The translations under genes were made by a program, and so were the position numbers. The notes under the pieces are model-generated. The model was given only the letters and a program-made list of their open reading frames with translations, ran no database searches and was not told where the DNA came from. A DNA stretch of 64,000 nt, from positions 21,576,001 to 21,640,000 of the forward strand of contig OX485803.1 in the NCBI GenBank assembly GCA_950295325.1. The letters are read 5' to 3'. This stretch comes from Polytrichum commune. Taxonomy: Eukaryota; Streptophyta; Polytrichopsida; Polytrichales; Polytrichaceae. Position 1 is the first letter of the stretch; each line of letters begins with the position of its first letter. Positions 1 through 64,000 of this stretch are shown in pieces.

Positions 1-353
1 CTTCCCATCCTCCAAATTTCTGGAATAGCTGGGAAGAGGGGTTTTACAGTTGCGCTTCTTCTAGAATTTTCGCTATTATTTACTTTTTGTCATCATATTG
101 CACAATTTTGGTCTTAGAATGCTATCTGGGGTTAGGAAACTTAACGGCAGACAGTTCCTTGTTGATCATTTGTTATGTAGTAGAATATTTGGGCACAGTC
201 AATGTCCAGAGGCATTTCGGAAGAACACAGCGTGTTGTAATTGTTGTCCATCAATTCCACGTATAAGGACGTTTATCGATGAATAATCGTACATCGTTAC
301 TAGGAGTGAAATATTCTGTGGCTTACTGATGTTTAATCTGAATCATTGTACAG

Positions 354-2628
354 ATTCATTTCGTATTGCTCATCAGCCGGCAGGGCAAAGTAAGGCTGAC
401 AAAATGGTACTCACCATACTCACAGAAAGAGCGTACCAAGGTACTTGACATCTCTTATTTTGGATTATTCCTAAGTCAGCATGAAATTCTCATTTCTGAG
501 TGTAGGCCGTATGAAAAGTGGATATGTTTCTTTGTCACACAATCATCAGCCATTGCATATAGCTGATGGTCTCATTTGGTTGTTCTTCAATTCTATCAAC
601 AACTATCTTCTCTAAGATGAATACAAAACGATTGATTTTGTGTATTCGTTTTTCCTCAATAAATCGATGGTTGGAGCTGGCAATTGATGGTAAAGGTGCC
701 AAAATTGCATTTGTAGGTTTGTGGATGGGCGGAGTAATTTTTGTCAATTTTATGTAAATTCTTTTGATATGCATTGTTATGATCTCTATTGTGCAGGTTG
801 TTAGGGAATTAAGCGGGATGATTTTATCAAGGGGACCAAAGCTCTGCAATTTCATTGAGTGGAGGGATCTCAAGGTGGTCTACAAAAGGTACTACATCTT
901 CTTGCATACATTTCCTTATTGATAATTGTGTTCTTAGATCACATGCTGATCCTTGTGCATTGATTATTTGTGTAAAGCCTTTTTGAATTGTTTATATAGC
1001 AGTTCAAGAAATTGAGGTACTCTGCTAGGAACTTTCTTGATTGTGTATGGCTTCATGCCAATAGCTCTCTAATCTATGACGTTTACAGTATCTTTAGTCT
1101 GCATCATCCAGCAGCTTCTCTTGCAGGGTATTTTAATGCAACAGTCACAAAGCATATGCAAAATTTTGCCCACGTCTTGCCTTTTCCCTCCCAACTTTAT
1201 TTGCAGTCTCAGTTTCCTGAGTTCAGCAGATGTCAATTTGTCTGATAAGATTAACCTTGCAAAATGTGTCTTGTACGAAGTTCCTGCTTGGAGTGTCAGT
1301 AATGAGATTGTAGCTGCTTACAAATGATTGCCCTGTACTTAAACCATTGAGGGCCTTGAATTTGGACAGGTATGCAAGTTTGTACTTCTGCATGTGTGTG
1401 GATGCTGATGACAACGAGTTAGAAACACTCGAGATCATTCATCACTACGTCGAAATCCTGGACCGCTACTTTGGAAATGTGAGTCCCTACACTTCTTCCA
1501 TAGGACTGCATGTCACAACTTTGTGTAGTACGACCTGCTTGCATGTTGTTGGTAGGACTATGGACACAATATAAAGTGCAGTTGTAACTGGCCAGAGACA
1601 AGGAGTCTTGTATGTTTGATATCACCAACAGTTATTTTTCATTATGCAAGCAGATTTATCCCGTCTAAAACCTTAGTTGGACCTCAGGTGTCTAATTCAG
1701 CTATGAGCATTCAGTTGAGGACTTTTGAATGATCAAAAATCAACAAAGGCCACTGTGTAAAAGTAATGACATAACAATCTAAGTCCCAGACTGCAGTTAT
1801 GTGTTCTAAGTCACCAGTGTTTCGTATTTTGCAGGTTTGTGAGTTGGATCTCATCTTCAACTTCCACAAGGTACATATATGGTCTGACGTCTACATTGGT
1901 TTTTATCAATCCATTGTCGTGTGTTTTCTAATCCCAACTGTAGGTTTGATTAATTGTTTCCTATTTGTGAGGATATATTTGTGATGTCAGCAGTGATAGA
2001 ACTTGGTAAATTTTAATAAAGACAGACCATCCCAACCTAGCAAAGAACTTCCTCCCTCAAGCCTGTACAGACGTAGGAATCTGTTCAGTGCTGTTGAATA
2101 TGCTCTTGTTACTGTTTGCTCACTACATACTGGTACTGGGATATAAGTCTCCATGCGTGACCTGTAGGCTTACTACGTTCTGGATGAGGTTCTCATTGCT
2201 GGAGAGCTTCAAGAGTCGAGCAAAAAATCAGTGGCTCGGGTTATTGCTGCTCAGGTACTTTTTCATTATGATTCCTATGTGTGCAAAACTTTGTTCTATC
2301 ATTACTAAGGTTATTCAGGTAAGAGTTGGAAGTGCATGAGGGAGCTCCATTTATTCTTGTTTTCAATGCCTTTCACAGAAGGTGTATGTCTTAGAACCTT
2401 ATTCAGCATCGAAGAGATCTATTTGTATGTCATTTTAGAGCAGCTTCATGTTTAATAATAGATGGAAACATCTAGTAGTTTATGCTACTTCTTATCTTGT
2501 GGTTTGAATGATGCTTGTTGTCATACTAACTTTGCAAATTGTTTGTTATTTTGCAGGACACACTGATAGAGCTTGCTAAGGAACAATCAAGTTCTCTGTC
2601 CAACATGATCCATCAAGCCACTAAGTAA
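354..2628 (+). CDS. AP1S: AP-1 complex sigma subunit (clathrin adaptor small chain), lacking only its first codon
   Basis: Small (sigma) subunit of the heterotetrameric AP-1 adaptor, which sorts cargo into clathrin-coated vesicles at the trans-Golgi network and early endosome. Six coding exons are visible: 354-440, 797-888, 1370-1478, 1835-1870, 2168-2254 and 2557-2628, all with GT..AG borders and phases that join cleanly to a TAA stop. They give 160 residues. Family landmarks in order are [25 protein letters not shown], the [16 protein letters not shown] block, [18 protein letters not shown] and a tail ending SNMIHQATK. Plant AP-1 sigma is about 161 residues, whereas AP-2 sigma is about 142 and lacks this tail, so AP-1 is preferred. 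In relatives the initiator Met comes immediately before IHF. No ATG followed by GT occurs in 1-353, so the ATG exon probably lies just left of the window. Confidence 0.95.
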
Positions 2629-3412
2629 AGGAAACTTCAATCCCTGCAGTGTCCTGCTCTGGTCACAATATTTTGAGAAAAGATTCAGGTCTACTGCGTG
2701 TAATTCATGCAGCTCTATTTAGTATCCTGGTTAACACATTTCTCAAATCTGCAAGGATGCAGCTCTTGAAGCATTCTAGGACAACATTTGCAGTTCTGCA
2801 ATTGATTCATAGGAGGTAGTTTAGATTAGTGTGCAACTGTTTTGGAACTCATCCTGTGAGGTTTCATGCCATTTCTAAACAAATTAAAATGATCATTTCC
2901 TCATGATCATCTGTCAGGATGATATATGTTAATCAGTTGTAGCCTCAGCATGTATTGACAAAGAAATCATGGATGTCACACTGTGACCAGAGAATCTCGG
3001 GACTTCATTTACAGGACCATGTCGGATTAACGAGAAAGAGTGTTCCTACATAATCTAGAGAAAATCACTCCTTACTGTTTCTTCCACTGTTTGCCAAGTC
3101 TCATCAACAGGTTATTGAGGTGTGCCCGACATCTTACATTACACAGGTTCCCCTTTTGGTTATTCTAGGTGCAAAACTGAGGATCCAAGAAAGTCTTTTT
3201 TTTCATCATTTTTACTCTAGATTGCTCATTACTCTCTCGCTCACTAGCAACAGTTCTCAAATCACTTTTAACTTGCTCATGCAAATGGAGAAGGTGCGGG
3301 AACCCTTGATGCTATCCATAACTCGGTGAACTGAATGCGGTCTTCACAAGGATGCTGTTTACAGTCTTCAGCGTCTCCTCCACTAACGTGTCTCAATAGC
3401 AACTGTGAGGTC
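2629..3412. other. AP1S 3' flank, no gene seen
   Basis: This stretch holds the likely 3' untranslated region of the AP-1 sigma gene and AT-rich spacer. I see no conserved reading frame, RNA gene or repeat in it. Confidence 0.5.
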
Positions 3413-4117
3413 TTATCTCTCCCGTTGGTCAGCTTCTTCAAATGTAACAAAATCCATTGTACCCTCAGTACTTACTCCATGTCCAGACCCGAAGCTGTCA
3501 TGTTGAGTTGATGCTAGCAATGCTACAAAAGCACACACATTATTTGAAGGAAGGCATTCTGAACATAGAGGACATGTTTGTTGGATACTGGGGGGTCCCA
3601 ATAGAAACTTGATTCATTAGCATTAAGTAGTTCCCTTCTCTCATACAAGAAATATTCAGAATAAGGAAGAATACACAAAGGATTCATATGATCCCAAAAG
3701 TAAAGTGTTTTCCGGCAACATGGTGCAAGTGGAAGCTCGTAATTGCAACTAAGGCAGAGGGCATATCCTCTTGGAGACGGTTGCCCTCTCACATCTATGC
3801 CAAAACTGCCGTCCATTTCTCAAGCATCTAAGTGCTGGGGTGACTGAACTACATGATGGCTTAAGGTCACCTGTAGTGGTGTTTCCTTCACGTCTTTAAG
3901 ATGGTTGAATAAATCGACAACCAATAGGAGGTCGTTCGTTTTCTCTGCTCCTAGTGTCCCAATTCAAAACCAAAACCATCTCACATTGGGATACCTGTGA
4001 GCATTTACTTGCTTTAGCACTATGAATAGCTTTGCGCAACTGCCAGTTCCGGACAGTCAAGTCGGAAAGCTTGCAGATAACATCATACTTGCTGCATGTC
4101 AGATTACCTCCAGCCAT
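3413..4117 (-). pseudogene. Possible degenerate small gene with a frameshift at a C-run
   Basis: Three open stretches lie in succession on the minus strand: 4117-3896 (73 codons), 3816-3523 (97 codons) and 3601-3413 (62 codons). The second contains a cysteine pair pattern (CLSC...PCC) and runs into a C6 tract near 3,598. One frame over, the third continues with CPLCSEC and later meets a perfect donor-like GGA|GTAAGT at about 3,474-3,466. Together this looks like a cysteine-rich, possibly zinc-binding product broken by a frameshift at the C-run, or a gene whose introns I cannot place. I do not recognise the family, and chance reading frames are a real alternative. Confidence 0.2.
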
Positions 4118-4165
4118 TTATGAGTTGAGTTCGGGAATCATCAGGAGTCATACCATCGCATTCTT

Positions 4166-4510
4166 TCAGAATGAAGATTCGATAGTAATGGATTGCACCA
4201 AATCCAAGGTCGTTACATACTGGCCAGCAAGGGTGCTAGTGTTGCCAGACTGACTGGAGACAACGAAGTAAGTCTTGTCGTTTGAAATCTTGATGTTGGT
4301 GATGGTCCTGGTGTAGGAAATAGAGATGGCGGCTGAGGTGTGCGTGCTGTTGAGTGAGATTGTGACATTTTCGCCAACATCAACAATTCTCTCGTTCACT
4401 AGCACGGCGGCGGTCGACGCATTCCGGATGACGGAGTCGGCCGCTACCAGCCACATGACAAGAACGCCTAACGCCAGTGCCAGTTGAACAGCGGCCTTCG
4501 TGCTGGCCAT
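4166..4510 (-). CDS. Small secreted protein, 114-residue family, copy 1
   Basis: Intronless gene for 114 residues. Residues 1 to about 24 are a classical signal peptide (MASTKAAVQLALALGVLVM then WLVAA) with an A-x-A type cleavage site directly before DSVI. The mature part of about 90 residues has no cysteine, several N-glycosylation sequons (NAS, NVT, NST, NTS) and alternating Val/Ile/Thr typical of beta-strands. The family core is SYTRTITNIKI, then DKTYFVVSSQSGNT, then VTTLDLV, ending E-S-S-F. Three relatives of exactly the same length lie within 6 kb. I do not recognise the family. The features suggest an apoplastic or wall-associated beta-sandwich protein, which is inference. The ATG at 4510 is the only start that gives a signal peptide. 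Confidence 0.85.
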   Translation of the reverse strand: MASTKAAVQLALALGVLVMWLVAADSVIRNASTAAVLVNERIVDVGENVTISLNSTHTSAAISISYTRTITNIKISNDKTYFVVSSQSGNTSTLAGQYVTTLDLVQSITIESSF

Positions 4511-4841
4511 CTCCTTCTAATTCCCTGATACAAAATTCCTCTGGCTCCTTCTAGAAGAAATGAACATGCTACTTATCGGGAATGCAGGATCAGGTTCATG
4601 GTTAACCGTGTAACGTCAAAGAACTGCTCAACGCCAAGATATGCTGGATTTCGAATGAATTACGGTGGGCAAGTGTCTTTGGATGTGAAGTCTCCAGGTA
4701 GATAAATATTATTGCAAATGGATATTTAATTTGGTATATCAAGGACAGAGGCTAAGATGTATAACTACCACGACCTATTATACCTTCACGTAGCCATGGC
4801 GATGAACTAGAGTTGCTGTGAATCTTGTATACAGAAAAGTG

Positions 4842-4851
4842 TATTTATAAA
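4842..4851 (-). promoter_or_regulatory. Candidate TATA box, copy 1
   Basis: On the minus strand a TTATAAATAC motif lies about 335 bp before the ATG of copy 1. It is the best TATA match in this upstream region. The distance implies a long leader, so the assignment is tentative. Confidence 0.25.
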
Positions 4852-4962
4852 CTCAAAGGGGGCACGAAGTGCTACAGACACTGTCGATCACAGAAGGAAA
4901 TGGTTATTATTTCTCAGTATAGAGTAAGTATAATAATTCATGCCGGGGCATTAAGCGTATGA

Positions 4963-5015
4963 ATGACGCAGCACCAAGAGCGTGCCCACCTAATCTCTAT
5001 CTAAAGATACTCAAC
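4963..5015 (-). promoter_or_regulatory. Conserved upstream block, copy 1
   Basis: On the plus strand this reads GACGCAGCACCAAGAGCGTG followed by CCCACCTAATCT. Clearly related sequence occurs at 7,500-7,555 and 10,890-10,950, each several hundred bases upstream of a minus-strand family member. It is either a shared regulatory segment or residue of the duplicated unit. Confidence 0.4.
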
Positions 5016-5550
5016 AACCTCGTGATAGTTGATATCCCCATGGTTGTACCTTTCGGACGACCACACTATGAATAAACACAAAAAGAAAGTGTGACAGAAA
5101 TACTGGAGGTGAACCCTTACTAGCCATGGCCGGAAAAAAAGTTCCCTTAAGATGCAAGCAAGGGCCATTCGACCTTGCAATAACCTGCTAATTTGCTATA
5201 TTCTTGCAGAACAATTGGATGGAATGGAATAGATCAAGTTGTGGCTCAGTGAAAGAATTAAGTCCCTGGAATGTTCGCGCATCGCTACCATCTTGTGTCG
5301 AGTCTTGATGATGATGAGATCATGATGCGAAGGCTGTCGATGCTCTTAGAAAATATAGCGTGCGATTCAGCACGACGCTTTCCTTTACGGAAGAAGACAT
5401 ATTGTGATAAGTTTTCTCTGAAGGTACCCGAGGTTTTTGATTTTCAGTTCTTACAATAAACATGGAGGTGAATGACACAGATTGACCAAACAAAATATTT
5501 CAAACAATGCCTTAAGAAACTTATCTTAAGGTCCGAGATGACCTTAAACT

Positions 5551-5717
5551 ACCGGATGGTGGTGGAGAGATACCCAAATCTCAAGGAAGAGGTTGGCGGT
5601 TCGAATCCCGGCTGTGAAATCTCCTCTCTGCTTGACGGAAAACTTGCCAGGTGGTCAACTGCCTCCTGTGCTTTGGCGTTGACCTTCTGTCAAAAAAATA
5701 ATAATAATAATAATAAT
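5551..5717 (+). mobile_element. tRNA-derived SINE candidate
   Basis: An A-box-like TGGTGGAGAG near 5,559 is followed about 35 bp later by a perfect RNA polymerase III B box, GGTTCGAATCC (5598-5608). A non-tRNA body of about 90 bp follows, ending in A-rich (AAT)n at 5,697-5,717. Head, body and simple-repeat tail in this order are the hallmark of a SINE. The sequence does not fold as an intact tRNA because the T-stem is mispaired. CTTAA occurs on both sides as a possible short target duplication. Confidence 0.55.
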
Positions 5718-5787
5718 CTTAACAAACAAGTGCAACTCAATTTACAAGCACGAACCAGGCTAGGTCACTAGCTCAAAAATTGTCGGA

Positions 5788-5847
5788 ATAATAATAATAT
5801 AATAACAACAACAACAACAACAACAACAACAATAATAATAATAATAA
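5788..5847. repeat. AAT/AAC triplet microsatellite
   Basis: Runs of AAT, then AAC, then AAT triplets about 60 bp long, a short distance after the SINE tail. They may have grown from a second A-rich tail. Confidence 0.9.
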
Positions 5848-6582
5848 ACCAGCGGAAGGCTCCTTGGGCGTGTAACTGTTGATTATGTAAAATAAACAAA
5901 ATTTATTGCCGTACTTTATTGAAAGAAAGTAAAACCAGCTTCTTAAGTACAATTATCAACATGTAAAAGATATTTGTTACTATGAATCATGCTGTCAAAG
6001 CAAGGCTCGACGAAGAATCCCTAGAGAGTCCGACTCTTTTATTTTGGATCCAGGAAAATTAGACCCCATTCTACCACTTTATGACGTCTTATTTCATCTA
6101 TGTCGCTAGGGCGGCTCCGGCGACCACGTTGTGTTGAGCAAATGCTTGGAGCAGACCACTAACTTCACGAGCAAGGTGCCGTGATTATTGTGACAGAGAT
6201 ACTATTTATCAATCAGTAGTCGGAGCTGGCCCCGTGCTCATTATGATTAATTGAAAATGTATTTGAACTCATAGGCTGAATCCGTGAATACTGGTGTCCA
6301 CGTAGAGATTTCCTTAGCACCTGTTCAAGACAACGATCGCAAGTATCATGTTTAGAGCCTAGAACATAAAATCAGCTGAAAACATGCAGTTTATTGAAAG
6401 ATTACCTGACTTACAGGTGCATTAGTAACTTCATTAACAGAAGCAGAGCTCTCGAATTTTATGGCAGGCTTAGATTTGTCACAGAATATCGCATCGTGCA
6501 TAAATGGGCGTAGTAAGGTCAAAGATTGTACTCACTCCGATATATTATAAGATTGAAAAGATTTATAACTTGCACAGTTGAA

Positions 6583-6927
6583 CTAGAATCCAGTCTCAAC
6601 ATGTACAGCTTGCACCAAGTCCAGGGGCGTGACGGGAAATCCATTGAGCATAGAAGTGTTGCCGGACTGGCTTTGGACTATCAAATACTGCTGCTTGTTT
6701 CTGATTTCCACGCTGGTGATGGTCCTGGTATATGTAATGTCCACATGAACTGAGCCTTCGGAAATCACGACTTTGTAAATACTGCTTGAAGCCAGAACGG
6801 TGCCATCTATCAGTACGTCCGCTGATGACAAATTGTTAATGGTGGAATCCCCGGCTGCAAGCCATATGGCGAAGGCCACTACCAACGTGAGCTGAAACGC
6901 AGCAACAATTCTATTGGCGACTGCCAT
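6583..6927 (-). CDS. Small secreted protein, 114-residue family, copy 2
   Basis: Intronless, 114 residues from the ATG at 6927. An in-frame GTG further upstream adds residues that spoil the signal peptide, so 6927 is chosen. The signal peptide is MAVANRIVAAFQLTLVVAFA then IWLAAG, with the mature start at DSTI. The core YTRTITSVEI is followed by QQYLIVQSQSGNTSMLNG, then VTPLDLV, ending E-T-G-F. It has no cysteine. It is divergent from copies 1 and 4 in the middle third (an IYKVVISEGSVHV stretch replaces the GENVTISLNS-type segment), so selection has kept length, ends and core while the centre drifted. Function is unknown. It shares its orientation with copies 1 and 4. Confidence 0.85.
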   Translation of the reverse strand: MAVANRIVAAFQLTLVVAFAIWLAAGDSTINNLSSADVLIDGTVLASSSIYKVVISEGSVHVDITYTRTITSVEIRNKQQYLIVQSQSGNTSMLNGFPVTPLDLVQAVHVETGF

Positions 6928-7036
6928 CCCTTTCCCGACAGAAGCTATAAGTATATAATTAGTGGTCACCGGAACTGTATCAAAAATTATTCTAGTTCAA
7001 TTAGTAGCAGCTTTGTGCAAATCGCTTTGTCTCCAG

Positions 7037-7045
7037 ATATATAAG
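7037..7045 (-). promoter_or_regulatory. Candidate TATA box, copy 2
   Basis: CTTATATAT on the minus strand about 110 bp before the start codon at 6927, at a plausible promoter distance. Confidence 0.35.
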
Positions 7046-7499
7046 CATGTAGAGTATCAGCAAGTGAGAATATTGGCATAAATTGGTGATGCAGCCGCGC
7101 AAGGGAGTGTGTTAGCTAAACGTCCTGAAGGAAGTGATGGCCGTGTACACTAAATCGACATCGCTTCCTTCTTCCGATCAGAGAGGAGTTACATAACTAA
7201 CTTGTGTACGACATGGAGGTGTGATGAAACTAAGCCTGCATTTGATACATATAGTGGAAGAAATTGTGGAATGTAATCATAAGATGTGAATGTAATCATT
7301 TCGTCTGCAGCACTTTAGCACTTCAGCATTTCTGTTGCAGCACGTATTACTATGTAGGTGTACGTTTTCAATTACACTGGACGTAAATGGTTTATACCAA
7401 GACAGATTTTGGTTCTACAAACTGGAAGTAAAGGAGCAGGATCTACTTTTGCATTCCAAAATAAATGGCCCATTTGGTTTAGTCAAGGTCAGGCGTTGA

Positions 7500-7555
7500 G
7501 GTGAGCCACCAGCACCGAGGGCATGCACACCTAATCTTCTGTCAGTCAATATCAG
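7500..7555 (-). promoter_or_regulatory. Conserved upstream block, copy 2 side
   Basis: The plus strand reads CAGCACCGAGGGCATGCACA then CCTAATCT, related to the blocks at 4,963 and 10,890. It lies about 575 bp upstream of copy 2 and also about 350 bp upstream of the divergent copy 3, so it could serve both. Confidence 0.35.
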
Positions 7556-7648
7556 TAGATGACGAGTCGACAAGCTGTAACTGAGACTAACTCTAAATCG
7601 CCTGCTCAATCGAAGACCATAACAAATCTAAACTAATCCCTTGTACAG

Positions 7649-7659
7649 TATATATATTA
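7649..7659 (+). promoter_or_regulatory. Candidate TATA box, copy 3
   Basis: TATATATATTA on the plus strand, about 245 bp before the ATG at 7903. Confidence 0.3.
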
Positions 7660-7902
7660 GGTCACCAACTAAAGCACCACACCCGCACGCAGGTCATTGC
7701 ACTCGAAGTTTCGCACTCCGAAGTGGACACATTCTAATAGTGGAGATTCGATCAACTCTAATTTTGTACTAACCATAGGAGTTTGCTTAGCCTTTAGCCG
7801 TCTACGTTGCCGTGTATCAATTAATTCCTTAAATTAAGACACTGCTGAAATAGATTGATAGATTTCTACCGCATCTATTGGCATAGAAAATTTAGCGCCA
7901 CA

Positions 7903-8247
7903 ATGATGGCTCTTGTCCTGCACATGTTACTGGTAGGAACCATGGGCATATGCATTGCAAATGCCGACTCCACCATCCGGAATTTATCTCGAGTTCCGAT
8001 ATTCCGGGTGAATGATGTCATCGTGCCCCCAGGCGAAGCTATGACAGTGTCGATTGCTAGCAATCGGTCCGGCGCAGCCTACATTTCTGTTACCGGTATT
8101 ATCAGAACAGTCACGAACATCCGAATCGTAAATAACAAGACTTATGTCGCGGTCCCCACTCCGTTTGCCAACCTCACCACTATCGATGGAGTGCCATTGC
8201 CGACCCTGGATCTTGTGGATTACACAACCGTTGAAACTGCATTCTGA
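7903..8247 (+). CDS. Small secreted protein, 114-residue family, copy 3 (inverted)
   Basis: The only plus-strand member, again exactly 114 codons without an intron. The signal peptide MMALVLHMLLVGTMGICIAN then A has the mature start at DSTIRNLS. The core is changed to GIIRTVTNIRI (the YTRTIT motif becomes GIIRTVT). NKTYVAVPT, then NLTTIDGVPL, PTLDLV and a final E-T-A-F follow. Four sequons are present (NLS, NRS, NKT, NLT). The only cysteine lies in the signal peptide. It is the most divergent copy, being head-to-head with copy 2, and may have a different expression or partner. An earlier in-frame ATG at 7855 would give 16 extra residues that destroy the signal peptide, so the ATG at 7903 is chosen. 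Confidence 0.85.
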   Translation: MMALVLHMLLVGTMGICIANADSTIRNLSRVPIFRVNDVIVPPGEAMTVSIASNRSGAAYISVTGIIRTVTNIRIVNNKTYVAVPTPFANLTTIDGVPLPTLDLVDYTTVETAF

Positions 8248-10141
8248 AGTTGTGAAGGTTTGTGCTCGAGCTAATTCCTTCACCTCACAACTCCATGATT
8301 GCCGACATTCGAGTTCTTGGATTCCTTGTGATCAACAGAAGCATGTGTAAATTACAGGATGTTGAAAAAAATTGCTTTAAGATGATCTCCTTAATATACA
8401 CGACATGAGATCTAGATGAAGAATTGGTACCTGTGCTGAATTATGAGCCTGAGCTACTCCATGTGTTGGTGCTCTCGTTTCAGGTCTGGAGCATGTTTCT
8501 TTCGATAATATTTACGAGCAAATTCTGCAAAGCTCGAATAATTTCTGCCAAGTAACGAGCTTCGACGTCGTGACATCGATGCGCCGACCTCCGACTTTGG
8601 GATTGTAGCATGTATATCCTGCCAGTGATGCCTATTTACCTACCACTAATCCAACTACTCCGCAAGAGCCGCTATCCAGGTGACCTTCATGCGTGCAGAG
8701 CTGCGTATTATAAGGTGCAATGATGCTGTAAGATGCTAAATGCAAAGTGGCAGATGCGTCAATAGGTACCTTGCTCAGCAAGAGTTAATGTTTGTACCAA
8801 CTCATTCCAATAAAGATGATATCGAAGGTTCACTGCAGAGCTTTTGTTTCGAATTCGATAAGATGTACCGACCCGAGGTAGTATCACTTTATGAGTGTTC
8901 TTTCTTTACCCTTATGAAACGTCCAGCTTTCAGTTGTTCCCGCGAACATTCGGCTATCGAGAATTGTGAAGAACTCACAGGTGTTCCTGGTATTTAAAAG
9001 ACTGCATCGATGTCATACAATCCTCCACACAAGTATATTCTGTCGGAAGGACATGAGGATGATCACTATATGGGATAGTAATAGTCGAAAAAGCGTACCA
9101 AATTGGACGCAACGCAAAGCAATTCCACCGACGTTGCATCAATTCATGAAATTAGTGAATTCAACTAGTTGGACCTCCCGTTGTTGAGGCAGATCAGGTG
9201 GTTTTTGTGGACATTGAGCACGAAACGCACTTCATGATCATGATGGTTAGAATGGTGAGGTGCGATAATCTTTTCACGGTCGACATACATTTCTTTCTTC
9301 TTTCAGATTCCTCTCTAGAGCCTGGACAATTGCTTACTCTGTATCTCAACTTATGTCAACTTTATTGAGTGAAAGAACTTTGATACAAAAAGCGATCTCT
9401 CTGAATGCAAGGAGAAGATTCTTGAAAGAATCTGAGGTCTCTCTTACGAGTCTTACCGTATACAGCAAAGGTTATATCCTTGCACTTTATGACGTCTATC
9501 TAAGATCATCACTTTATCCTATCTCTCGAATAACTTGCAGTATCTCAGGTCCTACCGAAGCTCATGTACTTTCACCTAGTAGTACTGGCTACTAAATCAC
9601 GAGGCAGACGAGGATCCTTGTTTTATACTCGAGAAGACTCCTCCATTGTCGTTCGCTACTTTAGCATTCAGGTGTCCCTGCACAGCTTTATTGTTCTCGA
9701 CTAATGTATCATCCTCGCTCTGGAAATCGAACGAAAGAGTTTATTGCCACCTGCACCAGATCATCAGCACATACCTGGTCGGGCTGATTATTTCTGCACA
9801 CGAAATGCCTGCATATTTACTCATCTTAATCAAATCATCTCAAACTATTCAAAACACTACAAAATGTGTAAATTGTTGACCGATGACCATCTTGAATACG
9901 CAGATCGTAGTTATGTTGATGAATCATTTAATAATTTAATTTAATACATACAAATGATGACATATTCATCAACCTACGTACGAATGAAATGACTAAAGTG
10001 GTGACCATTTCGTGTACTCAGGTCATGTGCAGTGGATGCGGAAGCTATGGGACGCCATTGAAAAGTAGAGAACACGAAGAGATTTATCAGACTGGAGATA
10101 CACAATGAACCAGAAAAGAAGCGTATGCAAACCTTTATTTC
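8248..10141. other. Spacer between copies 3 and 4, no gene seen
   Basis: Reading frames here are short, lack conserved motifs and do not join across plausible splice sites. I see no fragment of the secreted family, no RNA gene and no clear repeat. Confidence 0.45.
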
Positions 10142-10486
10142 TTAGAATGCTTGTTCAATGAATGCGGCTTCCACAAGGTCGAGAGTTGTCACGGAATTGC
10201 CATCAAGCATCGCAGAAATACCATCCTGATTCTCAACCACAAAGTACTCCTTGTTATTTTTGATCTGGACATTGGTGATGGTTCTGGTGTACATAATGTC
10301 AATTGCGGCTGACGACTCGGTGGATGCGATCGAAACTGTAATCATTTGGCCTGCAGCCACAGTGTTGTCATTCACCGTCATCGCGGCTGCTGACAAATTT
10401 GAAATGGTGGAGTCTGCCACTGCCAACCACATTCCATAGCTTACCACCAGCACCAAGAAGAGAGCACGCTTCATGCTGGTTGCCAT
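10142..10486 (-). CDS. Small secreted protein, 114-residue family, copy 4
   Basis: Intronless, 114 residues. The signal peptide MATSMKRALFLVLVVSYGMW then LAVA has the mature start at DSTISNLS. The core MYTRTITNVQI is followed by NNKEYFVVENQDG, then LDGNSVTTLDLV, ending E-Q-A-F. It has no cysteine and only one clear sequon (NLS), so heavy glycosylation is not a family constant. It is closest to copy 1. The same upstream block occurs at 10,890-10,950. The family is unrecognised, but four preserved reading frames argue that the proteins are made and useful. Confidence 0.85.
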   Translation of the reverse strand: MATSMKRALFLVLVVSYGMWLAVADSTISNLSAAAMTVNDNTVAAGQMITVSIASTESSAAIDIMYTRTITNVQIKNNKEYFVVENQDGISAMLDGNSVTTLDLVEAAFIEQAF

Positions 10487-10686
10487 TGTCTATCTTCACA
10501 GAAGCTTGGCTTAAAGATGTACTAAATCTGAGTGAGTCTTGCAACAACCTAAACAATGGCCAGAGGAATGGATGATTTACACAAATTTATCACCAACTTC
10601 CATGTCATATAGAAAGCAGACAGCTAAGGTAGAGTGAGCAAAAGCTGTGCTTACAGGTGATGCTTAAAACGAGCCTAGAGGATGGC

Positions 10687-10696
10687 GTTATATAAT
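10687..10696 (-). promoter_or_regulatory. Candidate TATA box, copy 4
   Basis: ATTATATAAC on the minus strand about 205 bp before the ATG at 10486. Confidence 0.3.
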
Positions 10697-10889
10697 ACTG
10701 GACCTTCCAGATGATGGTTGGCGGGTCAAATAATTATAAGCAGGTGATTCCTGTTTCCTCTTTCCATTTCTTGGAAATCACTGCTACGAAGCCTGGACAT
10801 GAAGTAAAGAATCGAAGCGCAAGTATCTTCTTGATCTCCTCTTTAGAGATTGACTACAATTCCATCCACACTTTTGCGCGGTGAAATCA

Positions 10890-10950
10890 TGACCTGTCAC
10901 ACAACGCAGCACCTAGAGCATGGCTACCTGCTGTCCATCATTCAACATCA
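10890..10950 (-). promoter_or_regulatory. Conserved upstream block, copy 4
   Basis: The plus strand reads ACGCAGCACCTAGAGCATGG, matching ACGCAGCACCAAGAGCGTG upstream of copy 1 at a similar distance (about 410 versus 460 bp from the ATG). Confidence 0.4.
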
Positions 10951-12769
10951 GAAGATAGAACCAACATCATTCAACTTCATAATGTTTTCTACGGTCACCC
11001 CTTGGACGCTCAACAATTGGTGCAACCGACAGCCAGAAAGAACGCAAACACGCACAAATGTTGTCGTTGTGCTAGACCTGCTGTGTCAGGTCTTTCCTAG
11101 GGCAGGTTGAACTGGAGGGACAAATTTCTGTTGTGCTTGAGCATTGACTACCTAACAGGACGAACAACTGTATCAAGCTAATTGTGTGACGGACCATGAC
11201 GACCACGCTCTCCTTCGGTATGTCGGTTGTGCGTTCTTGAAAGGGATAGTCTGAAAACCTTGCACTCGTTATTTCAAGCCATATCTTATATAGTGGCTCT
11301 ATAGTTCCCTGCACTTTAGGAACTTGAACATCCTTGACGGCCAGGAGTGAATCGGCTTGAGTTCTTTAAGTTATTTTCTTTAAACCTAGTCTCTACAGAC
11401 AGATCCATGTACATTCAGATCCATTTGCTGATAAGATCATAGACCTATGAATTGCTAGTAGCGTCATTAGATGCGGTGGTGGTGAAATTCAATTGTAGTA
11501 TGCAATTAAAGCACCTCAATTAGGAGTCAAAGGATCCAGGATGAGCCTTATACCGCTGCCAATATTCTTGACTCCCAGATTCAGAGGAAATACACTCAAC
11601 AAGAACTCATAAAAATTTATTGGTCACGATAGTACAGTACTCTGCATTCTTGTTGACGTAATTCCTCTTCATCAACAGAGTCAGAATTGCAATTTTCTCT
11701 CGTTTTCAGCCACTCACGTTAATGAGTTGTCCACAGCTTTAACATGACCAAACATGTATTTTTCCAGCATTCCATTACCATAAATCAGGACCCCAGCTTC
11801 CTTTCCATACTAAGAAGTTAGAACCACTTATCCTAAATTAGTCTGCACATGACGAGGTCCACTCCTGTCGACTATAAGTATAGATCTTGGATCTCTCTGA
11901 TATTTCTCCTTGCGTAGGAGCAACTTGGACCTCTGATGTTGCAATGACAGTGTACTTTATTTCGGTAAGTTGCAAGGAATGCAGGGTTGAACTGTAAGTC
12001 ATCTCCACAGCACAATTCTTTGGCTATGGAGTGGGAGTAGGATTACAAGATCATTAAAAAAAAATCCTTGTCCCAGCAAGATAGAGAGAAACAAGTTCTA
12101 TAAACAGTGCAGTCATTCATGGATACATTAGTAGAAACCATTAAAAGTAGTGTGATCTCTCTTCACATTATTGTTTGGACTGCACTAGAATTCAAGCCAC
12201 TATGAAACCTTCAAAGGATTCAGAGTAGTGAGAGTTCTGTGGATCGTGTGACTTACTAAATATTCTGCAGATTATAAGTAGTTTCTAATCTGCTCAAAAA
12301 GAACTGGAAATGCATAGGTTTTTCTGCTATACATGATACAAGCTGCTCCATCACACCTTTCAAAAATCAATAGACAGACACAGCTTTCAAGTACCTATAC
12401 GGACTCCACTTGTGACAGTATTCAATGTACCTCAATTACTTGTGGCCATTGGCGACATGACAGAGTGGTCTATAAAGAATTCAAACCCCAGGGATTGACT
12501 TGAACTTGTTGAAACAAATCAAAAGAGCTAACTGCCAAACATAGATAAAATTGATTAATCTTTATATCCATGAGACAAACTACTCATGGTATTTTCAATG
12601 GTCTCAATGAATTCCTAAAGGAATCTTCTGACCATCCACACCAGCCCGTGTCCACTCTTCAAAAAATCGATGAACTGGGAGGGAAATTTGCAAGATTAGA
12701 GTCCAAGCTATGCTCCAGATGAGGCACAAAATACACCTGTCAGGGTAAAGTACAGAGGGTAAGTACAAG
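10951..12769. other. Spacer between the secreted family and CysRS
   Basis: It includes the 3' flank of the CysRS gene at its right end. I see no conserved coding sequence, RNA gene or repeat. Confidence 0.45.
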
Positions 12770-15700
12770 TCAAGCAGGGGTAGCATCTTCAACATAAGAG
12801 GCCGGTCGCCACTGTGTGCCATCACCCCCATCCATAAGAGCTATACCGTGCGCTGCCAAATCAGCTCTGATTTGATCAGAGCGTGCATAGTCCTTAGCAT
12901 CCCTGGCAGCAGCTCTTTGTTGCAATTGAGCTGCCAAGTCTTGTGCACTCATGCCTGCTCTCTTCAATGCCTTGACCTTAAGCTCATCCAGCACCTGCCA
13001 AGCCCAATCTCTTTGTTTACTGATTCGCTATGGATAAACTGAAGGTCTGAATGGAGTCCTATTTAATATCCACTGACATTCTTGCAGCTTTAACCAGCCG
13101 ATAAGTGGCAATCTAGTTATTTTGAAGAAAAAGCATGAAAGTCAAAAAATCAACTGACGTATGAAGATCCACCTGACAGCATTATGGATCCTTATCTTAC
13201 ACCACAATAACAACACTCACATCCATTTAGAATTTCAAAGAAATTTTAAGACTTCTACTTGGCCAGTTTAATGGAGTAGAAAGGGTCATTGAAATACCAT
13301 CAGGTAGCTCGGCACATGTAACCCCAGAACATGCAAAACTTCTTCTACTTCGGTTTTGAGACATAGCAATGATGCCAGACGAGTTTTATCCTTGCGGCCC
13401 TGGTAAGAGAACTCTCAGATTACATTGAGGCTGAAATGCAAAAATCTGAACCCAAATTCAGACATGTGATTCTTTAGTAGCCAACACTTGAATTTATACA
13501 CACAATCCTGCAGAAATGAAAAATCTTTGAAAAGTGAGGCAAGGCCTGGGATACCTTGCGAGTGTGCATAAGATCATTCATGTACTTCAGGGGCTCCGAA
13601 AGTGCCGCCACTGCAACAGGAGTGAGCAAATCATCAGCCATAGATGACTTGAAGGCAGCTTTTAAGCTATTGCCAATCTCTGAAGCCTCCTTTGAGGCCC
13701 AACCGGTGTGTTCATTTTGTTCTTCACCCAGTATCTGTTCACAATCTGCTAGTGCCTGTACAGATTGAAACCAGAACACAAATGTGTAAGCTTATCTTGC
13801 CTACATTTGTAGATCTAGGATGCTCAGTATGAACTGACTCCCCAAGAGACATCTTGATGACTAGAAACTTAGCTAGTACATAACAACACAAAAAATGAGA
13901 GTGCCACATTGGCACCTTCATTGACATGATTAAATTTGTGCAATGAAGGCCCAAAACAATCAATGGAATCTACACTCACCAGAGTGCATTCAACATTTTG
14001 ACACTATCTGAAAACAGGAAACATTCATTTTCCAGCAGACATACAACTATTTCACAGAGTACAGGCACCTGGTACCAGGAGATTCTTCTTAAGAGCCCTT
14101 CTTTCAACCATATGGGCAAAAAAATCATAGAAGGCCCCCTAACTCTAGAGGTATGATAATGAGATGCTCTGAAGAGTGTGAGAATTGGAGACATTATCTT
14201 TCAACTGTGGCAGACGCAACATACATGAACAAATTGAGAGAACTTACTTGCAAGAAGTAGAACAAGCGATCAGATGAAAGCTCCAGCTGACGCTTGGAAT
14301 AATTTACAGGTGATCGATAGTGAGTACTCAGCAGAAATAATCGAAGTGCCAGAGGGTGGTACATTTCCATCACCTTCAATCAGCCAATCCACTCCCAAAA
14401 TTAACTCATCATCACTTGAGTCTTATAGGCATGCAATGACTCACTATTTTGAGATGTCAACAACACACTTCACTGTGAACCTCTTTGAATTTTAATAATA
14501 TAACATCATACAGATGCACATCTATAACATCCATTGCCTGTTAATCCAAGTTCGCTCTTGCATTCAAGGGCATGACACATTTCTCTAGTATCAATGCTAT
14601 GACATCATTCACTACTGGATATCAGCAAGGCAGATGTAGAGTTGAGAGAAGTAAATATACCTCCCGGATGGTGAAAAAGTTGCCTAAAGACTTGGACATC
14701 TTCTCTGTGTCAACAGTAACAAAGCCATTATGCAGCCAATATCTCACTTGACTATCTGCACAAGCAGCACAGCTCTGAGCTATCTCATTTTCGTGGTGAG
14801 GGAAAATGAGATCCATACCACCCCCATGAATGTCAAACTTATGCCCCAAGTGTTCTGCACTCATTGCACTGCATTCAATGTGCCAGCCTGGGCGTCCAGG
14901 CCCCCAAGGACTTTCCCAAGCAGGCTCTCCTGGTTTTGTACTCTGCATAGCCACCATATACATGTCTAATCAGCCCCAGATTTACTAAAATAAAATAAAA
15001 TAAAATAAAATAAAATTGCTGCATGATAGAAGACCCTACATGTGGAAACATGACTATCTAAACAACATCAGAAACAAACAAAGATTTGACAGTAGTGAAG
15101 TCCAGACAAAGGTACATAGGGTGTCAATTGACTTTGGACAACCACACAATTCTTTGAATAGTTGCAACTCAAGGTTGCAGTGAAGAATGGGCAAAATCAA
15201 ACACTCTACACATGATTTGCATGGTTTTATAATTTGCATCAAGAAGTTGTGCATAAATTAATATTTTACAGCTGAAAGAATCTAGATCTGGAATTCTTCC
15301 TCACCAGCTGTGAGGGCCCTGACCTTCCAAAGAGCAAAGTCTGCAGGGTTCCTCTTGCGACTGTCAACAGTAACTCGCTCTCCTGCTCGATTTTCATCTT
15401 GTTTCCGTCCAGACAATCGTCCATACATAGGGAAGCTGTCCACTGAAAAGTAGACATCCCCTCCCTCCATGACATAGGCATGCTCATTTTCTACAATCTG
15501 CAATAGAGTCCAGATATAACCTCAAGTGAGAGCAAGCACTTGTGATTTCCACACAACAATCAAATGAGACCGATACTAGACTTGACATAACGTTTTTAGG
15601 GTGGGGTGTGTGAAAGCAAGTTCTAAGACTTGTCCTAAACCCTAATTCAAGGAACTCGCATATGCGACCATGCAAGACTCACCTGCTCAATCATTTTAAT

Positions 15701-17075
15701 TATCTGCGGAATATGCTCTGTAACACGAGGCTCCACAGAAGGTGGCAGGCACCTAAGGAGGGCCATGTCCACCCGAAACTCCTCACAAAATCGTCTGCTC
15801 AACTCTACAGGATCTTCTCCAACTTCATTAGCTCTATTGATGATCTGCATGAACATCATCCATGGTCAATACCCAAATGAAAACTCACATTATGTGGATA
15901 AGATAGCTCAGCTGATGCGCTCATGGAGAGAAAAAAAATGAAAAATTGCATCCCTACGATACCATGATACCCTGATGCCATGATGAAATTCTTCATGGAT
16001 GATTCACCTAAATTCTTGCAATTGCAATAGACCTCTCACATTTTCGGGACACATGAAGTAACATCTGTCTTCCTTAGCAAACTGAACTCTGTCATGAAGC
16101 AAGTTGTCATAGAGCACCCGCCTTAGCTCGTATGTGATCATAATCACGATAGCAAACAAGTCTCTATACATCAGAAAGATATCATAGGCGGACGAAGCCA
16201 CTCATGTACGTTACCTTATCATCGATATCAGTAAAATTGCGAACATATGTGACATCGTAGCCAACGTTCTTCAAGTACCTGGTTGACAAATGCCACGCGT
16301 AACGAGTGAGCGCTTGGATGCGTATATGCAGAGCAGATACGCATCCTCACAAGGTGGATTTCAATTCACTCAAATCATACTATGTTCCTTATCCATCAAC
16401 AATTCAAATTTGAATTTCTCTCTCTGTCTGTGTTTATTACAGTGGGAGTGAGGGGGAAAAAATTCGTGCAACTGACCGGAAGAGAACATCGAAGGCCACG
16501 TAAACACGGGCATGGCCAATATGGCTATAGTCGTAGGATGTCACACCGCAAACATACATACTCACTTTACCAGCCAATTGCGGTTGAAACACTTCTTTCT
16601 GTTTGCTCAAAGTATTGTACAATTGCAATTCGGGCCACTGATGCCTATCGACATCCTCTTTCTCCTTCTCACACTCGGCTCCTACAGCCACGTCACCACT
16701 AACTCCACGCTCACTGCTCTGCAAAGTCGTGCTAGGGTACGACGAGATCCTCCGCCCTCCGTTAGCTGTTCCGAAGCCGACATTGCCCCGAGAAACGGCA
16801 AATGCGGGAAAATTCAATGGAGGACGTGAAATGGGACGGAAATGGGATGCGAAACGCGGGAGAGCCAAGGGGGCGCGACAAGAAGAAGAAAGTGAAGAAG
16901 AGGAGGAAAAAAATCTGGACCGATGCAGTGTGCTTTTTGAGGTAGGAATGCGGGGAACAAGCGAAGCGCCTGTGGTGAGAGTGCAGCAACAGCGGCTTCT
17001 GACTCGCCAGGTGGTGGCCATCGCCGTGGCCATGCTTGTTCTTGTGACTGTAATTGTGAAAGCGACTGCGCTCAC
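12770..17075 (-). CDS. SYCO: Cysteinyl-tRNA synthetase, organellar
   Basis: Class I synthetase that charges tRNA-Cys, here with an N-terminal extension of about 150 residues for plastid and/or mitochondrial import. Nine exons, all phase-consistent: 16477-17075, 16215-16278, 15683-15844, 15324-15497, 14661-14942, 14248-14373, 13555-13755, 13298-13399 and 12770-12994, giving 644 residues. The HIGH motif is at 185-188 and KMSKS at 414-418. Zinc ligands expected from the bacterial enzyme are all present (Cys176 in YVCGVT, Cys357 in GWHIECSAM, His382 and Glu386 in [10 protein letters not shown]). The DALR-type helical C-terminus is covered by the last four exons. The extension is rich in Ser, Arg and Ala, with further Mets at 15 and 19 that could serve as alternative starts. 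The short terminal exons were placed by phase and homology. A MITE-like element begins about 285 bp upstream of the start. Confidence 0.95.
14986..15016. repeat. AAAAT pentanucleotide microsatellite
   Basis: About six TAAAA units inside an intron of the CysRS gene, just upstream of the exon at 14661-14942. Confidence 0.9.
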
Positions 17076-17358
17076 ACTGCTGCGTGGTGCGCCATTGAGT
17101 CTTTGATTCAGTTTTCTTCCTCCCTCAGGCTCTCTATTCTCTATTCTCTTTTTCTCTCAGTTTCCCCTCCGCTCCAAGACTCCAATCCTCCAAGACTCCA
17201 ATCCTCCAAGACTCCAATCCTCCAAGACCTCACGCTCAAGGCTTCTTCAAGGGAGCTCCTTCATCTTCATCATCCGCATGCATTCGTTCCACACTTCCGA
17301 TGCGTGACTTCGATGAAATCTGTGATTCTGCCTTTCTCCCCCAGCTTTCCTTATGGCA

Positions 17359-17705
17359 TGTGGGTGTTATTCGGTTACTTTTTTTTCTTAATCGGACACC
17401 TATATGTGATTGGTGTGTGGTTAGGTGAGGATCAAAGAACCAACACATAAAATCAGAATTGTGTTTAAAAGAGATTGGACTACCTCTTCATGTTTTATTA
17501 AGTACTCCACACTCAATAATGAACACAATTGGAAGGACATATATGTTTAGTTTAAGAATCAACAACCATGCACTTCTGATAACCATAACTAAAGATCCTT
17601 TTGTTGATGCTTCATTGTAGATTTAATAACATAACACAAGTTTCGTTATTTAAACCTAAGTAGTAAAAGTTGGAGAACATGAAAAACAAACCAAATAACA
17701 CTCAT
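17359..17705 (+). mobile_element. MITE-like element, copy A
   Basis: About 345 bp with imperfect inverted ends: the left end reads TGGGTGTTATTCGGTTACTT and the right end is its near complement (AACAAACCAAATAACACTCA). The inside shares long blocks with copies at 22,727 and 62,936 (for example GTGTGTGGTTAGGTGAGGAT followed by CAAAGAAC). No coding capacity. The GGGTGTT-type ends resemble PIF/Harbinger-like MITEs, but I find no clear target duplication. It lies immediately upstream of the CysRS promoter region. Confidence 0.7.
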
Positions 17706-18981
17706 GCACCTTACATTAAACATCTTATTTAGTGTGGCTCGCACTAGGTTTTCATCGTTGATCCACGCTCAGGTAGACAACCTTATTTGGTTACTTTTGT
17801 TGCTTATTATTTTATATTGTTTGGATCAAAGTCCAAATAGATAGATAGAAACTCCGGTCCCTTTTTAGCGTGAATAAAGTGTCCGTTCGTAATGTCAATG
17901 ACCCGATGCCCACCGGACAAGGGGACATTGGGGCAATACTATTCTCCCCTTTCGAGGATGGGCACTATATAATGGTTAACAAAACTTTGAGCACATGGTC
18001 TAATCACTTTTAAACATGTGTTTGTTTTGTCTCACCTAATCACACACCACTCAAATATAGGTGTGCATTTAAGGGGAGTAACTTGCTTAGGGGTTCCCAA
18101 TGTGAGATATTGAATCAAATAGTTCATTATGTATATTTGTGAGATGGGAGCAATAGAAATATGATTTGTTTTTCAAAAACAATCTCATGTTGGTCTATCA
18201 GCTTATTTAACCATGTGAACCATGGGAGGAAGCGCTACTTACGGGTGAACTTGAACCAACATGTGGTAGCTGCATGTGGCGAGTAGGGAATGTGACTCAA
18301 AAAACTTAGGTTAGTAACTGCAACACTTAGATGCTTGAGAATGGTGCGCATCCGTCAAGTAGGTTAGTCACTACAACCCATAAATGCTTTAGAATTAAAC
18401 GACAGTTGCATGCACACATATTAAGAGAGCAACTTTGCCACAAAAGGAGCAAGTTAACATAATATCATCTTGAAGTATCAAAATGTCAAAAACGTCCCTT
18501 GAGATGTGAACACTTCATGAGGTAGGTGTAGAGGAACACAATTCATGAAATTCTATGTGGTTGTGCCTCACATTCAAGCAACAAGGTTTACAAAATGTGC
18601 GACTGAATTTGGTTGTGCCTCAAATTCCTTCCTCAATGGAAAAATAAGGTCGTATGAAGTACAACAGATGTCAGTAGCTAAAACACCTAATGGCAGAGAA
18701 TGATGACAAACCAACACATGCTTCGCAACTCACTCAATCTTTACTCTGACTAAGAAAATGTACAGGGATCTTTCATGATGTCGTGAAAGACTAAAGGGCT
18801 CATCTGTGGTTTCACCACAAGTAGAGTTCAGAGAAAGGAAAATCGATTCATTTGGCCATGGATATCTTCCAAGAATGCACTCTGCATGAGTATTGAGATC
18901 CTGGTAAGATCAAGATAAACCTTGTGTATATCCAACTAATCAAAAATATAATGCCAACAAACTCAGCACAGGGACTCTGTT
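17706..18981. other. Spacer with an inverted MITE fragment
   Basis: At about 17,997-18,090 the sequence is the reverse complement of the internal part of the copy A element (ACCTAATCACACACCACTCA and neighbours). The remainder is AT-rich with no recognisable gene. The right end is the 3' flank of the DAC-like gene. Confidence 0.5.
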
Positions 18982-21900
18982 CTATTTGTACTTCTCCATA
19001 ATGCGGCGAGCCTCCTCTAGTGAGTCATCTGTATTGCGTGGCTTTCCACCAGAGCCACCTCCACCACTACCAGAGTCAGAGTCTTTGCTGATGTATAGGT
19101 AGGCCAAGTAACTCAAACCTCCAATGGCCTATTTCAGAGCACTTCATTAGTGACAATCATGCTTAGCAGCAAATTTCGCAAATTGACACATCAAACAGGC
19201 TGTGTTGTAGGGAGCACACACTTGAAAAGCGATTAAAACTTTCTTTTCATATCTGTACTGCAGCAAATTCATGGCATACAGAACTCTTTGGAAGTCATTA
19301 TGACCAAGGATTCTGAGATTAGAACAAAAAATCATAGAGGTTCCCTTCTCCATCCAAATAACACAATGATACAAATAACACAGTTGATCTGACACATGAA
19401 ACAGTTACGGAGTAAATCTCAGTCAAAGCACAGCCATGAAGAGATTTTTGTGCTCACCAGAATGAAGAGGGCAGTAGAGAAGAGGGACCGCAAAAGATAA
19501 GATACTACTATAGCACCCACAACTCCAACTCCTATGCGAGCAATGCCCCTGGGTACAGTTTCCTGCAAGGCCCCAAGAAGTTGTAGTCACTTCACTCACC
19601 CAGAACTTGGAACAAAACAGTGGAGCAATACAATCCATGCCCTATGGGATAGTCTTTTATAAAATCCTTGACAGCTCTTGACAACATGTATTTGACATGA
19701 ACTATGGAATAATAATCGTGATAGTCTCCTATGATCCAACCCAACAAGCATTACATCACATTTCCTTACAAGGATTGCTCTATCTGCTTGGTTCTAGTTT
19801 CATCTCAAAGGCAACAAATACTTATTATATCCTGATCTTTGCACATAGTAAGCCAGCACCTGAGACTCTCAATTATACAAAATCATTGATTGTGAAAGTT
19901 GACTATGAGCTTGGAAGACAGGTGTCACGTAAATAAGTTTACATACAGGAACGAGATTGGTGCCAGCATCAAGCCCGTCCTTCCCGACTTTCACAAGGAA
20001 TCCCACAGCTGCATTTGATCAATTCAAATAACTGTGTCAATCTTCTTGCTTTTGCAAAAAAACAAGATGTAGGAAAGTGGCATAAGGCATCCTTGCCTGA
20101 TACACGTAGCACTACAGTAGAATTATAACATATGAGTCGTAGGTTGCTCTATAATATGGACATGCCTTGTATATAAACACCAGTTCACGTCTCTGTGACT
20201 ACTGATGATCTTTTGATTCATACAAATGCATTTTGGGGAAGTGCTTTCCTGATGCAGCTTCCAGAGAGCAAAAGAGCAAGCCATGAATGTCATAAAGCAT
20301 ACACCTCAGAGTCTAGATTAAAACCACTGATAATAAGAAGCATCTGGATAACGAAGTATTCTAATATTGTCTAGCACCGTCATGTTCTTTAAGAAGGCAT
20401 GCACTGAAATTTAAAGTGAAATCTTCACCATTCTTGTGTGAGATGATGCTACAAAAATTCTACTGTACAGAGTAAAAACATGAAACGTATCTGATGCCAC
20501 TAGCAGATCTGGATGACACAGAAGGTTTGAGTATTTAAATTCGTCATAAAGGCATTAAGAAAATGATATTGTAAGCATGGAATCAACAAAGGTTGCCAGA
20601 AAGAATTTAACTGTAGACCCTCAAGAGACTCAAAGGACATGATCTCTCAACATTTGCCACCATGGCTTGAGATGCATCGTTTAGACAAACTGCAACAAAT
20701 AGTCCTGCACTCTGGATCTGGTCGTGACTCTAGGACATCAAGAGGTATGAGCCAGAATTTGAGCAACACTGCAAGGTCCGAACCTCTGTCCACAAATATA
20801 CTCTTAACATTCTCAAAAAAGACACGGAAAAATCTCCAACACAAAACCCTAAAATTTGATGTACCTTATGTTCGTTTATTAAACTCTGTATACGAATGGA
20901 AGTTTGAAGTGATTTTGATCTTACTATTCTCTGGTAGGTGGTTGGGTTAGGTAGTGTCTCTTTGGTAGGTGATTGAGTTGATTTAAACTGTGCCTCAAAT
21001 TAACTCGTTGCCTTGTTCAGTTCTTATCTACATTTGAATTTGCTTCTCCAGCAGAATCCGAGTAAAATGAAAAAGTTGGACAACGCCTGCGGAAACCGCT
21101 TACACATGAGAATTGTTTCTATGTACTAGAGAGGGACTGCTGAGTTGCACAACGTGGTTCAGATCAATGTTGGACTGGTATATAGGTGAATGCATGGCAT
21201 CAATATACAATATCAATAATGGGATAAAGAACCTACCCGACCAGTATCAAAATTGTGATACCGCTCAGATATTGATACTTGGTGATATCACAAGATGAGA
21301 GAATCTATGTATACGTGAGTCATCCTAAATCATACTGATACTAGGGAAATTTTACCTAGGTATCAAGGCCCTTGCAAGGTATATAGGTAGACCCGAACGG
21401 TATCAAAAACAGAAACATCCTCAAATACTCGACCCTACCGGTAAAATCCCACTATATATAAACTCTATATACCCGAGTTGTATCATAAAAAAATGATACA
21501 AGTCCAACACCGGTTCAGCCCTGGAATGATGCAGTATACCTAGTTCTCACCGTGCACTTTAGTTGCCATTAACCAAAAAGCATTGCCAATTGTCCCCGAC
21601 TCTTCTGGTCTCAGAAGAATATCACAGGCCTTTAAATTCCTCCCCTGCTTTATTCCCATTAACTACAAAGCTGTACATCAAGCGATTTTTTTAAAAACGC
21701 ACAAGCTCGCAATGAGAAAGTAGGTACTCTTTCTTAACTGTGTCTACTACTCTACGACTATGACCATATCACAGTCAAAATCATGAGCTCCACAATATCA
21801 CAACGTTTTCAAGAGGTCTTCTGACTCATTTGAAATTCTAGAATAGATTTGTAGACAGAAGTTCGGACCTTGTTAAATTCTTCCCGTCAACCTTTGTTAG

Positions 21901-22365
21901 AAGGCATTGAATGGTCGGTTCAATGCTGGCAAAAAAGTTCATTCTCGTAATGCCCTTTATAACGAATTTAAATACTCACATCTTCCCACACAAAATCGAC
22001 ACTTCACTTCTCACTAGGTCTTTTTGCACTCAACTGTCACCATGTCATCAAGAAGGAACTGGAATTCGAAATTTACCTCTGAACACGTCAGGTTTATCCT
22101 CCGCAACAATCCTCAACTGCCGGCGTGGCGCCACTCTAGGCAGCGGAGACACACTTCTTGTGACCACATTCGTGCCCGCCAAGCTACTGAATTGTCCAAA
22201 ACAAGCGTACTTGGCTCCCCTAATACAACTACCAGCTTCCACCTTCTTCGAATGCGCAACAGACAGCCGTGAATTGGAAGCTGCAATAGCATGTTTCGAA
22301 GACTCTGATGCGGAGCAGAGCCCCAGGGGAAGAGATTGCACGCACTTAGCTGCACAAGAGGCCAT
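18982..22365 (-). CDS. Chloroplast thylakoid-type membrane protein, DAC-like
   Basis: Four exons (22077-22365, 19947-20008, 19458-19562, 18982-19128) join in phase to 200 residues. Residues 1 to about 95 are Ser/Ala/Arg-rich with cysteines and read as a transit peptide. Then come GFLVKVGKDGLDAGTNLVP, a hydrophobic segment (IGVGVVGAIVVSYLLRSLFS then TALFIL), a second one (IGGLSYLAYLYI), a Gly/Ser linker and the C-terminus SLEEARRIMEKYK. Two membrane spans, the EEARRIM(E/D)KYK ending and the size fit the plant/cyanobacterial protein DAC (DEFECTIVE ACCUMULATION OF CYTOCHROME b6/f), which assists cytochrome b6f assembly. That identity rests on recalled resemblance and is less certain than the gene model. 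Its start codon sits at the edge of a repeat array. Confidence 0.75.
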
Positions 22366-23747
22366 GGCGGTAGAAATCGAACTTGCGGGCCTGAATTGCT
22401 ACATGCCAAGTAGAAAAATTGGTGCGGAGGTGAGATGCGAATGAAAGGCTGGGGTAACGCAAGCAAGCAGGCAAGGGAATAGAGAGGGCCTATGGCGGTC
22501 CGCCCCTATCGGAAGATGATTCATTAGGAAGCACTAGTGGTAGGTCTTAATTGGACACCTATGTTTGAGTGGTTTTTGGCAAGGCTTGTATATGAGAACG
22601 GATGTCAAAGTGACATGTGTTGCAATGAGATTGGACTATGTGTTCAAAATGTAAAGAATCATTCTAGGTTCAACAGTTTCATAAGGCTAGGGAAGAGAGA
22701 GATTGCATACACCTAAGGTGGATGGATGGGTCTTAATTAAGTGGCTCATATTCTTAATCGGACCCTTTGATTTGATTGGTAGATGTGGTTCAGTGAGGAT
22801 CAAAGAGCAAACATCGTAAAGACATGTGTTTAGAAGAGATTGGACTACGTCTTCAAATATTAATAATTGCTCTACACTCAAATAGTGAACACAGTTGGGA
22901 GGACCTATGTATATGGTTAAGAAATCAACAAACATGCACTTCCGATAACCATAACTAAATCAGAGAAGGTCTAATTCTCGATTTGGTTTTTGCAAAAGTT
23001 TTCATTGTAGATTTGCAACACGAGTTTTGTTATGTAAATCTAATCGGTAGAAGTTGGAGAACATGAAAACGAACCAAATAACACCCACATACCCTTAGTA
23101 GTAACACCCGAAGCCATGGATGTAGGAAGCGGAGCATAGGCCAGCTATTGCTACATGCCAAATAGAAAATCGGTGTGGAGGTGAGATGCGAATGAAAGCC
23201 CATGGTAACGCAAGCAAGCAAGGGAATAGAGAGGACCTATGGTGGTATGCCCCATATCCGAAGTTGATTCACTAGGTAGCACTAGTGGTAGGTCTATATT
23301 GGACACCTATGTTTGAATGGTTTATGGCAAGGCTTGTGTTGAGAATGGATGTCAAAGTGACATTTGTTATGATAAGATAGGACTATGTGTTCAGCATGTA
23401 AAGAATCATTATAGGTTCAACAACTTCATAAGGGAAGAGAAATTGCAAACACCTATTAGTAACACGCAGAGCCATGGTTGTAGAAAGCGGAGCATGGACC
23501 ATTGATTGCTACATACCATATAGAAATTGGTGGGGAGGTGAGATGCAAATGAAAGGATGGGGTAGTGCAGGGAAGGGAATAAAGAGGGCCTATGGCGGTC
23601 TACCCCTATTGGAAGTTGATTCACTATGTAGCACAAGTGGTTGGTCTTAATTGGATACCTATGTTTGAGTGCTTTGTGGCAGGGCTTGTAGTTGAGAACA
23701 AATGCCAAAAGTGACATGTGGTTGGGGTTGGACTATGTGTTCAAAAT
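22363..23747. repeat. Repeat array of the DAC-like gene 5' flank, units 1-3
   Basis: The unit starts at CCATGG (the DAC-like start codon region in unit 1, 22,362) and runs upstream of the gene for about 350 bp. It contains GGTGCGGAGGTGAGATGCGA, GGGCCTATGGCGGT, GTAGCACTAGTGGTAGGTCT and GGACACCTATGTTTGAGTGG. Unit 2 begins at 23,097 and unit 3 at 23,456, both with the same block order. A MITE copy separates units 1 and 2. Identity between units looks roughly 80-90% by eye. Confidence 0.75.
22727..23090 (+). mobile_element. MITE-like element, copy C
   Basis: It matches copy A across its length (GGTCTTAATTAAGTGG at a degraded left end, GTTCAGTGAGGATCAAAGAG, and a right end GAACCAAATAACACCCACAT). 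Its position between array units 1 and 2 indicates insertion before or during array growth. Confidence 0.65.
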
Positions 23748-26292
23748 TGTTAATGGTTAAAATGATTTTATTCTTATAGTGGTAAAAAGGGGGGGGGGGA
23801 ATGTGAGTAGATACGGATTAGAAAGAGGATTAGATGATGATAGGATTAGGGACCACAATTTCATGGATTGGTTAGGATAGGAAGTAGGATTGGGCTAGGA
23901 CTGGGACATATAAAGTAGGATGGATTTATTATGAAGAGGAACAATTCTTAGGTGTGATCAATTTTGTGTGAAGAATTCATGTAAGGTTAATAGTTGGAAT
24001 GAATGTGTGTTGAAGTTCTCCATGGGGCCTACACTACCCCAAAAAATAAAAATTACATGTAGCCAAAGATAGGTTATTTTTTAATGATGGTATCAAAAAA
24101 ATTGAAGTGGTTTCAAAATAAAATAGGCCCTACACAACATGTGGGAATGGGTTTGAAATAATGTAGGGTGTTAGATATTCCATGAAATTAGGTTTACATT
24201 ATTTCTAAGATACCATGTATTAAAAAATAATGCAAAAGGGTTATAGTGTATACATTCCCCCATCCCACCCATAGTCGATGATAATTTGTCAACCAATGTG
24301 TTTTTTTTGTTGAAGAACATTGGATGACGGGTTTAGGTAAGCAATGTGGGAGAGATTGGTTTAGGTCATGACGTTGCATTACAAGAGTTTGGTGTTTTGT
24401 TGGCATCTACAAATTATATACCTCTATTAGCTCGGTGTTGGCACATGAATAAAATGCAGTAGGATTTCCATCACCCTACTTGGGATGTCATCGGTTTATG
24501 CTTTTGTAATAAATTCATTTCCTATTACTCTTGAGTGCGTATCAATTTTGTGTATGTACATTTTGTGTTGTGGCTTTATGAAATTGCTTTGAGGCTATTG
24601 CAATTAATTATTTGCTATGCCTTTTGAGACGGTTTTTGAAATGAGCCAAACTTTGGCCTCCGTTAGACAACCAACAAGAATTGACCATGTATGGTGGATA
24701 ATCACAGGGCATAGCACTCTTCTGACTAATTAACTACTTGTTGATTTGTAATAAACATATTATACATGAAAGTGACTAACTCCAGCCTTTCAAAGTGATT
24801 GAAAGGTACTGCAAAACATGCACAATTCAAGAATTACCTAATTGAATGAGTCATTTGATTGCTTATGAGCAAGATAACCCCCCCCCCCCAAAAAAAAAAA
24901 CAACTATACCCTCGTTGCACATGGTTCCCATAAGTCACACTAAGTATCAACACCGTGAAGTTCTATCATAATAAGTGTTGTAAAGAAAGAATCTATGGGG
25001 GAATGTTGAATGGCTATGGTTTGAGTGAATCTATTGAATTTTAGGGTTGAGTTTTTCCGTTGAATCAATATTCAAGAGTTGTGAGAACAATCATCCAATT
25101 AGAGGAAGTCTCAATAAGCATGCTTAAGGTAGCAATAATGCACAATCCGCTTTGATAAGGTTAGCAAATAGTATTCAAGTAAGATGAAGGATTTGTATAA
25201 GATAGTATGTGGAATAGCCGTAGTCAGACAGGTGGCACATTCACTTAAGGGCTTAAGATTACTGGAAAAAACGATACACCGGTTATGATATTTAGTGTCA
25301 CATACACTACTTGTGAAGGGCCTAAAACTAGATGCCTAGAGGTCTCAAAGTGTCACGTCCACATTTGCCAATATGATATTATTCATCAACATAAGTAACT
25401 TTTTGAAGTGAGCAGATATTTATATTATGGCATTTAGCATAGTATGTTGGGATACTTGAGATGATAGTTCAGCATTTTCGTATCCAAGGGGAAGATATTA
25501 TTGAGCATACTAATGGTCGGTGCCATTTTGGTACACTTTCGTCAACTTGTAAACCATTGTGTAACTTAGGCATACACCTCATTATATTATTGAATATATT
25601 ACTCATGCCAAGATATTAGTAAGCGCACTTGAACACCAAGTGTCAAGAGGTTACACTATTGGTGATTTTGTCGATCATTAGCGTACCCTAGCATACGCCT
25701 CAAAATAGGGTAAGTGATGCTATTACGCATATGACACTGAATACCGTAAACAATGTAGTAGGAAGGTAGTGTGTTTTGCAGGGTCACATGAGCCACTTTT
25801 AACAAAGCTTCATGCTTTAGTACAAACAAAGTAAGGTATTGTTGGGTACTAGTAATCTCAATACTACTAGGAAGGTCAAAAGTAAGGTAACGATTTTAGT
25901 ATCCTATTGGCATGGTATTTAAGGGGGTGATGTCAGGCTACCAATCATGGTGTAGTAGAAGATGTGATCTCTTGAAGAGGGGTTAACCAAGGAAGAATGA
26001 CATGGACAAATTAGTACCATTACATTGGGACGGACCTGATAGTACCGACAATTACACAAAAAATGGTAGAGAGTCTTATTATAGAGCAGATAAAACAATG
26101 CTAGTTGTGAACGGTAATGTGACAACCCAATAGTTGCAGTATCGGTAGAGTCATCCGGTAGCTAACACAGTAGAGATAATGTCTTCGGTGTTGTACCATA
26201 ACCGGTAGTATGATAGGGTAATAGGAATGACGAAATGGGTAGGGTTAGGTAAAGAATACCCGGGGTAGAAAAAAATTACTTTAACAAAAGAG
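23748..26292. mobile_element. 2.5 kb insertion interrupting array unit 3
   Basis: Array unit 3 breaks off after TTCAAAAT at 23,747 and resumes with TAAAGAATCATTCTAGGTTC at 26,293. The missing junction is continuous in units 1 and 2. The inserted 2,545 bp is AT-rich with an 11-base G run (23,789-23,799) and a 12-base C run followed by A's (24,878-24,901). I see no transposase or reverse transcriptase, so it would be a non-autonomous element or other filler. Its ends (TGTTAATGG on the left, complement TTTGTTAAAG on the right) are only weakly inverted. Confidence 0.5.
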
Positions 26293-27430
26293 TAAAGAAT
26301 CATTCTAGGTTCAACAATTTCATAAGGGAAGAGATTGCACACCTAGTAGTAACACCCAAAGCCATGGTTGTAGAAATAGGATCACGGGCCATTGATTGCT
26401 ACATACCATATAGGAATTGGTGCGGAGGTGAGATTTGAATGAAAGGCTTGGATAACGCAAGGAATCAAATATAGAGGGCCTATGGCGGTATGCCCTCAAT
26501 TGGAAGTTGATCCACTATGTAGCACTAGTGGCAGGTCTTCATTGGACACCTATGTTTGACTACTTTATGCCAAGGTTTGTACTCGAGAATAGATACCAAA
26601 GTGACATATGTTATGATGAGATTCGATTATGCATTTTAAATGTAAAGAACCATTCCAAGTTCAACAATCTCACAAGAAATGAGATTGCACACAAAACCAT
26701 GGTTGTAGAAATCAAAGTATGGGCCATTGGTTGCTACATGCCAAATATAAATTGGTGCAAAAGTGAGATGCAAAAAGAAGGTTGGGATAGTGCAAGGAGG
26801 GCCTATGGCGATCCACTCCCTATCAGAACTTGATTCTTTGGGTAGCATTAGAAGGTATTAATTTTAGAGCTTATGTGGTCATTCTTCTCAATTGGACACT
26901 TATGTTTTAGTGACCCATGGCCAAGCTTGTAAGTATTTTGAAACAAACAACAACAAACAAAATGACAAGTGTTTCGATGAGATCATTCTAGGCTCAACAA
27001 TTTACACACTTATTGGGAGGTATTGATTGCTCCATGTCATATAGAATTTAGTGTGGAGGTTAGATGCAAATTAAAGGGTGAAAAAAAAAAACAATGGAGG
27101 GAGCAAAGGAGGGAGCAAAGGAGGCTATGGCAGTGCGCCCCTTATCATAGCTTAATTCATTGGGTAGCACTAAGTTAGTAGGTGTGTGGCCTTATGTGCA
27201 AACTTCTTCTTTGGACACCTTCATATGAGTGGTGTATGGCTAGGCTTGTGGTTAATAACAAACAATAATATAGTAACATGTAAGATAATGAGATTGGACT
27301 ATGTGCTTAGAATGTAGAGATCATTATAGGTTAATTATAGGTTTAATAATTCATATAATTGGGAGGGTTTTGATTGTTGTATGACAAAATAGAAATTGGT
27401 GCAGAGGTGGGATACAAATGAAAGGTTTGG
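26293..27430. repeat. Repeat array of the DAC-like gene 5' flank, rest of unit 3 and units 4-7
   Basis: CCATGGTTGTAGAAATAGG at 26,362 and CCATGGTTGTAGAAATCAAA at 26,697 begin well-preserved units. Two further units near 27,018 and 27,363 are increasingly decayed (TTGATTGCTCCATGTCATAT, then TTGATTGTTGTATGACAAAA). Similarity falls with distance from the gene, as expected if duplication moved stepwise. Confidence 0.65.
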
Positions 27431-29759
27431 CATGTAATTAATAACTACCATTATGTGGGCATTAGGGAAATAAAACATTGCATACTAGGAAAGCGGTCAA
27501 GAACTTTTACTTTATGTATGGTATACTGGAGCTTGTATGAAATTTCTATACCAACCCTGGTCATCCAAAAAATGCGGACCCCACCTTTTGTTAATTTTAG
27601 GGTTTTTAGGATTTGCTTCGGGCTCATTTCTACAAAACGTGCATTGGTTGGACAATATGGCATTCATGCGCCTGGGGCTTTGTTCTCTATAACATGTGTC
27701 ATATCTTTTGGAATTCATTGGGTATGTGGAGGTGCATGTAGGAGACCTTTATTTTGATATGCATAGGAAAATTGAGCAAGTGAGTGTTGTTGATTGGCCC
27801 TAAACCAAATTGGAACAACTAAATACAATCTAGATGGAAGTTCATGTCATTCATGATCCTACCATGTGCAATGCATCATTGAATGGGGTTTTGCCTTTAT
27901 AGGTGCTTGCATTCATCAATATGGGATGTAAGTGTGATGTGTGCATTGTGGTTGTGAGTTACTTTGGGTAGCATATCTTATAGTTTGACAAGTTGGTTGG
28001 AAGTTTATTCACAATAAAGCTCGTGTGGACACACACTTTGTGAGGGCTACACGGTTTTATATTGGGCGACATGGATAACAACTAGGTCTTGTTGTTCTTT
28101 ACCTTGTGTACGTAACTAATCCTCAATTGTTTGTTGGTTGGTTGCATGGGCACATGTGAGGCATGCCTTTCACACAATCAATGCAGTGATATATTATGAT
28201 CATGACATTTTATGCACATATATTGGTTGAGGTTACTAGGTACATCTCCTTAGTATGTACAACATACATGTGGTGATCTAGTTAGACGTACTTGATAGAG
28301 AGGCAAGAAGGTTGGCAATTAACTTCCAAAGCATGGGATAGTCAAAATCAAACATTGGGCGATGAATACCATATGATAGCAAAAATCCAAATAAGATATG
28401 TATTCTTGCAAGGCAAACTAGATGTACAAGGTGTATATGTGGTACAACACATACAATGAGACATTATGCAAATGACTTTATTATGCAATGTGGTATCATG
28501 CTATCAAATAGGAAGATGCAAGAGACATAGAAAGAGTCTTGTGGATGTTCCCACCCACCCACCCACCCTTGTATTGCAAAGAGGAAGAAATTGAAGGATT
28601 TGGCCTTTGAAAAGAAGAAGTTCGAACTTTGTATTGTTTTTGAAAAGTTAGCTATACATATACATATACATACATACATACATACATACACACATATATG
28701 GGGTAATATATTTGTGATTACCATGGCAATGAGGTTGCTAGTAATCTATGGAAAGTTGAGGCTATTTGTGAAGATGTAGGCTGCATGGTCATGGCTAGTA
28801 TAATCAAAACAAATAATATTGTCATTGATTGCCATAAATCTATTTTAGATACATTTTCTCGAAACATTAACCAAATCCAAACCATATTGTATATATAAGT
28901 TACTTATGAACACGAATAATACATGATTTCATCAAAGACATTGTTGCTATGCGTTATTTATAAATATTTGCAATCAAAATATTACTTGGCATGGTTTTCT
29001 ATCATGTCAATGTATTGTATTTGGTTCTCATTCCAAATAACGATGTAAGGTAGATGAGGCTAATGTGGACACCTCCATCTTTGTGGAATCATCTAGCTGA
29101 AGGACTTGAGCAATGAAAGCTTGAGCATGTTAGTAAATGCGAATTATGACCAAAGGATTTGAAATTAGTGAATTCGGAGTTGAGGAAGGTGTTGATCTAG
29201 GCTTTAGAATAAAATAATCTTTGGTACCCAATATGGTGTCATAAGGGGGAATTTTTTATTGTTCAATGTTGTGTAAGTGGACAACATCATTACCATATTT
29301 TACATGAGTCTTTTGTCAATGACATTTGAGTTTATTGTCAATTTTGGCTATGTTATGTCTCTAATTTAGTGGTCACGTGTAAGATAAAATGTTGCCAAAA
29401 TATAGAATACTCACAATACAAGTTGGTCGGCAACTCACAACCGCATGTAGCCTCCTAATTTGCCCACCTCGTCCACAAAAATCAAGTGTGTTATAGCTCA
29501 GTGGAAAACACTCCTAATTATGAAGGGTGATGGGTGTAATTTGATAATTACGAAGCTGACTAACCCAAATATTATCAAGGTGATGGCTAAATCATCATGT
29601 ATTACTCACCCACCAAATTAGAGCAACTGTAATGCTGATTATGTACCAAAAATAAGTGTCCGATTGAGAAAACTAACTAAATTAACCTCGTCTACTGAAT
29701 TAACCTCAATTACTTGTAACACATTTTCTTTCTTCAAACACACCTAATAAACAACGCAC
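27431..29759. other. AT-rich intergenic region
   Basis: No supported gene. A TACA-type microsatellite occupies 28,660-28,692. Short open stretches on both strands at 27,451-27,757 overlap each other and show no known motif. An isolated A-box-like TAGCTCAGTGG lies near 29,502. Confidence 0.45.
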
Positions 29760-30363
29760 TTGAGCATTGTCAATTTCCAAAAAACACTCTTGAGCATTGT
29801 CAATTTGCAAAACACATACTTTGTAGTTGAGTTGGTGAATCACGCTATCATGCCCTTCAAATGCAAGAAAGTGGGAACGAGAGGGGAACGTGGAGAGAAC
29901 GGGGAGGGGACCGTTGGGCGCGCAAGTAAGGCATTCAAAATTCGAACGCCCATCTCCCTCGTCTTTTCTTTTCTTTCCTTTCCTTTCCCATTCTCTCTCT
30001 CCTCCGCCTGCGTTGCTGTCTAGGGTTCAGTGCTTACCTTTGCTGCTATCCGTCGTTGCATCAATCCTTCCAATTCCATCTACTCTTAACACACTCAAAC
30101 TCTTTCAATCCTCACCTACCTTACACATCTGTTGTCCGGCTTGTACTCGCCGTTGAAGAAGCTTTAGGTTGCAAGATTCTTGCTGAGGTTGTTCAATCAG
30201 ATTTGCCTCGATAGAACTCCTCGTTTTGTTGGTGGCGTTACAAACTTTGGGGTTTTCTACAACCAGCCATTTGAAGAGACGGTTGAGCATTTCTATACTG
30301 TTCCGAGGGGGTTTCGAGACGGATAAGAGATAGGTGAAGGAGGTTGTTGCGAGGAGTTACAAG

Positions 30364-31642
30364 ATGGCGAAGAGAGCTCAGACGCGGCAGCAAGTAGATC
30401 TGAGCAGGTTCATTATGCAGGACAAAGAGAATATGTGTTTCTTCCCGAACGTCGCCGAAGAGCCTGCTCAGCGCAGTCCATTGCCTGTGGGGTATCCTCG
30501 GGCGCCTCTGCAAGATATTACCGACATCATCTCGCCTCTCAATGTATGTGATTTCGCGACTTCCTTTTGTCTTCGTCCATCATCGCTGTGTCGTGGGTGG
30601 TACAGTGCAACCCAGCTCTAGTTTTGTTCCACCTTTTGGTTAGCTTAGCTTAGCTTTCGATGAAGTGTATGTCTCAGCATCTAACTTCAAAGCTTCACAT
30701 CAGCCTCGTAATTTTGAAATGTTTTCCTGTTCCTGCTTGAGAGGAAATTTTGAAGTTGTGGGTCCACCCTCTTGCCGGTCAATTCCGAGGTTCATCTGTA
30801 AAATTTGAAATTTCAGTAGAAACTGTAGAATCAGTAGAATTTTCCCTGATGCTGCAGGGAAGCATCAGCTTACCTAAAACCATGATGGGCTGCGCTGCGC
30901 TGCTTTTATGCAGCGAATGCAGGATGCTGATGACGAGGATCAAGGCGGGAAGAAAAAGCGGAAACCGAAACTTAAGAAACCGTTGACACGGTCTTGCCCT
31001 ATTCTGGTTGACACCGAACCTTCCACGAGCTCACAACAGATAACATTGAATGTCGCTGCGGAGACAGGGACCAGGAAGGGCATCCTTAGCAGCCACATGA
31101 ACACAACTGAACGAGTCGAAACCCACCTGAAGAAAACCGTGCGGTTTGCATCATCGTCAGTATCAGAGACAAGCGAGAAATTAAACGTGCACACAGATGA
31201 GTCGTGTGAGGTCAAGACTGTAATTTGTCAAGACCCTACTTCAGAAGTTCATCCAAGCCCTCCCAAGCCCAACACCCGCAGAGCTAAGGCAGCTGGCGAT
31301 GTTGAAATGAGCACACCTTCACCGAAGACCCGGAGAGTGAAGGGCGTTACAGGAGCTGAGGAGTCTGCTGCAGATGCTGAAATGAAGACAATATCGCCAA
31401 AGAGGAAAGTGCCCACCCCGGCAGAAGCAGCTGTTGCTGCTGCTGATGTAGAAATGCCTTCACCGAAGACCAGGAGAATGACTGCGGCCATTGCTGCAGC
31501 CGCAGAAGCTGGATCGATCTTACCCAAGATTACTGCGGAAGCCGAGGAAGTAGGCGCCACTTCACCAAAGAGCCAGAAAATGAAGAGACGAAAAGCCCCA
31601 GCCAAGTCCACTGCGGGAAGGAATGTTGCCAGGTTTCGATAA
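30364..31642 (+). CDS. Disordered protein with KEN, D-box-like, PP1-docking and S/T-P-K motifs; candidate mitotic regulator
   Basis: Two exons (30364-30543 and 30914-31642) encode 302 residues. Exon 1 has a KEN box in MQDKENMCFF and a destruction-box-like RAPLQDITDI, the pair that marks substrates of the anaphase-promoting complex. Exon 2 starts acidic then basic (DADDEDQGGKKKRKPKLKK), followed by HLKKTVRFASSS, which fits the RVxF docking motif for protein phosphatase 1. Repeated PSPKTRRVK, ISPKRKV, PSPKTRRM and TSPKSQKM are typical CDK sites in a Lys/Ala/Pro-rich, low-complexity tail ending RNVARFR. No folded domain is visible. The motif set recalls sororin, PATRONUS or Ki-67/Repo-Man-type proteins, but no family-defining domain was found, so no name is given. 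Exon 2 has a second in-frame acceptor nine bases downstream. Confidence 0.75.
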
Positions 31643-33104
31643 TCCTGCACCTGTATGCTTAGTAGTCAACGACGTGGAGGACCTGCTTAGATTAATAGTA
31701 CGTACTGCTGAAAGCTCAATTCTCTTCTTGACTTGGCCTCAAGCAGGTTCCGGAATGGTAGCCCTGAAGGTTGTTGGATGATGATGAGTATCGTGGAGGG
31801 ACATCGGTGTTGTCCCTATCTGAGGGACTGCCGCAAGGATGTATGTATGAGTGCTGTCTGCTGCACTCACATCAGTCTCCACGTAAGACTCGCTCGACAG
31901 TACCAACTTGTACAAAGTTCTTTTGGAGCATCGTTTGATGCTGCCCATATTTATATCATCTTCAAGCACATGCCTGTGATTACTACTCTCTTATTGCAAC
32001 ATTGACCTCGAGATGCACATAATAAAAACTTCACGCTCACTCACATTGCGTTTTTCATTCTCTTCTCTTACCGGGGATATCCGCGTCTTTGGATGCTTGT
32101 TTCTTATTTACTTTGGCCTGAAGAACTCATGCAGGTGGGGAGTCAGATGTTTAGACATACACATCAGTAATACTCACACATCAATTGACATTTGCGAGGC
32201 TAACCTCTGGTTCTAGTACGTTTAGAATGTCAAAGATATGCTTTCTCCCTATTATTCTTGGCCGTACTAGGTCGTTTCTTAAAATTGAAGAGTTCAAAGG
32301 TTAGACAAGAAACCTGCCTGCATATAGATATGGATTTTTGAATCAAAGAAGACCATGATGAGTAATGAACTTACGTATACAGTTGTGAAACTAATCCCTA
32401 ACCACAAACTTGTAGACTCTACCGAGATGTCGAGCACGCTGGAGTGAGGCCCCACTCTTCGACATTCCTGACATTATATAATACAGACGGCAGCTCAATG
32501 TTGTCCTTGTGCGGGTGACAACGTATTTCACCTCTGCGGACAGCTACATGCAATAATTTCTTCTCTTGTTGGCCTCCCTAAATCTCTACTTGTTGTCCAT
32601 TTAGTGCGATTCTTAAAGGAACAACACATAGTTAGAAGCCCTATTCTCCTTCCCCCTTTATGTCACTTTTCGTCAATGTGTCGTGGCGTGCACTGATGTC
32701 AATAGTCATTTCGAAAGTCGAAACCTATCCCAGCAGCAGTCTCTACGAAGTTGAGCTCGGTACAGCAATTTGCCACTGGAACTATACATATATGTTCAAA
32801 TTTCCATACATCAAAGGAAGCATTGCAGAAGCTCCCGAGAACTCGATAATTTCATACTGATGACGACGCAACTTGTCATAATCATCGACTCGTGTTCCGT
32901 GTGCTGTTTTAAAAGGGAACAGGAGTGGGTGTTCTCATGAAATCCGCTCCAATAACCATTTAATGATTCAGTTGAATCATTTTGGATTGACTCCATTTTC
33001 TTTCACGCACCAGGTTGTGGGTACATCGCAGGAAAACTGTGCGTAGCATTGTTGGATTGTTAATGGGTGCAAAGGGTCTTTGGGAATTGAATGCCTGCCT
33101 GCGG
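31643..33104. other. Intergenic region between the mitotic-type gene and expansin
   Basis: It contains the 3' flanks of two convergent genes. I see no conserved reading frame or repeat. Confidence 0.45.
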
Positions 33105-34405
33105 CTACCGAAACTGACCTCCCTCAAAAGTTTGACCGAAATTCCAGTTGGATGGAGCAGCGTTCATTGAGGTCAAGGTGACACCATCGCTGGCCGTTAC
33201 ACGGAAAGAGAGTGCCTGGCCAATCAGAACAGTGTGAGTCTGCCAGTTCATACCCCAATTTCGTTTTAATGGCTGCCAGTTTGTATTGGTTCCCTTGATG
33301 TCTACTTCAATCACATCCCCTCTGCCACCGACGTTTGTCACGAGGATGAGATTGAAGTATTTGTTGCCGTTGATTGTGAATCGTACACCGCCATTTCTTA
33401 CACAAGGAACTCTGAAACGAATCAACAAATTCTGTGGATCAGCTTAATCCTTCTTTCTAGAGTCATCAAGTGTAGTATAACTGAAATTTCGTGGATACAT
33501 CGAATGTAGTATTCTTGACTAGTCAGCAGGAAGAGATTATGCTTCTGGTGGAAGGTTGTTGGGATTTGTGTTTACCTTCTGAAGAGAACGGGGACGATGC
33601 CCGCTCTGTACTCAGCAATTCTGGAGAAAGTTGGCTGCGCGAGGTCGAAATGACGTAGGGGCGGATTGCACCAACCAGGTGTGCTGTCTCCGTTGTTAGG
33701 GGGGCAGAAGTTGGTGGCCGTGACGGTAACTGTTGGGTTACCCGGCAAGCAGAGAGATGACTTATAGCATTGGATAGCAAAACACGACCCGCACTTTGCC
33801 CCATTGTCAAAGAGTGCAGCGCTAAGTGCTGTCGAGGTTTCTCCATAGCCAGTGCTGTAGAGGTTGCCGTATCCACACGCACCGCCTACACATCTCGTAC
33901 AGAATTACAACGTTCAGCTCAACTAACATCAACATATGGTACTACGAAATTGGTGACTACCGAAAGTTACTAGGTATGTCCTTTGATATATATTTCAGTG
34001 GATTGCGAATCGTCACCGATACGCTAACCTGAAATCTTTGTTCAGTGTGATTCGGGGATAACGTTATCCAGGCATGATAAATCTAACTCAGCACTTTCCT
34101 GACAGTTAGACACGAGACATGATTTTCAGTGTCCGGAGAAGTGAAGTAGAATAACTGGATGTTTCAGAGAACTGTTAAGACTCAAGCTGTTAAGTACTTA
34201 TGTATTTATCTCCGGCAAAGCAGTTCTAGACTCCTATGAAGGTGACAAGGTGCATACCCATAGTGCCTGAAGCGTCTGCACCGCCATAAAAAGTTGCATG
34301 TGCTTGGCGCCAGCTGAGAGGTCCTCTCATGTGAGGGTGGCCTACCACAACCTGTGTGGTCGTGGTGAGGAGGAATATCGCCAAGATGACCATCAGAAGA
34401 GACAT
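33105..34405 (-). CDS. EXPA: Alpha-expansin
   Basis: Secreted wall-loosening protein acting non-enzymatically on cellulose-xyloglucan contacts. Exons 34258-34405, 33576-33885 and 33105-33411 join in phase to 254 residues, normal for the family. [13 protein letters not shown] starts the signal peptide, and [20 protein letters not shown] marks the start of the double-psi beta-barrel. Cysteines for the disulphides are present (CGSC, C in NFCPP, WCNPP). The HFD motif is in [10 protein letters not shown], and the C-terminal CBM63-like domain carries its surface Trp/Phe residues ([26 protein letters not shown]). An in-frame ATG at 34480 would add 25 charged residues before the signal peptide, so 34405 is preferred. 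The conserved alpha-type spacing excludes beta-expansin. Confidence 0.95.
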
Positions 34406-36503
34406 CGTCTCGGGGAGAGGCACAGGCCTTTGATCCGTCCTGCGAAGCCTCGATTCGAGGAAGTGATGTGGTGGCTGCATGTAGCCTACACATCACGTTC
34501 TTGCGTTAGTTTGAGAGTTAGTCTTGTTGAGATCAGTATGCTCCTTTGCATTTGGTATTAGGAACTTAACTTCGAACTCTTGAGTTTTCTCCTTTCCACT
34601 GAGTGGAAGGCAGAAATGATATGTTTCCTCTGGTCAGGTATCCTGCAGCCAATTGAAGGCATGGAAGCTGGCAGGTCAAGTATTGCGATTGGAAAAGTAC
34701 GATGCTCAGAAGTGATAAGGGGCTTTCCTTGCAGAATTGGTTACAAAACTGTTCAACTTGGCAGAAGCTCAGTCATAAGGAACGAGGGGAAGTATATGGG
34801 AAAGAGGTCGAGTGTTTTGAGAGACTGGGCCGATTGAAGGCTGCATTTAGTGGTGGCTGGTCCTGATTTGGATGAGGATGTAATTGCACCTTCATGATGG
34901 TAAAAAGAGACAAAGAGAATAGCTGAGATAAATGCAATTTTACGGCATATTTGATGTCAACTGTGAAACCTTCACCCGTCGCTTCAGGAGATACTTTGCA
35001 AATTACAGTCAAAATACTTGATGGAAGCATCGAGCTCAGGTATGCATTAAGCTCAGATGTTACATTCAGGGTGCACAAATTCGACAGAAACTTGTGATGA
35101 CCCTTGCATTTCCATTGTAGATGTTTGAAGACAATATGGCTCCCTTGGCCATAGCTAATAAATATGGCTTGAAGGCGTTGTATCCAAAGCAAGATTGTCG
35201 TCAAGAGCTCTCTGACAGAATTTAACAAAGCCTTTTAGCAATCCATGCTCGTTACTACTCACCGTAAGGAGTTGTTCTGTTGTACAAGAACCTGAAAGTA
35301 TATAACAATGCATCTTTAAATCTCTTCCATAGTAGTCATGAGTCACGTTCTTCATCATTTGCTTGCCTTTGCATCTAATTTTCAGGTTCATGTCTTTTTC
35401 AAAAATATTCATCACATTTACTTAGCGGAGCATTTGGCTGACAGAGCTGCACCAAGAATTTATCCTTTTAAGATATGAACTCCTCCCTTCGACATTTTCT
35501 TCTTGAATACACGCTCGCACCACTTTCCTTCATTCTTTTGTTATTTTAGCTTTATTGCTAATCACTCAGCGCGTTCTTGGTGTTTCTTTGTAAAGAATAT
35601 TATCTCAAACAAGATCTGTACCATGATTGCATAACGTCTGCATGAGATTTATTTAGTCGTGACATGATCTTTATCGATAGGAAGTGGAGTATATACCGAT
35701 GATAGTAATATCACCGTGATGTAAGCATAACATTCCCTTGACGCCTGGAAGCTCAGAGCAGCACTACACTATCCAATCTACTTTAGACATAGACGTGCTA
35801 TTACCTAAAGCTTCCGAGTGGTGACTATTCTCAAGAAGTTCAAGAAAATGATCCAAGATTTTAAGTTCACTCAAGAACATTGCAGCTCTTTGACTATTAA
35901 ATCAAGAAAGGCCCGTTTTCACTAAATCTCCAGCTTACCTCAAGTGAAACGATAAGATGCAGTATGGGACCTTCTTTCTCGAAGTTGTCATCAAGAAACC
36001 GAGAGTTTGTTCTCATATCGAAGTTGAACATAAGAACAGGTAAGAAGCAAATGCCTGAAGAGTTTTCTCTCTCTCGCTCTGAACAGTCAGATAAGGGGAA
36101 AAATCAATCTACACGTATTTGATGCCGTAGATTATTGTATATAACAAAACCGGATCATTTCCACACACCTTCACAAGGGCTTGGAGGACTTCGCATAGGA
36201 GGCATCACAAGAAGGTATGCTTTTCATTCCTATGAGACAGAGCCTCAGTAGCTAGGCTTCATTTCGCATCTACGGCTAAATTCGGCGGGAAACACAGCTG
36301 CAACTTTAATTGAAAGCAACAACCGGAGACACTTCCACGTAACTTGTGAATTATAACAGCTCACCAAAGTCAATAATCACAACTTTCCATTGCTCCCTGC
36401 CAGCCAGAGGAGCACAAGAACTTACGTTCACCTGAGAGCACAAAAGACCAAGAAATCAATGGATAAACAGAGTCGGAGATGCAGGAATGTTACCGAACTT
36501 ACC
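34406..36503. other. Intergenic region upstream of expansin with unclear minus-strand frames
   Basis: Two adjoining minus-strand open stretches (35415-35155, 86 codons; 35228-34773, 151 codons) are longer than chance neighbours but carry no motif I recognise. They could be the body of a gene whose 5' exon is at 36,504-36,890, or noise. Confidence 0.25.
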
Positions 36504-36890
36504 TGAGAGGTGATAGCCCGATGACCTTAGAAGCAGAGGAGGAGCTTTTCGAACTCCAACTTACGACGACCCCGCGCGCACTTCCTCGAGCGAGCTTTGT
36601 TCAAACGAGTGCGCTGGCTTTTCAGTGCGCAGGCAGGACTTCCAACGAACGCAGCAGGAGCGACAAAGGAAGAAGAGTCCGTCAGGACGAAGGTTTACAA
36701 AGAAGTTAGCCTTGTACGGACGACAGTTGCGCGGATTTCGTCTCTGCCGTTCCTTCTCCGTTCCATCTCCGTTCGCGACAGTTCCACCTCAACGATCCCT
36801 CAGCTTCCTCACGCTCGTCCCCGTGACCCAAACACTTGTCGGAGGTAGGTGGGTGCATGACATCGGCTCTTGTCACCATCCCTTTTCTGT
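36504..36890 (-). other. GC-rich putative 5' exon of an unidentified minus-strand transcript
   Basis: Locally GC- and CpG-rich DNA in an AT-rich neighbourhood ends on the minus strand in CACCTCTCAG|GTAAGT, a near-perfect splice donor at 36,503/36,504. A further CAG|GTGAACG acceptor-like site lies near 36,433. This is what a promoter plus leader exon looks like. No coding sequence downstream could be identified with confidence. Confidence 0.3.
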
Positions 36891-36926
36891 CCATCTAATA
36901 AGCTTTCCCTGGCTTATGCCAACGTG

Positions 36927-37383
36927 GCATCTTCACTCGGGCATCTGGGTGGGTCTCAACAAATGTAAGACTGCCATGTGGCAACGTCATGAATATTTAT
37001 TTAAAGGCACACTCCGGTAGTCTGGGGGTCCACTCATAGTAGCTCGTACTATATCACATGGGTGTACAAAAGGGCTATAAATGAGCAATCGGCTTACAAA
37101 ATATATATACATAACATGGTTATAATTGTACCTTTAGCTTACAAAAGCTTCATGTAAATTTGTCATTTCTACTTGGGCATGTGAATGGGTCTCAACCAAT
37201 GTAAGGCTTCCATGTGGCAGCGCCATAATTATTTATTTAAAGGCACTTTACGGTAGTATGGGGTCCACTCATAGTAGCTTGTACTATATCATGGGTGTAC
37301 ACAAGGGATAAAATGAGCAATTGGCTTACAAACACATACATACAAACACCTATATATATGTATAGCATGGGTATTATTGTAGC
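36927..37383. repeat. Tandem duplication, unit about 236 bp
   Basis: Two direct copies (36,927-37,135 and 37,163-37,383) share GGGTCTCAACAAATGTAAG, ATTTATTTAAAGGCAC, GGGGTCCACTCATAGTAGCT and TGAGCAATCGGCTTACAAA with scattered changes. It is non-coding. Confidence 0.85.
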
Positions 37384-38119
37384 TAGTTACATTTGGGATA
37401 GAGGGCCCTTGAGTTCGGCAAATCATGAGCTAATTTCATCCATATGTTCCTCATGCCTATAATAGTCCATCCAAAAATTGCAACCCGCCATCCTTTTCAT
37501 CCAAACATACAAGCCCCTTGTCTCTTTGGATTTAATCTCTTTCTTCTGCCTTGCTAGATAGATAGCTAAATACGCCAACTTCCAATGGAGGCAAGTGTGA
37601 ATGAAAAAGCCTCTTAGCCTGAGGTCATTTTCCCTTTTGGGGGCGGGCTCTTAATATAGACAACTCAAACTTACATTGCAACATATTCAATTAACTATTT
37701 GTGTATCCTTTTTTTATTGGTGTTGTTGATACTCAACCCTAAACATCCCAAAGTGGAACTCTCAAATTCAAATGGTTGGATCTTGCTAGAGAAGAAATAT
37801 TGTTTAAACAATTTATTTTTGTCTTGGATGGAGGATTTGAAATTATATTACCTCGAAAAGCTTGTTCAAAAAAAATTTTAGAAATAAAAATCACAAATGA
37901 TTATTCTTTAAGAGCCATGAGGTGCGCTTACATCTGTAAGAACATTTTGATAGTTTGATCACTTCAAGATCATAATATCATTGCAAGTTTCCACCAAACT
38001 ATAATATCCATTTTTTCAACCATTCAAAATCAAGTTTGTCATCAGAACATTGAGATTTATAATCATGATCAGTTGTCAATATTCTTCAATCAAAAGCCAC
38101 TATAGAAGAACCAAAGTAA

Positions 38120-38230
38120 GTTTGTTGGCTCTGTCTATAGGACAGAGACTATGCATCAACTTCTTTGTTTCAAGAGCAAATTTCCGAACCACTTTATGTT
38201 CACACTTGGACGTTACTTGTTCTTGTTTTA
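38120..38230 (+). repeat. Dispersed repeat, copy 1 (partner at 48,546)
   Basis: AGGACAGAGACTATGCATCA, TTTCAAGAGCAAATTTCC and TTGTTCTTG align with the copy at 48,546-48,660. Both stay open in the same frame (GQRLCI...SRANF...SHLDVTCSC), hinting at a fragment of a once-coding element. Confidence 0.7.
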
Positions 38231-38238
38231 ACTAGTGT

Positions 38239-38370
38239 ATGGATGTCATCCTTTGATGGCGCCTCACAATTTATCTTTGGTGATAGTTCTCAATAAGCTC
38301 TTGATAAGTTCTTAAAAACATTTTAAGAAACAGTTCATCCATTAGGCCTTTAAAGGTTATATTTCTTAAG
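38239..38370 (+). repeat. Dispersed repeat, copy 1 (partner at 43,312)
   Basis: GCCTCACAATTTATCTTTGG, GATAGTTCTCAATAAG and TTAGGCCTTTAAAGGTTA align at roughly 75% with 43,312-43,432, which lies inside the long first intron of the RsmD-like gene. Confidence 0.55.
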
Positions 38371-40142
38371 ACCAGATGTCATTAATTCTTTACTCTACCA
38401 ATCTTGCACATCTCATTAATGAAATTCATAATCGTCCTTGCACACCCATTTAACCCATTCACTTATGATAGAGGCTTGTCAATGATACGTTTGAATAAGT
38501 GTTCACACTATGACCTTCCACCCTCATCTATCTTTCAACTTATCTTATCCCATTAATGATCAGGTCAGAACATGGAAGGCTCATTACACTATCATTGCAA
38601 TGTCACATAGACATGTGAAAACAAATTGATTACAAAGGTGCTACTTGGAAACCACGTATTGGAGCTTATTCTTTGAGGCCATGAGTGGGGAGGCTATGTC
38701 ACAAGTAACCTTCTCAACTAAATCAAATAGACTCATCGTGTGATCTTTCAATTAATGTGACTTACTATGTTGACTCCACTAAACATTTGAATTAGTCTGA
38801 CATTAAAATTGATGTGCCATGTTAATTAGAGTGGTCTTTGTTAACTTCGTTCCAATGATACTGTGAAAGCAAACACAGAAAATTAGCGTTAGTCACACCA
38901 GTGAACCTACTTAGTGTACATACAATCCTGGAGGCCAACCTCAGGTTCTGTGAACAACCATCATGAACTACAACCACTCCCCATCGATTGGCTCTTAGCC
39001 TAAGTTATAGCACAACGATTAACCTCGTGAATGAAGGTGAATTGCACCAGCCTTTATGACTTTAGCCTCCATTCATGGTTGGTGATCAACCTCCTACTGA
39101 CCAGCACCAAGCACACAATCCTCATGCATCACAAACTTCCTGAGGCCAAAAATTCATGTTCAACACAATAAAATGTTGAAATAACATCATAAACTTCCAA
39201 GTAACTTCATAGTAATTACATGATAATCCCATTTCTTCAATTACAAAACAACATTATACTACTTCGAATCAAATTGTTAAATACATACACTACAGAATAT
39301 ACATTTAAACGTAATAATAGCAATATGGACCACCCTTCGGAATTTTGTGATGTGAAGGTTGCTCACACGGTAAGTAAGCTATACCTCATTTCCAGCCTTG
39401 GTAAGCAATGTACAGTACAAAAGAGGTTGTTGAGGGTCAAGGGCTCCAATCTGAAAAAATTGTGTTTGACATATCTGTCCAACATCAGACTAAGAAGGTC
39501 CATTAGCCACCATTGAATTAAGTAACTTGAAAGTTAGGTAGAGAATTAATTCCTGTCAAAAACTAAGAATCCTCGAGAGATCATGTTTAACTCTTACTTA
39601 CCATACATTTGCCATACATAGAAATTCTTATATGGATTTAATAGCAAAGCGGAGATTACAGTGAGAAGCAGAATGCAACAAGTACCTGTCTCTGCATGGT
39701 ACAAGATATATTCCTGGAAACATCAATGCTTCAAGTCCACCTTTGAAAAGTGAATTACAATTACTGGCTCCCTTTCATGACATCTCTGAATGGATGGTCT
39801 CTACCACCAAAATCAGTTTCCGAAGACATTTTAATCTTGTCTTGTCACATGTTGTGTTGGTGTAACTGCAGATGCTGAGATCTTCGCTTGACTTTCAGTT
39901 TCCAGAACACATTTATTTGGCTGGGCAAGAATCAAAACCATGCGTCGACCCTTCTACATTAAACAGCTAGCTCCAGCTCAAATATCTAGAGACAGGTCAT
40001 AGCTGCTCCTGAGATTTCATCAGGCCATGATTGAACCATGCAGGATTGGCCATCTCAGAATTTGCAACATAAGTGCACAACATTTCATTGTGTTTACACC
40101 CATGCCAGTGCTGATAAGTTGCTCTGCATGAAAATAAGTGCA

Positions 40143-43100
40143 TCAATCATCTTTTGCCCAAGATGGTCCATATATAGCCACATGGGTCCGCCCATAGCGC
40201 CTATCCTTGATCTGCAGCAATAACATCAAGGTCTCATTAATCATCAAAATCATTCTGAGTAAGCTGCAACTACAAGCACAATGAACATCTCAACTGGCAG
40301 AAAACACCTATCCTTTTGTGACAGACAACTAAGCAAGTATGAATCTTAGTACACCATTTTACCCCACAGATCAGATCTGGCTTTCCCCTTCATACAAATA
40401 CCAATGCCACTCAAATGTAGGAAAGTCGAGCATTACCTTGACAAGCACACCACATGTTTCTGGCATCTCTCGTTTTGATTTTATTGGGTACTCCACCACC
40501 TGACGCAAAGAAGTCAAATGATTATCTCGTGGAGGAGAGAAATCCTCCTATACACTTCAAGGGTGAAGAGAGATTTAGGAGTTCGAGCAAACGATACGCC
40601 ACAAGGTTCACAAATAGGAATGAATAAATAAACCCAATCTTGGTGAAAATAAACCTGTTTGCTACTTTGTACGGGCAAAATACTCTATGATTTGTTGATG
40701 TGAAGATGCTCATCATCATGAAACGTGTATGTGTTACTCACAATACAAGTGTCCTCCTTGACAAGTGGTGATGTTGAGAGCTGCTCCATGAGCTCAGGAA
40801 AATTCACTGCTTCATATGGAGGAGTTACACTGATGTAGTCAAACTGACCCCCAAGTATTTCAGCTTCACCAGATCAGAAAAATGTAAATATCAGTTTCGA
40901 AATCCCACTATTTCCTTTGGCAAACAAACAAGCTTGAAATAGACTCTTTGCAGATAGTGGAGGCCTTCTGCCACATACTTGCAAACAGCTCATGGTCTAT
41001 GTAACTATACTAAACATCTGATGTAGTGTGGCCCACAATATTCATCATCAACCCACATTAATTGTCTTGCAATCACTGGGTGGCACCTAGAGAGGGTGAC
41101 ATTTGCCACTGGTGCCGTGGTGTTGCATGACACAAGTCATGAAGACCCGATCCCAAGAAAATTTACTAAGGGGAAGATACATTTTCCTGGAACACCTTCA
41201 TCGAGGAATAAGGTACTCCAAGAAGCGATTTTGATGCTTCTTCAGCTTATGTTCAAACCGAGAATGGCTGATGGAAGGTATGAATTCAGACCAGAAACAT
41301 CCACTGCACTGCAGACACCAGAGCTAAAGGTGAAGATGGACAATGATTGTGTAAATGTAAGCTAGCATACCTCCACGCTCAGCTGCCTGCTTTAGCAAAG
41401 CTTCGACTTGTGCAGTATGCACAACAGTTTGGCCATCAAAGCCAGTCACTGACAAGTTGGGGTCCAGCACTTGTGCTACCACCCAGGGGTCCATCTCAAC
41501 AAAATGTGCCTACAACCAGACAACAAAGTTTAAAGACTTTCACCAAATGATCCTTCTGAAACATTAATCTTGAAATATCTGGAAAAGAAAATATTCTAAG
41601 CTTACCATTGCAACAAACACAGAGATTGGACTTTGCCTTTCTGCACCTCAAAAATATAATTTTACAGTAAGAGTCCACACATAGTTACAACGAACTTCAG
41701 CAATTCGACCCCATCATTCCCTACGATACTTACAAGACCAGAAAATGATCTTACCGACTCACAACCCCTGCTAAGTGCCTCAATCCCAACAGATCCTGTG
41801 CCACTGTAAAGATCCAACCATCGGCCAGGGGGTAAGCTTGCTGAGCATCCACCCAAAGCCTGAACAGAACAAACAAACCTCCAATTTACTTAGAAAATAT
41901 ATGAAGCATTTTACTACAGTAGTACATTCCATGACAACCAAGACAAAACTACCAAGTAATGACTGCTGGAATATTTTATCAATATTTAATAAGAAACTCT
42001 TAATAACCATTGCAAGGTCATGGGTCATGTAGGATATGTGCTCCAACCTGCAATATATTGAACACTGCTCCTCGTACTACTTCCATCATGGGCCGCACAT
42101 TTGCATCTGCCGGTGATACCAACTTCCTACCTCCCACTTTGCCAGCCATAACCTGATCAAAGAATCAGGTGCTGTCAAATAACCTAGGGATTTCTTAGTG
42201 ATGCCGCACTTTAGTAGAATTTTTTAGATTCTGGAGCACTTATCCAAGCTGTGTCTTGTTCATGGTGCTTTCTTGAAGGGAGGACTTAAAATTTCCAAAA
42301 ACTGCGCCAAAGTCCGTCTGCATGCTGAGCCTCACGATCGATCCAAATCAGTTCTACTAGTGCCTTCGTGTCATGTCCTTGTTATACTTCACAAAAAATG
42401 CTCGACTGCATAAAATCCAAAATTTTACATAGTACCAGGTAGATATATTTTTGATGCTACATTTCATGAGAACAGGCACTTCAGATGATCTGAACACACA
42501 AATGCCAGAAGAGCTGGATGAGCAAGTCCAACTGGTTTTTGGAATCAGTAAGATGCATTTCTTTTGCCAGTTATCACTGAAGGATTAAAAAATGGCTGGA
42601 AAGGTATCCTATGAAGCCTGTTTATTGAGAATCCTTCTCACCTACATCCATGTCTGGTTTACGGGCGGACTTGATGGATACATGAGAAGCTCCGACTTAA
42701 CAGTTTCAAACTATTCTATGATCCCAACATTCATAAACATTAGTTCAATTGGAGTTTTTCTTGAGTAATATTCCACCTGATCCATGAGGATAACTTAACT
42801 TTTAGATTCTAAATCGTAGTAGGAAAATTCAAAGAGCTGACATACCCGCAACAGCTTGTGAGTAAGCCTAGGACCATCGTCCTCCACGCCTTGAGATGCA
42901 TTACGCTGCATTTTCTCTTCCTGCACCTGTCTCTCTTGCTCGAGCTGTTGCCTCAATCGCACGGGCACTTGCACACCTGCTACTTCCATCATCTGTTTCC
43001 ATCACAGTCCCACTCTTTTCTTTTACTCCAATGTGGCTAGGGTGGTCTAAGTTCAATCCTTTTCAATCAAATCTGGAAACTACAAGAGACTGTGTTGCTC

Positions 43101-44461
43101 CATTTTAGTCAAGAAAATTCACTCAGGATAAGTATCATGGTCATCAAGAGAGGTGAGCCCTACGAATTAAAGTGACCTCAGAATTTCTCATACAAACTAA
43201 AAGACTATCAAATTTCTCACCAAGACAATGAACTTTGTGATTATGATGAGTTTCCTTCTGAAATCTTTATGAATGGACCAACAGCATTTATAAGTTTTTA
43301 GCCGTATTGATGTAATCCTTTCGTGGTGTCTCACAACTATTCTTTTGTGATACTTCTCAAGAAATCCTTAAAATTGTTGGTTTATAATACATCTTAGAAA
43401 ATGCTTAACCCTCAGGCTTTAAGGGTTAAGATTGTTCAATTTGCAAGTTCATCCTTCCGTAAGGTTTTGCACTTGCAGAAAGAAACCTAAGATTGTTCGT
43501 TCGAGGCATATCTACTACAGAAAATCTCCATCATCGAAGTCTTCAGTGTGACAAGCATGCTCATCGCAGGCAGGGGCTCAGACTCGTTATTACAAATCAA
43601 GCCCATGCTGAAGGGGGAGATTTAAGCAAGCACCTTGCCTTCTCTGTGGAATCAAAATCAATCTTCCATCCCTCATCGATATTGTACACGTCCTCTTCAA
43701 CCACAGCCCCTTCACCTCGCTTGCTCTTCCCCTTGCTTGAGCGTCTGTCAGCTACAACAGGAGAATTCCACTCTCACACTTCAAAAATGTCACAAGCCCA
43801 TGAAAATGCATAAGGGAAAGTCATCTTTACGCCGTGCGAGTTCATTCCAGAAAATGTCGCTCTTGCGCCAAAACACGACACAAACAAGATGGCATTGAAG
43901 AAAAACATCTTATCCGTTGCCCCAAAAATATCGTAAAAAAAGAGCATTAAAAGAAGGAAAAGAAGAACAAAGTGAACAAGCAAACTCCCCGCAATTTCTA
44001 GAACTCAGCCATTGTTGTACACAAATTGCACCTCAAACAAGCGCGGAAATGCTCCACACTCGCAGGACGAAATAATCCTTGCAAGATGGAATTGAGGCAA
44101 ATTATCCTATCCATACCCCCATTGGCTAAAAAGAGCATTAAAAGAAGAAAAAGAAGAAGAAAGTGAACAAGCACAATCCACCGCAATTTCTAGAATTCAG
44201 CCATTCTTATACACAAATTGCACCTTAAACAACCGCGGAAATGATCCACACTCATAGGGCGAAATAATCCCGGAAAGGAAGAAGGCCCCACAATGGAACT
44301 TGGGAGTGTGAAGTAAGAGAGGGCGTACATGAAGGAGGAGGGCGACGAGAAGCGGCACAGGTGACATGGCGAGGGGCGCGAGTGGGCGGAAGCGAGGTGA
44401 CGCTGACCTTGCGAGTGAAGGGCGTGGAGGACAAGGGATTCCACGCCAACACAGACATCAT
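40143..44461 (-). CDS. RSMD: RsmD-type rRNA guanine-N2 methyltransferase, plastid
   Basis: SAM-dependent enzyme of the RsmD family. The bacterial member makes m2G966 in 16S rRNA, and plants have a chloroplast counterpart. Certain exons: 42846-42992, 42048-42152, 41755-41859, 41371-41509, 40742-40863, 40437-40499 and 40143-40211, all in phase, 249 residues. Landmarks are GKVGGRKLVSP and RPMMEVVRGAVFNIL (RsmD N-terminus), LDLYSGTGSVGIEALSRGC (SAM motif I), HFVEMDPW (the acidic motif II), FDYISVTPPYEAV (motif IV) and RYGRTHVAIYG at the end. The start is less sure. The best candidate begins at 44461 (MMSVLAWNPLSSTPFTRK, plastid-like) with donors at AAG|GTCAGC or CAA|GTTCCA, leaving a first intron of about 1.3-1.4 kb. 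The frame at 42992 (MMEVAGVQV) could itself start a shorter protein. Confidence 0.88.
43312..43432 (+). repeat. Dispersed repeat, copy 2 (partner at 38,239)
   Basis: GGTGTCTCACAACTATTCTT, TTGTGATACTTCTCAAGAAA and CTCAGGCTTTAAGGGTTAAG match 38,239-38,370. Confidence 0.5.
43905..44275. repeat. Tandem duplication of about 191 bp in the first intron of RSMD
   Basis: Two direct copies share AAAAAGAGCATTAAAAGAAG, CGCAATTTCTAGAA, TCAGCCATT, CACAAATTGCACCT and GGCGAAATAATCC-like blocks about 191 bp apart, with about 90% identity by eye over 142 bp. They sit next to the GC-rich presumed first exon. Confidence 0.85.
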
Positions 44462-44985
44462 CGGAAGCTCAACGACACAACTTAGCCTCCGCAGCGAGGA
44501 AGGCGAGGAAGGGAGGATGCTGAAGTTCGCAGTAACTTAAGTTAGCTTTGGAATCGAATGGGATAGGAATTCAGTGCTTCGAAATGTGAAATTCTCCTCT
44601 GTGTAGGAGAAATGCCGGTCGTGTGTTTGTGTGTGAGGACTGTCCACACTGATGAAGCTGAAGTTGAAGGTGAAGATGAAGATGAAGATGTGGAGGGGTT
44701 TAGGGTTTAGTGTATTGAATATACACAGAGAGTATCTCCACTCATGGAGCCGCAAATGGGCCTCTACCTGCAACATTTTTAATTTTATAAGGCAAAACTG
44801 CATAAAGGGTATCGCTCATACACTGATATGTGCAATTAGGGTGGGTTTTCATGTCTGTCAATACCCACTAGATTCTAGATAATAGTGGGTTGGATGTGTT
44901 CTCATGAAGATAACAATAACAACCAATCAACCACATTTTGGTTGTCTACTACTGTAGAGTATGAAGGGTTGTGACCATGGGGCCA

Positions 44986-45288
44986 CTACACTAAATATGA
45001 TATTTAGTGTTAGATACACTAAATACGAACACTACACTAAATATCACTAACCCTATGAAAGTAAGTAACATTAAATGTAAACTCAAACACTAAATATCAT
45101 CTATGGTAATATGTGAAAATTACATGCACAAATTTAGTGTTTAGTAGGAAAGAGGTGGCAACAAGGAAGGCGGCAGCAACGCATTTATGTCTAACACTAA
45201 TTATCAAAGAATTGAAAATTAGTGTTGAGCATAGTAGGGTGGTAAAACACTAAATCTAATCAAACACTAAATATCATATTTAGTGTAG
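44986..45288. mobile_element. 303 bp MITE with perfect 25 bp inverted ends
   Basis: The left end CTACACTAAATATGATATTT then AGTGT is the exact reverse complement of the right end (45,264-45,288). Each end is itself nearly palindromic. Further internal ACACTAAAT / TTTAGTGT motifs recur in both orientations. If the outer TA is a target duplication, the element runs CACTAAAT...ATTTAGTG, which suits a Tc1/mariner-like TA target or a CACTA-type end. No coding capacity. Confidence 0.8.
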
Positions 45289-48200
45289 TTATCATGTGTT
45301 CACTAAACACTATAAATTAGAATGCTTAGTTGGTGAATACGAATCCTACCCCACTAAAATTCATCTACATTTGTTCTTACAGCTCCCACCAGAGTTTCGT
45401 GTGCGAGCGACATACTTGGAAACCCACCCTTAGGTTGTCCCATGTTAATATATCGACATTTTGCATTATTTTGAATATCCCACTATCTAAATACCAAAAT
45501 AAAACATTCATTATTTTATTGTGGTTGCTATATGGTTGAATAAACAATGTTATAAGTTTTTGTGATATGGGTTTGACCGAGATAATATTCATGAAAAAAG
45601 AGGCAACCTAATTGCACATATTAGTGTAGACATGCATGTTCCCCATATAGCAATAATTTGAACACTTATATATTGAGTGGTATGTGGTTAGGTGTGGATC
45701 TAAGAACAAACACCAAAAATATATGTGTTCAATTGGACTTTGTGCTCAAAATATGCTAACCACTCTAGGCCCAACACTGTAGTCAACACAATTAGAGGGG
45801 GCCTATCCCTTAATTAGCAAGAGGGTTTTCACTTTGATAGTTAATGAAATATTCAAAAGTTACAAGGAAAATGATTATAGACACGGTTCGGGATTTTCTA
45901 ATCAAATTGCATTAATTGTGTGTGTTCGTATCTCAATATAAGTGGATGCAACCCAGTGAGCATAATATTGTTCAACATTTAGTGCTCGTTTTATAGGCCT
46001 TCGGAATATAAGAGTTGGATGCTCGGAAAGTTGTGCAAGGAGACTCAAGGCCGCTTCACAATATGGCCGTGGGATCGAAAGGCCAAACTTTGTTGAGAGT
46101 CCAAATAAATGGGCTAAAAATAGATGATAAAAATATAGGAATTGTAGCCTTTGGTTGGACATAGTGTGAAGCCTCCAAAGCTAAGCCCAAAGTCCAAACC
46201 CATACCATTTGTCCAATTTCTATCCATTGTTCTCCTCATCAATCAATCCATTCAGTTTTTGAAATTTTCCTCTCACCTTCTAATCATGAATTCCAAAAGT
46301 GAACGCATTATAGTTTTATTTTTTATTTTCATGGTTACAAGTATGTCATTGTGGGCATATTGACATTGCAAAAACTTGTAATTTTTCAAAAAAAAATGCC
46401 TAGATGATGATGATGATGATGGCAGTATATATTATATAATAACAGAGGATCAATTATCAGAGGAAATTTTTGCAATTAAGAAAATATAGAGGTTTTTTGG
46501 AACACACATTTATGAGATCATTTTCAGATTGTGAATTTTTAAAGCAGATAAGAGTGAGTAATCTATATTTCAATATTTATGTACTTTATTAGGATTTTTT
46601 TTGAAATACACATTTCAGATAAATAGTATACAACTTCTATTATTGTAAGGTAATGTTGTGAAGCTATTAACATTCATTTAAAACTATTTGTTTTCAATAA
46701 ACCATCCATTGTTTGGATGAAACAAATAGCAAAGGGTTTTGAGACATTTTATAATATTCAATTTATTCTAAGAGCAATAGACGATGGTCACAACCTTATT
46801 CTAGCATCCTCTTATAACTTTATATGTATTATTACCGAAATGGATATTATTTAGGTTTATTATAAGGGATTATAGACGTGGAATGCAAATTTTGAAACTA
46901 CAATTTGGGATGAGCTGGACGGACTTGTGGTCGGACATTATTTCATAAGTCAAAAATTGAAAAGAAGACTATAAAATGCGCATTTTAAGCTTACAAATTC
47001 TTTGGTGATGCTGCATATCTTATAAGGCCTTGGTTTTACTCACCATTCAAGAAAAAAAATGATTTTCTAAAAGAAAAACATTTTGAAATTTTATTAATCA
47101 AACATTTATATGGCTTGTGAAAATAACATTTGGGATTTTGAAAAGAAGATGATGTATGTTACTAAAAAAAATTGACATGTCATTTTGGAATATGCTTATT
47201 GTTATTGTATTTTTATATCTCCACAATTTATGCATTCTAAATAATTCCAAATTAAAACCAACATATCACTAGGAAAAATACAACAAGTAGATATGTTTCA
47301 TATTTTGGAATCGTCATTATGAAAAATAAAAAAGTTGTAAGAGATAAATCCACAAGCTAAAAAAAAAAATTATAGAAGCATGAGAAGAAATAAAATATGA
47401 GGAGAATGATCTATGTTAAAAAAAAAGGAAAAAAGAAGAAGATGAAGAACTTGTTAATTGATTCAAACCGAATTTATATATTACTAGCGAAGAGCTTTTA
47501 CAAAAGTCATTTCGAAAAAAATTAAAGTTTTTAGTTTTGAAATTGTACATACGATGACAATGATAACAACTAAGATGAAAAATTAGCATATAAAATTATA
47601 AGGTTTATTTATCAAACAATCAAATTGGTAGTCTATTCTTTGAAATAATTTATTTATTATTTTAAAAATTTTCATCAAGCATGTGTTAGTTTTGTCATTT
47701 TTCCAAAGAGATCAATGGCTTTATCATGAAAGTTATGCTTCCCTTTTGACGTTGATATTGACATGATTATTGATATTGGTGTATTTTTCCACATCTAGAA
47801 ATAAACTAGTATGGAATTCCACACCATCCGTGGTTGTAGCTGATATATGTTTCATGACTTGTCTGACTTGGTGATGCCACTTATCTAGAGCGTCATAAAA
47901 TTTGCCATCTTGCCGATTATTTTCTAAAATACTATAAGCTATTTTGTTTTCTTTGTACGCATAAAAAATGATATCAAATTTTTTATGCATATGACAACCA
48001 TTTGCTTATATTTTGGTAGCATTACAATTATTTTAGCATGGAGTTTTATCCATGTGTCAATTTTTACAACCAAAAGAGCAAAAAAAAAAAAAACATAAAA
48101 CATGAGTCAAAATGGCCTTAAAAAATTAATTATAGCACATGCACAAATCCTCAAACCAAAATTGTGATCGGTATTAAAAGAAAAGAAAGATGGAATAAAT

Positions 48201-48545
48201 TGCCAAAAAAAGAAGGTGAAAGGTATATTTATTAATGACAAAGTCTTTTCATTGTAATGAGGGGAACTAGGGCTCAATTCCCAATAGTAATGGAGGGAAA
48301 AGGGGGCATGGTGGTTGGGGATGAGAGTGCGGCGAAAGCCCTTTGGTCCCCAATTGGTCCCAATCCTCAATCCAACATTTTTTTTTAAATTCACAATTAG
48401 GGTAGAAAAATCTTACCTTGTTTTTGGCCGATCCTTTCAAGTTCAAGCTCTATTTTCTCCTTTAAGTGCAATGAGTTGAAGCACCTTTGAATCCTCGTAC
48501 ATTCAATTTGCCTCCTCTTCTTCTACTTCAACTTTCACCACCACC

Positions 48546-48660
48546 TTTGTTGGATATGTGTGTAGGACAGAGACTATGCATCGACTTCTCTATTTCAAGA
48601 GCAAATTTCCTAATTACTTTGCATTCACACTTGGATGTAACTTGTTCTTGCTATTTTTGG
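48546..48660 (+). repeat. Dispersed repeat, copy 2 (partner at 38,120)
   Basis: AGGACAGAGACTATGCATCG, TATTTCAAGAGCAAATTTCC and CACTTGGATGTAACTTGTTC match 38,120-38,230 at about 85% by eye. Confidence 0.7.
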
Positions 48661-48691
48661 TCCAATATATTTAATGTGGATGTTAACTACG

Positions 48692-48696
<5 letters not shown>

Positions 48697-48722
<26 letters not shown>
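48697..48722. repeat. TA dinucleotide microsatellite
   Basis: About 13 uninterrupted TA units. Confidence 0.9.
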
Positions 48723-49717
48723 GTTTCTAGTTAACATTAGTTGCTCTCTAAAATGTATTGAAAAAATACATAATTAACTATATCTATTTTGGCAGTTGTT
48801 AAATATTTATTTTTAAAATTTTGGATGATAAATGAGCACGGGTAGATCACTCCATTGTCAAGTTGAACACCACGTGCGACCAAAAAAATCTTCTTTTGGT
48901 AAGTTGCACCACCAAAATGGGTCAAAATTTTATCAAATTTTTTTCATGAGTAGATATACATGAGTAGATGTACATAGTCAAAAGTGGTAACTAAATTTGA
49001 TGATTTGTTTTTTTCATAAAACATACCATTTCTAACTAGAATGACACAAAATTGAACTAAAACAATTACTAAAAAAAACAAAGATGACTAAAAATTTCTA
49101 AAAAGTATACAAAAGATACTATCAATGGTTATATATATGTAGAAAAAAGATCATAAATTTTAAAATTATTTATGGCATGTAATACAGGGGTAGCAAACTT
49201 TGTCCACACGTGGTGTCAACTTGACAATGAAGTGACCTCCCCGTGTAAATGAGTAGCTTTAGCCCTTGACCCGCATTTGAGAAGAAGGTGCACAAAATCC
49301 AAGAAATGTTTGGTTATAGGTACAGTAAATAGCCATGCATTGGCATGAGCAAAATTGGCAGCTATTGTTGTAGTCTTTTATAATAAATGACAGAGCCTCA
49401 CGGTTCTACCGTTTTCTTGTTGCTTTTTATTTTGTTTTGGAGCAACCTTTTATTTAGGAGCGGCTCTTTTTTTGGAAGACCCTATAATCTTACAATCCCC
49501 TTGTCCATGAACATCCCTTTCTTTTAGTATTTTCTCTGTAATTTGAGTCGAACAGGGTTGAAATGCTCCATAAGAATTTGGAACCAAATTTTTTTTTCCG
49601 TCCCCATTAGATTCAGCTAGCTACAATAGTAAGGGTCTTGAGAGAAATCGTCCACCTTCCCTACCTATGAAAAAATGAGAGAGCCAAGATCTACCAAAAA
49701 AAAAACAAGAGCGCTCC

Positions 49718-49719
<2 letters not shown>

Positions 49720-49751
<32 letters not shown>
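49720..49751. repeat. GA dinucleotide microsatellite
   Basis: About 15 uninterrupted GA units, roughly 850 bp upstream of the RDR start codon. Confidence 0.9.
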
Positions 49752-49754
<3 letters not shown>

Positions 49755-50595
49755 CGCTTTATTCCCCGCCCAAAAACAACCCCCCAATCTAACGGCCAAG
49801 ATCTTGTTAGTTTTTTTAAAAAAAATTTTATGGAAAAAAATTGATGGCCTCTCAACCATAGTTTGGGTTTCCATTCCTGTATGACCCAAACTTCCTTTGA
49901 GGATATGTCACCTTGGTCAAAAAGTTATGTCATGGAGGCATTTTTGGAGAGTGACAACGTTTGGACTTTGACCTCTAGTGTGAAGCAAGCTCAAATATTA
50001 ATTGAGCTCCCAACCTCCCACTGTTATATTCCGAGTGCCCACATGGCTGCTGAGTAAGGTTCTGTGAGAGAGAGTATCCGAATTAGTGCTTTAAAATTCC
50101 CAATTATTTGGGAACATTTGAATGCTTCTGGTTCTCTTCATCACCTTCAATGGATGAATGAAATAAGGTATCTAAAGGACGCAATGTCTTTCTCCGCAAT
50201 TCCACACTCTCTTCCTGTTCTTGTTCTGTTCTACTTCTTGTTCCTCCGCCTTCGTCTCCCTCTTGCTCTAATTTCCGCTCTTACGAGCTCTCGCATTGCA
50301 ACCTTGGATGCATCAATTCGTTCGGATCCATGCGCGCGTCTGAGGCTATTGCGTGGAGTGGTCGTAGAAGGGCAAGCGAATGCAATTGAGAAGTCTACAC
50401 TCCAAGTTCGAGGCGCATTTTTGTCTTGGGATGCGATCGAAGTGTCAGAACAACGATGGGGATCGGGAGAAGTAGTTTGGATTTCGGGAAGGGGAAGAAG
50501 AGTATTGAAAGATATTTTATCAGACAATTTTGCGCCGGACATTACAAGCCTGTGGAGTGGTTGTGAGCAGGTGGTTTTTTACGGTGGTTTCAGAG

Positions 50596-53500
50596 ATGGG
50601 ACCGCGTAGGGTCCATGTGGGGAGAATTCCCCATTCAACCACAGCTACTGAGCTGATTGAGTGTTTGGAAAGAGCAGTGGGGAAAGGCACCGTGAAGACT
50701 GTGAACATTCACACGAATCAGCAAACTATCCAGTCGAAGGGGTTTGGGTTTGTGACTTTTAATAATGAACAAGCGGCGGAAAGAGCTGCTATGTTGGGGG
50801 AAAATGGCCACCTAGTTCTACTTAACAATGTTCTCAGAGTGTCCCTGACTGACCATTCGATTGTTCACAGGCCTAATCACACTCTGTCTACATCGGAGAA
50901 TGTAAGCACGTACTGCTAACATCTGTACTTTCTTCTCTTGCGAAATTCTCACGAAATCATCAACCTTTGTTGTGCCGATAAAAATAGAACTAGGACATCT
51001 GCATGCATGAACTACATCTGGATGCGTGCAAAGCACATGTGATTATCACAATTACGTTGTTGTGAGGGAGAGACATATTGATTGTTGAAACAGAGGAGTC
51101 CTGCATATTTGGTAAAGCTCTTGCACATATAGTCTAGGTTGGAGGTGGTAACTTTCTGTGTGGGCGCTTCGAACAGGAAACTGCATTCCTGAACCACATG
51201 TGGATGCGTGCGTAACATCTGTGATCATCATAATTATGTTGTTTTGAGGGAGGCATATTGATTGTTCAAAGAACGGAGTCCTGCATAATTGGTAAACCTC
51301 TTGCAAATAGTTGATGCATATGATCTAGGTCGGAGGTGGTAATTTTCAGTGTGGGCACTTTGAACAGGGCAAACTGTACCTGAGCTGCCTCGTCTCTGAA
51401 GGAACAGCAAGCTGGCAGTGGTCATCAGCCTCCAATGTGTCAACGGAGTTTGACTTCACCAGCCGAAAGTTGCGTTTCACATTGCATGTTGGGAGCGATT
51501 TGGAGAAGCGAGAATACAAGCTGGAATGCGAGTTTGAAGAGATCAGTAGTGTCAGGCTTGTTGCAATACGGGAATTGCCTACAAGGGCCTTATCAGTACA
51601 GGTTAATCCCAATTCATCTGGTGTTTCAAGGGATCCTTCATTTTCGTTTTCTTCATGTTGGTAACATTTCTCCTCTCAAGAGTCTATCGTGTATTTCACA
51701 GGAATACTGTACCATTTTTCAGAGACTAGAGTTCAATCGATGGGTGGGAATGGCAATCACTCACCCAACGATCTTGAGCCATCAGTGGAGCTACAAAATT
51801 TCGTCTGTAATTCTTCTTCATTTGTTTCAAACGCTCAATAAAGCCCAGGATGTTGGAAAGCGCTGGAAGATAAAAGACGCTGTAAAAGGTAATCAGTCAT
51901 TTTAGGTGCCCAGCTGCAGTTCAATCGAATGCACTGGACGCCATTCTTTTGCAAACAGCGATTGGTTCCCAAGGAAGCCCTTGCTTTGGTTAAAATTCTG
52001 TGAGGATGGACATGGTGTAGGATTCTTTTACATCAAGATAAACAATTGCTGTCCTCAATATCAATGTTATGCATCTGTGGTAAGCATGGAGTTCCATACA
52101 ACTTCTCTCCCTCGTGGTAATTGTTTATCTTATAATATCCATGTCATGTGCTTCGACACTGTGGCCTCAACCTAGACTCTTATGTGAATGTGCACTTTCT
52201 AAATGCTTTTAGTGTCACCTGGTACTGATGCCTTTCTGTTCACAGCTGAGAAGCCCACCTCACATTTACCTGCACAAAGCGATGAAGGGAAGGATCAGAG
52301 ACGTGGTAGCAGAAATGTTTTCAATTGTCACAGCCATTGATCCTTTCTACATTCAGACAGAGGAGGAGGAGGAGCTGTGGGTACGTGCGACTGACTTCAC
52401 ACCAAAGAACAGCATTGGCCAGTGCTTGGTCTACATATTGGAGCTCCCAAGTACGACGGCTGCTACTGACTTGAACGATCTTTTCAAAAAACTGGCAGAT
52501 TATGAGCTAGCAAGTTATCCACCTTTGATCCAGGAGTTAATCCTACAGAAAGGAGCTTCTTTCGCTACATCCCAGATCCTTGTTCCAATAGTGCATACCC
52601 CTCCTGGCATTACTGTCAATTTTGAACTTATGTACAAAGTGAACCAGCTGGTGCAAACCTCCAAATTGAGTGGACCGACCCTAGACCACTCCTTCTATAA
52701 TTTGCTACAATCCCATGTGACACCCTTGGAGCATATGAAGCTGATACTGGACAAGATAGGCCAGTCGGCAGATCTGTGTTTGGAGCCTGCAAAATATGTA
52801 AAGGCAGAACTGGAGAAATTACAAGAGTCAGACTCAGGTGCAACATACTCCATCAAACTTGCAGAAGGCTTGATTTGGGTGCGACGGGTTCTTGTTACTC
52901 CTACAAGGCTCTACTGTATGGGACCAGAGGTTGACACCTCCAATCGTGTCACAAGACATTTTGTGAACCACTTGGATAGATTTCTACGAGTATCCTTTGT
53001 TGATGAGAATAAGGAGCCAATGCTTTCCACTGTACTTTCTGTTCCTACAAAAGGGGGAGCTCAGGCTGGCATAGAGGCTGAGAGATCAGAAGTGTATGGC
53101 AGGATCTTGAAAGTTCTGAAAGAGGGACTAACAATAGGCAGCCAAAAATATGAGTTTCTTGCATTTTCTTCAAGTCAGTTGAGGGAGCAGTCTGTCTGGA
53201 TGTTTTCCTCAGATGGTTCTCTGACAGCTGACAGCATCAGGGCATGGATGGGAGATTTCCTCAACTTTCGTAATGTGGCCAAGTGTGCAGCCCGTATGGG
53301 CCAGTGCTTTTCATCATCAACACCCACCCTGGAAGTACAACCCCATGAAGTTGAAGAGATTCCAGATGTTGAGAGAGAGGATGAGTTTGGCTTATCAACA
53401 TATTGTTTCTCAGACGGGATTGGAAAAATATCAAAAGAGTTTGCTGGAGAAGTTGCAAAGAAGTGCAGGGTGGACAAGCTACAGACAGGAATTATACCTT

Positions 53501-56401
53501 CTGCTTATCAAATACGCTATGGAGGATATAAAGGCGTAGTGGCAGTAGATCCAAATTCACGTTTCAAGCTCTCACTCCGGCCTAGTATGAGAAAGTTCGC
53601 ATCAAAACATGTTGGTCTTGATGTTCTGAACACATCACGATTCTTGCCTTCATACCTTAATAGGCAAATCATATCTCTATTATCTACACTAGGAGTAAAT
53701 GACAAAATGTTTGAGCAGATGCAATCTCGTGTTGTCTCAGAGCTGGATGACATGCTGAAGGATCCTGACGTTGCATTGGAGGTCTTACAGGTAGAAAATC
53801 CTCTATTCTTTAATTATGCACATGATCATACTCAGGATTGAATGTTTTCTTCCTTCAGATATATCAGGCAATGTTTCCAATTTAGTAAGTCTGAGGAGCC
53901 TTGAGCATTGCTAATAAAGGATAATGGGTGTAACACCAAGTTTATCTGGGGCTCCGGCATGGTATACTGATAATTCGTTGAATGGCATCTAGGATGTGAG
54001 GCTGCAACATTCTTGATCACCTAGTGCTTCCATCATCTAGCAAACAGGTAGAAGATGTAATTTGTTTCCCTTGTGGATGTTAACTTAAAGTGATATACTT
54101 TGGCATCAAACAGCTAGTTATTTGGTCCATTCTATTGTGGCACACCCATTAACCACAAGCACATTGCAGTTTATAATTGCATATGTTTTTTAGTTTTGCT
54201 CTATTCACACCTGTTAAACCAACCAATCAACCACCCAATGACTGACCCTGGCACTGTTTTATGCAAGTTATGTTGGTCTCTTCTTGGTTTTATTTGTTAA
54301 CTTAATGGAAACTTTTTACCTTGCAATGTTGAAGGTTAATCATTCAGGAGATTCGCATGTAAGGCTGACAGCATTGTTAGCAGCTGGCTATCATCCTCAA
54401 AGAGAGCCATATGTGAGACTCCTGCTCCAGACCTTCCGAGCATCCCAGTTACTTGATTTGCGTAAACGCACCCGGATCCTTGTTCCCAAGGGGAGAGTGC
54501 TGATGGGTTGCCTTGACGAAGAAAAGAAACTTTCTTATGGTGAAATTTTCTTGCAAGTGACACCAGCTGCGGGCAATAGAAAACGGGTGGATGATGGGTT
54601 ATCCTCCTTTCAAAACCATCCAGTCACTCCGAAGGACAATGGAATGGTAGCTCATGTGGTGACAGGTTGGGTGGTGGTTGCAAAAAATCCGTGTTTGCAC
54701 CCAGGTGATATTCGAAGATTGAAAGCTGTTGATGTCCCTGGTTTGCGGCACATGGTTGACTGCCTAGTATTTCCTCAACATGGTCACAGGTGGAATCATG
54801 ACCGCTTCTTTGCTGCTTTCATTTGCTCAGCATCAAATTCAGTAGCACACGTCTTGTTTTTCCTCCAACATGATTGTAGATTTGAATATGTTTGGGAACA
54901 GGTTAGAAAATCTAGGAATGTTTGGTGCAACCTCTGACATAACTTGATTAGATCATGCTGCAGAGATCCTTGGAAGGGGATGATCTGAAGTCTTGAATTG
55001 TGCTAGCTCTTCAGGTGTTTTGAGGACTCACGTTTCGCTTAGGTTCAACTCTTGATGCTTGTTCATGAGATTCTTGTATTATATTTACAGTTTATTCTGA
55101 AATTTTAGTCTGGTTCTGATTTGTGAGTCATGTACAACTACCACTTGAGCTTCCTCATGAACATTTTGGATTTTTGACTTGTGAAAATTTGCATGATGGA
55201 AATTTCAAAAGTATCCTCATTCAAAGTAATGTGAAATGTGCAGACCACACCCGAATGAGTGCTCAGGCAGTGACTTAGACGGAGATCTCTACTTTGTGAG
55301 CTGGGATGGCATGCTCATTCCACCTGCTGTTGATGAACCTATGGACTACTGCTCTCCGGGAGCTGTGAAGCTCGATCATGATGTCAGAATTGAGGCAAGC
55401 CATTGCATTGCATTTACACAAACAGTAATAGTTCACAATCTTGCACTCAAGGTGGAGAGGCAATTGGAATTGTGGTTTAGTTTTTGTGGATATCATTTGA
55501 TTGTGGATTCTCTTTTGTGCAGGAGATTCAAGAATTCTTTGTAAAGTATATGGTCAATGACAGTCTGGGTTTAATTTCCAATGCGCATGTAGTTCATGCT
55601 GACAGTGAGCCAGAGATGGCGCGCAGTGCAAAGTGTCAGGAGCTTGCCAAGCTTGTGTCTATTGCTGTTGATTTTCCAAAGACTGGGGTACCTGCTGTCA
55701 TACCCCAGAATTTACGACCCAAGTGTTACCCAGATTTTATGGAGAAGGGTGATAAAACGACATATCAATCAGAACGAGTTTTAGGGAAGCTTTTCCGATT
55801 AGTGAAGGAGGCATCTAATCAGAAGTTGCCAACTCAGGTAACTAAGGAAGAAATGATACAGGCTTTTGACAAAGACCTGACTGTGGAAGGCTTTGAAGAC
55901 TATTTAGATAAAGCTAAGTTTCACAAGAACATGTATGACAGGAAGCTGATTGGATTGATGAATCAATATGGTGTTGAAACTGAGGCTGAGGCAGTTACTG
56001 GAAACATCCTGACATTGGCAAGGCAGCATCAAAAAAAGAAAGGGGATGTCATTGAGAGGATTCGAGATGCAGTAAGCTCTTTGATTGACGAGGCTCGTCT
56101 ATGGTTTGAAACCAACATTGATGAACACAATGGAAGTGAAGATGATATGTATGCTAAGGCATCAGCTTGGTACCATGTTACGTACCACCTAGACCATTTC
56201 CAGCCTTTTGAATCTGGAAAACGTGAGGTACACTTATTGAGTTTCCCTTGGGCCATTCATGAGGTACTGCTACAGATTAAAGAAGCTGGTGGTCGCCCAC
56301 AAGAAAAGAAAAGGAAACCAATGTCAAACGGTAACACTAACAAAAAGCCAATTGTACTACAGGGTGTCATGGACACTGACATAGGTGGTCCCCTTGGATA
56401 A
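50596..56401 (+). CDS. RDR: RNA-dependent RNA polymerase, RDR1/RDR2 type
   Basis: Copies single-stranded RNA into double-stranded RNA that Dicer-like enzymes cut into small RNAs for silencing. Six exons (50596-50901, 51350-51601, 52246-53790, 54335-54789, 55244-55394, 55523-56401) join in phase to 1,195 residues. An N-terminal RRM-like domain has RNP1 KGFGFVTF at 48-55. WVRATDFTP, WVRRVLVTPTRLYCMGPE, YEFLAFSSSQLREQSVWMF, CAARMGQCFSSS and DGIGKIS...QIRYGGYKGVVAVD follow. The catalytic DLDGD is at 863-867 in ECSGSDLDGDLYF. The C-terminal SAWYHVTYH and LLSFPWAIHEVLLQIK are typical of the RDR1/RDR2 clade, which I cannot subdivide without a tree. Intron 5 appears to be GC-AG. Intron 1 holds a partial duplicate of exon 2. 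The ATG at 50596 is chosen because it opens the RRM directly. Confidence 0.93.
51005..51400 (+). repeat. Intronic tandem duplication including the start of RDR exon 2
   Basis: Two direct units about 182 bp apart (51,011 and 51,193 onward) share GGATGCGTGC, CATATTGATTGTT, GGAGTCCTGCATA, TTGGTAAA and GGAGGTGGTAA. The second unit runs into the true acceptor TTTTCAG|TGTGGGCACTTTGAAC. The first has CTTTCTGTGTGGGCGCTTCG followed by AACAGG, a copy of the exon start whose acceptor AG has become TG. Confidence 0.8.
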
Positions 56402-59400
56402 CCTCAGGCAAACTGTGCAGTTGAAAACTGCAACAGTGCAACAACGCTTTGCAGTCACCGTTCTAAAGTTCCAAAAGCAGTCGACTGTCAATGGCAGCAT
56501 GTTTAGTGGACAGTGCAGGACTAGCCCAGGACATTACTTCATATGCATGGGTACAACAGGCCAAGTTGGCACATGGTGTATACATACTTGTTTAAGGAGC
56601 AGTTAACCCAGCCAAGTGGCACCCCAGCCAAGTGGCACCAGGTGACGACCTCCAGGAGACAAGCTAAGCCAACTTGGGTTGTCACAGAGAACGACTCAGT
56701 CAGTGGACAAATGATAATCGCATCTTTGACATACTATTGTCTGTTTCTACATCAAAACAACATGCCAGGCCAAGCCTGATTTGTGCCATTCATGCAAGTT
56801 GAAGGTGAAAATGGGCAAACCCTTTATAGCCCAGAGATTTCTTTTGAAGCAGTTTTGACCCTCGGACTTAGCATCAGAGGTCTCCACTAGGGGTTCATAT
56901 GGGTTAGGTTCTTACTGGGACCCCTTACATGAATGGGGCGCGGATCCTAAGCCTCTATGCCAAAGGCTGCACAGCATAGTTCTAGAATGAACCTCAAGTT
57001 CTGGTTCTTAATTTTGCACTCTTTAACTAACACCAGGATTTAGAAGTAAGAATATGCAGGATGTATTGGAGTTAGTAAAAAGCTCGGAGGTGAGCCCAGG
57101 TGAGAAGGAAGAGTTAATTTTGATGCAGTCATCACTGTCACATGTCACGTGTTATTAGACTTGTTTGAATATTCTTGATGTGTATGAATTGATGTAAATG
57201 TCAGAAGGTTCAAGAAGATAATTTAAGGCGACATAAGAATGCACACAGGAGAAAAACCAGATCATGGGTACCTAACTGACACAAGGGACATGCTTGGAAA
57301 GGTCTTTTTAATTCACTTGATTATGTCATCAACCAAATTGTTCACTCTGTTGCTTAATTCTGTATACAGGTTCTTTTTTGTGTGATCAGATGAATAATAA
57401 TACAATTATGAGTTTTAGTAATTTGTAATAATTCTCTTACAAAGTAGTCACTCGTCAATTAGATATGTGATATTTTAATATCAATGTATTGATAATATAT
57501 ATATATATATATATACTTCAATTTACTTAAATTATGTATACATATATTTTTACATATGTAAAAGATATATCATAATGGTGTACATTGTAATATGTGTATA
57601 TAATGATGTACATATGTATATAGCTCAATGGTAATTATTCATGATTCACAAACCAGAACCGGATCAAATTTTAGATTACATTGCAAATATAATACAAGAA
57701 TCTCATGAACAAGCAATTCAGAATTAACTGACATTTAAGTATATTTGGACAAACCACTTGTCCAAAAACATAAGGGATGTGCACTTGTGGGGACAAAAAT
57801 ATGAAACGACAATAGCAAAAGCAACAACACAATCACGATTTTGAATGTTTGTATTCCATCCTTGCTAGCCACCATATTTGTGTCTATTGTACATCATGTT
57901 GGTAGTTGAAATTATCCGAAATTCATGAATAACTTCAAATAAACTTAAATCCTAGTTGTTGAACGTAAGAGAAACACAATTCCCATTTGGAAAGAGACCA
58001 CCATCTAGCTGCTTAGTAATGTTATGTCTTTCACAATGAGGAGGAACATGTTTGGAAAGGGAGCATCTTGAGGATTCCATTGATTTGATGTGTTTCAATT
58101 AGAAAAGGTTTGCACTTTCAAATGTGATTTTTAGAATCAAATAGAAGCATTTTTTATAATTCAAAAAATAGTGTTCACCATCCAAACCGCCTAGGTGTTG
58201 AAATATCATTTCTAGAAACATTTATAGAACTTCTTAGAATTTATAGTCTCCAAAATGCTTATAATGTGAAACTAGGCTCCAAATAGTGCTTCTTAACCCC
58301 TAAAGCATTGTATATGAGTAACTTTTGTTTACTTTAAGGAGTGCAACCTCTAAACTAAAACCCTACATAAATAAGAATTTGTATTTAAAGCTTTAGCCAC
58401 AATTTCAACGTGATTGGGCCATATTTAGATTGAAGCATCCCTAGAATTTGGTTTGTATTTTGGGCAATCAAATTTCAATTCTCTTGACGGTGTAGAGTCT
58501 ACAAACTAGGTCTTTTGCTCAATCCCAACAGCCAAGGTGCATCATAACTTAACGTAAACATCTTGTGAAAGAAGTATCTTCAATAAAGGTTTAAAAATTG
58601 ATGATTTGGCCCTTTGACCAGAATTCAACCACTTTGTGGTTGCCCAAGTATGGAAGGGTTAAAAATGGTTTAGCAACTTCAAACCATGTTCCAAAGCTAG
58701 TGACCCTTGTGAGTGCTACAAATAATCTCCCCGAGCTACAAATTGTCACCCCAAACTTATAAATCTATGGCATGATAAGATTTCATCAATGGACATCTTA
58801 TGTAAATTATAATGTACTTGCTTGGACCCATGTTGTCTAGGCCAATTATACCAATGCAGTCTTGGCATGTTACACCTATGGATATGAACTAATTGTGGTC
58901 ACATCACTTTAATGTGGTCCCTGGAACTTTCTGAAACATTTGGGTAAGGGTGAGACGATGACCTCAGTATCACCACCACCACATTGTTCATAACAGCAGA
59001 GAATTGACATTGTGAGGTTCATCAAACTATTTGGCCTACAGTTTTTGAGGCCTGTGAGGTGACAAAAGCGTCATTTGGAAGACATGAAATCATGTTACAA
59101 ATGATGGTATTTTTATTTTGTTTTGAAACTCTAGATTTGGGTGCAAAAGAAGCGTTGAAACCTAAAGATAATATAGATTTGAATGCACAAAAAGCCCAAA
59201 TCCTTAGATATAGGACTTCAATTTTTAAAATAAATGATTGCAGACTAATAGAGAAGGACTATATTTTCCCTGCACGCATCATAGAATTGAACGCACAAGC
59301 AACAATTAAGCAGTGCCACAAAACCTACACATCTTTAGAGAGATTTGAATGCGATGGCTGACAACTTGTACAGAATAGTGTTGTTGCTTAGCTACTGTGC

Positions 59401-60485
59401 ATAGGTAGATGTGATTCTTGCAAACCACCAATGCCAGGAACTGCTCTACTTGATTCCCAGCAAATATGTACCCACCGCTTTAGAATGTAGTGGGAGGCAC
59501 TAATTGGAGATTAGCACCGGAGGATTGCTTTAAGGCATGGCCCCCACCTGGGAAATAGAGAGATGGTGGGCTGATTGCTTGGCCAGTGTGAAACTGGTAT
59601 TTGTGTATTGTGTAACTTATCTTACAATATTTCTAAGCCACTGTTTAGTGTGACATTTAGAATATTGACTTATTTTCATATATCACTGCCAATTGTCTAG
59701 GTGCCTGTTGACAAAACAGCATACCCAACGTCCATGATTTGGGTGCCAAATTTCATCTTTGTGAGCTTGGAGGTCCAGAGATAGGTGTATGATGTTTTTG
59801 CAAAAAAGCTCGATGTTTTCGCATTAGTGTTGGATGTGCAGCAGGTGGTACCTAGTAATATACAAACTATTAAGCTTCACAATCCACCATCCGTGTTGCA
59901 GAATAAATGGGTCTCTAGAAAGGAATGAACCTTTGCTTCTTCTCCTGGGAGAGACTAAACCTGCCCAAGGAACTTCCTGAGAAGAGGACAACAAGCATGT
60001 CCAACACGGATTGAAGTGGATAGAAGCAGGGTTCTGCAACACAGACACCATATCAGATGGCCAGAGCTGCACAGGAAGAAGTGAGAACATGTGTATATCA
60101 CTCAATAGAAATGTGAAAGAAGGGAAAATCAATATGAAAGATCATCAGGTGCACAGGTCTGGATATCTCAAACATGAATAAAGAGTCACTTAAAATATCC
60201 AAGGAGAGATGCATAGAACTAGTGAACAAAGCCCCTTCAAGTGCAACCTGAACCATCACCCAAGTTAAGACATCTTGCTCAGAGAAACATTGTCAGTGTG
60301 TTACCTGCTTCGGTTGAGAATTGAATGTGACTGCCAGTTTGACAGCTTCCTTTAAATAATGTGCGCGTAGAGTACACAGAAGCGCAGAATATGTGACCTA
60401 AACTGAACAACGCTTGAAGACCCACACCACACAACCTGATTCCACTTGAGAGACTAACTCTAACATATTACAGGATCTCAATGAT
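56402..60485. other. Intergenic region between RDR and LepA
   Basis: It holds the 3' flanks of two convergent genes, a short CAGCCAAGTGGCACC doublet at 56,608-56,640 and a TA-rich tract at 57,494-57,514. An open stretch of 100 codons at 59,059-59,361 shows no motif and is not called. Confidence 0.45.
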
Positions 60486-62678
60486 TTACACTACTTCTTT
60501 CTCCAATCGTAAAATGGCCATGAATGCATCTTGGGGGACATCCACCCTGCCAACAGATTTCATCCGCTTCTTACCCTCTGCTTGTTTTTTCAGCAACTTT
60601 TTCTTACGAGTAATGTCACCTCCATAGCACTTGGCCAGCACATCCTTCCGCATGGCTGAGATAGCCTCACTGGCAATCACCTTGGACCCAATGCAAGCTT
60701 GAATTGGGATCTTGAAAAGCTGACGGGGAATCAACTTCTTCAATTTCTGTGTGAGTGCCCGGCCGACATTGTAAGCCTTATCCTGATGGACAATCACTGC
60801 AAGGGGATCAACAATCTCTTCATTGATCAGAATGTCAAGCTTCACCAGTTTGCTTTCTCGGTATCCCTTCACAGAATATTCCATGCTAGCGTAACCCTTG
60901 CTACGCGATTTGAGTTGATCAAAAAAATCCCCCACCATTTCACCCAAAGGCAGCATATATACTAGTGACGCTCGAATTTCAGTAATAAACTTCATCTCCT
61001 TAAATTCACCGCGCCTTTCTTGAGCTAATTCCATGAGGGGCCCAATGTATTCCTTGGGAGTGAGAAGCTCAATCTTCACAAATGGCTCCTCAATTGATTT
61101 ACGCTTCCCTGCTTCCGGAAGAGCCGAAGGATTTGAACATTCTACCACACTGCCATCAACGCAATGTACACGATAAACCACACTAGGAGCAGTGGTGATC
61201 AAATTAAGATCATACTCCCTCTCTAACCTTTCCTGCACAATCTCCATGTGCAAAAGCCCTAAAAACCCGCACCGAAATCCAAACCCCATGGCGCTGGATG
61301 TCTCTGGCTCAAACTTCAGTGCAGCATCATTCAACTGCAGCTTCTCAAGTGCTTCCCGAAGCTCTGTAAATTGATCTGCATCAATTGGAAACAACCCACA
61401 AAACACCATAGGTGTAGCCTCTTGGTAACCCGGAAGAGCCTCAGTAGCCTTCCGCGAATTTGCAGTAATGGTATCCCCAACTCTTGCATCTGCAACGGAC
61501 CTGATGGATGCTGCCAAATAACCCACCTCCCCAGCATAAAGCTCCTTCACAGGCATTTGAGTAGGAGACAAAACCCCAACCTCATCAACTTGATATTCCT
61601 TCCCACTAGCCATAAACTGAACCGTATCTCCCTGCTTCACCTTCCCATCCATAACCCTAAAATACACAATAACTCCTCTATAGGAATCATAGTAGGAATC
61701 AAATATCAAAGCACGGAGTGGCTCATCCGCGGTGTTCTTCGGTGCAGGAATCTTCTTCACCACTGCTCTCAAAATCTCGGGAATTCCAACTCCCTCCTTT
61801 GCTGAGCACAGAATGGCTTCACTGCAATCTAACCCTATAATCTCCTCAATCTCCCTCCTCACTCGCTCAGGATCAGCTCCAGGCAAATCGATTTTATTCA
61901 AAACGGGGATAATCTCTAAATTGGATTCCAGAGCTAAATACACATTAGCCAATGTCTGAGCCTCCACTCCTTGGGAAGCATCCACCACTAACAATGCCCC
62001 CTCACATGCTGCCAATGACCTAGAAACCTCATATGAGAAATCCACATGTCCAGGTGTGTCAATCAAATTCAAACAGTATGCTTCCCCTGTATCATCATCC
62101 ACAAACCTCATCCGGGCAGCTTGCAGCTTGATGGTGATGCCTCTCTCCCTCTCCAAATCCATGTTATCCAGAAACTGTTCCTTCATCTCCCGAGCTAACA
62201 CAGTACCCGTTGTCTGTAACAACTTATCCGCCAACGTGGACTTCCCATGGTCTATGTGTGCTATGATGGAGAAATTCCGGATGTGCGAAATTGGCACTTT
62301 GGCCAACCTGTCCTTGCCATTGTCAATTCCAGCTGCATTTCCTTTCACATCTCCCTTCCCATCGTCATTGCCATTATCCTTTGAGCCCTTCGCAGGTCTA
62401 GCTTCCACTGCCCCTGCCGCCTGTGGACAAAGCCTCAATTTGGCTTCTCTCTCTACCCACCCCGAATTACATGAAGCTCTATCCAAAAACGGTGAAGAAA
62501 TTTCGGACTCGAGTACTCTCTTGCTGCCCAATCTAGTTGAGTGGTTCCTTGGTAAGCGCAGAGAGCATCGGTTGGAGGTGGACGCGTTTTGGCGAGGAAC
62601 AGAGTCGAGTAAGTGTGAGGAGATGATGGATGAGTTAGAAATTCCGGCTGCTGCACCAGACACCGTCATAGACGCCAT
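60486..62678 (-). CDS. LEPA: Chloroplast elongation factor 4 (LepA)
   Basis: Translational GTPase of the LepA/EF4 family, which acts on stalled or mistranslocated ribosomes and assists plastid translation. 730 residues in a single exon. Residues 1 to about 125 form a Ser-rich plastid targeting region plus a Gly/Asp/Lys-rich linker. GTPase motifs are G1 AHIDHGKST at 140-148, G2 ERERGITIK at 176-184, G3 DTPGH at 207-211, G4 NKID at 261-264 and G5 SAKEG. Domains II, III and V-like follow, with the LepA-specific [19 protein letters not shown] and the C-terminal domain [13 protein letters not shown]...[20 protein letters not shown]...KKRMK then [12 protein letters not shown]. The absence of introns contrasts with the intron-rich neighbours. 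A MITE begins about 260 bp upstream of the ATG. Confidence 0.97.
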
Positions 62679-62935
62679 GGAGCCACGTTGTTGTTGTATT
62701 TTTGTTCCCCAATTGTTGCTAAGATTGTGATGCAGCGAGGGTGAATTGTAATACGGAGAGGGAGGAGGATTGTTGAGGGGGAGTGATGGTGGCCATGGCG
62801 CTTGATTCTAGGGTTGGATCGAGGATGGCGAGTGTGTGTTGATAAGGGGAGCCCATGGAGGGAGTGGTGAAGTGGCTTAGCATTCGGAGATGAATGTGTG
62901 GCTGCTGCTCCTCCCCTCCTCTTCTTAACGTTATA

Positions 62936-63310
62936 GGGGGTGTTATTCGGTTACTTTTCTTGATGGAACACCTATGTTTGATTGATGGGTGTGTGGTTAA
63001 GTGAGGATCAAAGAACAAACACCATAAAGATACATGTTTACAAGATACACTGGACGACATCTTCAAATTTTGTATGAAGTACTCTACACTTGATAGTTAA
63101 CACAATTGAAATGAGTGGACTTGTATTAAGCTGAGGAATAATCGACAAACATACACTTCCAATAATCATAACTAAATAAGAGGAGATTTGATTTTTCCTA
63201 CGATTTTTCCTGTGATTTTTTAGCTTAGATTATTTATTGCAACACAACTTTGAAGACATGAATTGATAGAAGGTGGAGAATGAGAAAACTAAACCAGATG
63301 ACACCCACCC
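62936..63310 (+). mobile_element. MITE-like element, copy B
   Basis: The left end GGGGGTGTTATTCGGTTACT and the right-end complement GGGTGGGTGTCATCTGGTTT form the same inverted ends as copy A. Internal AGTGAGGATCAAAGAACAAA and CACTTCCAATAATCATAACT match copies A and C. It is about 375 bp long and lies just upstream of LepA, as copy A does upstream of CysRS. Confidence 0.7.
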
Positions 63311-64000
63311 GCATATCTTGTTGAGATTTTTTGTAGTTGCCAAAGTGGCAATCGCAATCATATATATGAAATTTCTTGTTTGATGAGTTTACTTGAATAG
63401 GAATCCAACATTCATCCTATAATTTTTCAATAAATTAGTTTTTGGGTGAATATATCCATATTTGAATTGGAAAATTGGCAAGTAATTTTATTTTATTTAG
63501 ACAAATTTTTCATATTTTGTTTTGAGGTAGCCATTTGGTGAGACTTTTTGCCAAATTAACACATATTGTTTCAGATATCTTGCATACCTCTCATAGGTAA
63601 GGCATGTGGCACTATTGTGGACACTTTAAAGGTACTTAAAATGATCCAATTTTATATGTCGATTACCTTGTTGGATGAGTATTTCAAGGTGGGCCCTTGG
63701 ACGCCATGTAACTTGAAGATGTGTTTTCTTTACATCTGAGTTTCTTATAGAATTTCTAAGCGAGAAGATTCCATGATCCATACTAGTCAAGTTGTGGTTA
63801 GCTAGGCACATCTATTTATGTTGGTCATGCTCTAACACTGCCTTCCACATGGGATAATTTGTATCTTCAATAACTTGTTATATTGATCTTGTCTAGCACC
63901 CCATGATTGTGGGAATATGGACCATAAATTACATGTCACGCTTGCTTCAATGCCTTTGTATATAGTTTCATTGATGTGTATAATTGGCACATCCATGGCC
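63311..64000. other. AT-rich flank, no gene seen
   Basis: No conserved reading frame, RNA gene or repeat recognised to the window edge. Confidence 0.45.

What the first reader, a model, noticed from the sequence alone, without database searches (positions are those of the whole stretch)
4166..10486. Cluster of four intronless genes for an unrecognised secreted protein family, each exactly 114 residues
Seen: four reading frames of identical length, each with a signal peptide ending just before DS(T/V)I. Each has a cysteine-free mature part of about 90 residues, with a YTRTIT-like core (changed in copy 3), a K/Q-x-Y block, a TLDLV or PLDLV motif and a terminal E-x-x-F. Three are in tandem on the minus strand and one is inverted. 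Strict length and conserved ends with a drifting middle suggest purifying selection on a beta-rich scaffold. I know no plant family with these features. An apoplastic, wall-binding or defence role is only inference.
Basis: partly seen in the sequence, partly recalled or inferred. Interest (0 to 1): 0.78.

Follow-up and report, generated by a model that had tools for sequence, protein, structure and literature searches.

The report
Small secreted moss-like protein gene cluster
This plant genome, probably that of a moss, carries a seven-gene family for small secreted-type proteins that matched no described family in our searches; four of the genes sit together behind a shared DNA element, their function is unknown, and their identical length of 114 residues is a coincidence.

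Summary
The four intronless 114-residue frames are real and mutually homologous (tblastn E 1e-11 to 1e-29). The family has seven loci in this 408-Mb genome: four here, one on C2, and a near-identical pair on C3 and C6. "Exactly 114" is not a family rule: the other three are 120, 116 and 116 aa, and here leaders of 24/26/21/24 and mature parts of 90/88/93/90 happen to add up to 114. Selection is purifying: omega 0.42 in the mature part; C3/C6 differ at 3 of 348 coding but 44 of 719 flanking sites. No relative was found in Pfam, NCBIfam, PDB, viral contigs, prokaryote contigs or plasmids; plant proteomes could not be searched. AlphaFold gave no usable fold (pLDDT 54). New: an N-x-S site at mature position 6 in 7 of 7, mature pI from 4.05 to 9.75, and an upstream element shared by the cluster with three exact copies in the genome, all here. 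Best reading: lineage-restricted secreted glycoproteins, probably extracellular binding proteins; that role is inference.

The parts
4166..4510 (-). family member W4, 114 aa (leader 24, mature 90, mature pI 5.0, four N-x-S/T sequons)
   Evidence: ORF; homology and features
6583..6927 (-). family member W6, 114 aa (leader 26, mature 88, mature pI 4.7, two sequons)
   Evidence: ORF; homology and features
7903..8247 (+). family member W7, 114 aa, inverted and the most diverged in the core (leader 21, mature 93, mature pI 6.3, four sequons)
   Evidence: ORF; homology and features; longest window branch in the tree
10142..10486 (-). family member W10, 114 aa (leader 24, mature 90, mature pI 4.05, one sequon)
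   Evidence: ORF; homology and features
4966..5001 (-). shared upstream element, copy 1, about 456-491 bp upstream of the W4 start codon (letters of the element quoted on the + strand)
   Evidence: blastn; random control; direct repeat D1; genome count
7507..7542 (-). shared upstream element, copy 2, about 580-615 bp upstream of W6 and about 361-396 bp upstream of the divergent gene W7
10904..10939 (-). shared upstream element, copy 3, about 418-453 bp upstream of W10
6928..7902 (.). 975-bp divergent spacer between the start codons of W6 and W7, possible bidirectional promoter
   Evidence: coordinates; element inside it

Best explanation
A small, probably lineage-restricted family of seven intronless genes for secreted, disulfide-free proteins of about 9.5-10 kDa in a plant whose plastid psaB is closest to moss. 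Step 1 (inferred from sequence): a cleaved signal peptide takes the protein into the secretory pathway, with the mature chain starting at DS(T/V)I. Step 2 (inferred): it is N-glycosylated at an invariant N-x-S at mature position 6. Step 3 (inferred): it is released to the apoplast; by eye no anchor or KDEL-type tail is present, but no predictor was run. Step 4 (inferred, least sure): a conserved core with an invariant C-terminal Phe carries a surface whose charge has changed from acidic (W10, net -8) to basic (C3/C6, net +5), as expected of a binding protein retuned for different charged partners such as wall polymers or microbial or self proteins. The window cluster arose by local duplication and its members keep a common upstream element, so shared regulation is likely. 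Shown here: homology, intact frames, purifying selection, charge divergence and the shared element.
For: Seven intact loci found with each of five query members. Leader plus small-residue cleavage context, no Cys or Trp in the mature part, N-x-S at mature position 6 in 7 of 7, pI 4.05-9.75. Omega 0.42 in the mature part with 2dlnL 35.9; C3/C6 coding sites 3 of 348 changed against 44 of 719 in flanks, Fisher P 2e-5, 2 nonsynonymous changes against 16.4 expected. Upstream element: W4-W6 24 of 28 and W4-W10 28 of 36, above the best of 150 random pairs each (21 and 27); three exact matches in the genome, all in this cluster.
Against: No expression, secretion or binding data exist here. The fold is unresolved (pLDDT 54). 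Hydropathy alternation is not above shuffles. For the third pair, W6-W10, the element matches at only 20 of 28, and over 36 bases the best W6-W10 match lies elsewhere. The element is not seen near the C2, C3 and C6 copies. The genome-wide pattern was built from the three copies themselves. Synonymous changes between C3 and C6 are also few (1 against 4.9 expected, P 0.04), so gene conversion could add to the coding conservation. The codon-model tree was assumed; the protein tree supports only the C3/C6 fork strongly.
Confidence: 0.45

Rival explanations
1. Secreted defence proteins or inhibitors that coevolve with microbes, for example antimicrobial proteins or protease inhibitors; clustered copies diversify the contact surface.
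For: Small secreted-type proteins in a local cluster with strong charge divergence; tandem copies diverged to 30-54% identity.
Against: No match to any inhibitor or antimicrobial family in Pfam or NCBIfam; no cysteines; omega well below 1 overall and no sign of positive selection (site models were not run).
Confidence: 0.25
2. Vacuolar or storage proteins: the signal peptide leads to the vacuole, and the conserved hydrophobic C-terminal end acts as a sorting signal.
For: The C-terminal Phe is invariant in 7 of 7 and the chain always ends there.
Against: The C-terminal residues may simply be a core strand; composition is not that of a storage protein and the gene number is small. C-terminal vacuolar signals are recalled, not tested.
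Confidence: 0.12
3. A diverged member of a known small beta fold (cupin, PA-IIL-type lectin, DUF7748, thaumatin or expansin C-terminal domain) that sequence searches miss.
For: Low-confidence models are all-beta in the mature part. Foldseek lists several cupins and the lectin LecB among weak matches. DUF7748 shares a similar opening N-x-S/T pattern and occurs 52 times in the genome.
Against: Best Foldseek E is 1.4, with 0 matches at E <= 0.001; profile comparison with 10 DUF7748 proteins gives probability 0.3% over 6 columns; no hit of these Pfam families at E <= 10.
Confidence: 0.35
4. Not functional genes: chance frames or transposon debris.
For: Transposon pieces lie near the C2 and C6 copies: a gag-type protease and a hAT dimerisation domain.
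Against: Seven intact frames under purifying selection. The 1.55-kb spacer at 8500-10050 finds only itself in the genome (very common words are skipped by that search). Seven loci in all, not a repeat number.
Confidence: 0.03

Closest known systems
Lineage-specific (orphan) small secreted protein families of plants (kind recalled, not a database family)
   Same: Short intronless genes, signal peptide, small mature chain, tandem copies, no recognised domain
   Different: No cysteines at all, one invariant N-x-S, and a cluster-specific upstream element; restriction to one lineage not testable here
DUF7748 (PF24928), an uncharacterised domain present 52 times in the same genome
   Same: About 90 residues; N-x-S/T near the start followed by hydrophobic stretches; one member about 2 kb from the C6 copy
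   Different: No signal peptide seen in the frames read, conserved C-C and a different motif set; no profile similarity
Perfringolysin O, part of the chain (PDB 2bk2 and others)
   Same: Best PDB profile match, 55 columns, E 0.04
   Different: Not significant in a search of 177,635 sequences and covers one stretch only; treated as chance

Membership tests
DUF7748 (PF24928) | Score over Pfam's cut-off of 25 bits | tested here: not met
   No DUF7748 hit for any of 7 members at E <= 10
DUF7748 (PF24928) | Profile-profile similarity | tested here: not met
   hhalign probability 0.3%, 6 aligned columns, using 10 of the 15 DUF7748 loci in hand
Thaumatin-like proteins (PF00314) | Many conserved disulfide cysteines (recalled) and the Pfam profile | tested here: not met
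   0 Cys in 7 of 7 mature parts; no Pfam hit
Expansin C-terminal domain / grass group-2 pollen allergens (PF01357, recalled) | Pfam profile and aromatic wall-binding residues including Trp | tested here: not met
   No such hit at E <= 10; 0 Trp in 7 of 7 mature parts
Cupins and PA-IIL-type lectins | Fold | tested here: inconclusive
   Model pLDDT 54; weak Foldseek matches only, best E 1.4
Lineage-specific secreted protein family | N-terminal signal peptide | tested here: inconclusive
   Sequence features fit in 7 of 7 and models show an N-terminal helix; no signal-peptide predictor was available
Lineage-specific secreted protein family | Absent outside the lineage | tested here: inconclusive
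   No relative in viral contigs, prokaryote contigs or plasmids; plant, algal and fungal proteomes not searchable here

The most novel reading that the evidence does not exclude
An undescribed protein family with a disulfide-free extracellular fold not yet in structure libraries, in which one conserved, glycosylated scaffold has been turned from acidic to basic between copies, and whose cluster is run by a dedicated upstream element that occurs nowhere else in the genome.
Probability: 0.2. Interest if true: 0.55.

Novelty: new member of a known kind. Interest (0 to 1): 0.36.

Why it matters
If confirmed, it adds a defined seven-gene secreted family to the poorly known bryophyte secretome, with two direct handles for tests: an invariant glycosylation site and a cluster-specific upstream element. 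Secreted families without a known domain are common in plants (recalled), so interest stays moderate until a structure or phenotype is known.

Tried and rejected
Strict 114-residue length as a sign of constraint: rejected; it comes from compensating leader and mature lengths.

DUF7748 relationship: raised by a neighbour of the C6 copy and a similar opening motif; no sequence or profile support. No paper in the held library has the word DUF7748.

Perfringolysin O (E 0.04; 0.53) and Collagen_bind (E 0.0098, below its cut-off, one member of seven): treated as chance.

Transfer from prokaryotes: no relative in viral contigs (one peptide pattern), genome contigs (single protein W10, close relatives only) or plasmids (W10; one partial hit, E 0.3). 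A profile search of bacterial genomes, PHROGs, PADLOC and the phage collection was not made.

Weak extra hits: C6:23364861 and C44:418 (E 0.067 each) have no ATG frame of 60 aa or more at the match; two C4 hits (E 3.8 and 4.1) have stops inside. None was counted.

TATA-like boxes upstream of the four genes lie at different distances and were not used as evidence.

Organism: first guessed a liverwort (listing, passages: Blasia assemblies are 377 and 390 Mbp). The psaB search then pointed to moss. Species not identified (listings only).

Papers: one search for moss orphan secreted proteins (listing only) showed nothing describing this family; that does not show that it is unpublished.

Full report
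Observation. The four frames exist where stated: 4166-4510 (-), 6583-6927 (-), 7903-8247 (+) and 10142-10486 (-), called W4, W6, W7 and W10 here. Each is an uninterrupted ATG-to-stop frame of 114 codons. Identities to W4 are 41, 39 and 50%. tblastn of all seven family members against the window at E <= 1 finds these four places and one 16-residue match at E 0.36.

Length. Taking the mature start at DS(T/V)I, the leaders are 24, 26, 21 and 24 residues and the mature parts 90, 88, 93 and 90; the equal totals are a coincidence. The three other members have 120, 116 and 116 aa with a mature part of 90 each.

Family in the genome. The window is C1:21576001-21640000 of a 408-Mb, 64-contig assembly. 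Searches with five of the seven members (W10, W7, W4, C3, C2) each return the same seven loci: four in the window, C2:47358226 (-), C3:2278155 (+) and C6:27713160 (-). All seven frames are intact. alone adds four weak hits (E 0.067 to 4.1), which were not counted. Weak relatives can be missed by this search.

C3 and C6 copies. They share a block from about -340 to +790 around the start codon at 93.5% identity over 1130 columns, and a 110-bp piece that lies about 500 bp further upstream in C3. Elsewhere the two 10-kb stretches do not align at E 1e-5, so this looks like a small dispersed duplication.

Selection. A codon model (GY94 M0, own script, assumed tree) gives omega 0.417 for the mature part (2dlnL 35.9 against omega 1), 0.627 for the leader (2dlnL 2.9, not significant) and 0.475 for the whole (2dlnL 35.9). 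In 21 pairwise mature comparisons all point estimates are below 1, but divergence is near saturation and 4 of 21 cannot reject 1 (W6-W7, C3-C6, W4-C3, W4-C6). The C3/C6 pair is better evidence: 3 of 348 coding sites differ (2 nonsynonymous, 1 synonymous) against 44 of 719 flanking sites (summed by me from the 50-base bins -350 to -1 and +350 to +749). Fisher P is 2e-5; 16.4 nonsynonymous changes are expected at the flank rate (P of 2 or fewer 1e-5). Synonymous changes are also few (1 against 4.9, P 0.04), so gene conversion may contribute. The protein tree strongly supports only the C3/C6 fork; two of four inner branches are weak.

Protein features. The mature parts have no Cys and no Trp, 23-39% S+T+N, and 9.5-10.0 kDa. 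One N-x-S sequon is at mature position 6 in 7 of 7. W4, W6, W7 and W10 carry 4, 2, 4 and 1 sequons in all; C2, C3 and C6 only this one. Mature pI is 5.0, 4.7, 6.3 and 4.05 in W4, W6, W7 and W10, 8.4 in C2 and 9.75 in C3 and C6. Invariant mature positions are D1, S2, I4, N6, S8, T45, I51, N53, Y57, G72, L78, D79 and F90, numbered in W10. Against a simple beta argument, hydropathy alternation at lag 2 is not above shuffles in any member (p 0.23-0.87). AlphaFold makes the mature part all-beta but at pLDDT 43.6 and 54.3, too low to use. Foldseek on the second model has 0 matches at E <= 0.001 and a best E of 1.4.

Upstream element. A repeat of about 36 nt lies at 4966, 7507 and 10904. It was found by blastn between upstream regions and by the repeat finder, where it is the top direct-repeat family. 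It lies about 418 to 615 bp upstream of W10, W4 and W6 in one orientation; the middle copy also lies about 361-396 bp upstream of the inverted gene W7, which shares a 975-bp divergent spacer with W6. W4-W6 match at 24 of 28 bases and W4-W10 at 28 of 36, above the best of 150 random pairs each (21 and 27). W6-W10 is weaker: 20 of 28 at the same place, and over 36 bases its best match lies elsewhere; no random control was run for that pair. A 22-nt degenerate pattern built from the three copies has 3 perfect matches in the genome, all here, none with one mismatch and 19 with two (the reversed control pattern has 3 in all). No match within 4 mismatches lies in the 10-kb stretches around the C2, C3 and C6 copies. 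It is either a cluster-specific regulatory element or the best-kept remnant of the duplicated unit; I favour the first because the rest of the spacers no longer align.

Known families. No member passes a Pfam cut-off (best E 0.0098) and no significant NCBIfam match exists (best E 0.016). The PDB profile search gives perfringolysin O at E 0.04 and flagellin at 0.6, taken as chance. Viral contigs, prokaryote contigs and plasmids gave no relative, with the limits stated under Tried and rejected. A DUF7748 gene about 2 kb from the C6 copy was tested as a possible relative: the genome has 52 DUF7748 hits at E <= 0.01, and 10 of the 15 in hand, aligned, show no profile similarity to this family.

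Organism. C8 is a 146,561-bp plastid contig. Its psaB is closest to PDB chains 8htu, 6l35 and 7ksq (1698-1702 bits; next 1665). 6L35 is from the moss Physcomitrella patens (PMC7884438, passages); that the other two are moss is recalled. Liverwort or hornwort chains may be absent from the PDB, so 'bryophyte, probably moss' is the safe statement.

Mechanism. Shown: a real, intact, selectively maintained seven-gene family with charge divergence, and a shared upstream element in the cluster. Inferred from sequence: secretion and one conserved N-glycan. Inferred with less support: a compact disulfide-free extracellular binding protein whose copies differ in surface charge. Defence or inhibition is a close rival, and a diverged known fold cannot be excluded.

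Noticed in passing
window 14622-17033 (-): Exons of a cysteinyl-tRNA synthetase (tRNA-synt_1e), the nearest named gene to the cluster that was tested.
   Followed up: partly
window 50596-56401 (+): RNA-dependent RNA polymerase gene: an RRM exon followed by RdRP exons.
   Followed up: partly
window 60486-62678 (-): 730-aa single-frame LepA-type GTPase (GTP_EFTU, LepA_C).
   Followed up: partly
window 30908-31642 (+): 244-aa frame with repeated SPK(T)RR-like motifs and no Pfam match at E 0.001.
   Followed up: no
G000, for example L027:7057-7524 (-) and L029-L042: DUF7748 (PF24928) has 52 matches at E <= 0.01 in this genome, several in local clusters, and none in the 14 control genomes.
   Followed up: partly
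L026 and L027 (C3 and C6 copies): The C3 copy has about 500 bp between two stretches that are contiguous upstream of the C6 copy, as if inserted in C3 or lost in C6.
   Followed up: no
G000:C1 and C7: LFY-type SAM domain (PF01698) matches at four places, three of them strong.
   Followed up: no
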